Shown here: piece by piece, positions 1 through 48,637 of the stretch
Layout of the letters: each line of letters opens with the position of its first letter
How positions within the stretch are numbered: the first letter of the stretch is position 1
Origin: Chitinophagales bacterium
GTDB lineage: Bacteria; Bacteroidota; Bacteroidia; Chitinophagales; Chitinophagaceae
NCBI GenBank assembly: GCA_030832645.1
Contig: JAURIR010000008.1
Location: 1-48,637 of the forward strand
DNA: 48,637 nt
Direction: 5' to 3'
Translations under genes and position numbers: made by a program
The notes under the pieces: model-generated
What the model saw: the letters and a program-made list of their open reading frames with translations, nothing else
What the model was told of the DNA's origin: nothing
The model's database searches: none

Positions 1-809
1 CAAAAAAAGAACATCCCACTTCGTTGTCTGATACAACAGATGTATTCATGTATTCATTGCCTGAAATAAATTGGAACGTAACCATGGGAAGCCCCTCAAA
101 CAGGTTTCAGGTAGATCGTGCAATAGAAAAAAATAGTTTCACACTACATGAAGGAAAAGAATCGTCTGCGAAGAATATTGTTCCTTTCATCACAAATGGA
201 CTGTCGTCTGCGTTGGAATTGTTGGCAGATACACTGCACAAAAATATTGGTATCGCTGAAGAAGGGATGCTAAAAGCGGCATCCAGCAAGACATCGCAGC
301 TTGTTACTTCTCAACCAACCGATAGTCTATTAAAAGACATGATGGACCGAAGTGATAACTTTTACGCAGACATGTGTGTGGAAATGGTAAGTCAACTGCT
401 CCTAAAAAAAATGGACGAAACAGCTGCTATCGAAGAAATTATAAAACAGGACTTTAATGATCTTCCTCAAAAACCAAAATGGGTAGATGGAAGTGGTCTG
501 AGCAGATACAACTTATTCAGTCCCGCAGATATGGTATGGATACTCAACAAAATGAAGGAAGAATTTGGATGGGAAAGAATAAAAACAATTTTTCCTGGGG
601 CAGGTTCAACAAATCTGAAACATTTTCCCGTTAAAACCAACGAATATATTTACGCAAAAACGGGCACACTCAATGGTGTAATTTGTTTGAGTGGATTTTA
701 TTTAAGCAAGAAGAACGAATGGCTGGTATTTTCGGTGATGGTAAACAACCATCGGGCCACCAATAGTTTGATACGAAAGAAAATTGCAGATTTTCTAAGT
801 ACTCTATAA
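1..809 (+). CDS. dacB: D-alanyl-D-alanine carboxypeptidase/endopeptidase (PBP4 family), 3' part
   Basis: This is the C-terminal part of a periplasmic penicillin-binding protein that trims or cleaves peptide crosslinks in peptidoglycan. The reading frame is already open at base 3, so the gene starts outside the window; the TTG at base 24 is only an internal codon. Two of the three serine-hydrolase motifs are visible: SDN in RSDNFYADM and KTG in AKTGTLNGV. A WVDGSGLSRYN segment between them is typical of PBP4/DacB. The SxxK motif and signal peptide would lie upstream and cannot be checked. The stop codon is one base from the convergent mutL stop. Family is clear; endopeptidase versus carboxypeptidase activity cannot be decided. 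Confidence 0.93.
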   Translation, partial: KKEHPTSLSDTTDVFMYSLPEINWNVTMGSPSNRFQVDRAIEKNSFTLHEGKESSAKNIVPFITNGLSSALELLADTLHKNIGIAEEGMLKAASSKTSQLVTSQPTDSLLKDMMDRSDNFYADMCVEMVSQLLLKKMDETAAIEEIIKQDFNDLPQKPKWVDGSGLSRYNLFSPADMVWILNKMKEEFGWERIKTIFPGAGSTNLKHFPVKTNEYIYAKTGTLNGVICLSGFYLSKKNEWLVFSVMVNNHRATNSLIRKKIADFLSTL

Positions 810-810
810 A

Positions 811-2658
811 TTAAATGCCAAAAATAGAACCCAAGTATTCTTTTTTCACTTCCATGTAAAGTGGCTTGCCGTCAAAATGAGTATGATAATTGGGCAGTCG
901 AGACAATTGATCTACAATATCGCGCATGAGCCTGGCATCTAACTTCGATCCAATCTTAATCGCATGTTTTCTTGCCATGGTTTTGGCAATTTTTTCTTTG
1001 TAGGATTGGTGCAAAGTAGATGTGCTGGTTTTTACATCTTCCAATATCATTTCGATCACGGAGCGATGATTTTCGGATGGAAAATCTGCTGGAGCTCCCT
1101 GTAAAACGTATGTATTTATTCCAAAGGCTTCTAATTGATACCCCATTTGCAGGAGATCGGGTAAAATTGAACCGACAAGTTGAAAATCGGAAGGAGAAAA
1201 TTGTATAGCCTGAGGGAATAACTCTTGCTGAATGGCCAATGCTTTGCCCGTCCAGGATGCATTGAACTTTTCAAAAAGTATCTGCTGATGAGCCAGTTGC
1301 TGGTGCAAGAGCGTGATGCCTTTGGGCTGATCAAAAACGATATAACTCATTTGCATTTGAAATGGCTCAGCACCCTCGATCATGTTCAATACATCAGGAA
1401 TATGAGGAGTAGTAGCTTCTCGATAAGACGAAGAAAAGTCGATTTGCTGCCTAGAAGGATTGTTTTGTTTTGGCGCTCCTTCAAAAAATTCTTTCCAGTC
1501 GCGCAAATTACTGGTTGATTCAATTTTATGTGCCTGGTGTTGATCGACAAACGATTTATACAAACCACTCGACCTGGTTTCTTCTTGTTTGTTGGAAGTA
1601 AAAGGTTTTGCAACTGCATCCAACTGTTGAATACTGGCATCCAAACTGAAGTCCAAGGCAGGAGCTACACTGTATTGAGCAAGTGCATGACGGATGGCGG
1701 ATTTTACAAATGCATAGATTATCTTTTCGTCGTCGAACTTGATCTCTTGCTTGGTTGGATGTACATTGATATCAACGTGCGCAGGATCTAGATCAATAAA
1801 AATGGCAAAGAAGGGGAAACTATTTGGAGCCAACATTTCTTCGTATGCACTAAAAATTGCATGATTCAGGTATGCATTCTTTATATAACGGTTGTTGACA
1901 AACAAATATTGATCGCCCCTTGTTTTCTTGGCTGTATCTGGCTTTCCGATGAACCCATGTATATCGAGGTAATCTGTTTTTTCTGCAACCTGCACCAATT
2001 TGGTGGAGTAATTGTTTCCCATCAATTGAACAATGCGCTGTTTGAGTGAACCTGCATCCAAATGAAAAACTTCTTGCCCATTACTTGTCATTGTGAAATT
2101 GATTTCAGGAAACGACAAAGCAACATGAATGAATTCGTCTGTAATATGTTTGAGCTCCACCGTATTACTCTTCAGAAAATTTCTTCTTGCCGGCACATTG
2201 AAGAAGAGATTTTTCATTGCAATGGATGTTCCGTTTTCGCAGGCACAAGGTTCTTGCCGAAGAGGTTTGCTGTTTTCAATTTCCAGCTCTGTTCCTATTG
2301 CATCATCCAATCTTTTTGTGCGCAAAATTACTTGTGCAACAGAAGCAATTGAGGCCAATGCTTCTCCTCTGAAGCCCATCGTTTTAATGGTGTATAAATC
2401 TTCGATGGAATTTATTTTGGAGGTTGCGTGTCGCTCAAAAGCATTGCGTGCATCGGTATCACTCATTCCCTTCCCGTTGTCTACTACCTGCACCAAAGAT
2501 TTTCCGGCATCCTGAACAATCAATTGAATAGAAGTAGCACCGGCATCTACCGCATTTTCCAACAACTCTTTTACTGCACTGGAAGGTCGCTGAATGACCT
2601 CGCCTGCAGCAATTTGGTTGGCGATATTAGGCGGTAATAAATGAATGATATCGGGCAT
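811..2658 (-). CDS. mutL: DNA mismatch repair protein MutL
   Basis: MutL is the ATPase that couples MutS mismatch recognition to strand removal. The 615 residues have the normal length. The N-terminal GHKL ATPase motifs are intact: ENAVDAGA, DNGKGM and GFRGEAL, followed by the transducer domain. The C-terminal dimerisation domain is recognisable, but its nuclease signature is degraded. Where nuclease-type MutL has DQHAxxExxxxE, this protein reads HQQLAHQQILFE at about residues 452-463. The later metal-site motifs read MARKHAIK (no Cys) and THFDGKP (instead of a CPHGRP-like motif). The fold is therefore MutL, but endonuclease activity is doubtful. The gene stands alone and is divergent from the GH3 gene. 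Confidence 0.96.
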   Translation of the reverse strand: MPDIIHLLPPNIANQIAAGEVIQRPSSAVKELLENAVDAGATSIQLIVQDAGKSLVQVVDNGKGMSDTDARNAFERHATSKINSIEDLYTIKTMGFRGEALASIASVAQVILRTKRLDDAIGTELEIENSKPLRQEPCACENGTSIAMKNLFFNVPARRNFLKSNTVELKHITDEFIHVALSFPEINFTMTSNGQEVFHLDAGSLKQRIVQLMGNNYSTKLVQVAEKTDYLDIHGFIGKPDTAKKTRGDQYLFVNNRYIKNAYLNHAIFSAYEEMLAPNSFPFFAIFIDLDPAHVDINVHPTKQEIKFDDEKIIYAFVKSAIRHALAQYSVAPALDFSLDASIQQLDAVAKPFTSNKQEETRSSGLYKSFVDQHQAHKIESTSNLRDWKEFFEGAPKQNNPSRQQIDFSSSYREATTPHIPDVLNMIEGAEPFQMQMSYIVFDQPKGITLLHQQLAHQQILFEKFNASWTGKALAIQQELFPQAIQFSPSDFQLVGSILPDLLQMGYQLEAFGINTYVLQGAPADFPSENHRSVIEMILEDVKTSTSTLHQSYKEKIAKTMARKHAIKIGSKLDARLMRDIVDQLSRLPNYHTHFDGKPLYMEVKKEYLGSIFGI

Positions 2659-2703
2659 GAAAAAAATCTATTTCGAGTGTTGATTAGTTGTAACTTAAGC
2701 CTG

Positions 2704-2711
2704 CAAATTTA
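2704..2711 (-). promoter_or_regulatory. Candidate -7 promoter element for mutL
   Basis: The minus strand reads TAAATTTG, a full match to the Bacteroidota -7 consensus TAnnTTTG, 45 bases upstream of the mutL ATG. No convincing TTTG -33 element is seen at the usual 19-21 base distance, so this is a moderate call based on one box. Confidence 0.4.
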
Positions 2712-2726
2712 ACAAAACCGAACGGT

Positions 2727-5618
2727 ATGTTTTTGAGAAAATCAACCTTGGCAGCCTTGTTTTTACTCTTCACAGGCTTGGTTCAAGCACAAGATTCAAA
2801 AAGATGGGCAGACAGTGTAATAAAAACCCTTTCGCCCGATGAAAAGATTGCCCAATTGATCATGGTGCGACTCTCATCCATCGACACCAGAACAAGAACA
2901 GTGAGCTTTTATGACACTACCGTAGAGAGAGACATCAAGAAATTCAATATTGGAGGAATTTGCTTGTTTCAAGGAGGTCCTGTAAAACAAGCTAACCTGG
3001 TCAATTACTTCCAGTCGATTGCCAAAACACCCATTTTGATAGCCATAGACGGGGAAACCGGAGTTGGAATGAGAATGGACAGTGTTTACAACCTACCCAA
3101 AATGATGATGCTGGGAGCATTGAGAGATTCATCGGTTGTATACCGATACGGACAATGGGTTGCTGAACAATGTAAGATGGCAGGCATCCAGATAAATTTT
3201 GCTCCCGTTGCAGATGTCAATAACAATCCCAATAACCCTGTCATCAACGACCGTTCGTTTGGAGAAAATAAATTCAAAGTTGCTTCCCTTGCCATTCAAT
3301 ACATGCTCGGCATGAGAGATACTGGCGTCATGGGAAGCGCAAAGCATTTTCCGGGGCATGGAGCCGTGGGTGTGGATTCACAGTTAGCAGCTCCGTTGAT
3401 CAGTAAATCACGCAGTACATTGGACAGCCTTGAACTCTATCCGTTTAAAAAATTATTTGAAGCCGGTATTGGCAGTGCGATGGTCGGACATCTTTTTGTT
3501 CCATCTATTGATACTTCTTCTAATCATGTTACTTCCATTTCATCGAATGCGGTAACAGGATTGCTCAAAGGAGAGATGGGATTCAAAGGAATCACTTTTA
3601 CCGATGCATTGGAAATGAAAGGAGTGGCTGCAGCATTTCCAGACGGTGCTGCAGGTGTAGAATCATTGATTGCAGGCAATGACATGCTTTGCTTACCTGG
3701 TGAAGTGGAAAAAGTTATTGCAAAGGTGAAAGAAGCCATTGCTGAGAAGCGAATCGATTGGAATAAAATTGATGAGCACGTTATGAAAGTATTGGAAACG
3801 AAATACATAACAGGACTTCCAAGCTGGAAACCAGTAGAGACAGATGGGTTAGCAGAAAGATTGAACGAGAAAAGTAATGCATTGAAAAAAGAGATTGCAG
3901 AAAAAACAATCACACTTGGCAAGTACGAAGACAAACAAATTTTTCCGTTGCAAAGAAATCCTTCTTCGAGTATTGCACTGATAGATATTGCTAAAAATTC
4001 TCGTACACAGTTTTCCCTGGAAATGAGAAAAGCGTACAATGCAGATGTTTTCAATTTTGATAACAGCAAAACAATGCAAGAAGCAGACAGCCTTCTAGCA
4101 TTGGTAAAAAATAATTACTCGCACGTGATGGTTGCAATTCATGAATTGCCAAGGTACCCTGCTAACAATTTCAACATGAGTAATGCAGTGGTGAAATTGG
4201 TCCAAGACATTTCTGCTTCCACCCCTTCCAATCTTTTCGTCTTTGGCAACCCCTATGCGGCAAAAAGTTTTTGTGAAGCCAAGAATATTGTTCTCGCTTA
4301 CGACGACGATCCTATCACGCATACTACTGCCGCACAATTGATCAAAGGAGAAATAGGATCAGAGGGGCAGTTGCCTGTAACAGTTTGCGCCGCATTGCCT
4401 TATGGGTCTGGGGTTTCACTGAAAGCCACAGCATCAATGGCCATCCATCAAGCATCTGTATCGGAAAGAAAAATTGATTCCATCATTCAGGATGCCATCC
4501 AACAAAAAGCTGCGCCCGGAATGGTATTGCTTACTATAAGAGATGGAAAAATCATTCAGGAAAAAACTTACGGATCAATGAGTTATACCGGAAAAGATGT
4601 TATTTCTCAAGAGTCGGTGTACGACATGGCATCCGTTACAAAAATTTGCGCCACCACGTTAGCGGTGATGAAACTGTACGACGAAGAGAAGATTTCATTG
4701 GATAAGACATTGGGCGATTATTTACCTTGGATGAGAGAAACGAACAAAGAGCATTTATTGATCAAAGATATTTTGTTGCACGAAGCTGGTTTGAAGGCGT
4801 GGATTCCTTTTTACAAAGAAATATCAGACAGTATCACCATGAAAGCGCTACCGGGTTATTTCAGCAAAATAAAAAATGCTTCTTACGGCATAAAAGTGGA
4901 TGACTCTTTGTACATGAGAACAGATTGGAGAGATACGATGTACAGCAGAATAGCAAGCTCTTCGGTAGATAAGAAAAAAACTTATGTATACAGCGACAAT
5001 GATTTTATACTTCTCGGAGAGATCGTGAAATCGTTAAGTGGACTTCCGTTGGATGAATATGTTTGGAAAAACTTTTATAGGCCTTTAGGATTTAGAAGTA
5101 GTGGATTCAATCCAACCCGCTTCATGCAAAAATCTGTGATTGCACCTACAGAACAGGATCCTTATTTCAGAGAAAGGCTCGTAAGGGGTTACGTCCATGA
5201 TCCTGGGGCAGCCATGTTTGGAGGAGTGTCCGGACATGCAGGCTTGTTCAGCAATGCATACGAGATAGGCGTTTTGATGCAAATGGTAATGAACAAAGGA
5301 GTGATCAACGAAAAAAGATTCATCCGATCATCCACCATTGAATTATTCACCAACTACCACAGTGAAATCAGCAGAAGGGGATACGGATTTGACAAACCAG
5401 AGAAGGACAATGCAACCCGAAAAGTTCCCTACCCTTCAATGAGTGTTTCTGCTGCTGCATTTGGTCATACTGGCTTTACAGGAACTTGCACATGGGCAGA
5501 CCCTCAAACAAATACGGTGTTCGTTTTATTAGCCAATAGAGTTCACCCCACAGCAAAGAATACATTTGGAGATTTGAATGTGAGAGGAAAAGTAATGGAG
5601 GAGGTGTTCAACCGATGA
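2727..5618 (+). CDS. Exported GH3 (NagZ-like) glycosidase fused to a serine beta-lactamase/esterase domain
   Basis: This 963-residue exported protein has a signal peptide ending near LVQAQ. A glycoside hydrolase family 3 domain covers about residues 30-370 and a linker/second GH3 region runs to about 580. A class C beta-lactamase-type domain fills about 590-963. GH3 hallmarks are KHFPGHG and the nucleophile Asp in TFTDALEM. The usual NagZ acid/base His in D-S/T-H is Gln here (VDSQ, residue about 219). The beta-lactamase domain has SVTK (Ser about 636), YSDND and GHTG. Such GH3/beta-lactamase fusions are known in Bacteroidota and are usually linked to cell-wall N-acetylglucosamine or muropeptide turnover, which fits the neighbouring dacB. 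Substrate is inferred, not shown. Confidence 0.9.
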   Translation: MFLRKSTLAALFLLFTGLVQAQDSKRWADSVIKTLSPDEKIAQLIMVRLSSIDTRTRTVSFYDTTVERDIKKFNIGGICLFQGGPVKQANLVNYFQSIAKTPILIAIDGETGVGMRMDSVYNLPKMMMLGALRDSSVVYRYGQWVAEQCKMAGIQINFAPVADVNNNPNNPVINDRSFGENKFKVASLAIQYMLGMRDTGVMGSAKHFPGHGAVGVDSQLAAPLISKSRSTLDSLELYPFKKLFEAGIGSAMVGHLFVPSIDTSSNHVTSISSNAVTGLLKGEMGFKGITFTDALEMKGVAAAFPDGAAGVESLIAGNDMLCLPGEVEKVIAKVKEAIAEKRIDWNKIDEHVMKVLETKYITGLPSWKPVETDGLAERLNEKSNALKKEIAEKTITLGKYEDKQIFPLQRNPSSSIALIDIAKNSRTQFSLEMRKAYNADVFNFDNSKTMQEADSLLALVKNNYSHVMVAIHELPRYPANNFNMSNAVVKLVQDISASTPSNLFVFGNPYAAKSFCEAKNIVLAYDDDPITHTTAAQLIKGEIGSEGQLPVTVCAALPYGSGVSLKATASMAIHQASVSERKIDSIIQDAIQQKAAPGMVLLTIRDGKIIQEKTYGSMSYTGKDVISQESVYDMASVTKICATTLAVMKLYDEEKISLDKTLGDYLPWMRETNKEHLLIKDILLHEAGLKAWIPFYKEISDSITMKALPGYFSKIKNASYGIKVDDSLYMRTDWRDTMYSRIASSSVDKKKTYVYSDNDFILLGEIVKSLSGLPLDEYVWKNFYRPLGFRSSGFNPTRFMQKSVIAPTEQDPYFRERLVRGYVHDPGAAMFGGVSGHAGLFSNAYEIGVLMQMVMNKGVINEKRFIRSSTIELFTNYHSEISRRGYGFDKPEKDNATRKVPYPSMSVSAAAFGHTGFTGTCTWADPQTNTVFVLLANRVHPTAKNTFGDLNVRGKVMEEVFNR

Positions 5619-5628
5619 GGGTTGCTTG

Positions 5629-6465
5629 TTAGAGCAAATTAAGTTGGGTTCTAATTACCACCTTCGCGGCTACCCAAGCCTTGTGATAGTTGGGTATGCG
5701 TATACGATGCTCAAGAATTTTTTGTGGTTGTACCGATCTGATTTTTTTGAATAAACTGAGGTAATATTTATACGCCAAATACACACCAAATCGGGCATTC
5801 AAGGGCAGTTGAACGATTCCTTCGTACGCCATGTCAAAATCTTTCTGAATATCTGCCTCGATACCTTTTTTCATTTCTGCAGAAAAAGCATTGAAGTCGA
5901 CTCCAGGAAAATAGACCCTGTTCAGTTGCAGATAATCTGCTTTGACATCTCTTAAAAAATTTACTTTCTGAAATGCAGCACCCAATGCCTGAGCACTTGG
6001 TTTGAGTTGTTCGTATTGTTCTTTGTTGCCGTTGCAAAATACATAGAGGCACATCAATCCAACTACTTCTGCACTTCCATAAATATAATCGGCATAACCT
6101 TCCTGATCATAGGAAGCTTTGTTGAGATCAAACTCCATGCTTTTAAAAAAAGCATCTACCAAATGTAAATCGATGTTATAGCGGTTAACAGTTATTTGGA
6201 AACTGTTTAGGATTGGATTTAAACTGATTTTCTTTTCAATCGCTTCGTAAGTCTGTTGTTTAAAATTTTCCAATAGGCTTTCCTTGTCGTGCTCATGGAA
6301 AGTATCTACGATTTCATCTGCAAATCTTACCAACCCGTAAATGTCATAGATTGGGCCACGTATATCTTTTTGCAATAACTTGATGGCACTGCTAAAGGAA
6401 GTACTGTAGCGTGCGGTGGTGATCCTGCTGCATTCATGGGAAACGCTATGGAACAAATCGATCAT
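5629..6465 (-). CDS. crtB: Phytoene/squalene synthase (carotenoid biosynthesis)
   Basis: CrtB condenses two geranylgeranyl diphosphates into phytoene, the first committed step of carotenoid synthesis. The 278-residue length fits the family. The two Asp-rich regions are visible as VRFADEIVDTFHEHD (near residue 45) and NFLRDVKADYLQLNRVYFP (near residue 170). The second motif is the classic phytoene/squalene synthase signature. The gene lies 92 bases downstream of crtI on the same strand and is probably the last gene of the sigma-crtI-crtB unit. Its stop is 10 bases from the convergent GH3 gene. No cyclase, hydroxylase or ketolase gene lies nearby, so the end product is not revealed here. Confidence 0.94.
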   Translation of the reverse strand: MIDLFHSVSHECSRITTARYSTSFSSAIKLLQKDIRGPIYDIYGLVRFADEIVDTFHEHDKESLLENFKQQTYEAIEKKISLNPILNSFQITVNRYNIDLHLVDAFFKSMEFDLNKASYDQEGYADYIYGSAEVVGLMCLYVFCNGNKEQYEQLKPSAQALGAAFQKVNFLRDVKADYLQLNRVYFPGVDFNAFSAEMKKGIEADIQKDFDMAYEGIVQLPLNARFGVYLAYKYYLSLFKKIRSVQPQKILEHRIRIPNYHKAWVAAKVVIRTQLNLL

Positions 6466-6502
6466 GCCTATTGCAGTTATTTATTTGAAGATAAAACATT
6501 TC

Positions 6503-6520
6503 AACCATTCTTGAATGGTT
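6503..6520. repeat. Short palindrome between crtI and crtB
   Basis: AACCATTC and GAATGGTT form an 8-bp perfect stem around a two-base centre in the 92-base crtI-crtB gap. Neither strand has a T-run after it, so it does not look like an intrinsic terminator. It may be a protein-binding site or an mRNA hairpin between the two cistrons. Confidence 0.45.
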
Positions 6521-6557
6521 TATTCGTTGGTAGAAAAGATAAAATGTGTTCCGTTAT

Positions 6558-8033
6558 TTATTTGAATTCTTTATCAATAAGCTTTGCAACCACCTCTCCA
6601 CTTATCAAACTAGGTGGTACACCCGGACCAGGAACAGTAAGCTGACCAGCATAATATAGGTTATTAACCTTTTTGCTTTTACAGGATGGTCGCAATATTG
6701 CTGTTTGCAATAATGTATTTGCAAGTCCGTATGCATTGCCTTTGAATGCATTGTAATCTTGAATAAAATCTGAATTGCAATAAGTACGTTTGAACACCAG
6801 GTGCTCTTTTATATCGTAACCGGTTTTTTCTTTGAAGCGCTCACAAATTATTTCGAGGTATTTTTCTCTGGTAGCTTCATCGTCTCCATCCAAGCCTGCA
6901 GCAATAGGTATCAGAAAAAATAAATTATCGCATCCTTCCGGAGCATGAGAGGGATCAGTTATAGAAGTAGCGCTTAAATAAAATAATGGAGTTTCCGGCC
7001 ATTTCGGGTCGGCATAAATATCTTTCCCATGTTGATCGAATGGTACATCAAAAAACAAACTATGATGTTGAATACCCTCAACCTTTTTGTTCACCCCTAA
7101 ATAAAATATCAATGAACCTGGAGCCATTGCTCTTCCTTCCCAATATTTCTTTGAATATGATTGATGAGCCGGATTCAATAAAGAAGTTTCGATGAAGTGA
7201 TAATCAGCAGCACCTACCACTACATCTGCAGTGTATATTTTTCCATCGTCGGTTGTAACCGAGTGTGCCTTTTTATTTTCTACATTGATTTTAGAAACAT
7301 TGGAATTGAAATGAAATCTAACTCCCATTTCGCTGGCGAGCTGATGCATGCCTGCTACTACTTTGTACATTCCACCTTCGGGATACCATGTTCCCAACTT
7401 GATATCGGCATAATTCATCAAACTATATAGAGCAGGAGTATTTTCTGGAAGTGCCCCAAGGAAGAGTACTGGGAACTCCATCAATTGACGAAGCTTTGGA
7501 TGTTTAAAAAACTTTCCGATATGTGCTTTGATATTATTGAATACATCCAATTTGAACATGCCAGTTATCAATTCCATATCGATGAACTCAGTCCAGGATA
7601 AACTTGGCTTGTATACTAATTTTCCCACACCCACTTGGTACTTGTACGCTGCTTCTTCCATGAATTGATCCAATCGAGCTCCTGCTCCTGGCTCCAGCTG
7701 ATCAAATAATTTTTTGAGCGCGTTATAGTCATCAGGAATATCAGTGTAGTCATCGTCCCAATAAATGCGATAAGAGGGACTCAATCTTTTCAGGGTATAA
7801 TAATCAGCTACATTCCTTCCAAAACTTGAAAAATATCTTTCAAATACATCGGGCATCCAATACCAACTAGGACCCATGTCGAACTTAAAACCCTCAGCGC
7901 TGAAATGCCTGCTTCTGCCTCCAGGCTGGTCATGTTTTTCCAGAACATCAACTTCCCAACCAAGTTGGGCAAGAAAAGTGGCAGAGGAAAGTCCGGCATA
8001 GCCGCTTCCAATTACAATTGCTTTTTTAGACAC
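6558..8033 (-). CDS. crtI: Phytoene desaturase (CrtI type)
   Basis: CrtI is a FAD-dependent desaturase/isomerase that turns colourless phytoene into coloured lycopene-type carotenoids. The 491-residue length is normal. The N-terminus shows the dinucleotide-binding motif IVIGSGYAGLSSA followed by an acidic strand end (VLEK) and PGGRSR. The C-terminus has the family signature YYAGQLTVPGPGVPPSLISG. The start ATG lies 14 bases after the sigma-factor stop, so the two are co-transcribed. The sequence alone does not show the number of desaturation steps. Confidence 0.95.
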   Translation of the reverse strand: MSKKAIVIGSGYAGLSSATFLAQLGWEVDVLEKHDQPGGRSRHFSAEGFKFDMGPSWYWMPDVFERYFSSFGRNVADYYTLKRLSPSYRIYWDDDYTDIPDDYNALKKLFDQLEPGAGARLDQFMEEAAYKYQVGVGKLVYKPSLSWTEFIDMELITGMFKLDVFNNIKAHIGKFFKHPKLRQLMEFPVLFLGALPENTPALYSLMNYADIKLGTWYPEGGMYKVVAGMHQLASEMGVRFHFNSNVSKINVENKKAHSVTTDDGKIYTADVVVGAADYHFIETSLLNPAHQSYSKKYWEGRAMAPGSLIFYLGVNKKVEGIQHHSLFFDVPFDQHGKDIYADPKWPETPLFYLSATSITDPSHAPEGCDNLFFLIPIAAGLDGDDEATREKYLEIICERFKEKTGYDIKEHLVFKRTYCNSDFIQDYNAFKGNAYGLANTLLQTAILRPSCKSKKVNNLYYAGQLTVPGPGVPPSLISGEVVAKLIDKEFK

Positions 8034-8047
8034 AGCGGAAAGGTAAA

Positions 8048-8548
8048 TTAAAAGGTGCTGATTTCTTCTTTCAGTAATCTTCTAGCGAAGTGAATTCTGC
8101 TTTTGATAGTACCCAACGGTTCATTGAGCATGACAGCGATTTCGTGGTATTTGTATCCTTCAAAATACAATACGAAAGGCTTCTTGAATAGTTCAGGTAA
8201 GTTGTAAACAGCGCGCTCAATATCTTTTATGCGCATTTTGGTTTCTGCATCGTTTGGAACTGCAGATTGATTATGATCCAACAAAAACTCATTAGGAGTA
8301 TTGTCGAAGATGGTATTTTGCTTTGCTCTTCTACGGTAGTTGTTGATGAAGATGTTGCGCATGATCGTATACATCCATGCTTTGATGTTGGTACCAACAT
8401 TGTATTTGTCTTTGTTGGAGATAGCCCTGAACATCGTTTCCTGCAAAAGATCTTTTGCAGATTCCTGGTCCTTTGTAAGGGTGATGGCGAAGGGGCGCAA
8501 GTACTCTGAGTTTTGCACCAGCATCATGTTGAATTCTTGCGTAGACAT
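8048..8548 (-). CDS. ECF-type RNA polymerase sigma factor of the carotenoid locus
   Basis: This 166-residue protein is a group 4 (ECF) sigma factor. Region 2 is visible as DLLQETMFRAISNKDKY and NIKAWMYTIMRNIFINNYRR (near residues 35-80). Region 4 is visible as LPELFKKPFVLYFEGYKY and EIAVMLNEPLGTIKSRIHFA (near 120-160). No anti-sigma gene is adjacent. It is the first gene of a unit with crtI and crtB. Its upstream region carries the paired TTTGTTTAA repeats and then the CarH-like gene. The simple reading is that repressor release makes sigma, which then amplifies carotenoid genes; that circuit is inferred. Whether it also acts elsewhere in the genome is unknown. Confidence 0.93.
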   Translation of the reverse strand: MSTQEFNMMLVQNSEYLRPFAITLTKDQESAKDLLQETMFRAISNKDKYNVGTNIKAWMYTIMRNIFINNYRRRAKQNTIFDNTPNEFLLDHNQSAVPNDAETKMRIKDIERAVYNLPELFKKPFVLYFEGYKYHEIAVMLNEPLGTIKSRIHFARRLLKEEISTF

Positions 8549-8550
8549 CT

Positions 8551-8639
8551 TTTGTTTAATTTTAAGAGTGTGAAGTTAAACAAAGAAGTCCGGGACAAAC
8601 AAATTTTTGTTTAATTTTTTTTATAATTAATTAAACAAA
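8551..8639. promoter_or_regulatory. Tandem inverted-repeat operator, TTTGTTTAA-N16-TTAAACAAA twice
   Basis: Four 9-base half-sites lie in the 108-base gap between the sigma gene and the CarH-like gene: TTTGTTTAA at 8551-8559, TTAAACAAA at 8576-8584, TTTGTTTAA at 8606-8614 and TTAAACAAA at 8631-8639. Each inverted pair has exactly 16 bases between arms, and the pairs repeat at a 55-base offset. A central palindrome AAACAAA-TT-TTTGTTT at 8597-8612 uses the third half-site plus an extra partial one. The symmetry and position suggest a binding array for the adjacent MerR/B12 regulator, but which protein binds is inferred. No clean TAnnTTTG -7 box is seen here. Confidence 0.7.
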
Positions 8640-8656
8640 TTATAAATAATTGATTA

Positions 8657-9577
8657 TCAATTACTTGAAAGAGTAATTTGGTTGATGAAGTCCATTACCT
8701 CGGGCAATGAACGCTTGAATTTGACCTGTGGGGGGATTTTACTTTCGTATGCAGCGGCAACCGGGCCTGATATCACGAAAGGTACATCACCAAACTTTTG
8801 AACAGCCTGGTTCATGAATCGTTCGAAGTTGAATAGTCTGGAAGCAGTGGTCATGTGGGTGTAGATGAAATCTGGCTTCTTGTGTTTCACTACGTAAGCA
8901 ACGTCGGAAAGAGGTACACTTGCGCCGAGGTAGTATACTTCGATACCTCTGTTTTTAAGCAGATACTGAATAAAGAGCAGTCCTAGCTCATGATATTCTC
9001 CGTCGGGCATAAAGAGAAGTACTCTTTTGTCGAATCGGAAAATTGGGTTGACCGCTTCGGTTCCCACAATCAGTTTATGACGGATGATATTGGAAACAAG
9101 GTGCTCTTGGGCTGGATTGATATGTCCAGTAACCCACAAGAGACCGATTCTTTCCATGAAGGGGAAAATATAGTGGTGGATGACCTTTTCGATGCCTTTT
9201 GCTTCAATTTTTTCTCTCAACAAACGCTCAAACTGTCCTAATTCGATGTCGACCATGTATTGAATCATGCTATTGACAACCTGCTCCTGTTGAGCTTCGG
9301 CGCTGCTGATACTGAGGATTTTATCGTTTATTTCACTATCGGACATCCGGTCGATGTGTGAAATTTTGAAACCATTTTTGTTGAGCAATGAGATGTTGAG
9401 GATCTTCTTGAGTTCTTCGTTGTTGTAGTAACGAATATTGGTATCCGTACGCTGGGGTTTCAAGAAATTGTACCGCTGTTCCCATATGCGGATGGTATGG
9501 GCCTTGATCCCTGTCAAATTCTCCAAATCCTTGATGGTAAAAGCGTTCATAGGGTCTATAACACCAAAGTTTGCCAA
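8657..9577 (-). CDS. CarH/LitR-like MerR regulator with cobalamin-binding photoreceptor domain
   Basis: The 306-residue protein begins with a MerR winged helix (FTIKDLENLTGIKAHTIRIW, about residues 13-32, then YNFLKPQRTDTNIRYY). A four-helix region and a Rossmann-type B12 domain follow. The CarH light-sensing signature is present: Trp148, nine residues, then Glu158-His159, and the cobalamin lower-ligand motif ExHxxG at 194-199 (His196). In known CarH proteins adenosylcobalamin supports a DNA-bound tetramer that light breaks apart, derepressing carotenoid genes. Here it sits directly upstream of sigma-crtI-crtB, which fits that role. An alternative start is Met10. Family is clear; light response is predicted only. 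Confidence 0.9.
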   Translation of the reverse strand: MANFGVIDPMNAFTIKDLENLTGIKAHTIRIWEQRYNFLKPQRTDTNIRYYNNEELKKILNISLLNKNGFKISHIDRMSDSEINDKILSISSAEAQQEQVVNSMIQYMVDIELGQFERLLREKIEAKGIEKVIHHYIFPFMERIGLLWVTGHINPAQEHLVSNIIRHKLIVGTEAVNPIFRFDKRVLLFMPDGEYHELGLLFIQYLLKNRGIEVYYLGASVPLSDVAYVVKHKKPDFIYTHMTTASRLFNFERFMNQAVQKFGDVPFVISGPVAAAYESKIPPQVKFKRSLPEVMDFINQITLSSN

Positions 9578-9589
9578 TTGTTCTACAGA

Positions 9590-10093
9590 TCAGGCTTTGA
9601 GCAGGTTTTTCTTTTCAAATTTCGCGGTGAGCGCAAAACCAAGGCTTTCGATCCGGACTTCCACAAAATTATTGCCCAGAACCCTCAAGACCCTGCCTGT
9701 TGCTCCTACCATGACGCCGGCGTTGATGACTACCTCGTCGGCGGGTCGCATATCGATATTTTTGACCTCTACGTTCTCGTAATCGTTCAAAAATTTCTTG
9801 ATTTCAATGATTTCATCGTCGCGCACAATGGCGGGCTTCCCATTCCAATAGACAAAATTCAGCACCCCGTCTACATATCTCACTTCGGTTCTTTCATTTT
9901 CCTCTACTCTCACAAAAACATAACTTTTAAAAAGTGGCTCCTCAACGATTTTCATGCGGTCGCTCCACTTTCGTTTTACCCTGTTCAAAGGGCAATAGGC
10001 CTCGATGCCCTTTTGCTCAAGTGCTTTGTTTACTTTTTTCTCCCACCGTGGCTTCGTGTATAGCGCGTACCACTTTTTCTTGCTATCACTCAT
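9590..10093 (-). CDS. NusG-like specialised antiterminator (UpxY/RfaH type)
   Basis: The 167-residue protein has an N-terminal NGN domain starting WYALYTKPRWEKKVNKAL and containing YCPLNRVKRKWSDR and PLFKSYVFVRV. A C-terminal KOW segment follows (VMVGATGRVLRVLGNNFVEV). This is the layout of the NusG paralogues called UpxY in Bacteroides, which ride on RNA polymerase and allow read-through of long operons. They usually head capsule or exopolysaccharide loci, but none is here. It lies 7 bases after the M28 peptidase gene and 12 bases before the CarH-like gene on the same strand. It could act on the carotenoid genes or in trans on a distant surface-polysaccharide operon. Confidence 0.88.
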   Translation of the reverse strand: MSDSKKKWYALYTKPRWEKKVNKALEQKGIEAYCPLNRVKRKWSDRMKIVEEPLFKSYVFVRVEENERTEVRYVDGVLNFVYWNGKPAIVRDDEIIEIKKFLNDYENVEVKNIDMRPADEVVINAGVMVGATGRVLRVLGNNFVEVRIESLGFALTAKFEKKNLLKA

Positions 10094-10100
10094 AGGTTTT

Positions 10101-11633
10101 TTAATTCAGAGGAATATCTCTCTTCAACTTTTCATCTCGGTTGGCCATCTCCCAAGCAGTATTGAAAACCAATTGTGCTCTTTTGGCCATCAGCGGATAA
10201 TAGATTTTGTCGGGGGTATCTGTTGGTTTGTGGTAATCCGACAACAACATACCATCGTAATAAAAAATGATAGGTACTCCTTTGTTTGCAAAATTGAAAT
10301 GGTCGCTTCTGTAATAAATTCTATTGGGGTCTTTGGGATCATTGAATTTGTAATCGAGTGTTATGTTGGTGTATTTCTTATTTGCTGCTTCACTGATAGG
10401 TTTTAGATCAGTGCTCAATTTATCATCCCCTACTACATACACATAATTCAATGTATCACCTGTCTTCCTTTCTGTATCAACTCTTCCGATCATATCGATA
10501 TTTAAATCGGCAGTGGCCTTTTCCAAAGGAATGGTTGGATGATCAGCGAAATATTCTGATCCCCACAAGCCTTTTTCTTCTCCACTTACGGTCATAAATA
10601 AAATATTTCTTCTAGGACCTTTCCCCTCTGCTTTTGCTTTTGCAAATGCTTCAGCAATTTCCAATACACCTACGGTGCCCGATCCATCATCGTCTGCACC
10701 ATAGTAAATTACATCTCCGCGTTTACCCAAATGGTCATAGTGAGCAGTGATGATCAACCATTCATCGGATTTATCAGTTCCTTCCAAGTAGCCCAATACA
10801 TTGGAGCTCGATGCCTCGGTAGTTTTCTTTTCAAAAACCAATTTTACATTCGACTTGATTGATTGAGCAGGTAATGATTTCGTTTTCCCTGCTTCCTTCA
10901 ATTGAGTATATGCGTCACCCAGTAAAGATTTGGCAACTTGTTCTGAAATAAAATATGAATTGGGATATTGTTCTGCTTTGTACAAATCGGTATACATGGT
11001 AGATTCCGCAGATGCCTTACGCGGAAATCCGTTTGCAACAATCATTACAGCGGCAGCACCTTTGTTGCGGGCTGTTTGCAATTTTCCGTACCAACTTCCC
11101 GGAGACCTGAAACCAGGTGCTGATGGCTTATACCCAGATGGAGTTCCATCCATAACAAGCACCAATTTCCCCGTTACATTTTGTCCGGCATAGTCATCTA
11201 TTTCTTTGTCTACAATTCCATGCCCTGCGAATACTGCTTCAGAAAAATAATGTGTGGCTGAGGTATTCCAGTTAGAAAGTGGACTAACATCTGTATTCAA
11301 TTCAAACACCTTTCCGTTGATAGTAATTGAAGAGCCAACTACTTGATCCTTGTATACAGGATAGGATTGCTGAAAGCTTCCATTGTTTCCCGGTTGTAAG
11401 CCCAAGGATTTGAAATGATTTTCAATGTAAGCTGCGGCTTTGCGTTGTCCTTCGGTGGCCGTTTCTCTTCCCTCCATTTCAGCACCCGCAACAATGTATA
11501 AGTGTTTACTCAAATCTTCGGGGGTAATGGTTGCTGCATATTTTTTTGGATCGGCAATTGCCGTTTTCTTTTTTTGTGCAGTAGAAGCAATCGAAATGAA
11601 CAAAACGAATGAAAGTGATAAGATCCTTACCAT
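10101..11633 (-). CDS. Secreted M28-family zinc aminopeptidase with PA domain
   Basis: The 510-residue exported protein has a signal peptide (MVRILSLSFVLFISIASTAQ). A protease-associated insert lies around residues 130-260 (FAGHGIVDKEIDDYAGQNV). The M28 catalytic domain has co-catalytic zinc ligands and catalytic residues in order: TAHYDHLG, GADDDGSGTVG, SGEEKGLWGSEYF, IDMIGR and SDHFNFANKGVP. M28 enzymes remove N-terminal residues from peptides; substrate preference cannot be read here. It starts 3 bases after the rpiB stop and is followed 7 bases later by the NusG-like gene, so it is probably part of a tatC-rpiB-M28-nusG run. Confidence 0.93.
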   Translation of the reverse strand: MVRILSLSFVLFISIASTAQKKKTAIADPKKYAATITPEDLSKHLYIVAGAEMEGRETATEGQRKAAAYIENHFKSLGLQPGNNGSFQQSYPVYKDQVVGSSITINGKVFELNTDVSPLSNWNTSATHYFSEAVFAGHGIVDKEIDDYAGQNVTGKLVLVMDGTPSGYKPSAPGFRSPGSWYGKLQTARNKGAAAVMIVANGFPRKASAESTMYTDLYKAEQYPNSYFISEQVAKSLLGDAYTQLKEAGKTKSLPAQSIKSNVKLVFEKKTTEASSSNVLGYLEGTDKSDEWLIITAHYDHLGKRGDVIYYGADDDGSGTVGVLEIAEAFAKAKAEGKGPRRNILFMTVSGEEKGLWGSEYFADHPTIPLEKATADLNIDMIGRVDTERKTGDTLNYVYVVGDDKLSTDLKPISEAANKKYTNITLDYKFNDPKDPNRIYYRSDHFNFANKGVPIIFYYDGMLLSDYHKPTDTPDKIYYPLMAKRAQLVFNTAWEMANRDEKLKRDIPLN

Positions 11634-11636
11634 GTG

Positions 11637-12071
11637 TTAGATTTTAATTTTTTGAACTCTATTGAGATGTCTTCCTCCCTCGAATTCGGTAGATAAAAAT
11701 AGATCTACCATTTCGCAAGCAAGATCAATGTTTACAAATCGTGCGGGAATACAGATGATGTTTGCATCGTTGTGTTGACGAGCTAAACTAGCTATATCTT
11801 TTTCCCAACATATTGCAGCTCTGATAGCTTGGTGTTTGTTGGCTGTGATGGCTACTCCGTTGGCCGATCCACAAATCAGTATCCCTTTGATTGCTTCGTC
11901 TTCTTCAACAGCGCTTGCAACAGCATGCGCATAATCGGGATAGTCGCATGATGCCTCTGAAAAAGTGCCATGATCTTGCACTTCAAATCCGTTTTGTTTG
12001 AGATGATCTATCACCGCAGCTTTGTAGCTGAACCCTGCATGATCTGACCCAATTGCGATTGTCTGATTCAT
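11637..12071 (-). CDS. rpiB: Ribose-5-phosphate isomerase B
   Basis: RpiB interconverts ribose 5-phosphate and ribulose 5-phosphate in the pentose phosphate pathway. The N-terminus IAIGSDHAGF and the active-site region GILICGSANGVAITANK match the RpiB/LacAB family; the conserved catalytic Cys is in CGSANG. The ATG chosen gives 144 residues beginning MNQTIAIGSDHAG, as usual for the family, and clears the tatC stop by 14 bases. A start 24 bases further upstream would overlap tatC by 10 bases. Confidence 0.94.
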   Translation of the reverse strand: MNQTIAIGSDHAGFSYKAAVIDHLKQNGFEVQDHGTFSEASCDYPDYAHAVASAVEEDEAIKGILICGSANGVAITANKHQAIRAAICWEKDIASLARQHNDANIICIPARFVNIDLACEMVDLFLSTEFEGGRHLNRVQKIKI

Positions 12072-12085
12072 ATTACTATTTATAA

Positions 12086-12946
12086 TTACTCCCACTCTTT
12101 GTCGAGATTCTTGCGAACACGAACTGCAATGAGAATACTGATTTCATACAACAATACCAATGGTATTACTACAATCAATTGCGATCCCCAATCGGGCGAA
12201 GGTGTGATGATGGCCGCCAATACCAGTAAAACGACGTACGCATACTTGCGGTAGTTTCTTAAAAAAGTTGGTGTGATGATTCCCAATTTAGACAATAACC
12301 ACGTTGCCATGGGGAGTTCAAACGCGATTCCTGCACCCAGCGCAATGTCTATCAATGTATCAAGGTAATCGGAAAGCGTAGGACGGTATTCGATCACCCC
12401 CAATCCTCCAATGGTGTAGTTTGCCAAAAAATTAAACGTGAAAGGTGCCAACATGAAATAGCCAAATGCTACACCCATAAAGAAAAAGAAGCTCACCCAA
12501 AAAATAATTCCTCTTGTATATTTTAATTCAGTGGGTTTTAATGCGGGGCGAACAAATTTCCAAATCTCATAAAATACAAATGGAATGGCTACCAGCAATC
12601 CGCCGACCACTGCTATTGTAATGCTAGACATGAATGTTCCGCTGATGGATGTAACCTGTAAGTTCAATTTCATGGGAGGCATGCACAACGAATCGCCCAT
12701 GTGAAGTAAGTGACTTAGGTTGCATAGCATTCGATAGGAGATGAAATCATTGCGGGTGGGCCCCATGATGACCAAGTCAAAAATTTCATCGATGTAAACA
12801 AAGAAAAGAATGGCAGAAATTAATATGGCCAAAACGGACCGTACAATATGCCAACGCAAAATTTCCAGATGGTCGATAAAACTCATCTCTGATTCTTCCC
12901 CTTCGCCTGATCTGAGTCGCCTTAAGAATGTTTTCTTCTCCTCCAC
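12086..12946 (-). CDS. tatC: Twin-arginine translocase subunit TatC
   Basis: TatC is the inner-membrane receptor that recognises twin-arginine signal peptides and exports folded proteins. The 286-residue protein begins with a charged cytoplasmic tail. The TatC hallmark MSFIDHLEILRWHIVRSV follows, then six hydrophobic segments. The conserved PFVFYEIWKFVRPALKPTE loop and the FELPMATWLL segment are both present. No tatA or tatB lies in the window, so those subunits must be elsewhere. It is the first gene of the minus-strand run toward rpiB. Confidence 0.95.
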   Translation of the reverse strand: MEEKKTFLRRLRSGEGEESEMSFIDHLEILRWHIVRSVLAILISAILFFVYIDEIFDLVIMGPTRNDFISYRMLCNLSHLLHMGDSLCMPPMKLNLQVTSISGTFMSSITIAVVGGLLVAIPFVFYEIWKFVRPALKPTELKYTRGIIFWVSFFFFMGVAFGYFMLAPFTFNFLANYTIGGLGVIEYRPTLSDYLDTLIDIALGAGIAFELPMATWLLSKLGIITPTFLRNYRKYAYVVLLVLAAIITPSPDWGSQLIVVIPLVLLYEISILIAVRVRKNLDKEWE

Positions 12947-13031
12947 GTACCTTTTTTTGGAAACGCTAAGGTAAGGAAATGGGCAGAGTGAAACGATAAG
13001 GGTCTCCTAATTTTACCAGCAGGCGCGAATC

Positions 13032-13667
13032 TTAAAATCCATCGATAAAAAGTGCCTCCACCACCCATTTTCCGGTCATTTTTTTTAGGGATGCCTCCCA
13101 TCCGCCCTGTTCAATTTGGCAGAAATGTGGATGAGCATATCCCAATTGGTACCTGCCAGCCAACACCAATGCATTGTTCTCCATTTTTTTATTTCTAAAC
13201 ATAATATTGCATTGGCTGATGGCAGGTTTTCTTTCCTCACTGTTTTTGATCAAATACCTGAATTCAGGTTCTGATAGATTTTCATACTCGTTGAAATGCA
13301 TCAGCTGTGCTGTGGTATTTATTTCTTCAATTTTTTGCTTTCGAAAAATATCTTCCAACAACTGTTGAACGAGTTGATTGGCGTCATCAATAGAGGGATG
13401 TGGTGCCACACGATCGTACACGAAACAAAATTGAAGCCCTGCTGGGTGAGGGGGTAAAAGCATTTGCATGAATTCGTTGGCCATGAAATCATATTGATCT
13501 CTGATGCAAAGTGGATCTTGATGAAAAACTACATGGATTTGGTGTTGATGCAACAGAATCGTCCATCTGTTCAAGGAGGATTCAATTTCCTGATCGGATA
13601 ATGAGGACGAAGGGAGGATGAGTTCTTGCAGATTGATTTTATCCTTTACAATGATACCTTTTGACAT
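13032..13667 (-). CDS. Conserved-looking protein of unknown function
   Basis: I do not recognise this gene. Starting at the internal ATG (MSKGIIVKDK) it encodes 211 residues; an in-frame ATG at 13703 would add 12. There is no signal peptide, membrane segment or clear catalytic motif. The protein is soluble and mixed alpha/beta in look, with a His/Gln-rich stretch (LLHQHQIHVVFHQDPLC, about residues 40-55) and an acidic helical segment (DDANQLVQQLLEDIFRKQK). It stands alone, 85 bases upstream of tatC in coordinate order and divergent from yidD. The uninterrupted frame and gene-like composition support it being real. Confidence 0.7.
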   Translation of the reverse strand: MSKGIIVKDKINLQELILPSSSLSDQEIESSLNRWTILLHQHQIHVVFHQDPLCIRDQYDFMANEFMQMLLPPHPAGLQFCFVYDRVAPHPSIDDANQLVQQLLEDIFRKQKIEEINTTAQLMHFNEYENLSEPEFRYLIKNSEERKPAISQCNIMFRNKKMENNALVLAGRYQLGYAHPHFCQIEQGGWEASLKKMTGKWVVEALFIDGF

Positions 13668-13778
13668 GGTAAAAAATTTTAGATAAAATTCTCTGACTCC
13701 CATCTGTGGAAAAAGGACAATAGCACTTTTTTAAAAAGAGAATTCACCAAAAGAGAAGACCGTTTAACGGATATGAAA

Positions 13779-13786
13779 TAGCTTTA
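13779..13786 (+). promoter_or_regulatory. Candidate -7 element just before yidD
   Basis: TAGCTTTA matches TAnnTTTG at seven of eight positions and ends only 6 bases before the yidD ATG. If used, the mRNA would be leaderless or nearly so. No clear -33 box is seen, so confidence is low. Confidence 0.3.
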
Positions 13787-13792
13787 CACTGA

Positions 13793-14032
13793 ATGAACGC
13801 GTTGAAAACCACCTTCCGAAAGCTGTTGATTGCACCATTTATTTTTCTGATTCAACTATACAGGATGGTGATTTCCCCGTGGATGGGGCCTAAATGCAGG
13901 TACACGCCCAGTTGTTCGCAATACGCGATGGACGCCCTTCGAAAGTATGGAATGATAAAGGGCCTATGGAAGGCCCTTCAAAGAATATCTAGATGCCATC
14001 CCTGGGGTGGCAGCGGCTATGATCCTGCTTAG
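13793..14032 (+). CDS. yidD: Membrane protein insertion efficiency factor YidD
   Basis: YidD is a small membrane-associated protein that helps YidC insert inner-membrane proteins. The 79 residues show the full family signature: an amphipathic N-terminus ([19 protein letters not shown]), then [11 protein letters not shown] and [12 protein letters not shown], with the three conserved cysteines. In many bacteria yidD sits inside rpmH-rnpA-yidD-yidC. Here rpmH and rnpA are only about 1.5 kb away but on the other strand, with sod and tadA between. Its TAG stop overlaps the sod TAA stop by 4 bases tail-to-tail. Confidence 0.96.
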
Positions 14033-14622
14033 AAACGTTCCGCAACTTTTTTCCAATTTACAACCGACCAAAATGCAGCCAGGTAATCTGCACGGCGATT
14101 CTGATACTTTAAATAATATGCATGTTCCCAAACATCGACGCCCAAAATTGGTGTGCCTTTTACTTCTGCAACATCCATTAATGGATTGTCTTGGTTAGGA
14201 GTAGATGAAATTTCCAACTTACCGTCTTTCACCAACAACCATGCCCAACCGCTTCCGAAGCGGGTCATACCTGCAGCACTGAATTTTTCTTTGAATGCAT
14301 CAAACGATCCAAATGCAGCATCAATGGCTGCACCCAATGCTCCTTCAGGCTTTCCACCTGCGTTGGGAGCTAAGCTTTCCCAAAAGAAAGTATGGTTCCA
14401 ATGTCCACCTCCGTTGTTGCGTACTGCAACAGATATGCTGCCTGCATGGGCCACCAATTCTTCGAGTGATTTATTTTCGTGCGGAGTACCTGCGATGGCC
14501 TTGTTCAAATTATCTACATACGCCTGATGGTGTTTGCCATGATGTATCTGCATGGTTTGCGTATCAATATGTGGTTCCAATGCATCGTGTGCATAAGGTA
14601 AAGCGGGTAATGTAAATGCCAT
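14029..14622 (-). CDS. sodA: Superoxide dismutase, Fe/Mn family (Mn-type residues)
   Basis: This cytoplasmic enzyme dismutes superoxide to oxygen and hydrogen peroxide. The 197-residue length is standard. Metal ligands are visible: the His in [12 protein letters not shown], the His of [11 protein letters not shown], and the Asp and His of DVWEHAYYL. The second-sphere Gln in STPNQDNPL is the pattern usual for Mn-type enzymes, whereas Fe-type enzymes generally have an Ala/Gly there and Gln elsewhere. Mn use, or cambialistic use, is therefore favoured but not proven. It has its own candidate promoter in the tadA-sod gap. Confidence 0.96.
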
Positions 14623-14636
14623 AAAATTATTTTTTA

Positions 14637-14644
14637 CAAAGATA
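14637..14644 (-). promoter_or_regulatory. -7 promoter element for sod
   Basis: The minus strand reads TATCTTTG, a perfect TAnnTTTG match, 14 bases upstream of the sod ATG and just after the tadA stop. This predicts a very short 5' leader. A -33 box is not obvious. Confidence 0.55.
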
Positions 14645-14649
14645 AAAAA

Positions 14650-15090
14650 TCAGGAACGCTTTTTCCTAAAAAAGGATTTCATTAGTTCGGCTGCCTCTTC
14701 AGCTAGAAAGCCTGTATAAATCTGTGTTTTCGCATGAAATGGATTTTTATCTCCTGTGTAACATTGGTGTCCATTTTTTACATCGGGTGCTCCCCAAACT
14801 ATTTTTCCGATTTTGCTCCAATGCAACGCACCGGCACACATCAAACAAGGCTCTACTGTAACATAGAGGGTTGCATCTGGTAAATATTTTGATCCCATCG
14901 CATTGAATGCAGATGTGAGTGCGATGATTTCTGCATGCGCAGTTGGATCGTTCAGTTTTTCAACCATGTTGTATCCCCTAGCAATGATTCTGCCATCTTG
15001 TACCACTACTGCACCAACAGGCACTTCGTCTTCCTGAAATGCTTTTTCTGCCTCTTTGAGAGCCATCCTCATGAAATATTCATCGTTCAT
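14650..15090 (-). CDS. tadA: tRNA-specific adenosine deaminase TadA (nucleoside deaminase)
   Basis: TadA converts the wobble adenosine of tRNA-Arg(ACG) to inosine. The 146-residue protein from MNDEYFMRMALKEAEKAF has the deaminase zinc site: HAEI (catalytic Glu) and PCLMCAGA. The segment VPVGAVVVQDG is typical of TadA. The ATG chosen lies 4 bases after the rnpA stop. An upstream start would overlap rnpA by 53 bases and add a poorly conserved extension. Guanine deaminase-type paralogues share the fold, but length and motifs favour TadA. Confidence 0.92.
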   Translation of the reverse strand: MNDEYFMRMALKEAEKAFQEDEVPVGAVVVQDGRIIARGYNMVEKLNDPTAHAEIIALTSAFNAMGSKYLPDATLYVTVEPCLMCAGALHWSKIGKIVWGAPDVKNGHQCYTGDKNPFHAKTQIYTGFLAEEAAELMKSFFRKKRS

Positions 15091-15094
15091 TGCA

Positions 15095-15493
15095 TCAACT
15101 TTTTTCGAGCTTGGATGATAATTTTTCAAGTGCAGCAGACATCGCATCCTTTATGACCTGATAGTCTACCAATTGAGCATGCGCATAGACAAAGAAAACA
15201 TTCATCGATTGATTGCGCTGGCGTAAATTTTCTTGAAGGAGAAGTTTTTGTTGCCGAAAGGCCTCTCTGATCCTTCGTTTCATCAAATTACGGTCTACCG
15301 CTTTTTTAAAATATTTTGCCCCTACCGAAACGCCCATCTTCAATGGAAATGGATCTTGTTCTGTGTTATTTTGAATTTGATGGAATACAACCAAGGGTGG
15401 AACTTTGAATTTCTCTCCTTGCTCAAAAAGTGCACGAATACTTTTCAAGCTTTTCAGTCGTTCGTTTTTTGATAAGGTATATCGAGGGGCCAT
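15095..15493 (-). CDS. rnpA: Ribonuclease P protein component
   Basis: RnpA is the protein subunit that helps RNase P RNA remove the 5' leader from pre-tRNAs. The conserved RNA-binding motif is visible as VDRNLMKRRIREAFRQQK near residue 70. The N-terminus APRYTLSKNERLKS fits the family. The ATG that begins MAPRYTL was chosen. An in-frame ATG three codons earlier (15502) would fall in the T-tract of the rpmH terminator hairpin. The order rpmH-rnpA is the conserved bacterial one, here separated by that hairpin. Confidence 0.93.
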   Translation of the reverse strand: MAPRYTLSKNERLKSLKSIRALFEQGEKFKVPPLVVFHQIQNNTEQDPFPLKMGVSVGAKYFKKAVDRNLMKRRIREAFRQQKLLLQENLRQRNQSMNVFFVYAHAQLVDYQVIKDAMSAALEKLSSKLEKS

Positions 15494-15500
15494 GTTTAAC

Positions 15501-15532
15501 AAAAATAGCTCCAGAAAAGATCTGGAGCTATT
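15501..15532 (-). terminator. Intrinsic terminator between rpmH and rnpA
   Basis: A perfect 12-bp inverted repeat (arms AATAGCTCCAGA at 15504-15515 and its complement at 15521-15532, 5-base loop) lies 25 bases after the rpmH stop. On the minus strand it is followed by a run of T. It can end or attenuate rpmH transcription before rnpA, which would let L34 be made in excess over RnpA. Confidence 0.85.
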
Positions 15533-15557
15533 ATTTAATGAAATATGCTTTAGCTTC

Positions 15558-15713
15558 TTATTTCAGTTTGGATTCGCTAGAAACACTCAGCTTTTTGCGA
15601 CCTTTTTTTCTTCTGTTCGCCAATACTGCACGTCCGTTAGCGGTTTCCATGCGTTTGCGGAATCCGTGTACCGATTTTCTGCGTCTGCGATGAGGTTGGA
15701 ATGTACGTTTCAT
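15558..15713 (-). CDS. rpmH: 50S ribosomal protein L34
   Basis: This 51-residue, very basic ribosomal protein reads [18 protein letters not shown] at its start, then [20 protein letters not shown]. That is the full L34 signature, and L34 is usually 44-52 residues long. The tail [12 protein letters not shown] is slightly longer than in E. coli, as often in Bacteroidota. The start ATG is at 15713 and the TAA stop at 15558. The gene has its own promoter about 105 bases upstream and a terminator just downstream. Confidence 0.97.
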
Positions 15714-15818
15714 AATATTTTTCTTTTTCCTTTTTTTGAAACAATGGATCGGGAGAAGCGATCAAGTCTGTTCAATCTCTCCACGGGTCACCACACCTGT
15801 GGAATTGTGAAAGGACGG

Positions 15819-15849
15819 CAAAGGTATAGTTTTTAGGCTAAAAAGGCAA
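15819..15849 (-). promoter_or_regulatory. Promoter for rpmH
   Basis: On the minus strand, TTG (15849-15847) is followed after 20 bases by TACCTTTG (15826-15819). This matches the Bacteroidota pattern of a TTTG-like -33 box, a 19-21 base spacer and TAnnTTTG. Transcription would start near 15813 and give an rpmH leader of about 100 bases. Confidence 0.6.
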
Positions 15850-15864
15850 GCCTAAGCGAGCAAA

Positions 15865-16689
15865 TCAGAGAGATGCGCTCTGAGCGGGCACTTCTTCTCC
15901 CCAAAATGCGCCTGCTGCCCTACCAAATGTGGTAGTATCGCCGGTGGTAAAGAAGTCAATTTTACCCTCTCGGCTCAGTTTTTTTTCCATTTCTGGATGT
16001 CTTCTCAGATAGGCTACCAGGCTTTCAGCCACAATCTCACCCTGGGAAACAAGCTGGATAGCAGGATTGATGAACTCCCTGATTTTTGGCAGCAATAAAG
16101 GATAATGAGTACACCCCAGTAAAATGGTATCGATGCCTTCGCATTGATTCAGTAGTCCGTGTAAACAGTCTTGAACAGGCTGATCAGCTTTGGCATTCAG
16201 GTGTTCCCCCGATTCTACCAAATCTACCCAAGCGGGACAGGCCTGCTGATATACGGTAACATCCGGAAAAGACTTTTGTATTTCGATAACGTACGATGCT
16301 GAATCGATCGTTCCCTTTGTTCCCAGTATACCAATGTGATTGGTTTCTGTGTAATCGCCAATTACTTCGGTAGTGGGGCGAATGACACCCAATACTCTTT
16401 TAGTAGGATCTATCCGTGGGAGATCTTTTTGCTGAATGGTTCGAAGGGCCTTGGCCGATGCAGTGTTGCATGCCAGGATCACCAAAGGGCATCCTTTGTC
16501 AAAAAGCCAGTTCACCGCTTCCAGCGTATAATGATATACGGTTTCAAAATCACGTGGACCGTAAGGAGCTCTTTTGTTATCGCCCAAATAGACAAAATCA
16601 TATTCAGGCAACAACCGAACGATTTCTTTTAAAACCGTCAAGCCGCCTAATCCTGAATCGAATACTCCTATGGGGGATGAGGAAGTCAT
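15865..16689 (-). CDS. murI: Glutamate racemase
   Basis: MurI makes D-glutamate for peptidoglycan. The 274-residue protein begins MTSSSPIGVFDSGLGGLTVL. The two catalytic Cys regions are ILACNTASA (near residue 75) and LLGCTHYPLLLP (near 190), and LGDNKRAPYG is also typical. The ATG at 16689 was chosen; the alternative at 16710 is a TTG inside the terminator hairpin stem of the upstream Skp gene. It follows the bamA-skp-skp block, a common Bacteroidota order. Confidence 0.96.
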   Translation of the reverse strand: MTSSSPIGVFDSGLGGLTVLKEIVRLLPEYDFVYLGDNKRAPYGPRDFETVYHYTLEAVNWLFDKGCPLVILACNTASAKALRTIQQKDLPRIDPTKRVLGVIRPTTEVIGDYTETNHIGILGTKGTIDSASYVIEIQKSFPDVTVYQQACPAWVDLVESGEHLNAKADQPVQDCLHGLLNQCEGIDTILLGCTHYPLLLPKIREFINPAIQLVSQGEIVAESLVAYLRRHPEMEKKLSREGKIDFFTTGDTTTFGRAAGAFWGEEVPAQSASL

Positions 16690-16692
16690 GGC

Positions 16693-16721
16693 AAAAAAAG
16701 ACCGAAACAATTGTTTCGGTC
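16693..16721 (-). terminator. Intrinsic terminator after the second Skp-like gene
   Basis: A perfect palindrome with 11-base arms (GACCGAAACAA and its complement, 16700-16721) begins 7 bases after the Skp-like stop. On the minus strand it is followed directly by seven T. This is a textbook terminator closing the envelope block and separating it from murI. Confidence 0.88.
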
Positions 16722-16727
16722 GGTTAT

Positions 16728-17255
16728 TTATTTGGCGGGAGGTTTGGGTGATCCTGCCTCTATTTTTTTCTTGACCAATGGAAGAAGATCGTCAGCATCA
16801 GGAGATACTACCAAAGCTTCCTTTCTGAATACGTAACCGAATCCGTTTGCCTTTGCAACATCGTTGATCAACTGATTTGCTTTTTGTGCAACCGGAGCCA
16901 TCAGCTCTTCTTGCTTTTGTTGCATTTGCTGCTGATAGCTTTGCTCGTACCCTTGCAATTCTACCAATAGCTTTTTCATTTTTTCTCTGTTAGCAGTTCT
17001 GATCGCATTGGACCATTTGGTGGAGTCTGCCTTGAAAATACTGTCTTGGCGATTGAGCTCCTTCAATGTTTCTGCATAATTGATTTGCAAAGCACTATCA
17101 AATCCAGACATTTCAGCCATTGCTTTTTTATATTCTGGCATCAATTGTACCACCTCGTCTACACTGATATAACCGTGTTTGCTTTGAGCGTTGAGCATTG
17201 GGTTGAAAGACATTATAGCGATCATCACCATACCCAGGAAAAAATACTTTTTCAT
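16728..17255 (-). CDS. OmpH/Skp-like periplasmic chaperone (distal copy)
   Basis: This 175-residue exported protein has a signal peptide (MKKYFFLGMVMIAIMSFNPMLNAQ). The mature part is a long charged coiled coil, seen in ELQGYEQSYQQQMQQKQEEL, typical of the OmpH/Skp tentacle chaperones that carry unfolded outer-membrane proteins to BamA. YISVDEVVQLMPEYKKAM is the usual N-terminal beta segment. Bacteroidota often carry two tandem copies next to bamA, as here. The C-terminus is Pro/Lys-rich. A strong terminator follows. Confidence 0.9.
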   Translation of the reverse strand: MKKYFFLGMVMIAIMSFNPMLNAQSKHGYISVDEVVQLMPEYKKAMAEMSGFDSALQINYAETLKELNRQDSIFKADSTKWSNAIRTANREKMKKLLVELQGYEQSYQQQMQQKQEELMAPVAQKANQLINDVAKANGFGYVFRKEALVVSPDADDLLPLVKKKIEAGSPKPPAK

Positions 17256-17294
17256 TATTCGTGATTGTTTAAGTGTTGCGAAAATAGGGTTTTT

Positions 17295-17807
17295 TTATTT
17301 GCTGGTTAACTCTTTTAAGACATCGTCACTGCGGTCTAACTTGGGGTCTGCGAAAATGATGGTAATTCCTTCGCTTTTGTCCAAGATGAGATCATATTGC
17401 CTGGCTACGGCCAATTTCTGCACAGCATTGTACACTTTATCTTGAATCGGTTTTACCAGTTCTTGTCGCTTCTTGAATAAATCTCCTTCAAATCCAAATC
17501 GTTTTTTTTGCAGGTCTCTCACTTCTTTTTCCTTGTTGAACAGATCGTCTTCTCTTTTTTTCAACAGCTCCTCGCTCAACATCACTTTTTCGGCTTCGTA
17601 ATTTCTATAGAGTTGATCCAATGCTGCCTGCTTGTCATCAATTTCTTTTTGCCATTGCAAACTGAATGCATCCAATTTTTTTTGTGCATCGCTGTAATCA
17701 GGAAGCTTACTGAGAATATAACGTGTGTCTATGATCGCGTAGCGTTGGGCATTCACCGACAATGTGATCATCACAGTTGCCAAGAGAAAAAAAATGATTT
17801 TTTTCAT
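17295..17807 (-). CDS. OmpH/Skp-like periplasmic chaperone (proximal copy)
   Basis: The 170-residue protein has a signal peptide (MKKIIFFLLATVMITLSVNAQ) and then RYAIIDTRYILSKLPDYSDA, the OmpH/Skp start. A heptad-rich coiled coil from about residue 40 to 120 follows. The C-terminal segment with KVYNAVQKLAVARQYDLILDKS is also family-typical. It lies 19 bases after bamA on the same strand and is probably co-transcribed with it. The two copies are diverged paralogues, not a recent duplication. Confidence 0.92.
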   Translation of the reverse strand: MKKIIFFLLATVMITLSVNAQRYAIIDTRYILSKLPDYSDAQKKLDAFSLQWQKEIDDKQAALDQLYRNYEAEKVMLSEELLKKREDDLFNKEKEVRDLQKKRFGFEGDLFKKRQELVKPIQDKVYNAVQKLAVARQYDLILDKSEGITIIFADPKLDRSDDVLKELTSK

Positions 17808-17826
17808 GATGAATTTTTTAAAAATT

Positions 17827-20544
17827 TTATTCTGGTTCGTAACCTAACATGAATGTAAACCTGCTGGCGTCGCGCAATCTGCCATTGGCGGTCAATCGAT
17901 CCAATCCAATGCCGTAATCGAATCCTAACAAACCGAACATGGGAAGGAAAAATCTAACACCTACTCCAACAGCTCGCCTCAACCTAAATGGATTCCATTC
18001 TTTGAAACTGTACCAACCATTGGCTGCTTCGTAAAACATCAAACCATAAATAGTACTGCTCGGATTCGTGACGAACGGATAGCGCATCTCCAATGAGTAC
18101 TTGTTAAAGATGGTAAAGAATTGAGTGGCAGTTGTTTTATCTGGATTGATTGTTGGATCTGAATTATCGTATACTGGATATCCGCGGTGTGCAACCAAAT
18201 CGTATCCCAATACGCCAAAATTATTCGTGATACCTGCATCCCCCACCTGAAATCTTTCAAAAGGAGAAATAGGCATTTTCTTGTTGTACCTTCCGATGAA
18301 GCCATACTTGGCAGCCATTCGCATTACAAACTGACGGCTCTTGTCTTCTCCTGCAGGCTTACCGATAGGTACAAACCATTCTGCATTGAACCTCCACTTG
18401 TGGTATTCTACCAACTTGAAAACATCTTTTTGATTGATACCTTGTATAGAAGACCATGGTGGCGTGAAGGCTGCACTTGCCATGAAATTGGAACCGCTTC
18501 TCGGGAAGATTGGTTGATCAATTGAAGTACGCTGTAATGCAAACTTCAAATTGAAGTTATTGGATACACCCGTTGAGAAAGAAGGGAAGATCGAGTAATT
18601 CTTCGCACGGTATTGAATGTAGTTGAGAGAGGTTACCAAACTGAAATAATCATCCGGCCATTTCAACATCTTACCGAATGCAATGGTTGCACCTGCAGTA
18701 CTTAAATAAGATGAGTCCACGTATGTTCTGTCATACCTTCCGGTGTATGGATTGTAGGCATTGGTGAATTTTGTATTGAAGATATTCACCGTAAATGAAT
18801 TTCGTTTTTTACCGCCAAACCATGGTTCTGTAAAAGAGAAATTGATGGACCTAAAATATTTTCCATTGGATTGATACCTCAAGCTGAGTTTTTGTCCATC
18901 TCCCGTTGGCAATGGGTCCCATGCTGATTTCTTCCAAATATTTTTGATAGAGAAATTATTGAAGGTAACACCCAGTGTACCGGTCAATCCGATATTACCT
19001 CCCCAACCGGCACTAAGTTCCAGCTGATCCGATGATTTTTCCTGAACCGAATAGTTGATATCCACGGTACCGTCTTCCTGATTGGGAACCGGTTGCATTC
19101 CCAATTTCTCTTGATCAAAATAACCGAGGTTGATGATTTCACGCTGTGAACGAATCAAATCCTGACGACTGAATTTTTCACCAGGTACGGTCCTCAATTC
19201 GCGACGAATTACATACTCTTTGGTTTTGTCGTTACCAGAGATATTTACATTTTTGATGGTAGCCTGGGGACCTTCTGTAATACGTAGTTCGTGATCAATA
19301 GTATCGTTGTATACAGATGTTTCAACTGCGTTGACACTGAAAAATAAATAGCCATAGTCCATGTACATGGAACTTACATCACCACCTTCCGGAGAAAGTT
19401 GTTTACCTAATTTTTTATTGAGGATATCCAGGTTGTAAGTATCTCCTTTTTTAATACCCAATACCATGTTGAGCACGCTGTCAGGGTATTTGGTATTGCC
19501 CTTCCATGTCATGTTTCCAAAATAGTATTTGCTTCCTTCGTCCACTTTCATGGAGATATTCAACCTACCCTTTTGATCATAGTATTGCGTATCGCTCACG
19601 AAATTTGCATCGCGGTATCCCAATGCATTGTAATACTGCAATACTTTTTCTTTGTCTTCGATGTATTTTTTTTCGTCGAATTTTGCAGAAGAGAAAAGTT
19701 TGAACCTGAACCATGGGTCAATGAAATCCCTGATCATGGAAGGCTTTAAGATTCCCCATTTCTTTAGAAACTCTTTGGCCGTAAATTCTTTGATAGGTCC
19801 ATAAGGGCTCATTGCACTGTCGGCATGCAAGGTGATGCGCGTCATCTCTTTTGTACCCTTGAGTTTTCTCTTCAAGGAAGGTATGGCTGCAGCTTCGTTG
19901 CCAAAGAAGAATATGTCGGAGATACGCACCTTGATACCTTTTACAATATTGAACGTGAGTACTACTTTGTCTGGACTGTAAGTATCGGGCTTTTCTTCCA
20001 CTTGAACAGTGGCTCCTTTGAAACCTTTCTCTGTATAATACTTGATGATATTTTCTTTTGCAGATAATTTCATGTTGTCGGTTACAACACGACTTTTTAC
20101 CAACCCCACTTTATCTTTCAATTCATCCGATTCTGTTTTACGAATGCCTTTGAATTTATAATCCGCAAGCATGGGTCTTTCTACAGCATCGATTTCTATC
20201 CAGATATTATTTTCCTCCAATTTGGTGATCCAGATATTGATGTTGGTAAACATGTTTTGCGACCACAACTTATTGATTGCCTTGGAGAAATTATCGCCGC
20301 CCGGCAGGGTCACTTCATCCCCCACTGCCAATCCGGAAACGGAAATAACGATGGCAGGATCGAATGCTTTGTTTCCTTTTACGGCAATATCAGCAATGAT
20401 GTATTTTCTGGGATATTTTGCGTTGAAAATGGACAACAATGCGGGGTCCACCGAGGCCGGTGGGAGGGTATCATTTTGGGCTGATACACTGTTCGAAAAC
20501 ATGAGTAAACCCATCATAATGAACAGCATACAGTTCCGCATCAT
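17827..20544 (-). CDS. bamA: Outer membrane protein assembly factor BamA
   Basis: BamA is the Omp85 core of the machinery that folds beta-barrel proteins into the outer membrane. About 905 residues: a signal peptide (MFSNSVSAQ), an N-terminal series of POTRA domains to about residue 460 (for example IADIAVKGNKAFDPAIVISVSG and ATIKNVNISGNDKTKEYVIR), then a 16-strand barrel (SAGWGGNIGLTGTLG onward). The chosen start is the ATG at 20544; the longer frame opens with TTG at 20568. The C-terminus ends FTFMLGYEPE, with the aromatic residue internal rather than terminal. It sits between uppS and two Skp genes. Confidence 0.96.
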   Translation of the reverse strand: MMRNCMLFIMMGLLMFSNSVSAQNDTLPPASVDPALLSIFNAKYPRKYIIADIAVKGNKAFDPAIVISVSGLAVGDEVTLPGGDNFSKAINKLWSQNMFTNINIWITKLEENNIWIEIDAVERPMLADYKFKGIRKTESDELKDKVGLVKSRVVTDNMKLSAKENIIKYYTEKGFKGATVQVEEKPDTYSPDKVVLTFNIVKGIKVRISDIFFFGNEAAAIPSLKRKLKGTKEMTRITLHADSAMSPYGPIKEFTAKEFLKKWGILKPSMIRDFIDPWFRFKLFSSAKFDEKKYIEDKEKVLQYYNALGYRDANFVSDTQYYDQKGRLNISMKVDEGSKYYFGNMTWKGNTKYPDSVLNMVLGIKKGDTYNLDILNKKLGKQLSPEGGDVSSMYMDYGYLFFSVNAVETSVYNDTIDHELRITEGPQATIKNVNISGNDKTKEYVIRRELRTVPGEKFSRQDLIRSQREIINLGYFDQEKLGMQPVPNQEDGTVDINYSVQEKSSDQLELSAGWGGNIGLTGTLGVTFNNFSIKNIWKKSAWDPLPTGDGQKLSLRYQSNGKYFRSINFSFTEPWFGGKKRNSFTVNIFNTKFTNAYNPYTGRYDRTYVDSSYLSTAGATIAFGKMLKWPDDYFSLVTSLNYIQYRAKNYSIFPSFSTGVSNNFNLKFALQRTSIDQPIFPRSGSNFMASAAFTPPWSSIQGINQKDVFKLVEYHKWRFNAEWFVPIGKPAGEDKSRQFVMRMAAKYGFIGRYNKKMPISPFERFQVGDAGITNNFGVLGYDLVAHRGYPVYDNSDPTINPDKTTATQFFTIFNKYSLEMRYPFVTNPSSTIYGLMFYEAANGWYSFKEWNPFRLRRAVGVGVRFFLPMFGLLGFDYGIGLDRLTANGRLRDASRFTFMLGYEPE

Positions 20545-20584
20545 CAACTTCTTGGTTTGGGAGGGCAAAATAACGGCTTTTTGT

Positions 20585-21343
20585 CTAATTCTTTGTTAAA
20601 GGGCCTTGTAATTGACTACTTGTTTTTCCGAACCTTCTCTCTCGTTTTTGGTAATCGAGGATGGCTTCGTATAAATTCTCCTTGCGAAAATCAGGCCATC
20701 TGGTTTCGGTGAAGTATAGTTCAGCGTAGGCGAGTTGATAGAGTAAGAAGTTACTGATGCGGTATTCACCACTTGTACGGATCATCAATTCAGGATCAGG
20801 AAACGCACTGGTACTGAGGTAATGCTGCAAAGTATCTTGGGTGATGTTTTCCGGTTCAAGCAGGTTTTCTTTCACATCCAATGCAATTTGTTTCACTGCA
20901 TGCACCAACTCCCATCGGGAACTGTAACTCAAGGCCATTATCAGATTGAGTCCCGTATTATTGGAAGTCATGTCGATCGCCTCCTGCAAAGCCTGACGGG
21001 CATTGGGGGGAAGCATGGACAAAGCGCCAATGGCGTGCATCTTAATATTGTTTTTATTGAGGATGGGCACCTCTTTGCGGAGGGTTTCCACCAACAATTC
21101 CATCAATCCTGTAACTTCCTTCGTGGGCCTGTCCCAATTTTCGGTAGAAAACGCATAAAGTGTAAGGAATTTCACTCCCAGCTCAGCACATCCTTCTACA
21201 ATATCTCTCACACTTTCCACTCCTCTAAAATGGCCAAACAATCGATCCTGCCCCTGTTCTTGGGCCCATCTTCCGTTTCCATCCATGATGATGGCGATAT
21301 GCTGTGGAAGGCGCTCCAGATCAATATTTTGCTTGAGAGACAT
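20585..21343 (-). CDS. uppS: Isoprenyl transferase (undecaprenyl diphosphate synthase)
   Basis: UppS extends farnesyl diphosphate with isopentenyl diphosphate in cis to make the C55 lipid carrier used for wall and surface polysaccharides. The 252-residue protein shows the active-site signature IIMDGNGRWAQ (catalytic Asp), then GVESVRDIVEGC, FSTENWDRP and the C-terminal RTSGEYRISNFLLYQLAYAE. It precedes bamA by 16 coding-free bases in the shorter bamA model plus 24 bases. The order DUF6089-uppS-bamA-skp is characteristic of the phylum. Confidence 0.96.
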   Translation of the reverse strand: MSLKQNIDLERLPQHIAIIMDGNGRWAQEQGQDRLFGHFRGVESVRDIVEGCAELGVKFLTLYAFSTENWDRPTKEVTGLMELLVETLRKEVPILNKNNIKMHAIGALSMLPPNARQALQEAIDMTSNNTGLNLIMALSYSSRWELVHAVKQIALDVKENLLEPENITQDTLQHYLSTSAFPDPELMIRTSGEYRISNFLLYQLAYAELYFTETRWPDFRKENLYEAILDYQKRERRFGKTSSQLQGPLTKN

Positions 21344-21373
21344 TCTGCAAAGTTAGTGTATTTAAAGGGGATC

Positions 21374-22186
21374 TTACCTGGGATCCGCACACTTGTAGGA
21401 ACTGATCGAGAAGCTAAGCGTGCATTGCGCGAAGACGTAGTGGTCTTTTTGCTGACTGAATCCCCGTTGATCTCCGTCAATTTTTATTTGACCTGCCGAT
21501 CGATCGTGCAATTTTTTTGCAATATCCAACCCATTTGAATTGACGTAAGTCGGTTGATAGATGATACTCACATCGTCTAAATAATCTGTATTTGTATACC
21601 TGTATACAACTTCAAAGCCAAGGTTAAGGTTTTTGACAAGATTGTACTTGACACCCATTCCTAGTGGAAAGCAATATGCCTGGTCGCTGTAAAATGTATT
21701 TCCCTGACCCTGCCCTTCAGTGCCCAAGGGTCTGAGTTTGTATTTAATACCCTCGTAATAAGTGTAAGGATTGTGCTTGATGATGCCCACTCCCAGGGTA
21801 ACGTAGGGAGTAAACCTGTAATCGGGATTCCCCGGTATGAATTTGAAAAAGTTAAAATCGCCCTGTACAGAAACTTCCCACACCTTGTTTTGAAAATCGA
21901 GGTTCCGAAGCTGTTGAAAAGGTAATTTAGACAGTGAGTCTGCATAACCCAACTTGGCAAAATGGCCTGCTACCCTCAATGCCACGTAGGAGCCAAATTG
22001 TTTTTTAGCAAAGACGCCATAGGTCAGTTGGGGATTTTTTATTCCTGTTCTATTGTTGAGATCGCCAAAATAATGTGCTGCTCCAAAAGCAACTCCTACT
22101 TCGCCTTCCTGCACGATGGCTTGTGGCTGTGCATAGGAGGAAAGGCATGTTGCAACTAGCAGAAAACAGAATAGGATTCTTTTCAT
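21374..22186 (-). CDS. DUF6089-like outer-membrane beta-barrel protein
   Basis: This 270-residue exported protein has a signal peptide (MKRILFCFLLVATCLSSYAQ) followed by EVGVAFGAAHYFGDLN. It then shows alternating aromatic/polar strands typical of a small outer-membrane barrel (YRFTPYVTLGVGIIKHNPYTYYE). Its place between nadK and uppS-bamA and its start motif match what I know as DUF6089; function is unknown. The ATG at 22186 was chosen because it gives a clean signal peptide; the longer frame adds 14 unlikely residues. Confidence 0.82.
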   Translation of the reverse strand: MKRILFCFLLVATCLSSYAQPQAIVQEGEVGVAFGAAHYFGDLNNRTGIKNPQLTYGVFAKKQFGSYVALRVAGHFAKLGYADSLSKLPFQQLRNLDFQNKVWEVSVQGDFNFFKFIPGNPDYRFTPYVTLGVGIIKHNPYTYYEGIKYKLRPLGTEGQGQGNTFYSDQAYCFPLGMGVKYNLVKNLNLGFEVVYRYTNTDYLDDVSIIYQPTYVNSNGLDIAKKLHDRSAGQIKIDGDQRGFSQQKDHYVFAQCTLSFSISSYKCADPR

Positions 22187-22254
22187 TCCATTGTAAATGT
22201 AAGTACTTGAAGAAAAGATAGGATGCACGTTGGGTTAAAAAAGTTGTAAAATGA

Positions 22255-23118
22255 TCATCGGTTACGGGTATCAAATCCCCAGGTTAGTTTTTCCCTCAAT
22301 GTTTTGAGAAAAATATTTTCATTCAGACGAATAAGATTGAAAGTGAAATCTTCTTTTTTAATTGAAAGTTGAACCGACTTGTCTACAATCTCTTTTCGGG
22401 CATCCAGTGTACATATAAAATCTTCGGTTCTACCTTCTACCTGAAAGGAGAGCACGTGATGATTTGGAACGACGATTGGGCGGATATTCAAATTATGTGG
22501 TGCAATGGGTGTTAACACAAAACTGTTGCTCTCAGGAAAAACAACCGGACCGTTGCAACTAAGCGAGTAACCAGTAGAGCCTGTTGGGGTAGAAACAATC
22601 AACCCATCCGACCAAAATGTATTGAGAAACTCTCCATTCAAATAGGTATGAATTTTTATCATGGGGGAGAATTCCCTTTTGTGAATGGTAAACTCATTCA
22701 AAGCAAATGGATCGTTTGCAAACAAGGGAATGCTTGCATCCAGATGAACAAGACTTCGTTTATCAAGTACAAAGGTTTTATTTTTTAGAGCATCCACCGC
22801 CTCCTGCAAATCTTCTTTGCGCAAGCTGGCCAAGAATCCCAGTCTACCATAATTAATCCCCAGCACTGGAATTTGTTTATCTCTCACCAAGCAAACTGTA
22901 TCCAACAATGTTCCATCCCCTCCTAATGAAATGACAGCATCATAGGATTTGTCCAGCTCTTTTTCGCTTGAAAAAGTTTTGTGCGATTTAAAGTTGTCCA
23001 ATGGCAATTGCTCATAAACCACTGCTTCAATTCCTGCCTGCCCCAAAGCATCGCATAGTTGATGTAAATCCTGTGGAGCTAAAACCGCTCCCTCCCTGCT
23101 ATATATAGCAACTTTCAT
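22255..23118 (-). CDS. nadK: NAD kinase
   Basis: NadK phosphorylates NAD to NADP. The 287-residue protein has the hallmark ISLGGDGTLLDTV (catalytic Asp), then PVLGINYGRLGFLA and the TPTGSTGYSLSCNGPVV motif. It lies between the POTRA/barrel gene (44 bases upstream in transcription, with respect to that gene's stop) and DUF6089, all on the minus strand, so it is probably expressed with the envelope block. Confidence 0.97.
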   Translation of the reverse strand: MKVAIYSREGAVLAPQDLHQLCDALGQAGIEAVVYEQLPLDNFKSHKTFSSEKELDKSYDAVISLGGDGTLLDTVCLVRDKQIPVLGINYGRLGFLASLRKEDLQEAVDALKNKTFVLDKRSLVHLDASIPLFANDPFALNEFTIHKREFSPMIKIHTYLNGEFLNTFWSDGLIVSTPTGSTGYSLSCNGPVVFPESNSFVLTPIAPHNLNIRPIVVPNHHVLSFQVEGRTEDFICTLDARKEIVDKSVQLSIKKEDFTFNLIRLNENIFLKTLREKLTWGFDTRNR

Positions 23119-23162
23119 ATCCCGAAGATAGGAACGAACAAGGAAGTTCTGAGAATTTGTTC

Positions 23163-24593
23163 TCAGTAACGAGATTCGTAATTGTGCAAATACAACCCAA
23201 GTTTATTGAATTGATTGTAGGTGAATTCCAGACGCATTACGAAATCATAGATACTCACAATATCTACACCCGCCCCAAATGAATAGAGCAGTTTATTATT
23301 AAGCTGGTTTTGAAATACATTGTCTTTGCTGTACACATAGCCAACATCTCCGTAGAGTTTTACATAAAATTTGAAAGGTATTGTTTGATAGGCTTTTGAC
23401 TTTATACCTGAATTCACCTTCATGGAATAGAATTCTTTTCCAATGGTTCCCTTCAACGTTCCTCCTGCCACTCCGTCCACTACATACCTTTCCAAACCTC
23501 TGATATACCTATCTCCATAGCCAAGCATGTATTGATTGATATACGGTTGCTTGAACGGAACTTTTAGGTGGGCATCGGCCATCACACCGAAATAATACTT
23601 CTTATGAAATTCAACAAAGCGTCCATAGCGGAAATACAACTGAGAAAGATTCATTTTACTGTTTACTCCTTTTCGTAAGAAATCAGCTATGAACAACGAT
23701 CCTTTTGTTGGATAAGGAAAGTAATTGATATTCAAGTGCTGAAAAGTATATTGAAGTTCCGGATAGGAAGTTGATTGAATGTTGTCGCCCAAATATTGAT
23801 TGTTCAATTTAAAAATTGTATCAGCGATAGAACTAGCGTGCCATCCTGCCCTGAGATAATGGCGATTGATAGAACCTTTGCGATACGAGAGCGTTGTTCC
23901 AAAGTATAGTTCCTTTTTTATATACTGATTGGGCACTCTCAAGAAAAGTTGTTTGTTATTGGCACTTTTGTAAAATATTTCTTTGTTCCAATTTTTATTT
24001 ACGTCGATGGCCCATCCAAATCGAAGTTTTGGATCGGAAAAAGGATTGTAATATTTGATAGCAAGTCTTCGCGAAAATCCGTCCATCAACCAAATATTCA
24101 ATTTGTCGTTTCGTCCTGATATGTTTTCGCCCATGAACTTCATACCAAAATTGACACGCTTCAAACTAAAGCCATAATCCTTTGCCCATACCTGAATATT
24201 TCTATCCATCGGTTTGAAATAGGGAATGGGGAAATAATACCACCGCTCATCAACTTCGGCATGAATATCCACTGAATCATTTATCCAATTATTGAAGTAC
24301 ATGTTGACACTTACAAAAAGCGCCGTGTTCATTAAATTGTTTTTGCTTTTATCGAGTCCACTTAGAATTTCACTGATGCTATAGGACTCGTTTTTTTTCA
24401 TGACTACTTCGCGAACAACCATATAATTTTTCGTGATGCGGTTGCCGTGAACGTAAATATTTCGAACGGTTACTCTGGCTTCGTTTAAGATGGGAGAATT
24501 TTGGAATACTTCCTCTACTTCCTGGGCGTTGACCCAACAAGAGGTTGACAGTATAAGTATGAGCAGCGAAAGAAATTTTCGCATTTTTTCCAT
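23163..24593 (-). CDS. Omp85-superfamily protein with a single POTRA domain and beta-barrel
   Basis: The 476-residue protein starts MEKMRKFLSLLILILSTSCW and has a signal peptide ending near VNAQ. One POTRA-like domain follows (VRNIYVHGNRITKNYMVVRE, about residues 40-120), then about 350 residues of beta-strand-rich sequence resembling a BamA/TamA-like surface-antigen barrel. It is much shorter than BamA and is probably a separate outer-membrane transporter or insertase. The start at 24593 was chosen for the signal peptide. The CBS gene ends 42 bases upstream of this ATG. Confidence 0.8.
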   Translation of the reverse strand: MEKMRKFLSLLILILSTSCWVNAQEVEEVFQNSPILNEARVTVRNIYVHGNRITKNYMVVREVVMKKNESYSISEILSGLDKSKNNLMNTALFVSVNMYFNNWINDSVDIHAEVDERWYYFPIPYFKPMDRNIQVWAKDYGFSLKRVNFGMKFMGENISGRNDKLNIWLMDGFSRRLAIKYYNPFSDPKLRFGWAIDVNKNWNKEIFYKSANNKQLFLRVPNQYIKKELYFGTTLSYRKGSINRHYLRAGWHASSIADTIFKLNNQYLGDNIQSTSYPELQYTFQHLNINYFPYPTKGSLFIADFLRKGVNSKMNLSQLYFRYGRFVEFHKKYYFGVMADAHLKVPFKQPYINQYMLGYGDRYIRGLERYVVDGVAGGTLKGTIGKEFYSMKVNSGIKSKAYQTIPFKFYVKLYGDVGYVYSKDNVFQNQLNNKLLYSFGAGVDIVSIYDFVMRLEFTYNQFNKLGLYLHNYESRY

Positions 24594-24635
24594 AAACGTA
24601 AGATAGCCAAAACAGTTGAGTGAGAAAGCAAACAC

Positions 24636-25298
24636 CTAAATGTTCAGATAGTTCAATAAATGATCGAGGTTGTTTTGGAGCGTATTGTCAAATGCCTCTT
24701 CTCCGTAATAATATAAAACAGTGTACTCATGGCGTTGAAAAGTAGCAATCAAATCAGAAATTTCTTCTTTGTTTACCCGAATGATGATTTGCAATAATCC
24801 GTTAACGGGGTCCGCAATGGTATTCAGCTGCATGATCATGCAATCATTGGACTCCACTAAGCGATTGATTTCGCCGGGTGCATAATCGTGGTGAGGAGTT
24901 TCGAGTACGATAAATGCCCCGTTGGAGGAAGCACCAACCAGCAATGCTGTTTGATCAATCAGTTTGTCTGATTCTATTGCCCCTTCCCATTCATTTTTCT
25001 CATTCAGCACTGGTACAATATCAATATTGAACTTGGTTCTTACCCTGAGTGCCTGTAAAAAATGATCGTTGGATTTTACATGAGCGTTGATAAAATACGA
25101 TTCGAGTGAAATCAATTCTAAAGTGGCATCAGCTTCTTCAAGATCGAACAGTTCAACAATGCCTTTATAATGTAAACCATCCAACACAACGGCATATTCC
25201 GTGTGTTGCATATCCATCATCTCCAGCGCATGTGAAACAGTATCGTGTAAATCGAATGTTGGAAAAGAAGCATTTAGAAGTTGACTACAGAATGTCAT
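24636..25298 (-). CDS. CBS-domain protein with ACT-like C-terminus
   Basis: A 220-residue cytoplasmic protein. The first ~125 residues hold a CBS pair (FDLHDTVSHALEMMDMQHTEYAVVLDG and VRTKFNIDIVPVLNEKNEW), which usually binds adenine nucleotides. The C-terminal ~80 residues (LLQIIIRVNKEEISDLIATF, VLYYYGE) look like an ACT-type regulatory fold. No enzyme domain is attached. It precedes the POTRA/barrel and nadK genes, an association I recall from other Bacteroidota. Ligand unknown. Confidence 0.8.
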   Translation of the reverse strand: MTFCSQLLNASFPTFDLHDTVSHALEMMDMQHTEYAVVLDGLHYKGIVELFDLEEADATLELISLESYFINAHVKSNDHFLQALRVRTKFNIDIVPVLNEKNEWEGAIESDKLIDQTALLVGASSNGAFIVLETPHHDYAPGEINRLVESNDCMIMQLNTIADPVNGLLQIIIRVNKEEISDLIATFQRHEYTVLYYYGEEAFDNTLQNNLDHLLNYLNI

Positions 25299-25325
25299 GC
25301 CAGCATTTATAAGCCAATATTACGG

Positions 25326-26105
25326 CTAATTTGCTCCAGAGTAACTCATTTTTTGTAAAAATTCTGTAAGAATTTTGTTGAACTCCGCAGGAACCTCCAT
25401 CATCGGTGCATGGCCGCAGTGATCTATGAAATGTAATTCGCTGTTCTTGATCAATTTATTGAATTCTCTTCCCACAAATGGTGGTGTGATGATGTCGTTA
25501 TTACCCCAGATCAACAAGGTAGAGAGTTGAATGTGTTTCAATTCATCTTGCATGTTATGCTTGATAGCACTTCTGGCTAATGAAATAACCTTAAGCGTCT
25601 TCATCCGTTCGTTGACAATCTGATATACTTCGTCTACCAACTCTTTTGTTGCAACGTTTGGATCGTAGAATGTAATTTCTGTTTTCTTTTTAATGTATTC
25701 GTAGTCTCCTCTTTTGGGATAGGTTTCCCCCATTCCGTTTTCAAAAAGTCCGGAACTGCCGGTCAAGATGAGTGATCTTATTTTTCCGGGTGATTTTAAT
25801 ACATGCACCAGAGCAACATGTCCGCCCAACGAATTACCCAGAAGGTGTATCCGCTGGTATCCACGATGATCAATGAATTTGGCTAAATATTTTTCCAAAC
25901 CACCCACGGTGGTATGCAATAAATCGAGTTCAAACAATGGCAAAATCGGCACAATCACTTTATGTGTTTTCTTAAAGTGTTCGATGATGCCAGAGAAATT
26001 ACTGATGGCCCCAAAGAGACCGTGCAATAACATCAAAGGTTCCCCCTCTCCTTCCTCCAGGAACTTGAATTTTCCGTCAATTCTTAATTCATAGGAATAA
26101 CTCAT
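25326..26105 (-). CDS. Alpha/beta hydrolase
   Basis: The 259-residue soluble protein has the alpha/beta-hydrolase fold. It shows the oxyanion region LLHGLFGAISNF, the nucleophile elbow GNSLGGH (Ser), the acid loop WGNNDIITPP (Asp) and the catalytic His in DHCGHAPMMEVP. No signal peptide is present. Substrate cannot be predicted; lipase, esterase or C-C hydrolase roles are all possible. It follows cvpA by 27 bases on the same strand. Confidence 0.9.
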   Translation of the reverse strand: MSYSYELRIDGKFKFLEEGEGEPLMLLHGLFGAISNFSGIIEHFKKTHKVIVPILPLFELDLLHTTVGGLEKYLAKFIDHRGYQRIHLLGNSLGGHVALVHVLKSPGKIRSLILTGSSGLFENGMGETYPKRGDYEYIKKKTEITFYDPNVATKELVDEVYQIVNERMKTLKVISLARSAIKHNMQDELKHIQLSTLLIWGNNDIITPPFVGREFNKLIKNSELHFIDHCGHAPMMEVPAEFNKILTEFLQKMSYSGAN

Positions 26106-26132
26106 GGATGAAAGATAGGATATTATTTGAAT

Positions 26133-26663
26133 TTAGCTGGGAATATGCTCTTGAATAGCAGCTTTGGTATCGTAGAATAAATTTTTAATTGCTGGAAGCC
26201 AATTACTGAACTGACGAATCAGCCATTTACCAAAACGCACTAAATATTCGTATGTTTTTGTTTCTCCCACATTCTGCCGATCGATGATTTCAAATTTTTC
26301 GGCATAAACAAGTAAAATGGAAAAAATGGTTATGTATATAATCGAAAAAAATAGGATGCCCATCAGCTTGTTCACAAATCCCAGCATCAATGCCTGTGCC
26401 GATTTTTCAATGATTTTACCAATGATGCGGACAGCAATAATTCCTGCCAACATCACCAATACAAACGAAAGAAAACTATACCACTTACTATCGGTTTTTG
26501 CATGGTCTCTTATATACCCGGCTACCATTCCAGAAAATTGCAAGGCCAATAAAACAGATATGAAATAGGATGCAAAAGTGAAAATGGCCATGGTGAACCC
26601 CTTGGTCCAACCTTTGTAAACTGCAAAAGCGAAAATGATTGCTGCGATAATATCTATTACCAT
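26133..26663 (-). CDS. CvpA-family inner-membrane protein
   Basis: The 176-residue protein has four hydrophobic segments (IDIIAAIIFAFAVYKGWTKG, FTFASYFISVLLALQF, FVLVMLAGIIAVRIIG and ILFFSIIYITIFSILLVY). This, with the N-terminal DIIAAIIFAFAVYKGWTKGF motif, matches the CvpA family, known from colicin V production and stress tolerance. The precise role is unknown. It lies 16 bases after yqeY, in a gldC-yqeY-cvpA-hydrolase run. Confidence 0.88.
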   Translation of the reverse strand: MVIDIIAAIIFAFAVYKGWTKGFTMAIFTFASYFISVLLALQFSGMVAGYIRDHAKTDSKWYSFLSFVLVMLAGIIAVRIIGKIIEKSAQALMLGFVNKLMGILFFSIIYITIFSILLVYAEKFEIIDRQNVGETKTYEYLVRFGKWLIRQFSNWLPAIKNLFYDTKAAIQEHIPS

Positions 26664-26677
26664 AGTTATCTCTTATG

Positions 26678-26698
26678 TGTTAACCGTTAACGGTCAAC
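26678..26698. repeat. Three tandem heptanucleotide repeats at the yqeY stop
   Basis: On the minus strand the sequence is GTTGACC-GTTAACG-GTTAACA, three 7-base units of GTTRACN. The TAA stop codon of yqeY is inside the last unit. The same repeat type occurs at 35542-35590. The inner part is also a 12-base palindrome (ACCGTTAACGGT). Confidence 0.6.
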
Positions 26699-27138
26699 AA
26701 CTCTTTTACAATTGCCGAAATAGCCTTCCCATCTGCTTTTCCTGCCAATTGTTTGGTAGCAATTCCCATCACCTGCCCGAGTCCACTCATTGTACTTACT
26801 CCAGTTTGCTGAATGATCTGGGCAACGACTTGCTTGATTTCTTCGGTACTCAATTGCTTAGGCAAGAATTGTTCAATTACCTCCACTTCTTCTTTTTCCT
26901 TGACAGCTAGATCGTCTCTTTTTTGTTGCTCAAATATTTCGATGGAGTCTTTGCGTTGCTTGACCAGTTTTTGCAGCAATTTGAGTTCAGCATCTTCGGT
27001 CATTCCCTCTCCAGCCCCTTCTGCAGTTTTAGCCAGAAGAATTGCAGCCTTGATGGCACGAAGTGCTCGCAATCCTTTTTCATCTTTTGCCAACATTGCC
27101 TTTTTCAGATGCTCGTTGATGGTCGTTTCTAAGCTCAT
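26680..27138 (-). CDS. GatB/YqeY-domain protein
   Basis: This 152-residue protein belongs to the YqeY family, which resembles the tail domain of amidotransferase GatB. Signatures are KAMLAKDEKGLRALRAIKAA at the N-terminus, then EQFLPKQLSTEEI and the C-terminal GQVMGIATKQLAGKADGKAI. A role near tRNA-dependent amidation is suspected from the domain, but free-standing YqeY has no firm function. Its ATG overlaps the gldC stop (ATGA). The final residues TVNG are encoded by the heptanucleotide repeat. Confidence 0.9.
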   Translation of the reverse strand: MSLETTINEHLKKAMLAKDEKGLRALRAIKAAILLAKTAEGAGEGMTEDAELKLLQKLVKQRKDSIEIFEQQKRDDLAVKEKEEVEVIEQFLPKQLSTEEIKQVVAQIIQQTGVSTMSGLGQVMGIATKQLAGKADGKAISAIVKELLTVNG

Positions 27139-27470
27139 TGTTCTTGCGATTTTTTAAATTTCGTATAAAAGTTTTTTGCAAAAGCCTTCATCTCTCCCAC
27201 CAATTCGGTCTGATGTGTTGCTCGATCAAAGGTATCCGCCATCGTCATAAACGTTTGGTAGTAAAAATCTGCCATTTCATCCACCATCATTTCTTTGGTC
27301 CACAGATCAATGCGCAATGCTGCTTTTTCTTTTCCGTCCCAAAAAGAGACCATCATGGCCTTGGCATCTTGTTTTTCGGATGAGTTGGATTGCGTTGCAT
27401 TCCAAAGAATCTGATGAGGAATTTTATTTTCGTCCAAATTCACGTCGATAGTTATGGTGGATTGATTCAT
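27135..27470 (-). CDS. gldC: Gliding motility protein GldC
   Basis: GldC is a small cytoplasmic protein of the Bacteroidota gliding/type IX secretion gene set. The 111 residues match it: VNLDENKIPHQILWNAT near the start, then MMVSFWDGKEKAALRIDLWT and FMTMADTFDRATHQ. GldC is not essential for gliding in Flavobacterium but improves it. Other gld genes are not in the window. It overlaps yqeY by 4 bases (ATGA) and is first in that run, with a candidate promoter 14 bases upstream. Confidence 0.92.
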   Translation of the reverse strand: MNQSTITIDVNLDENKIPHQILWNATQSNSSEKQDAKAMMVSFWDGKEKAALRIDLWTKEMMVDEMADFYYQTFMTMADTFDRATHQTELVGEMKAFAKNFYTKFKKSQEQ

Positions 27471-27484
27471 GCCGAAGATTTGTG

Positions 27485-27492
27485 CAAAGTTA
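27485..27492 (-). promoter_or_regulatory. -7 promoter element for gldC-yqeY-cvpA
   Basis: The minus strand reads TAACTTTG, a full TAnnTTTG match, 14 bases before the gldC ATG in the short gap after the glycosyltransferase stop. A TTTG lies only 12 bases further upstream, shorter than the usual 19-21 spacing. Confidence 0.5.
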
Positions 27493-27503
27493 GTAAAGTG
27501 AAA

Positions 27504-28337
27504 TCAAAGACCTTTTAGCAATCCCGTTCCGATCATCTCCGTCCTCATCTGCTCGTCTTTGTATATGCGTATCAGTTTATCGCCTATATCTGCAGGATCT
27601 TTTTCGTTGAAATACATTCCTGCCATTTCAGTGAATTCAGCCATCGAAGAATCATTCACCGTAAGCACTGGCACGCCTGCTTTCATTGCTTTGAGTACCG
27701 AAAAACCAAATCGTTCCCATCTGCAGGGATGTATCAGCGCATAAGCCGCAGACAGGATCGCGGCCTCTTCTTCTTTGTTGGTTGCATCAATAAGCAGGAT
27801 ATCGTTTTTGTATTTGTATGTTTCCAATTCTAGTAAAAAAGATTGACTGTATTTTGACTGGGTTCCGCATAAAATCAATTTCATGTTGCTTCCGATTTTC
27901 TTTTTGAAAATGGAAAATCCTTTTAAAAGATTTTTCAATTCAGCAGCAGGGTGAATTGGCCCACGGTATAAAAAATATGATTCGCCATTGGTTATTCGGT
28001 AGCAGGTTACATCCCTTGTATGCTCGTCTGTGGGTTGATACGCCGAATCGATGAGCGGACGCTGTACTTCGAAAACTGTGTTTGAATGAGGATATATTTT
28101 TTTAAGCAATGTTGCGGTGTACTGTGAAAAAACAACTACCTGCCGCTGGCTGGAGAGATGTTTCTTCAACCAATTTTTCTCTTTCAATGTCTCAAAAAAA
28201 TTCAACGTTGAATCTTCAGAAAGATGGTAGCAGTCAAACACAAAAACTTTTTCCGGAAATCGCTGTAAGTCATCCGCCAACTCCGTCATCCCTTCAAATG
28301 CTTTCGGAACAGCTGTTTTGTAATAAACGTTCGACAT
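27504..28337 (-). CDS. Short GT-B glycosyltransferase (family 4-like)
   Basis: This 277-residue protein has the C-terminal donor domain of GT4 enzymes: YRGPIHPAAELKNLLKGF, KLILCGTQSKYS, AYALIHPCRWERFGFSVLKA (with the E-x7-E-like nucleotide-sugar motif region) and MKAGVPVLTVNDSSMAEF. It is shorter than the usual 350-400 residues at both ends. The N-terminal acceptor half is only about 110 residues, and the protein stops after KDEQMRTEMIGTGLLKGL without the usual final helix. The promoter box 4 bases upstream of the ATG argues that the short N-terminus is real. Sugar and acceptor are unknown. Confidence 0.82.
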   Translation of the reverse strand: MSNVYYKTAVPKAFEGMTELADDLQRFPEKVFVFDCYHLSEDSTLNFFETLKEKNWLKKHLSSQRQVVVFSQYTATLLKKIYPHSNTVFEVQRPLIDSAYQPTDEHTRDVTCYRITNGESYFLYRGPIHPAAELKNLLKGFSIFKKKIGSNMKLILCGTQSKYSQSFLLELETYKYKNDILLIDATNKEEEAAILSAAYALIHPCRWERFGFSVLKAMKAGVPVLTVNDSSMAEFTEMAGMYFNEKDPADIGDKLIRIYKDEQMRTEMIGTGLLKGL

Positions 28338-28341
28338 GCTG

Positions 28342-28388
28342 CAAAGATAAAAAGATGGGAGAAGGCAGCAGCGATTGATTTATCTTTG
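28342..28388. promoter_or_regulatory. Divergent mirrored -7 elements (glycosyltransferase / trans-sulfuration gene)
   Basis: CAAAGATAAA (28342-28351) and TTTATCTTTG (28379-28388) are a perfect 10-base inverted repeat, 27 bases apart. Each contains TATCTTTG, a perfect -7 box, pointing outward. The leftward one ends 4 bases from the glycosyltransferase ATG; the rightward one ends 16 bases from the ATG at 28405. No TTTG -33 boxes fit either. Confidence 0.6.
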
Positions 28389-28404
28389 TGAGAACTGTTT
28401 TACC

Positions 28405-29562
28405 ATGAAAAAAGATACCCAATACATACATGCAGGATCGCACCCAGACCCGAGTACTGGCGCGATCATGACACCGATCTACCAAACATCCACGTACGTA
28501 CAAGAAGCTCCTGGAGTAAATAAGGGATTTGAATATGCCCGCTCTCAAAATCCAACACGACAAGCATTGGAAGAGGCATTGGCCCTGATTGAAGACGGTG
28601 CCTATGGATTGGCATTCAGCAGTGGCGTTGCTGCAACGGATGCAGTGATTAAGTTATTAAAACCAGGTGATGAAGTGATTGCAGGCAGTGATATGTACGG
28701 TGGAACGTATCGACTCTTCAGTAAAATCTTTGAAAAGTTCGGTATTGTATTTCATTATGTAGACATGTCGGATCTTACCAACATCGAAAAAAAAATATCT
28801 GCTCAAACAAAATTGATTTGGGTAGAAACTCCTACCAACCCGTTGATGAACATCGCAGATATCGAAGCCATCGCAAGAATTTCATCCAAGAATAAACTAC
28901 TGCTTTGCGTCGACAACACCTTTGCTTCCCCTGCACTTCAAAACCCTCTCAACCTTGGCGCTGATATTGTAATGCACTCTGCTACAAAATACTTAAGCGG
29001 TCACAGCGATGTCATTCAAGGTGCATTGATTGTAAACGACAAAGCACTGAGAGACGAACTGTATTTCATTCAAAAAAGTTGTGGAGCCGTACCCGGACCC
29101 ATGGATTGCTTTTTGGTATTGAGAGGCATCAAAACTTTGGGCATTCGAATGGAACGCCATTCAAAAAATGGAGAAGCTATCGCAACATTTCTTCATTCGC
29201 ACCCAGCAGTGAAAAAAGTTTACTGGCCTGGATTTGAATCGCACAAAAATCACGACGTTGCTAAAAAGCAAATGAAAGATTTTGGAGGGATGATTTCCTT
29301 TGAATTGAAAAATGATTCTATAGAAGCCGCTCGCACACTGCTTTCTAACACAAAATTGTTTTCGCTGGCCGAAAGCCTTGGCGGGGTCGAATCGCTCATC
29401 AATCACCCTGCCAGCATGACACATGCTTCCATTCCAAGAGAGGAAAGAATTAAAAACGGTTTGAGTGATACGTTGATCCGTCTATCTGTTGGTATTGAAG
29501 ATGCAGGTGACTTGATCGATGATTTGAACCATGCCATTCAGTTGGCAGAAGGTGTAAAATAA
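28405..29562 (+). CDS. Trans-sulfuration PLP enzyme (cystathionine gamma-synthase/gamma-lyase type)
   Basis: The 385-residue protein is a Cys/Met metabolism PLP enzyme. It begins MKKDTQYIHAGSHPDPSTGA and contains IYQTSTYVQ, the PLP-ring contact region FSSGVAATDAV, ETPTNPLMNIADI, CVDNTFASP and the PLP lysine in HSATKYLSGHSD. The ending GVESLINHPASMTHASIP is typical of gamma-synthases and gamma-lyases. Exact reaction (cystathionine synthesis, cystathionine cleavage or methionine gamma-lyase) cannot be settled by eye. The start at the second ATG was chosen because it matches the family and follows the -7 box. Its stop overlaps the next start (TAATG). Confidence 0.92.
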   Translation: MKKDTQYIHAGSHPDPSTGAIMTPIYQTSTYVQEAPGVNKGFEYARSQNPTRQALEEALALIEDGAYGLAFSSGVAATDAVIKLLKPGDEVIAGSDMYGGTYRLFSKIFEKFGIVFHYVDMSDLTNIEKKISAQTKLIWVETPTNPLMNIADIEAIARISSKNKLLLCVDNTFASPALQNPLNLGADIVMHSATKYLSGHSDVIQGALIVNDKALRDELYFIQKSCGAVPGPMDCFLVLRGIKTLGIRMERHSKNGEAIATFLHSHPAVKKVYWPGFESHKNHDVAKKQMKDFGGMISFELKNDSIEAARTLLSNTKLFSLAESLGGVESLINHPASMTHASIPREERIKNGLSDTLIRLSVGIEDAGDLIDDLNHAIQLAEGVK

Positions 29563-30347
29563 TGCCATTCGATCCAACCATTTCTTCGAAAGAACTATTG
29601 GATGCTCTTTTTCAGCGTTTCAACAATACTGCATTTATTGAAAAGGACCCTGTTTCGATTCCTCATCGCTTTCAACTCAAAGAGGATATTGAAATTGCGG
29701 CATTCTTTGCAGCGATTTTTTCTTGGGGAAACAGGACCACCATCTTGAACAAATGCAACGAGTTATTGGATTGTATGGACAATGCTCCGTTTCAATTCAT
29801 AAAAGGTCATACGGAGAATGAGTTGAAAAAATTAGTGTTTTTCAAACACAGAACTTTTCAAGCCACCGACCTGCTTTATTTTATTCGATTTCTTCGCTTT
29901 CACTATAGTGAACATTCTTCGCTTGAATCTGCTTTCACGAATGGAATGCACGCATCGGATCAAAACATTCAGCAGGCATTGTCTCATTTTCATAGATATT
30001 TTTTCTCCTTGGATGAGAGTCCCGCTCGAACCAAAAAACACATCCCTTCACCAGAAAACAATTCGTCTTGTAAACGATTGAATATGTTTCTGAGGTGGAT
30101 GGTAAGAAAAGATTCGAGTGGCATCGATTTTGGTATTTGGAAAAACATCCTTCCCTCTCAACTGGTTTGTCCATTGGATATTCATGTGATGCGAGTAGCC
30201 AAAGAACTGAAATTGATCGATCAAGAAAAAAGTGATTGGAAAACTGCCATTGCACTTACAGATATGCTGAAAACGTTTGATCCTTTGGATCCCGTCAAAT
30301 ATGATATTGCACTGTTTGGTTGGGGTGTTTCTAAACTACCTTACTGA
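29562..30347 (+). CDS. TIGR02757-family protein (DUF2400)
   Basis: The 261-residue protein matches the TIGR02757/DUF2400 family common in Bacteroidota and some other phyla. Visible features are the start HRFQLKEDIEIAAFFAAIFSWGNR and the C-terminal block CPLDIHVMRVAKELKL followed by KYDIALFGWGVS. Parts resemble helix-hairpin-helix DNA glycosylases, so a DNA-repair role has been suspected, but function is not established. Its ATG overlaps the stop of the trans-sulfuration gene by one base, so translation is probably coupled. Confidence 0.88.
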   Translation: MPFDPTISSKELLDALFQRFNNTAFIEKDPVSIPHRFQLKEDIEIAAFFAAIFSWGNRTTILNKCNELLDCMDNAPFQFIKGHTENELKKLVFFKHRTFQATDLLYFIRFLRFHYSEHSSLESAFTNGMHASDQNIQQALSHFHRYFFSLDESPARTKKHIPSPENNSSCKRLNMFLRWMVRKDSSGIDFGIWKNILPSQLVCPLDIHVMRVAKELKLIDQEKSDWKTAIALTDMLKTFDPLDPVKYDIALFGWGVSKLPY

Positions 30348-30362
30348 GTTCTCTAAACTAAT

Positions 30363-30370
30363 TACCTTTG
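30363..30370 (+). promoter_or_regulatory. -7 promoter element for lysS
   Basis: TACCTTTG is a full TAnnTTTG match, ending 16 bases before the lysS ATG. It gives lysS its own promoter in the 39-base gap after the TIGR02757 gene. Confidence 0.5.
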
Positions 30371-30386
30371 CAGCGAATCAATCAGC

Positions 30387-31904
30387 ATGAGTACGCATCA
30401 TTTATCTGAACAAGAAATTATTCGAAGAGAAAAATTGGCAGCATTGCAGCAGTTGGGTATCGATGCCTATCCTGCACCTGCTTATCCAGTAAACATTACC
30501 TCAACGGAGATCAGATCAAACTATCTGGGAGAAGACAACAAAGCAGATTTTGCAGATGTTTGTCTTGCAGGAAGATTGATGGGAATCCGCGACATGGGTA
30601 AGGCCTGCTTTGCAGTATTGCAAGACCATGAAGGTAAAATACAGATTTATGTAAAGAGAGACGATGTCTGCCCGGGCGACGATAAATCCCTATACGATCA
30701 AGTATGGAAAACATTGGATATTGGCGACATCATTGGGGTAAAAGGGTATGTATTTACCACAAAAACAGGAGAAACATCTGTACATGTTAAAGAACTCACC
30801 TTGTTGAGCAAATCGTTGAAACCACTACCGGTTGTAAAAGAAAAAGAAGGCGAAACCTTTGATGCTGTAACCGATCCGGAGTTTCGTTACCGTCAGCGCT
30901 ATGCAGATTTAATTATCAATCCGCATGTGAAGGAAACTTTTTTGAAGCGCTCGAAGTTGATCAACTCGATCAAGGATTTCTTAAACAGCAGAGGTGCCAT
31001 AGAGGTTGACACGCCCGTATTACAAAGCATCCCAGGTGGTGCAGCGGCAAGACCCTTTACGACACATCACAATGCATTGGACATCCCCATGTATTTACGC
31101 ATAGCCAACGAATTGTATTTGAAACGCCTGATAGTAGGCGGATTTGATTGGGTCTATGAATTCTCCAGAAACTTCCGCAACGAAGGAATGGACCGTACAC
31201 ACAATCCAGAATTTACGGTACTCGAATTCTATACAGCCTACAAAGATTATCTGTGGATGATGGATACAACGGAACAATTATTAGAGAAGGCAGCCATAGA
31301 TGTAAACGGCACTACAGAAACCGAGGTGGATGGTAAGACAATAAGTTTCAAGGCTCCATTCAAGAGGGTCACAATGTATGATGCTATCAAAGAACATACA
31401 GGATACGATATCAGTGATATGGATGAAGCAGGTATCAGAGAAGTATGTAAGAAACTCGGATTGGCAGTTGAAAGCAGCATGGGTAAAGGGAAGTTGATTG
31501 ATGAAATTTTTGGAGAGAAATGCGAGCATCACTATATACAACCAACCTTTATCATCGACTATCCCATTGAGATGAGTCCGCTTACCAAAAAGCATCGCAG
31601 CAAACCAGGACTGGTAGAGCGTTTTGAATTAATGGTAAATGGAAAAGAGATTGCCAATGCGTATACAGAATTAAACGACCCCATCGATCAGCGTGCTCGA
31701 TTCGAAGAGCAGGTTACATTAATGGAGCGTGGAGATGATGAAGCAATGTTCATTGATCATGACTTCCTTCGTGCATTGGAATACGGAATGCCACCTACTG
31801 CAGGCATCGGATTTGGCATCGACCGAATTTGTATGTTGCTTACCAATCAACCTTCTATTCAAGATGTACTATTGTTCCCGATGATGAAACCGGAATCAAT
31901 CTGA
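30387..31904 (+). CDS. lysS: Lysyl-tRNA synthetase (class II)
   Basis: LysS charges tRNA-Lys with lysine. The 505-residue protein has an N-terminal OB-fold anticodon-binding domain ([20 protein letters not shown]) and the class II catalytic motifs: motif 2 in [18 protein letters not shown] and motif 3 in [14 protein letters not shown]. Length and order are standard. The stop codon is one base from the convergent ThuA-azurin gene. Confidence 0.98.
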
Positions 31905-31905
31905 T

Positions 31906-34900
31906 TTATTTCACATGCATCATCCCGTTCATCAAGGTCCAGTGACCCGGGAAAGTGCATACATAAGGGTAATCGCCTGTTTTTGCAGGAGCCTTGAATG
32001 TTAGTTTATACGATTGTCCGGGATTTACCAATGGCATAGCATATAAAACTTCTGGTAGATTGGGAACATAGTTTTTTTCTGCACCTTTCTCATCTTTCAT
32101 CATTGCATCACCCGCTTTTCCTACCTTTTCTTTCATACCCGGTTTCGTAATAACAAGGTTGTGTTGCATGGCATCGGTGTTTTCTAAAATAATTTGAACG
32201 GTTTGTCCGGGTGCAACTGTAAATTCTTTCAAGTCATACTTCATTGCTTCTCTGATTGTTTTGATACGAATTACTTTTACATCCGATCCTGCTTTTGTTT
32301 CTGCAACAGCTCCCCAGGCAGTCAGTAATTTACTCAACCGCTCGTTTGCGTACTTTTCGTTCAAGGCAAGTACAAAGGATTTATCAGCAGGTTGTAATTG
32401 AATATTCTTCAATTGATAGTTCCACCCCTCGGAAATTGCTTTGATCAAACTGTTGCGCATAACATCGCTGGAATTTGTTGCTTTTTTCAAGACAGCTACC
32501 AAGCTATCAACAGGCGCTATGGACGCATAACTCCTGAGTGCCCGCTCTAGAGAAAATGCATTCATATCTGGAGGCCGTACGAATGAAATTTTCTTTTCAA
32601 ACCCATTGTTGTTTTTATTTGATTCGGTGATTTCATTTGCTTTATCAATAGATACAAGAAGGCGATACTCCCCAACAATATCTGTACCAAAGCCAATTGT
32701 ACCTACCCAAGGACCATTGATATTTTTTGTAATGGATACAGTTTCACCTGCTTTGATGCCGTCTTTATAATTTTTACTTACCTGATCAAATTTCAATCCC
32801 ATTCCTTCAAAACGAATATCCAATGGAACAAATTTGTCTGCAGGTAGGTCTTTGCTGCCTTGATTTTTAACTTCAACTGCTACTGAGATACGCTCTCTCA
32901 CAGCTGGTGAAGGCGGATCGATCTTGATATCGCTTACAATCAAATCAATGCCTTCGCTTGGCTTAGAGGATTCAACTCTCTTCACTGCATTCATCTGATG
33001 CATGGAGTGATCAACTGTTTGCGGTTTTACATCCGCCTGATTTTTCAATTGACTTTCTAAATGTTTTTTCATCAACTTCCCACCATTTGCAGTTAATACA
33101 GAAGCAAATGCATCAGGCAACCAACGGTCTTCTACCTCATTTGAACGATGCAATCGATCAAAAAACGCTTTCTCTGCAATTGCATTTATAGGGGATTTTG
33201 ACAATAACAACAATGCATTCATCACCACCAATGGATCCGAGTCGTTGAGCAGGTTATGCTTCATTACCAATGCTACAGAGGAATCATTGAAGGGCATGGT
33301 AAGCAATGCATTTTTTCGCAAGGCAGCTGAAGGATGTGTCAATGCAATCTCCAGGGTTGCTTGATCGAGTGCTTCCAATCCTTTCAATGTCCAAAGTGCA
33401 TGTATACCACTTGGGTTGATACCAATTTCATCAAGCTGCTGATCGGCAACCATACCTTTCAACATGGAAGCAATATCTTTTTGTCCTCTCTCTACCAATA
33501 AACGTTGTGCATGCATCCTCCAAAACATATTATCATTTTTCAAAGCGCTCAATAACCCGTTGATATCAAATGGAGAAAGGCTTCTTGAAATAGTTGCTGG
33601 TGCTGATTTATAAGACACCCTATAAATTCTTCCGTGTGTAAAATCCCGCAAATTGGTCTCGTACGCATTGCCCGATCCGTTGTCGAATCCTTTCGGAACA
33701 GGATTGTGTTGAATGATATAACTGTACCAGTCGGCTACCCACACCGCTCCGTCTGGACCCACTTCTGCGAAAACCGGAGAGAACCATTCGTCGGCACCTG
33801 CCATCAAATTGAATGCTTCTTTGTCGTAAAAATCTGTACCCTTCTTTACCAAATTGTTTTGATGAAGAATATGCCCGGTAGGTTCTGCAACAAATGCAAT
33901 CTGGTTCCAATATTTTTTAGGAAAAGACCTTGCGGTATAAAAATTATGCCCGGCAGCAGCAGTGAATCCACCGAATGCATCTACCTGTCTTACTTTCTCC
34001 GTGATAGGTTTCATATCGCGGTGTGTGTCTGTACTTCTGCTTCCATTTTCAATTCTGTTTGCAGAATTGAAATAACGATGCGGAATTGCCATGTACCAAC
34101 CATGAGAGTTGTTAGCGGTAGATCCAAACACATCATTGGTTTCATTGAACGCAAATCCCCAGGTATTGTTTGAAGTGGAAGTCATCCATTCCAATTGAGA
34201 ACCATCGGGCTTGAAGCGATAGAATGCCTGATAAAATTTCAACGAATCTGCATTCCCAAATTTCCCTTCGAATCCAGAATAGCCTACACAACCCCAAATC
34301 CAATTATCAAATCCATAGTGTAAATTGGATGGACCGGCATGTGTGTCGTACGTGCCAAAACCACTGAACAATACTTTTCGAACATCTGCCTTATCGTCTC
34401 CGTTGGTGTCTTTTAAAAATAACATATCGGGAGCTTGAGAAACGATCAATCCTCCATTGGCAAAGACCATGCCGGTGGGTATACTCAATCCTTCGGCAAA
34501 TTTGGTAAACTTGTCCGCTTTGCCATCTTTATTGGTATCCTCGCATATTAGTATATAATCGCTTCCACCTTCTTTTTTTCTTTCGTTGGGATAATCCTTT
34601 GTAATCAACACATACATTCTTCCTCTTTCGTCCCAGCTGATTGCAATCGGATGCATTACGTTTGGTTCCGCAGCAAATAATTCCAGGTTAAATTCTACGG
34701 GCACTTGAATATGCTTCATAGATTCTTCGGGTGTCAATGGCATCTGCTGATATTGGATACCGGAACGTTGTTCATAGTTCGGAAGTTTCGCTTCTTTGTA
34801 TGCGAAAGGAAGTGGATTTCTTGCATGGAAAGCAGCAAGCGCCTGATCATCAACTGCCCAAAGAATTGCGTTGTATATCAATGCTTGAAACCCTGGCTGC

Positions 34901-35541
34901 ATCCAGGTTCTCTCGTCGTGTCCGTATGCCGTATAAAAGACTTTACCCTTGCCGTAATTGCGCGTCCAGGTATAAGGCTCTGTGGAAGGACTGGAACGGT
35001 CTTTCTTTTGATCAGCCTTTATTTCTCTTTCTGCCAGAACATTATTATCTGGCATCAACTGACTATGAAGATAGGTTTCGTCGAATGCAGTGAAAGATTG
35101 CAATCCTTTCATGATTGGATGTTCGGGTTGCATTGTTTTTGTTGTGATGGAATCCATGGTATGACGCCAGAATTGTCCACCAACCATTTTTACATACTCA
35201 CTTGAATTCCTGAAGCAGTAGGATGCACAGTGGATAGGTAGCACACCTTTTCCTGAAGCAACATAATCTAACAATGCTCTTTCTGCATCTGGTGTAATTG
35301 CATCCCAATTCGCATAAATCATCAACGCATCGTACTTTCTCAGGTTTTCGGGATTGATATCTTTCAAATCATCCGTATAGGTGAAGTTGATTCCCTTGGG
35401 GCCCAAGGCTGCCATGAGAGTAGGTATTCGTTCGATGGGTGCATGATGTCCATTGTCTCCAAGAAATAAAATCTCCAAACGTCTTCCTTGTTGTGCGAAG
35501 AGTTGAGAAGTTAGAAGCAAGCAAGTTAGTATGATACGCAT
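31906..35541 (-). CDS. Exported ThuA / sorbosone-dehydrogenase-like / azurin multidomain protein
   Basis: This 1211-residue protein has a signal peptide (MRIILTCLLLTSQLFAQ). Domains in order: ThuA-like (about 20-235, with GDNGHHAP and GKGVLPIHCASYCF); a PVC-type glucose/sorbosone dehydrogenase-like propeller (about 270-665, with HPIAISWDERGRMYVL and DTHAGPSNLHYGFDNWIWG); HEAT-like repeats (about 680-830); a CARDB-like beta domain (about 850-985); and a C-terminal azurin domain. The azurin copper ligands are complete: His1127, Cys1195, His1200, Met1204 (CTFPGHWTLM). No CxxCH haem motif is seen. The layout suggests periplasmic sugar oxidation with electron transfer to copper. It follows the Gfo/Idh/MocA and TIM-barrel genes. 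Confidence 0.88.
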   Translation of the reverse strand: MRIILTCLLLTSQLFAQQGRRLEILFLGDNGHHAPIERIPTLMAALGPKGINFTYTDDLKDINPENLRKYDALMIYANWDAITPDAERALLDYVASGKGVLPIHCASYCFRNSSEYVKMVGGQFWRHTMDSITTKTMQPEHPIMKGLQSFTAFDETYLHSQLMPDNNVLAEREIKADQKKDRSSPSTEPYTWTRNYGKGKVFYTAYGHDERTWMQPGFQALIYNAILWAVDDQALAAFHARNPLPFAYKEAKLPNYEQRSGIQYQQMPLTPEESMKHIQVPVEFNLELFAAEPNVMHPIAISWDERGRMYVLITKDYPNERKKEGGSDYILICEDTNKDGKADKFTKFAEGLSIPTGMVFANGGLIVSQAPDMLFLKDTNGDDKADVRKVLFSGFGTYDTHAGPSNLHYGFDNWIWGCVGYSGFEGKFGNADSLKFYQAFYRFKPDGSQLEWMTSTSNNTWGFAFNETNDVFGSTANNSHGWYMAIPHRYFNSANRIENGSRSTDTHRDMKPITEKVRQVDAFGGFTAAAGHNFYTARSFPKKYWNQIAFVAEPTGHILHQNNLVKKGTDFYDKEAFNLMAGADEWFSPVFAEVGPDGAVWVADWYSYIIQHNPVPKGFDNGSGNAYETNLRDFTHGRIYRVSYKSAPATISRSLSPFDINGLLSALKNDNMFWRMHAQRLLVERGQKDIASMLKGMVADQQLDEIGINPSGIHALWTLKGLEALDQATLEIALTHPSAALRKNALLTMPFNDSSVALVMKHNLLNDSDPLVVMNALLLLSKSPINAIAEKAFFDRLHRSNEVEDRWLPDAFASVLTANGGKLMKKHLESQLKNQADVKPQTVDHSMHQMNAVKRVESSKPSEGIDLIVSDIKIDPPSPAVRERISVAVEVKNQGSKDLPADKFVPLDIRFEGMGLKFDQVSKNYKDGIKAGETVSITKNINGPWVGTIGFGTDIVGEYRLLVSIDKANEITESNKNNNGFEKKISFVRPPDMNAFSLERALRSYASIAPVDSLVAVLKKATNSSDVMRNSLIKAISEGWNYQLKNIQLQPADKSFVLALNEKYANERLSKLLTAWGAVAETKAGSDVKVIRIKTIREAMKYDLKEFTVAPGQTVQIILENTDAMQHNLVITKPGMKEKVGKAGDAMMKDEKGAEKNYVPNLPEVLYAMPLVNPGQSYKLTFKAPAKTGDYPYVCTFPGHWTLMNGMMHVK

Positions 35542-35590
35542 GTTGTAAGTTGTGGGTTATAAGTTGTCAGTTGACGGTTGACAGTTAACT
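35542..35590. repeat. Seven tandem heptanucleotide repeats between two operon genes
   Basis: On the plus strand the units read GTTGTAA, GTTGTGG, GTTATAA, GTTGTCA, GTTGACG, GTTGACA, GTTAACT: seven 7-base units of GTTRNNN. They fill the whole 43-base gap from the ThuA-gene ATG to the oxidoreductase stop and include that stop codon. A shorter array of the same type is at 26678-26698. Confidence 0.65.
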
Positions 35591-36709
35591 GATAATATTG
35601 TAATCAGGAATTTTAATAATTTCTCCGCCTTTCATGGCAGACTCGTGTGCCAGAATTCCAACAGATGTCCAGTTAGCAGACTGCACTGCATTTGGAAATG
35701 GATCTCTGTCTTCGATAAGTGCCATCACAAATTCATGTGCGAGATGGGGATGAGATCCGCCATGCCCAGCTCCTTGTGTGAAACTCAGGTGTGTGTTTGC
35801 GGCAATATCATAAACCCCTTTGGTTGTGAAATCTCTGATCGACTCAGGCAGCAAGTGTGCATAGTCGGGCACGGTAACTTTTTGAGGGATTTCCTGTTCA
35901 GGAAGTTTAGCTGTATGCAATACATGTTCTTCGTGTTCAATCAACGCCCATTCGAAAGATTTCTTGGTTCCGTATACTTCAAAACTTTCGCGGTATTGAC
36001 GTGCTACATCAAACAACGATCGGTATACGTACCCACTCAAATCGGAGTTTCTGAATTTTATATGTGCTGATTCTACAGCAAATGGAGAATTATGAATACT
36101 GGCCAATTCAGGACGAATGGTTCCAGATCCAAAACAGGAAACATACTCGGCTTCGAGCTTCAACAACCCCGCAACCGGGCCCACACAATGAGTAGCATAA
36201 TGCATGGGCGGCAATCCAGGCCAATAGTCGGGCCATCCATCCATATCTTGTTGATGAGAGGCTTTGAGAAATTGTACTTTGCCCAGCTCTCCTTTCTCGT
36301 AGAGTTCCTTTACAAATAAAAATTCTCTGGCATAGACCACCGTTTCCATCATCATATATTTCTTACCGGTTTCCTTACAAGCCTTCACGATGGCTTTGCA
36401 ATCATCAATACTTGTAGCCATAGGAACCGTGCAAGCAACATGTTTTCCTGCATACAACGCCTTCAACGATTGTTCGGCATGGTTAGGAATTGGAGAATTG
36501 ATATGTACCGCATCAATTGCAGGATCTTTCAACAGCTCATCGTAGTCAGAGTATCTTTTTTCTATTCCAAATGCATCGCCAATTGCATCCAATTTTTCTT
36601 TGTTGCGTTGGCAGATCGCATACATAATGGTATGCGGATGACGTTGGTAAATGGGAATGAATTCAGCACCGAAACCCAATCCTACAATGGCAATATTGAT
36701 TTTCTTCAT
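35585..36709 (-). CDS. Gfo/Idh/MocA-family NAD(P)-dependent sugar oxidoreductase
   Basis: The 374-residue cytoplasmic enzyme starts with a Rossmann motif (IAIVGLGFGAEFIPIY). It has the family signature HINSPIPNHAEQSLKALYAGKH split across the EKP-like position, which here reads CTVPMA instead of the usual EKP. No Tat or Sec signal is present. Such enzymes oxidise sugar or polyol hydroxyls; ThuB, a partner of ThuA, is in the same superfamily. The unusual CTVP in place of EKP may matter for catalysis. It overlaps the TIM-barrel gene by 4 bases and is co-transcribed with the ThuA-azurin gene. Confidence 0.9.
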   Translation of the reverse strand: MKKINIAIVGLGFGAEFIPIYQRHPHTIMYAICQRNKEKLDAIGDAFGIEKRYSDYDELLKDPAIDAVHINSPIPNHAEQSLKALYAGKHVACTVPMATSIDDCKAIVKACKETGKKYMMMETVVYAREFLFVKELYEKGELGKVQFLKASHQQDMDGWPDYWPGLPPMHYATHCVGPVAGLLKLEAEYVSCFGSGTIRPELASIHNSPFAVESAHIKFRNSDLSGYVYRSLFDVARQYRESFEVYGTKKSFEWALIEHEEHVLHTAKLPEQEIPQKVTVPDYAHLLPESIRDFTTKGVYDIAANTHLSFTQGAGHGGSHPHLAHEFVMALIEDRDPFPNAVQSANWTSVGILAHESAMKGGEIIKIPDYNIIS

Positions 36710-37533
36710 AGCGTTTTTAAAAATTGATAGCTTTCTTTAATAAGTTGTATTTCGTTTTCGAATAAATTTCTCCAAATATTGGCTGCTGGCAGTTTTGGAC
36801 TGAAAGCTTCCACGCTGATCATACCCTTGTAATCAATGGCTTTCAAGGCCTGCATGATTGAATGAAAATCAATATGCCCTTTCCCGATGGTGCCTCGATC
36901 GTTTTCCGAAAGTTGAACATGCACCAACCTATCCCCCATTCTCTTGATTGCTGACGTACTATCTTTCTCTTCGATATTTGCGTGAAAGGTATCGAACATC
37001 ATTTTACAATGTGAGTGACCGACCGCATCAACGAGTTCGATCAATTCATCGGAACAACTTATCAAATAACTTTCAAAACGATTCAGGTATTCGAGTCCGA
37101 GTGTAATATTTAATGTAGCAGCATACTCGCTCAACGCATAGATATGTTCTGCAGCCCACTTTTTTTCTTCGCTGGTGGATTTACTTCCTGTAAATACTCC
37201 CAAAGCAGAATGAAATGGACCTGTCAATAAGGGCGATTCAAGGATGGCAGCACAAAGAAGAACTTGTTTGTTGTGCTCCAGTGTTTTTTTTCGTGTTGCA
37301 GCATCCGTACTGATGGCATGGTGTTCCGGACCATTGATAGTTACTGCAACTGCCGATAAATTCAGTTCATTTAATTTCGTTCTCCACTGCCGCCACTTTT
37401 TTTCATTGGTATCAAAAATGGGTATCTCTACTGCATCATAGCCAACTTTCTTTATTTCCTCCAAAACAGGAAAAAGCGACTCATCCACTTCCGTTCCCCA
37501 CAAAAGGAGATTCATACCAAGTTTGTTGTTCAT
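36706..37533 (-). CDS. Sugar phosphate isomerase/epimerase (TIM barrel, xylose-isomerase-like)
   Basis: This protein of about 275 residues, starting MNNKLGMNLLLWGTEVD, is an AP-endonuclease-2/xylose-isomerase-like TIM barrel. Metal- and sugar-binding residues typical of the family are visible in LGLEYLNRFESY (Glu), CKMMFDTFHANIEE (Asp, His), VHVQLSENDRGTIGKGHIDF and MISVEAFSP (Glu). No signal peptide. It overlaps the oxidoreductase start (ATGA). Together with it and the ThuA-azurin gene it suggests uptake and oxidation/isomerisation of a sugar. The start at 37533 was chosen; 37515 is also possible. Confidence 0.88.
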   Translation of the reverse strand: MNNKLGMNLLLWGTEVDESLFPVLEEIKKVGYDAVEIPIFDTNEKKWRQWRTKLNELNLSAVAVTINGPEHHAISTDAATRKKTLEHNKQVLLCAAILESPLLTGPFHSALGVFTGSKSTSEEKKWAAEHIYALSEYAATLNITLGLEYLNRFESYLISCSDELIELVDAVGHSHCKMMFDTFHANIEEKDSTSAIKRMGDRLVHVQLSENDRGTIGKGHIDFHSIMQALKAIDYKGMISVEAFSPKLPAANIWRNLFENEIQLIKESYQFLKTL

Positions 37534-37600
37534 ATTGCAAGACAAAAAGGAAAATGAATATAAGTTTTTTTGTACATTCAATCAACCAATAAACTGTCGC

Positions 37601-38719
37601 ATGTCTACTACACAACGATTTACTGCTCTGGATGTATTCAGGGGAATGACTGTATGCTTCATGATCATTGTAAACAATCAAGGGAGTGGAGCAGAGGCCT
37701 ATGCACCGTTGGAACATGCTGCCTGGAATGGGTTTACGCCAACCGACTTGGTGTTTCCATCATTTCTATTCGCGGTAGGAAATGCGATGGCTTTTACCAT
37801 GCCGAAGTTTCAAAGCATGGATCAATCAGCAGTTTTAATGAAGATTTTGAAGAGAACCTTCATGATATTTTTGATCGGCTATCTGTTGTATTGGTTCCCG
37901 TTTGTAAAACAAAACGAATTGAATCAGTGGGTGATGAAACCTGTTGAAACCACCAGAATATTTGGGGTATTGCAACGCATTGCCCTTTGCTACGGAGCTG
38001 CATCACTTATGATATATTACTTATCAAAAAGAACTGTAACTGTTTTGAGTGTAGCCTTTTTAGTAGGATACTGGTTGATGATGTACTTAGGAGGCGATTA
38101 TACCATGTTGGGAAATCTTCAAATCAAAGTAGACAAATGGTTGATTGGCGAAGGCCATATGTACAAAGGCGAGGGTGTTCCATTTGATCCAGAAGGATTC
38201 CTTAGCACGTTCCCCTCCATTGTAAATGTTATCATTGGATATTATGCAGGAGTACTGTTAAGAGAGAAAGGGAAAGAATACGAAACCATTACCAAGTTAT
38301 TACTGAGCGGAGCAATATTATTAGCCATCGCTTACTGCTGGAACTACAGTTTCCCTCTGAACAAAAAACTTTGGACGAGCTCCTTTACACTCTATACCTG
38401 CGGAATCGATTTGATGTTGATCAGCTTACTGGTGTATGTATTGGATAAAACACATTACAGAAAAGACTGGACGAATTTCTTTGAAGTATTTGGAAAGAAC
38501 CCACTGTTTATTTATTTGCTTTCCGATTTTGTGCCGATCATGCTTAATCTTTTTAAAGATGCCCAAAGCAGAACCTACGAAGAGGCGATCAATTTGGATT
38601 TCTTTCAAAAGCTTGCTCCTGGACCGTTTGGAGCCTTTTTATATTCTGCGGTATTGATGCTGTTTTGCTGGGTAGTAGGATATTGGATGGATAAGAGGAA
38701 AGTTTATGTTAGAGTGTAG
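37601..38719 (+). CDS. DUF5009/HGSNAT-like multi-pass transmembrane acetyltransferase
   Basis: A 372-residue membrane protein with about ten hydrophobic segments. The start FTALDVFRGMTVCFMIIVNN and the segment TDLVFPSFLFAVGNAMAF, with GVLQRIALCYGAASL, match the heparan-alpha-glucosaminide N-acetyltransferase family (HGSNAT/DUF5009, NagX-like). Those enzymes move an acetyl group across a membrane onto glucosamine or related sugars. It is divergent from the sugar-oxidation genes, which fits a shared glycan theme. Substrate is not known. The ATG at 37601 is used because upstream residues are unlike the family. Confidence 0.88.
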   Translation: MSTTQRFTALDVFRGMTVCFMIIVNNQGSGAEAYAPLEHAAWNGFTPTDLVFPSFLFAVGNAMAFTMPKFQSMDQSAVLMKILKRTFMIFLIGYLLYWFPFVKQNELNQWVMKPVETTRIFGVLQRIALCYGAASLMIYYLSKRTVTVLSVAFLVGYWLMMYLGGDYTMLGNLQIKVDKWLIGEGHMYKGEGVPFDPEGFLSTFPSIVNVIIGYYAGVLLREKGKEYETITKLLLSGAILLAIAYCWNYSFPLNKKLWTSSFTLYTCGIDLMLISLLVYVLDKTHYRKDWTNFFEVFGKNPLFIYLLSDFVPIMLNLFKDAQSRTYEEAINLDFFQKLAPGPFGAFLYSAVLMLFCWVVGYWMDKRKVYVRV

Positions 38720-39488
38720 GAAGTTCCTCGTATAGAAATTTTTCTCTGGGTTCCTCCAGTTGCCTAAAATCTTTTCGGATGGTATGCGCAGTCATATATT
38801 CATCCTTGAGTTGGTATTTAGCCAGCAAAGAAATTTCATTCACACTGATATCAGAACGAATCCATTGGGATGCAAGTTCATCGGGTAAAATAACCGGCAT
38901 CCTTTTTTTCTTGTTGTGAATTTTTTCCATCAAAGGATTTGCTGCTGTTGTGAGAATTGCAAAACTGTCAAGCAACTCTCCACTCGATTGATCGATCCAT
39001 GGATTGTAAATCCCTGCCATGAAAAAATATTCTCGGTCTTTCAATTCTATATAATACGGATACGCAGTGTCTCTACCTCCTGGTGGAGTATAATGACGCC
39101 ATTCGTAAAATCCGGAAGACAGTACCAAGCACCTCCGATGAAGGGCTGCCTCTTTGTAGGTAACCTTGTTCAATACTTCTTCGCCAATAGCATTCAGGGT
39201 ATTATGCGGAACATCTTTTTTCCCTGTCCTAGGGTTGAGCCCTCCTTTCCGAAAATGCAAGAGTGCCTCTGCAGTTTTAATATAAGAGGGGATAAATTCC
39301 CAATGCATCATTTCAAGCGTAAAATCACTTCCGTCTCCAATGGGTTTCACCACTGGGAAAAGAGGGTATTCGAATCCGCTCGCCAAAGGTTGATCGAGAT
39401 TCAATTTGAAGTCACTCCACTTCTTCTCTTTCTTATTTAATATAAGATGTTGAGAGCGACTGATTTCGATTCCATTGTAAAAACACAT
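38709..39488 (-). CDS. SOS response-associated peptidase (SRAP; YedK/HMCES-like)
   Basis: SRAP proteins form a stable crosslink with abasic sites in single-stranded DNA through Cys2. The 259-residue protein begins MCFYNG, so Cys2 is present. Other residues of the site are visible: the Asn in TLNAIGEEVL, the Glu in SSGFYEWRHY and the His in MEKIHNKKKRMPVIL. The canonical NAR motif reads NAI here. The last 11 bases overlap the convergent HGSNAT-like gene. No LexA box was identified. Confidence 0.9.
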   Translation of the reverse strand: MCFYNGIEISRSQHLILNKKEKKWSDFKLNLDQPLASGFEYPLFPVVKPIGDGSDFTLEMMHWEFIPSYIKTAEALLHFRKGGLNPRTGKKDVPHNTLNAIGEEVLNKVTYKEAALHRRCLVLSSGFYEWRHYTPPGGRDTAYPYYIELKDREYFFMAGIYNPWIDQSSGELLDSFAILTTAANPLMEKIHNKKKRMPVILPDELASQWIRSDISVNEISLLAKYQLKDEYMTAHTIRKDFRQLEEPREKFLYEELPTL

Positions 39489-39552
39489 GGCTGCAAATTA
39501 TGAAAAGGCAGTACCGGAATGCCAAATCTGTTCAAAATCATGGCAGAATCCG

Positions 39553-39560
39553 TATTTTTG
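39553..39560 (+). promoter_or_regulatory. -7 promoter element for DUF4290-murA-gmk
   Basis: TATTTTTG is a full TAnnTTTG match ending 19 bases before the DUF4290 ATG at 39580. It lies inside a longer open frame from 39487, which argues against that longer start. Confidence 0.5.
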
Positions 39561-39579
39561 TTACTCTCAACCAATCATA

Positions 39580-40239
39580 ATGGATTACAATACTATTAGG
39601 CCACACATGGCTATGAGGGAGTATGGAAGACACGTGCAAAAGATGGTGGACCATATTCTTTCGATAGAAGACAAAGAAAGAAGACAAAAAAACGCGCAAG
39701 CTGTCATAGAATTGATGGGGTTTTTTAATCCCCATTTGAAGAGTGTAGAAGACTACCGTCATAAACTTTGGGATCATTTATTTCTGATAGCAGATTTCAA
39801 ATTAGATGTGGAGAGTCCATACCCCATTCCCACACGCGAATCGCTCAAAGCAAAACCGGCACCCCTTGCTTATCCAAAAAGATACCCCAGGTATTCTCAC
39901 TTGGGCAAACACTTGGAGCTTGTAATAGCAAAAGCAATGGCCGAGGAAAACGAAGAAAAGCGTTCGGGTTTTGCGCACATCATTGCATACTACATGAAGC
40001 TGGCCTATAATACATGGCACAAAGAATTGATTCCAGACGAGAGCATCCGAAGCGAATTGAACTCAATCACCAAGGGTCAACTTGAATTTACCAATACACC
40101 TTTCGTACGAGCCTACAGGGAGCGCGACGAGCGTTTCACCAAGCGTGGTAAAGGCGGTGGTTTCCAACAAAGAAATCGCAACGGTGGTGGTGGCAAGAAC
40201 AGACCGCCCCAAAAATTTGGGAAAAAGCGTTTCAACTAA
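39580..40239 (+). CDS. DUF4290-family protein upstream of murA
   Basis: This protein of 219 residues starts MDYNTIRPHMAMREYGRHVQ, which matches the DUF4290 family found upstream of murA in Bacteroidota. It is soluble and helix-rich (HIIAYYMKLAYNTWHKE). It ends in a basic, glycine-rich tail (KRGKGGGFQQ and following) that could bind nucleic acid. Function is unknown. It precedes murA by 20 bases and is almost certainly co-transcribed with it. The ATG at 39580 is preferred over 39487 because a promoter box lies between them. Confidence 0.85.
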   Translation: MDYNTIRPHMAMREYGRHVQKMVDHILSIEDKERRQKNAQAVIELMGFFNPHLKSVEDYRHKLWDHLFLIADFKLDVESPYPIPTRESLKAKPAPLAYPKRYPRYSHLGKHLELVIAKAMAEENEEKRSGFAHIIAYYMKLAYNTWHKELIPDESIRSELNSITKGQLEFTNTPFVRAYRERDERFTKRGKGGGFQQRNRNGGGGKNRPPQKFGKKRFN

Positions 40240-40259
40240 CGCTTCATTAAAGAAGTTTC

Positions 40260-41570
40260 ATGAAAGCATTTGAAGTTCAGGGTGGCATCAAACTCAAAGG
40301 CGATATTACTCCGCAAGGAGCGAAAAATGAAGCACTGCAAATCATCAGTGCAGTCCTGCTTACTCCTGAAACAATTACAATCCATAATATTCCAGACATA
40401 GTTGATGTCAATCTTCTGATTGAACTGCTAGGAGATTTGGGTGTATCCATTGATCGCGTGGATAGACATACTTGTCGCTTCAAAGCAGATCAGGTGAGCT
40501 TGGAAAAGCTGGAGGACCCTGCGTTTCAGAAAAACAGCAGCCGCCTGCGCGGATCAGTTATGATTGCGGGCCCACTCTTAGGTAGATTCAAAAAAGCATT
40601 TATACCAAAACCGGGCGGTGATAAAATTGGAAGAAGAAGATTGGATACGCATATCATCGGTTTTGAAAAACTGGGTGTAACCTTTGAATACATCCAAGGA
40701 GAAGGATTCTTTCGACTCCATGCAGAACAATTGAAGGGCGCAGATTTATTATTGGATGAGCCATCCGTTACAGGTACAGCGAATATTATTTTTGCAGCTG
40801 TCCTGGCAAAAGGAAGAACTACTATTTACAATGCAGCATGCGAAACATATATTCAGCAACTGTGCAAGATGTTGAATAGGATGGGTGCAAAAATTACAGG
40901 CATTGGTTCCAACTTATTGAGCATTGATGGAGTTACCGAGTTGGGTGGCACCGAGCATACCATGTTACCCGATATGATTGAAGTGGGTTCATTCATCGGA
41001 CTCGCTGCAATGACGCAAAGCAATATCACTATTAAAAATGCTGGTATTCAACACCTCGGCATTATCCCACAAAAATTTCAGCAGCTGGGTATTCAAATGG
41101 AGTTCAAGGGAGATGATATCATAATCCCTGAACAGGGTGTGTATGAAATTCAAAATTTCATCGATGGATCAGTGCTCACTATTTACGATCATCCATGGCC
41201 TGGACTCACACCAGATTTATTGAGTATTATTCTAGTAGTAGCCACACAAGCAAGAGGTAGTGTATTGATTCATCAAAAAATGTTTGAGAGCAGGCTGTTC
41301 TTTGTTGATAAGCTGATTGATATGGGCGCACGAATCATTCTATGTGATCCGCATCGGGCAGCAGTGATTGGTTTGGAGAGAGAGCAAAACCTACGGGGTA
41401 TTACTATGGCGAGTCCGGACATCCGCGCTGGAGTTGCGTTATTGATTGCTGCCTTGAGTGCCGAAGGGAAAAGTATTATACAAAACATTGAACAGATTGA
41501 TAGAGGTTATCAGTACATAGACAAACGATTACTGGCATTGGGTGCAGACATCAAACGAATTGATTCTTAG
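40260..41570 (+). CDS. murA: UDP-N-acetylglucosamine 1-carboxyvinyltransferase with Cys-to-Asp active site
   Basis: MurA adds enolpyruvate from PEP to UDP-GlcNAc, the first committed step of peptidoglycan synthesis. The 436-residue protein shows LKGDITPQGAKNEALQIISA near the start, the loop PKPGGDKIGRRRLDTH and the ending ALGADIKRID. In E. coli the loop reads PGGCAIG and its Cys115 is the fosfomycin target. Here that position is Asp121 (codon GAT at 40620-40622). Asp at this site is active but fosfomycin-insensitive in other bacteria. It lies between DUF4290 and gmk. Confidence 0.97.
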   Translation: MKAFEVQGGIKLKGDITPQGAKNEALQIISAVLLTPETITIHNIPDIVDVNLLIELLGDLGVSIDRVDRHTCRFKADQVSLEKLEDPAFQKNSSRLRGSVMIAGPLLGRFKKAFIPKPGGDKIGRRRLDTHIIGFEKLGVTFEYIQGEGFFRLHAEQLKGADLLLDEPSVTGTANIIFAAVLAKGRTTIYNAACETYIQQLCKMLNRMGAKITGIGSNLLSIDGVTELGGTEHTMLPDMIEVGSFIGLAAMTQSNITIKNAGIQHLGIIPQKFQQLGIQMEFKGDDIIIPEQGVYEIQNFIDGSVLTIYDHPWPGLTPDLLSIILVVATQARGSVLIHQKMFESRLFFVDKLIDMGARIILCDPHRAAVIGLEREQNLRGITMASPDIRAGVALLIAALSAEGKSIIQNIEQIDRGYQYIDKRLLALGADIKRIDS

Positions 41571-41572
41571 GT

Positions 41573-42154
41573 ATGACGGAGTCTGTACAACATAAAATCA
41601 TCATCCTTACTGCTCCATCAGGTGCAGGTAAAACCAGTGTAAAGTCGCGATTACTGAACACCCTGAAAAAAGAATTGTCTTTCAGTGTTTCTGCTACTAC
41701 AAGAAAAATGAGAGGGAATGAAAAAGAGGGAGTAGATTATCATTTTATAAACGAAGAAGCATTTAAAGAATTAGTTGCAACAAATTCCTTTGTGGAATGG
41801 GAAATGGTCTACCAAGGACTTTATTACGGAACGACCATAGCGGAAATCAATCGAATCTGGGGGGAAGGGAAAGTCCCTGTTCTGGATATAGATGTGAAGG
41901 GAGCCCTGAATGTGAAAAAGAAATATGGCAATGATGTTTTATCCATTTTTATAGAACCGCCTTCGATAGAAGTGTTAAAAGAAAGGCTGATCAAAAGAGG
42001 TACCGACTCAGAAGAAAATATACTGATGAGAATCAACAAGGCAGGAGAGGAAATATCCTACAAATCGATGTTTGATCGTGTAGTTTTAAACGATGACATT
42101 GAAAGAGCTACTTCCGAAGTCGTTGCGTTGGTTCAACAGTTCATTGCGAACTGA
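41573..42154 (+). CDS. gmk: Guanylate kinase
   Basis: Gmk phosphorylates GMP to GDP. The 193-residue protein has the P-loop TAPSGAGKTSVKSRLL, the GMP-binding SATTRKMRGNEKEGVDYHFI, and VEWEMVYQGLYYGT. All are standard for the family. It starts 2 bases after the murA stop and is co-transcribed with it. Confidence 0.97.
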   Translation: MTESVQHKIIILTAPSGAGKTSVKSRLLNTLKKELSFSVSATTRKMRGNEKEGVDYHFINEEAFKELVATNSFVEWEMVYQGLYYGTTIAEINRIWGEGKVPVLDIDVKGALNVKKKYGNDVLSIFIEPPSIEVLKERLIKRGTDSEENILMRINKAGEEISYKSMFDRVVLNDDIERATSEVVALVQQFIAN

Positions 42155-42156
42155 TG

Positions 42157-42164
42157 TATCTTTG
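42157..42164 (+). promoter_or_regulatory. -7 promoter element for the CNNM/CorC gene
   Basis: TATCTTTG is a full TAnnTTTG match starting 2 bases after the gmk stop and ending 6 bases before the ATG at 42171. Transcription from it would give a leaderless or near-leaderless mRNA. Confidence 0.5.
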
Positions 42165-42170
42165 TTGCAC

Positions 42171-43445
42171 ATGGGATCCTTTTTCTTAATTGGAATTATC
42201 ATAGCATTTATTCTCGCAGGATTTTTTGCAGGAATTGAAGTTGGATTTGTATCCCTCAACAGACTTTCGGTTGAATTGAGAAAGAAACAGCGATCTAAGA
42301 GTGCAGCAACCCTTTCTGAATTTTTAGACGAGCCATCCAAGTTTATTTATGCTATGAACGTGGGTATTGTCTCCATGCTAGTAATCTATGGATTGTTTGT
42401 GGATGAGCTACTCACACCCCTGTGGCTAAAAACGGAAAGTTATTTATTGGATGACCTGATCCCCTACTTCTTATACATCAGGATTGTATTTGATTTAGTT
42501 GTTTCAACAGGATCTTTTCTGTTGTATTTCTTTTTCATCCGCGCTTTGTTTGGTTCGAAGAGCGATACATTGATGTTTTTTCTGACACCGGTATTTTCCT
42601 TTTTCTATAAAATTTTTCACCCAGTAGCCGACAGATTTGTACGTCTTTCAGAGTGGATGCTCGATAATTTGGTCAATGTGCGCATACGAAAGAATAGAGC
42701 AGAATTTACACGATTGGAATTCGAAAACTTTATTCAGCCCAGAGACGAAAAAGCCTCAGAAAGTCAAGAGTTGAACAAAGAGCTTTTTGAAAATGCACTC
42801 ACATTGCCGTATGTAAAAATCAGACAGTGCCTGGTTCCTCGAAAAGAAATTGAGGCCATCCAGTTATCGGCTAGCATTGAAACACTCAAGAAAAAATTCG
42901 TTGAAACCAATCTTAGTAAACTGGTTGTTTACGGCAACAACATCGATCAAATCATTGGGTACGTTCACCATTTGTCGATGTTTAAAAATCCAACCAATAT
43001 TCAATCGGTATTGCTCCCCATTCCTGCTGTACCCGAGAGCATGACAGCAACAGATCTAATGAATTTATTGATCAAGGAAAGAAAAAGTATGGCGTGGGTA
43101 GTGGATGAGTTTGGCGGTACTTCCGGGATCATTACCATGGAAGACCTGCTGGAAGAGCTTTTTGGTGAGATCAAAGATGAGTATGATACAGAAGAATTAC
43201 CTGAACGAGAAATCAACGAGCATGAATTTGAATTTTCGGGTCGCTTAAAAATTGACGAGCTCAACGACAAATACAAACTGGGTTTAGAGATGAATGATTC
43301 AGAAACACTCTCAGGTTATATCATTCATTATAACGAATCCATTCCAAAGGTGAAAGAACGTATTGTCATAGGAAGATTTGAATTTGAAATCCTAGAGGTC
43401 ACCGATACGCGCATTGAACTCGTAAGAATGAAGAAATCGCTATAA
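42171..43445 (+). CDS. CNNM/CorC (hemolysin-family, DUF21) transporter
   Basis: The 424-residue protein has an N-terminal DUF21/CNNM membrane domain with about four hydrophobic segments (FFLIGIIIAFILAGFFAGIE onward). A cytoplasmic CBS pair follows (about residues 200-320, with PRKEIEAIQLSASIETLKKK and MAWVVDEFGGTSGIITMEDL). A C-terminal CorC/HlyC transporter-associated domain ends it (about 345-424). Relatives move Mg2+ or Co2+, and one relative is GldE; transport here is inferred. The ATG at 42171 follows a promoter box, and the longer frame would overlap gmk. Its last 6 bases overlap the convergent gene. Confidence 0.9.
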   Translation: MGSFFLIGIIIAFILAGFFAGIEVGFVSLNRLSVELRKKQRSKSAATLSEFLDEPSKFIYAMNVGIVSMLVIYGLFVDELLTPLWLKTESYLLDDLIPYFLYIRIVFDLVVSTGSFLLYFFFIRALFGSKSDTLMFFLTPVFSFFYKIFHPVADRFVRLSEWMLDNLVNVRIRKNRAEFTRLEFENFIQPRDEKASESQELNKELFENALTLPYVKIRQCLVPRKEIEAIQLSASIETLKKKFVETNLSKLVVYGNNIDQIIGYVHHLSMFKNPTNIQSVLLPIPAVPESMTATDLMNLLIKERKSMAWVVDEFGGTSGIITMEDLLEELFGEIKDEYDTEELPEREINEHEFEFSGRLKIDELNDKYKLGLEMNDSETLSGYIIHYNESIPKVKERIVIGRFEFEILEVTDTRIELVRMKKSL

Positions 43446-44888
43446 AACTTTTCTCGGCGAAAGCAAGAAATTATAATTGGGCTTCTTTTCTTTTTTCCTG
43501 AACCTGAAGATAAATGAAAGGTATCCGCTCTGATTGTGTAAATCGGTATTGTTATTGAATATTTTCCAATTGTTCATTCCAAATACAAGTGGACCTACTC
43601 TCATTGCAGCACCCAATTTCAATTGGGTAGTGGTTGTAAAGGTAATTGGGAAATACAATCCGAATATGGCATTTTCAACTCGTGGTGTGAGGGTCAGATA
43701 GCCAATATCATTTACTATAGTATGGTTGGCTCGTTGAACAAATGAAAAGGGCATACTCATCGCTGCGTTTACGTATATACTGCGGGTTAGTTTTCGATCT
43801 ATATTGAATAAGAGTCTGCTGGGGTGATATACTAAAAAATTACCGGTCAATTTATTGTAATTCGAAACAATGGTTGCAAGAGTATCATTTAATGATGCAA
43901 TGTTATTGAACGTGCCTAGAAACTTGTCAAATAAAATATCAGGCGTTATGTTCTCTTTTATACCACTGGTAGCAACACTTTCAGGATAGTAGTGATATCT
44001 AGCATACCCAAGATCAAGTAGTGCGACACCTATTTTCCAAGTATAATCATAATCCAACCCCTCATAGAACCAATCAGAGGTCGATTCATTTTTTATCAAG
44101 AGTTCTGCACCTAAATCGATTGATGCGCCAGATTTTGTCTCTTTCATCAAAGACCGTAGATTTTCACGAAGGCGAAGGGTATTGTCCCAGCTTGCTACGG
44201 TAGAAGAAAAACCATATTCAAAATCTGCATTTTTTGCCTCGTACACTTCTGCACCAAGAAAAACAGACTTTTGGTATTGCAAGTTTGATAGGGATGCTTC
44301 CAATCCTAAGAGCCCTTTATTCAATTTTACATTTCCACCCACGTTTAGGATATACTTTCGAGTATCTACTAAAGTATGTGAGAAATTAGCATAGTATTCC
44401 AGCCAGTTGCTGCTGGCCGCATCTGCTCTGAATGGGAGGCTACCCGTATTCTGTCCGAGGAATTCAAAAAGATCAGCAACCGAGTCGGTGAGATTGTAGT
44501 GCCCTGTATAAATATTGGTGACGCTTCGAAGATTGATACCAAATCCAGCTGCATTTTTTTCATTGAATTTGTACTTGGTATTCAGAAGATTGACTCGAAG
44601 ATTAGTATTCAACGAACGTTTATAATCACCGACGGAAGGCTCTAGAGTAAGAGTTGGATTTTTTTTCAACAAGGGAGCATATCCAAATTTTAATAAATTG
44701 GAATAGTTGTTGAGTTGAAAGGAAGCGATGGTAATATCAAACGTATCCTTTGAGGAGAGAGAAGAAGCAGGATTGGCATGAATGCCCAAACTGCCAGCAT
44801 AGGTTGAACCATCCAATGCATGGTGAGTCTGTGCCCTCGAAGAAAGGATGATAAAAAGTAAACAGCATTGAACTTTGAATCGTAGCAT
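43440..44888 (-). CDS. DUF5723-like outer-membrane beta-barrel protein
   Basis: The 482-residue exported protein has a signal peptide (MLRFKVQCCLLFIILSSRAQ). A long series of amphipathic strands follows, with the opening STYAGSLGIHANPASSLSSKD that I associate with DUF5723/PorV-like barrels of Bacteroidota. The end GMNNWKIFNNNTDLHNQSGY is also barrel-like. Function unknown; structural or transport roles in the outer membrane are likely. It has a divergent neighbour, another small outer-membrane protein. Confidence 0.82.
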   Translation of the reverse strand: MLRFKVQCCLLFIILSSRAQTHHALDGSTYAGSLGIHANPASSLSSKDTFDITIASFQLNNYSNLLKFGYAPLLKKNPTLTLEPSVGDYKRSLNTNLRVNLLNTKYKFNEKNAAGFGINLRSVTNIYTGHYNLTDSVADLFEFLGQNTGSLPFRADAASSNWLEYYANFSHTLVDTRKYILNVGGNVKLNKGLLGLEASLSNLQYQKSVFLGAEVYEAKNADFEYGFSSTVASWDNTLRLRENLRSLMKETKSGASIDLGAELLIKNESTSDWFYEGLDYDYTWKIGVALLDLGYARYHYYPESVATSGIKENITPDILFDKFLGTFNNIASLNDTLATIVSNYNKLTGNFLVYHPSRLLFNIDRKLTRSIYVNAAMSMPFSFVQRANHTIVNDIGYLTLTPRVENAIFGLYFPITFTTTTQLKLGAAMRVGPLVFGMNNWKIFNNNTDLHNQSGYLSFIFRFRKKEKKPNYNFLLSPRKVL

Positions 44889-44960
44889 TGGAAACCTTAA
44901 CGTTGGATAAAGTTAGAACCTTGTAGCTTGAAAAGGAATGTATTTTTCTGTAAATAATTG

Positions 44961-44968
44961 TAGTTTTG
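44961..44968 (+). promoter_or_regulatory. -7 promoter element before the 44985 outer-membrane protein gene
   Basis: TAGTTTTG matches TAnnTTTG fully and ends 16 bases before the ATG at 44985. No well-placed -33 box is seen. Confidence 0.45.
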
Positions 44969-44984
44969 CGGCTTAATTTATTGA

Positions 44985-45749
44985 ATGAAGCAATCCATTT
45001 TACTCGCTTTATCCATTCTGTACGTCTCAATCACCGTTGCTCAAACAAGTTCCGATTCTACCACTAAACCTCTACAGATCAACGGAACCATTGGACTCAC
45101 CAACAACGGGATATCAATCATACCAACATTTTCATTGAATGCACCTGCCACTCTCTTCAATTTTTCCATCAGAAAAAATCGGCTGTCGTTCGATCCTGAT
45201 ATACGTCTCGCCTTGGATGGTAGGAAGGGTGGTATGTTATTTTGGTTTCGCTATAAATTCATTCAGCAGAAAAAATTTAATTTGAGCGCAGGCATTCACC
45301 CTGCTTATAATTTTGCATTGAGAACAATTACTGAAAGCGGGAAAACCTGGCAGATCACTCAAGCCAGAAGATTTATTGCATATGAAATAGCTCCAAGCTT
45401 TGTACTTTCCAAACACCTCAGCGTAGGACCTTATTTACTAAGAGGTATGGGATTGCAAAAAGACGGACCGATATCAACTGTTTTCCTTGCATTCAATACC
45501 AATATATCGAATCTAGCGCTTGGAAGCCATGTACGATTTTCGTGGACTCCTCAATTTTATTATCTCTATTTGGATAAGAAAGAGGGTTTTTATATGGCAA
45601 ATATTTTAAGATTATCGCATACAAAGTCGCCTTTTTCACTGCAATCGGTCATGAACAAAGAGTTCACGTCTACTATTTCTGGAAGTAAAAATTTCGCCTG
45701 GAATATTATCTTGAACTATTCCTTTGGGCATCAGTATATAAGAAAGTGA
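44985..45749 (+). CDS. Exported protein, probable small outer-membrane beta-barrel
   Basis: I do not recognise the family. The 254 residues start with a signal peptide (MKQSILLALSILYVSITVAQ). About 220 residues rich in alternating aromatic strands follow (KGGMLFWFRYKFIQQKKFNL, HLSVGPYLLRGMGLQ). It ends NIILNYSFGHQYIRK, consistent with a 10-12 strand outer-membrane barrel. It is divergent from the DUF5723-like gene and just upstream of the tRNA/GIY-YIG unit. Confidence 0.75.
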   Translation: MKQSILLALSILYVSITVAQTSSDSTTKPLQINGTIGLTNNGISIIPTFSLNAPATLFNFSIRKNRLSFDPDIRLALDGRKGGMLFWFRYKFIQQKKFNLSAGIHPAYNFALRTITESGKTWQITQARRFIAYEIAPSFVLSKHLSVGPYLLRGMGLQKDGPISTVFLAFNTNISNLALGSHVRFSWTPQFYYLYLDKKEGFYMANILRLSHTKSPFSLQSVMNKEFTSTISGSKNFAWNIILNYSFGHQYIRK

Positions 45750-45776
45750 GTTTACTTGATTAATTTTGTCTTCAGC

Positions 45777-45856
45777 GGTCCCGTAGTTCAACGCCTGCCT
45801 GCCGAAGGCAGGGATAGAATATCTACCTTCGGTAGACAGGGAAGTTTCCTAAACTT
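45777..45856 (+). pseudogene. Truncated tRNA-Arg(CCU) 5' copy carrying two 19-nt hairpin insertions
   Basis: With 45794-45812 and 45822-45840 removed, the remaining 42 bases are identical to the first 42 bases of the intact tRNA-Arg at 46137-46178. Homology begins exactly at tRNA position 1 and stops inside the 3' side of the anticodon stem. The T-arm and acceptor 3' strand are absent, so it cannot make a tRNA. The insertions fall between the two D-loop Gs and between positions 26 and 27. Confidence 0.85.
45794..45840. repeat. Pair of inverted 19-nt hairpin elements with compensating differences
   Basis: Insertion 1 (45794-45812) is a hairpin CCTG-CCTGCC-GAA-GGCAGG. Insertion 2 (45822-45840) is the reverse complement of CCTG-TCTACC-GAA-GGTAGA. 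The two differ at four positions, which form two base pairs (C-G to T-A, G-C to A-T), so the stem is kept in both. They are separated by nine tRNA-derived bases. This resembles a miniature REP-like palindromic element. Confidence 0.75.
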
Positions 45857-45869
45857 GATATATATTAAG

Positions 45870-45901
45870 TTGTAGGATATGAAATTGAGAAGATAAATTT
45901 G
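45870..45901 (+). promoter_or_regulatory. Promoter for the GIY-YIG gene
   Basis: TTG (45870-45872), a 21-base spacer and TAAATTTG (45894-45901) form a complete Bacteroidota-type promoter. The -7 box ends 5 bases before the GTG start, so the transcript would be essentially leaderless and could continue into the tRNA. Confidence 0.6.
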
Positions 45902-45906
45902 ATTTT

Positions 45907-46146
45907 GTGATTGAGGTGTATGCAATTGTGAGTGAAAAGAATAGTGATATTTATGTTGGAATGGCTTTAAGTGCTCTGCGAAGACTTAAAGAGCATAATA
46001 GTGGAAAAAGTAAATACACTAAAGGGTTAAGGCCCTGGAGATTATTCAAAATTGAATATTTCCCAGATTGGTCATCAGCTAGAGTTCGTGAAAAATATTT
46101 GAAATCAGGAGTTGGCAAAGAATTTCTGAAATCATTGGTCCCGTAG
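45907..46146 (+). CDS. GIY-YIG nuclease-domain protein embedded at a tRNA gene
   Basis: This 79-residue protein is a minimal GIY-YIG domain: EVYAIVSEKNSDIYVGMALS (degenerate GIY and YVG), the Arg in LRRLKEHN, SKYTKGLRPWRLF, and the metal-binding Glu in VREKYLKSGVGKEF. The family includes homing endonucleases and UvrC-type nucleases. It starts with GTG and has its own promoter. Its stop TAG is inside the intact tRNA-Arg (10 base overlap; the last codons GTC CCG are tRNA bases). A broken copy of the tRNA 5' half lies upstream. Placement suggests it belongs to a tRNA-associated mobile unit; nuclease activity is untested. Confidence 0.85.
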   Translation: MIEVYAIVSEKNSDIYVGMALSALRRLKEHNSGKSKYTKGLRPWRLFKIEYFPDWSSARVREKYLKSGVGKEFLKSLVP

Positions 46147-46211
46147 TTCAACGGATAGAATAGAAGTTTCCTAAACTTTAGATCCCAGTTCGATTCTGGG
46201 CGGGACTACCA
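46137..46211 (+). tRNA. tRNA-Arg (anticodon CCU)
   Basis: The sequence folds into a complete cloverleaf. The acceptor stem is GGTCCCG with CGGGACT (first pair a G-U wobble), the D-arm GTTC/GAAT with loop AACGGATA, and the anticodon stem GAAGT/ACTTT with loop TTCCTAA, so the anticodon is CCT. The variable loop is AGAT and the T-arm CCCAG/CTGGG with loop TTCGATT. Discriminator A and an encoded CCA follow. CCU reads AGG (Arg). Its first 10 bases are shared with the end of the GIY-YIG ORF. Confidence 0.95.
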
Positions 46212-46221
46212 ATCTTTAGAG

Positions 46222-47610
46222 GTGTTGAAGTACATAGTAACTATTTTCTTTTGTATATCCCTTTTCACCAGCATCTTTGCTCATCCCGGCGGACACTACA
46301 AACAAAATAAGGATGTGTTGAATCAGTGGGAATTGAAAGACGGAAAAATTGTTAAAGGAAACTTTTCTTTTTCCATAAACAAAGAAGTATACCTCGAACA
46401 ATACAACGGAAAAATAATTTCTTATACACTGGGACAATTTTCAAATCAGGATCAGTTGTTCCTGAAAGAAAAAATTAGAAGAGCTGCACAATTCAATCAG
46501 CAACCATTTGCATTTACCAAGTCAACGCCCATCAATAAAAATCCTTCTATTATACTATTGACCATTCTTTTGATCGGATTTGTTTTTCTACTATATCAGA
46601 TCCCAACAGAAAGATTTATACCATCCACTACACTGTTCCAACACCTGAGACCAATTATAGCTGGAAGCTTTGTACTCATCTATATTATTGCATGCACAAA
46701 AAAAGAAACAACTACTCCTTCCAACATCAATAATAATTCGTCGTCTAGTATTCCCAAAACAAGAATAACCTTTCTTGATTCAGCGTTCCAACTATACAAG
46801 CCTGCAATTTCCACCAATTCAGATAATACCTATTATTATGTAGCGGGAAACGGGATCCCTACTCATGGAATGATGATTGGCATTACCAGCTGGCAGCAGC
46901 AAGTCCCCATTCCACAAGCGTATACCGGATCAAACAGTTGGTCGATTCCACTTCAACCTTCGTATGCAACTACTCCTTTGAGTACCAAATCAAATTTGAT
47001 GAAAGGCGCTGTTGCTATTGCCATCAATGGTATACCCATCTTCAATGCACTCAATAACAGAGGCGAAGACTCCTATGCTATTGGTGAATTAGATAATTGG
47101 GGAGGACATTGCGGAAGAGCCGATGACTACCACTATCATGCTGCACCTATGCACCTGAATGAAAGCACCCCAAAACTTCCTATAGCAATTGGACTGGATG
47201 GATTCTCTGTATATGGATCTAAAGAACCGAATGGAAATATGATGAATGCACTAGATACCTGCCATGGACATATTGGCGACGATGGAATTTATCATTATCA
47301 CGGAACATCAACTTACCCTTATGTAATAGGAGCGATGAAAGGAAAGGTAAATCTAGATCCCTCCACTCCCGCTCCCGAAAATCAAATCCTGCCTCAGGCA
47401 TTTGCAAAAGCTGCAAGGCCAGCATTGACTCCCTTGAAAGGCGCAGTGATTACCGACTTCAAAGCTAATGGAAGTAATGGTTATAACTTAACGTATAAAA
47501 TCGGAACTAAATTTGGTTACGTGAATTACAGTTGGGATGCGAATAATAAATTTACCTATACGCTCATTGATACAGCCGGCGTTTCAACAACGACAACATA
47601 TCAACGATAA
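46222..47610 (+). CDS. SHD1-like domain fused to a YHYH-domain (lipo)protein
   Basis: The 462-residue protein starts with GTG 10 bases after the tRNA CCA. Residues 1-20 are a signal peptide. Residues 34-85 (NQWELKDGKIVKGNF, QYNGKIISYTLGQFSNQDQL) resemble an SLA1-homology-1 (SHD1) domain. A membrane segment follows (about 109-125). Residues 143-158 (RPIIAGSFVLIYIIAC) look exactly like a lipoprotein signal with Cys158. The C-terminal domain has two YHYH motifs (303-306 and 357-360), two Cys (297, 347) and the HCGRADDYHYH / TCHGHIGDDGIYHYHG pattern of YHYH proteins. It therefore looks like two exported proteins fused. Function unknown. Confidence 0.78.
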   Translation: MLKYIVTIFFCISLFTSIFAHPGGHYKQNKDVLNQWELKDGKIVKGNFSFSINKEVYLEQYNGKIISYTLGQFSNQDQLFLKEKIRRAAQFNQQPFAFTKSTPINKNPSIILLTILLIGFVFLLYQIPTERFIPSTTLFQHLRPIIAGSFVLIYIIACTKKETTTPSNINNNSSSSIPKTRITFLDSAFQLYKPAISTNSDNTYYYVAGNGIPTHGMMIGITSWQQQVPIPQAYTGSNSWSIPLQPSYATTPLSTKSNLMKGAVAIAINGIPIFNALNNRGEDSYAIGELDNWGGHCGRADDYHYHAAPMHLNESTPKLPIAIGLDGFSVYGSKEPNGNMMNALDTCHGHIGDDGIYHYHGTSTYPYVIGAMKGKVNLDPSTPAPENQILPQAFAKAARPALTPLKGAVITDFKANGSNGYNLTYKIGTKFGYVNYSWDANNKFTYTLIDTAGVSTTTTYQR

Positions 47611-47616
47611 TGCCTT

Positions 47617-48039
47617 CTAAGATGAGAGATGCTTATTCGCAAACTCCCTGCAATAATCTTTGATCATTTCTCTTACCTGTGTAAATGCTTGCTGGATTTC
47701 TTCATCTGTTCCCGTTGCCTTTGCGGGATCTGGAAAATTATAATGAAATTTTTGTGCCCTGGTAGGAAAATAAGGACAACGTTCTTTCGCATTGTCGCAT
47801 ACAGTCATCACAAAATCAAAATCGACATCTTGATACTCTAACACATTGTTTGAAGTGTGAGACGAAATATCAATGCCGTCTTCCTGCATCGTTGCGATGG
47901 CTTTGGGATTGACTCCGTGGGTCTCAACTCCCGCACTATAAACCTCTGCCTTGTTCCCTGCAAAATGCTTCAGATATCCATGTGCAATTTGACTACGGCA
48001 ACTGTTACCGGTGCATAAAATCAGTACTTTCTTTGGCAT
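47617..48039 (-). CDS. arsC: Arsenate reductase, thioredoxin-coupled (LMW phosphatase fold)
   Basis: The 140-residue protein has the P-loop LCTGNSCRSQIAHGYL (Cys9, Cys14, Arg15). It also has the two resolving cysteines in VCDNAKERCPYFP (Cys81, Cys88) and the acid FPDPAKATGTDEEI. These are the features of Staphylococcus-type ArsC, which reduces arsenate to arsenite using thioredoxin. A protein tyrosine phosphatase would lack the extra cysteine pair. No arsR, arsB or acr3 lies adjacent in the window. The start at 48039 is preferred, since a promoter box sits inside the longer frame. Confidence 0.92.
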   Translation of the reverse strand: MPKKVLILCTGNSCRSQIAHGYLKHFAGNKAEVYSAGVETHGVNPKAIATMQEDGIDISSHTSNNVLEYQDVDFDFVMTVCDNAKERCPYFPTRAQKFHYNFPDPAKATGTDEEIQQAFTQVREMIKDYCREFANKHLSS

Positions 48040-48056
48040 ATGCAAGTTTGAATCTC

Positions 48057-48064
48057 CAAAATTA
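48057..48064 (-). promoter_or_regulatory. -7 promoter element for arsC
   Basis: The minus strand reads TAATTTTG, a full TAnnTTTG match, 17 bases before the arsC ATG. It supports the shorter 140-residue ArsC. Confidence 0.45.
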
Positions 48065-48133
48065 TAAATCGGAAAACTATTCCATGTTAATTCTGCATTA
48101 TTTTTTACATTAGTATCCACCAATTGCTGCCAT

Positions 48134-48637
48134 ATGAAACAAAAAAGAATTCTCGCATCGGTTACTTTTATTTTTCTTTCCTTTCGCCTCTTTGCCCAAT
48201 TCTCCCCCGCTGAAATGTCGAAATTGATAGATAAGCAATTTCAATTTGCGGCAAAACAATTGAAAGTACTTGAACACAATGTTCCTGATACGGTCATGCC
48301 AAAAACATTGAATACCTCTACGGGTAAAGTGGAAGTAAGTCCAACCACCTGGTGGTGCAGTGGATTTTTCCCAGGCAGCCTCCTCTACACCTACGAGCAT
48401 ACAAACGATCAAGAAATTCTTCGCATCGCAAAAAAAAGAATGGCACTCCAAGAGCCAATGAAACATTATACCGGTAACCACGACTTAGGTTTCATGATGT
48501 ACAACCCATTTGGCAATGCATATCGTTTATTTAAAAACCCAAAAGATAAAGCAACCATTGACACTGCCGCCATGTCATTGATAACCCGTTACCGCCCACA
48601 AATCAAATCGATTCAAAGCTGGAACAAGAATAAAAAT
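48134..48637 (+). CDS. Unsaturated glucuronyl hydrolase (GH88), 5' part
   Basis: The frame is open from ATG 48134 to the window end (168 codons), so the gene is truncated by the window. It has a signal peptide (LASVTFIFLSFRLFAQ). The mature part includes TTWWCSGFFPGSLLYTYEHT and the catalytic-Asp motif NHDLGFMMYNPFGNAYRLF, both typical of GH88. These enzymes remove the unsaturated uronic acid left by polysaccharide lyases on glycosaminoglycan- or ulvan-like sugars. It is divergent from arsC. Whether it belongs to a polysaccharide utilisation locus lies beyond the window. Confidence 0.9.
   Translation, partial: MKQKRILASVTFIFLSFRLFAQFSPAEMSKLIDKQFQFAAKQLKVLEHNVPDTVMPKTLNTSTGKVEVSPTTWWCSGFFPGSLLYTYEHTNDQEILRIAKKRMALQEPMKHYTGNHDLGFMMYNPFGNAYRLFKNPKDKATIDTAAMSLITRYRPQIKSIQSWNKNKN

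Follow-up and report, generated by a model that had tools for sequence, protein, structure and literature searches.

SegB of phages T4 and T6 appears to be the closest precedent for the element described here: it is a free-standing GIY-YIG homing endonuclease that cleaves inside tRNA genes and, in phage T6, is needed for the tandem amplification of the tRNA+segB unit (available text of PMC13096335). The SegB motif, given there as RAWTSGAAC (PMC13096335), reads GTTCSAWTY on the other strand, which is close to the tRNA T-loop consensus, the site of several hairpins of the present family. Both systems have a GIY-YIG nuclease gene beside tRNA genes and form tandem units with the nuclease. SegB, however, is phage-borne and, in the available part of its description, comes with no hairpin-bearing remnant or duplicated half-tRNA, whereas the present family is chromosomal and its nuclease measures about 80 aa.

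Integrative elements and islands use tRNA genes as attachment sites, leaving an intact tRNA and a fragment. The units studied here resemble them in being inserted at a tRNA gene and in leaving an intact tRNA with a leftover fragment; unlike them, they measure ~300-450 bp, consist mostly of a GIY-YIG ORF, come with 5' as well as 3' fragments and carry a hairpin in the fragment, and a 360-bp unit with a 240-bp GIY-YIG ORF offers no room for a site-specific recombinase. As in REP/RAYT systems, to go by the accounts available, short palindromes are tied in sequence to one nuclease clade and dispersed copies lie away from the nuclease; unlike those systems, the protein is a GIY-YIG and not a Y1 transposase, and the hairpin is part of a tRNA remnant that flanks the gene on one side. 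The minimal single-domain GIY-YIG fold is shared with the prokaryotic Slx1-like/UPF0213 proteins, whose description, in the part available, makes no mention of tRNA loci, multicopy arrays or hairpins (PMC1564403). The family reported here is real, and the open-licence literature that we searched yielded no description of such tRNA-remnant GIY-YIG elements; we place it among the free-standing homing elements, there being a considerable chance that it forms a category of its own.

The tRNA-Arg(CCU) locus and its nuclease

The DNA analysed (hereafter the window) is a stretch of 48,637 nt from a Chitinophagales bacterium (GenBank assembly GCA_030832645.1, contig JAURIR010000008.1). In it, the tRNA-Arg(CCU) gene is now present as two copies, one truncated and bearing hairpins and one intact, with a nuclease ORF between them on the same strand, as follows:

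45761..45768, + strand: TAnnTTTG promoter-like box TAATTTTG, 5' of the remnant
45777..45793, + strand: remnant, tRNA-Arg(CCU) positions 1-17, by sequence comparison
45794..45812, + strand: hairpin 1, 19 nt, CCTGCC family, CCTGCCTgccgaAGGCAGG, in the D loop, zero tRNA bases lost
45813..45821, + strand: remnant, tRNA positions 18-26, by sequence comparison
45822..45840, + strand: hairpin 2, 19 nt, TCTACCttcGGTAGA + CAGG, between tRNA positions 26 and 27
45841..45856, + strand: remnant, tRNA positions 27-42, cut short towards the ORF
45894..45901, + strand: second TAnnTTTG box TAAATTTG, just 5' of the ORF
45907..46146, + strand: GIY-YIG nuclease ORF, 79 aa, 240 bp, GTG start (Pfam GIY-YIG, E=1.4e-14)
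46137..46211, + strand: intact, uninterrupted tRNA-Arg(CCU), by tRNA call

Base 1 of the upstream copy is at 45777, exactly 360 bp 5' of base 1 of the intact tRNA, and when the two 19-nt inserts are omitted the copy is identical to tRNA positions 1-42 at 42/42 bases; 5' of base 1 the two copies diverge (TCAGC vs TCATT). The stop codon of the nuclease ORF lies inside the intact tRNA. A preliminary description of the locus had reported the exact 42-base copy 360 bases upstream, its beginning at tRNA base 1 and the 79-residue GIY-YIG ORF running into the tRNA, all of which stand; the two insertions that it removed from the copy are likewise present, and both prove to be hairpins, a property of which it had made no use. 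The 17-nt and 16-nt repeat blocks (BLAST E=3e-5 and 1e-4 within the 3.2-kb locus), together with their order and spacing, exclude a chance repeat.

The TAnnTTTG motif, which we take to be the Bacteroidota -7 promoter box, was found within 45601-46250 at 45761 and 45894 and nowhere else, and the box at 45761..45768 is probably the native tRNA promoter. Rfam returned tRNA as the only match in 45300-46700, with no other RNA type; the tRNA being uninterrupted as well, the locus does not have the make-up of a group I intron. Since tRNA-Arg(CCU) has a single match in its own genome (assembly 93% complete), this tRNA presumably must stay functional. Downstream lie genes for a YHYH-domain protein (46222-47610) and for a protein with a low-molecular-weight phosphatase domain (Pfam LMWPc; 47617-48123).

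The encoded protein falls within the GIY-YIG superfamily by its PF01541 match (E=1.4e-14) and by residues Y5, Y16, R26 and E62 which, together with G18, H30 and K66, are invariant in a 41-row alignment. Its predicted model (pLDDT 93.7) is a bare GIY-YIG domain, nearest to UPF0213 and Slx1; the nearest solved structures are UPF0213 BH0048 (the sole match at E<=0.001) and Slx1. I-TevI and UvrC rank lower, with weak E-values. Slx1 acts on branched DNA, as the title of the matched structure entry has it, an activity that would fit the recognition of hairpins by the window nuclease. Neither Pfam nor NCBIfam placed the unit's own protein in a Y1 (RAYT) family, Pfam giving GIY-YIG only. The median dN/dS over nuclease pairs was 0.15 (156 usable of 569 pairs), and between members of the same array the values were mostly low (0.04-0.37 among the pairs listed, with an exception of 0.71 at dS 0.02).

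In the genome to which the window belongs (G000), five GIY-YIG matches were found: two fall in longer frames (610 aa and 466 aa) and three in stand-alone genes. All three stand-alone genes (3/3) lie on the same strand as an adjacent tRNA and have a partial tRNA copy on the ORF's other side, the tRNAs being Arg CCU (the window), Val UAC (locus L001) and Met CAU (locus L004). The order is reversed in L001 and L004, which show the intact tRNA, the ORF and then the tRNA 3' part with its 3' flank; each of the three partial copies bears a hairpin, and the intact copies are without one. A fourth locus (L115 78-322, contig C196) consists of tRNA-Leu(CAA) followed by two tandem 3' fragments at the contig end, both of which have a CCTGCC-family hairpin in their T loop; its nuclease gene may be missing from the assembly, since the contig ends there.

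Distribution, layout and empty sites

Relatives of the nuclease were present in 39 of the 60 neighbourhood genomes, with 0-11 copies each (model of three proteins; G055:C7:22557, G059:C28:9 and G038:C7:81763 were left out of the 60-genome locus set), and in 214 of 395 genomes sampled across the Bacteroidota (41-row model, E<=1e-15), where at most 13 candidates per genome were scored and copy numbers are lower bounds. A same-strand tRNA stood near the ORF in 46/50 stretches from this phylum search, some of which overlap. A scan of named genomes returned at least 552 relatives of the Arg-type subset. For the best 80 of these at least 552, we found (i) 59 with tRNA and remnant, some by short alignments, (ii) 13 with a nearby tRNA and no detected remnant, (iii) one with a tRNA at 402 bp, and (iv) seven with none, five of these at contig ends. 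The same best 80 included the isolates Terrimonas pollutisoli, Ekhidna lutea, Salinimicrobium sediminis and Winogradskyella aurantia and, outside the Bacteroidota, several Patescibacteria (CPR) lineages and one Omnitrophota. Viral contigs contributed eight loci, one of which adjoins a tRNA.

Taken over all loci, 255 distinct ORFs scored at least 50 bits. At 80 bits or more there were 220, of which 172 had tRNA and remnant, 16 had a tRNA within 300 bp and no remnant found, 19 were cut by the locus end and 13 had neither tRNA nor remnant found. The nine ORFs at 67-80 bits comprised four with tRNA and remnant, three with tRNA only, one cut and one with neither, and the 26 at 50-67 bits comprised six, none, five and 15, respectively, so that the weaker-scoring subfamily is mostly not tRNA-linked. 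The 172 ORFs, with 5' or 3' fragments, bear out the expectation of the preliminary description that further GIY-YIG ORFs beside tRNA genes would have a matching fragment; its corollary, that the ORF would not be met without one, holds for most copies but not for the 16 of 220 with a tRNA and no remnant found. Thirteen stand-alone GIY-YIG ORFs at 54-64 bits (L076-L095) were without tRNA or remnant nearby, and this subfamily is possibly a non-mobile relative or a different element.

By side, 74 of 147 loci were counted as 5' type and 73 as 3' type; the earlier notion of an element that brings its own 5' half thus applies to the former and not to the latter. The elements are found at tRNA genes of 15 isotypes and on either side of them (Arg 40, Met 27, Leu 18, Asn 11, Asp 10, Val 9, Ala 9, Ser 7, Glu 5, Phe 4 and Pro 2; Lys, Cys, Gln and Gly one each; one unassigned). 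Remnants of the 5' type are without the last tRNA bases in 80/84 cases and start at position 1-2 in 75/84, those of the 3' type are without the first four bases in 93/98 and reach the tRNA end in 90/98, and truncation is usually on the ORF-facing side. The proposal that the nuclease cuts in the anticodon stem finds no support: position 42 is only the junction of remnant and ORF, an end that varies widely, and the hairpins sit in the D loop, the T loop or the anticodon arm.

Complete genomes contain tandem arrays of the ORF plus remnant, with up to five evenly spaced units: five at 450 bp beside tRNA-Leu (L195), five at 315 bp beside tRNA-Asp (L196), five at ~365 bp beside tRNA-Met (L197) and three at 350 bp beside tRNA-Arg (L200). 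Each of these has one intact tRNA at one end, which leads the 3'-type arrays and closes the 5'-type one. Units of both types occur in 4/147 loci (L045, L224, L259 and L275). Among three loci without a called tRNA that were read in detail, the intact tRNA is absent from the stretch in L173 and L203 and its 5' half is missing in L024; Rfam, run on 13 loci in which no complete tRNA had been recognised, returned one partial tRNA and no other RNA type.

Some loci depart from this layout. L203 (genome G352) is an array of two units with 5' remnants of tRNA-Leu and a 106-nt exact direct repeat on both flanks, the stretch being without an intact tRNA; the array sits at a site having ~10 bases in common with the tRNA start. 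We set this repeat aside as proof of mobility, as a rearrangement through the ~10-base shared stretch can explain it. In L136 (116-1573, genome G021), a pair of genes with HTH_17 and PIN domains replaces the GIY-YIG ORF between an intact tRNA-Arg(CCU), 99% identical to that of the window, and its 3' fragment. L137 (800-1575, genome G026) has tRNA-Arg(CCU) and a 3' remnant with a compound hairpin in the T loop, the intervening DNA lacking a GIY-YIG ORF and encoding DUF6370 on the opposite strand. L163 (1347-1575, genome G041) has no ORF and consists of the 5' flank and a tRNA-Arg 5' half with a hairpin, followed immediately by the same flank and the intact tRNA.

Of the 73 5'-type loci, 33 have the TAnnTTTG box ahead of the remnant (3.1 expected from shuffles), and five each have it ahead of the intact tRNA (1.6) or the ORF (1.4); the ORF's own promoter, claimed in the preliminary description, is matched by the box at 45894 in the window, but such a box is the exception among 5'-type loci. 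In the 3'-type loci, the box stood before the intact tRNA in 30/71 (2.6) and before the ORF in 2/72 (2.7). About half of the loci show no box and are uninformative on promoters. From these positions, the 5'-type remnant seems to start at the native gene start and the ORF to be transcribed as part of the tRNA unit. Such co-transcription, which the boxes fit, and the strong purifying selection, which mostly extends to arrays, would suit host nuclease genes that have been domesticated to profit from tRNA promoters, the remnants and hairpins being scars of unrelated duplications and of neutral palindrome insertion. We regard this as most improbable in view of a copy number of 0-11 among relatives, of clades that span phyla, of the 15 isotypes, and of remnant hairpins which, as shown below, are far denser than in flanks and match the nuclease clade, neither of which neutral insertion predicts.

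The distribution strongly suggests that the family is mobile. Empty sites among related genomes, on which the preliminary description had made its proposal depend, do exist. Genome G013 gave no match to the nuclease model and has a bare tRNA-Arg(CCU) 57 bp past the stop of the upstream gene, vs 387 bp in the window; this upstream neighbour encodes a protein 80% identical to its counterpart in the window, and the comparison covers the 5' side of the site, the G013 contig ending at the tRNA. In five more genomes, a homologue (34-39% identity) of the next gene upstream lies beside a bare tRNA-Arg(CCU). By tRNA adjacency, the syntenic empty site and the five bare loci, the family thus has what marks homing elements, namely a nuclease gene by its presumed target and alleles without the nuclease.

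Hairpins and nuclease clades

Counting one unit for each of 85 loci, we found a perfect stem of at least 8 bp in 28/85 remnants, 0/85 intact tRNAs, 0/85 ORFs and 2/162 flank windows; for stems of at least 7 bp in the same 85-locus set, the numbers were 55 remnants, 18 intact tRNAs, 5 ORFs and 7 flank windows. The hairpins belong to three families, CCTGCC..GGCAGG, TCCGCC..GGCGGA and TCCCG..CGGGA, one of which is carried by 139/182 units under loose patterns, while 43/182 fit none. Among the 182 units, 71 hairpins have exact 7-nt tRNA flanks on both sides; within these, 30/31 of the CCTGCC class are plain insertions that leave the tRNA bases complete, and 40/40 from the remaining classes take the place of 3-18 tRNA bases, often those of the anticodon arm. 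A gap-based extraction, which gave a folded insert in just 55/120, many hairpins replacing tRNA bases, is superseded by these stem and flank-based counts. The inner arms of the TCCCG class are self-complementary (0.76 vs 0.36 for re-paired arms), and those of the two other classes show no complementarity above re-paired arms (0.33 vs 0.33; 0.32 vs 0.44).

The view that the inserts are unique to the window is true just for the exact 19-mer at up to 3 mismatches, and CCCGATAGCTATCGGG at L004 is likewise unique at up to 1 mismatch. The CCTGCCTGCCGGCAGGCAGG family has 5 matches in its own genome at up to 2 mismatches, two of them in the tRNA-Leu array. Across 32 genomes, a 20-mer from the CCTGCCTGCCGGCAGGCAGG-family search was absent in 9/11 without the nuclease and had at least one match in 15/21 with it.

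On a protein tree of 145 proteins (one unit per locus, 79 columns, many forks unresolved; 32 without a hairpin label), the hairpin family changes 7 times over the 113 classified rows (least possible 2; shuffled mean 43), the isotype 35 times (15 states; shuffled 94) and the side 20 times (shuffled 49). Each label was compared with its own shuffles because the numbers of states differ, and the hairpin is the most tightly clustered, with the caveat that near-copies inflate clustering and that there is some correlation between hairpin family and isotype. The 63 CCTGCC rows by themselves still contain 11 isotype changes. The tree is suggestive rather than final in indicating that the hairpin family follows the nuclease clade. 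As local tRNA sequence separates hairpin and ORF, their travelling together across switches of target and side calls for the two to be inserted in a coupled way or for selection that favours the cognate hairpin. This clade test and the density in remnants vs flanks rule out palindromes merely collecting in neutral DNA. Besides Bacteroidota, the clade linked to tRNA-Leu contains Saccharibacteria, Falkowbacteria, Doudnabacteria and Jorgensenbacteria and, by spanning Bacteroidota and Patescibacteria, indicates transfer.

Four Val-type elements, each from a different genome, share a nearly conserved hairpin region in which the inner hairpin is exchanged; the terminator varies among genomes, yet matches between the two copies of each element. 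These four remnants, nearly unchanged and with compensating changes, could be taken as the mark of a tRNA-like RNA made with the nuclease and acting as guide, decoy or antitoxin, and the frequent replacement of exactly the anticodon arm, by which a tRNA-like fold remains, would agree. We consider such a role at the RNA level very unlikely, as remnants are found on either side of the ORF and are mostly incomplete at one end (80/84 of the 5' type, 93/98 of the 3' type), and as the known GIY-YIG enzymes, to our knowledge, act on DNA.

Proposed homing and possible palindrome mobilisation

On balance we lean towards reading the locus as a minimal mobile element that lives inside tRNA genes and spreads by nuclease-driven homing, with a cognate hairpin interrupting the remnant. 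The nuclease would break uninterrupted tRNA genes in one of the arm loops; repair templated by a copy with the element would insert the nuclease gene and duplicate part of the tRNA, this partial duplication regenerating one functional tRNA; the clade-specific hairpin would interrupt the site in the remnant and so spare the remnant from recutting; and repeated breakage and repair of the intact tRNA would add further units of nuclease and hairpin remnant, building tandem arrays. The miniature homing-type element of the preliminary description is in keeping with the tRNA-tied nuclease, the patchy presence and the empty site, its cleavage and mobility being what we infer from sequence comparison.

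Support for homing comes from the layout common to 3/3 stand-alone genes and 172/220 ORFs, the invariant active-site residues, the dN/dS of 0.15, the patchy copy number, the syntenic empty site, the arrays, the hairpin-rich remnants, the match of hairpin and clade, the clade common to Bacteroidota and Patescibacteria, and the SegB precedent; the observed arrays are what self-homing could leave. It is weakened by the 13/220 ORFs with neither tRNA nor remnant, the 16/220 without a found remnant, the 43/182 units outside the three hairpin families, the existence of loci without an intact tRNA, and the fragments with other or no cargo. Homing by homology alone, moreover, does not explain a clade that switches isotype or side while keeping its hairpin family. 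Its weak point is donor protection, for nothing seems to set the intact tRNA apart from one in an empty site: the filled locus of G019 has exactly the 73-nt tRNA of the empty-site genome G013, so that the intact tRNA bears no visible mark of a resistant allele, and several 3'-type loci (e.g. L001, L008 and L012) have identical 3' flanks after the intact tRNA and after the remnant. Given this identity and these flanks, simple donor protection does not explain the survival of the intact tRNA. If homing is the right reading, a large share of Bacteroidota genomes (nuclease in 214/395; tRNA linkage checked in 50 stretches) would hold a selfish element in their tRNA genes, in which a nuclease of ~80 residues parasitises RNA genes that must stay functional, and phage SegB would have a chromosomal counterpart.

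Palindromes of two families also occur dispersed, with 853 matches vs 121 for the reversed patterns in 60 genomes, counts that include remnants and in which overlapping matches of one palindrome can count twice. Their median density was 3.67 per Mb in the 39 genomes with the nuclease vs 1.25 in the 21 without (P = 2e-5; control P = 0.78), the genomes being related and the P value not independent. Cognate palindromes together with dispersed copies, as known from REP/RAYT systems, are thus present by the tree test and the reversed-pattern control, again with remnants among the counts. Within an IS3-type transposase gene of genome G008 (L119 1054-1073), a 20-bp CCTGCC-family palindrome lies where the frame is split, the first half giving an HTH_21 match below the cut-off and the other rve (Pfam). 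No uninterrupted relative of this region was found in 60 relatives, and coverage was at most 18% among the plasmid records listed; insertion of the palindrome is accordingly read from the split frame and the Pfam halves.

A second reading, not mutually exclusive with homing, is that the nuclease is a dedicated mobiliser of ~14-20-bp palindromes and inserts its cognate palindrome into hairpin loops, tRNA genes being its home since their arms are hairpins, and the partial tRNA duplication letting the cell survive. We hold it to be possible but doubtful. It explains better than homing the clean insertions (30/31 of the CCTGCC class) and the dispersed copies (853 vs 121, and denser with the nuclease), and it agrees with a hairpin that follows the nuclease clade through switches of isotype and side and with the interrupted transposase frame of G008. 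It is harder to reconcile with the other hairpin classes, which replace 3-18 tRNA bases (40/40), and with dispersed matches in genomes without a detected nuclease (G007 11, G047 12, G058 11, G028 14 with control 8); the inclusion of remnants, possible double counts and the kinship behind the P value also tell against it, and we know of no strand-transfer chemistry for GIY-YIG enzymes. We put forward only tentatively, then, that palindromes are mobilised independently of RAYT, by minimal GIY-YIG nucleases that would recognise and spread clade-specific hairpins with tRNA genes as home sites, and that would be the missing mobiliser of dispersed short palindromes in Bacteroidota and Patescibacteria. 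Were this so, the family would be a candidate mobiliser for short palindromes without an assigned enzyme, e.g. the CGTC repeats, which are said in the available text to be without a dedicated transposase (PMC3733652). The coupling of nuclease clade and hairpin also bears on structure-specific DNA recognition.

Finally, hairpins of the form TCCCGA..TCGGGA are abundant and dispersed in genomes G038 (37) and G037 (19), against 0 for the reversed control, and the GIY-YIG matches there are weak or partial.
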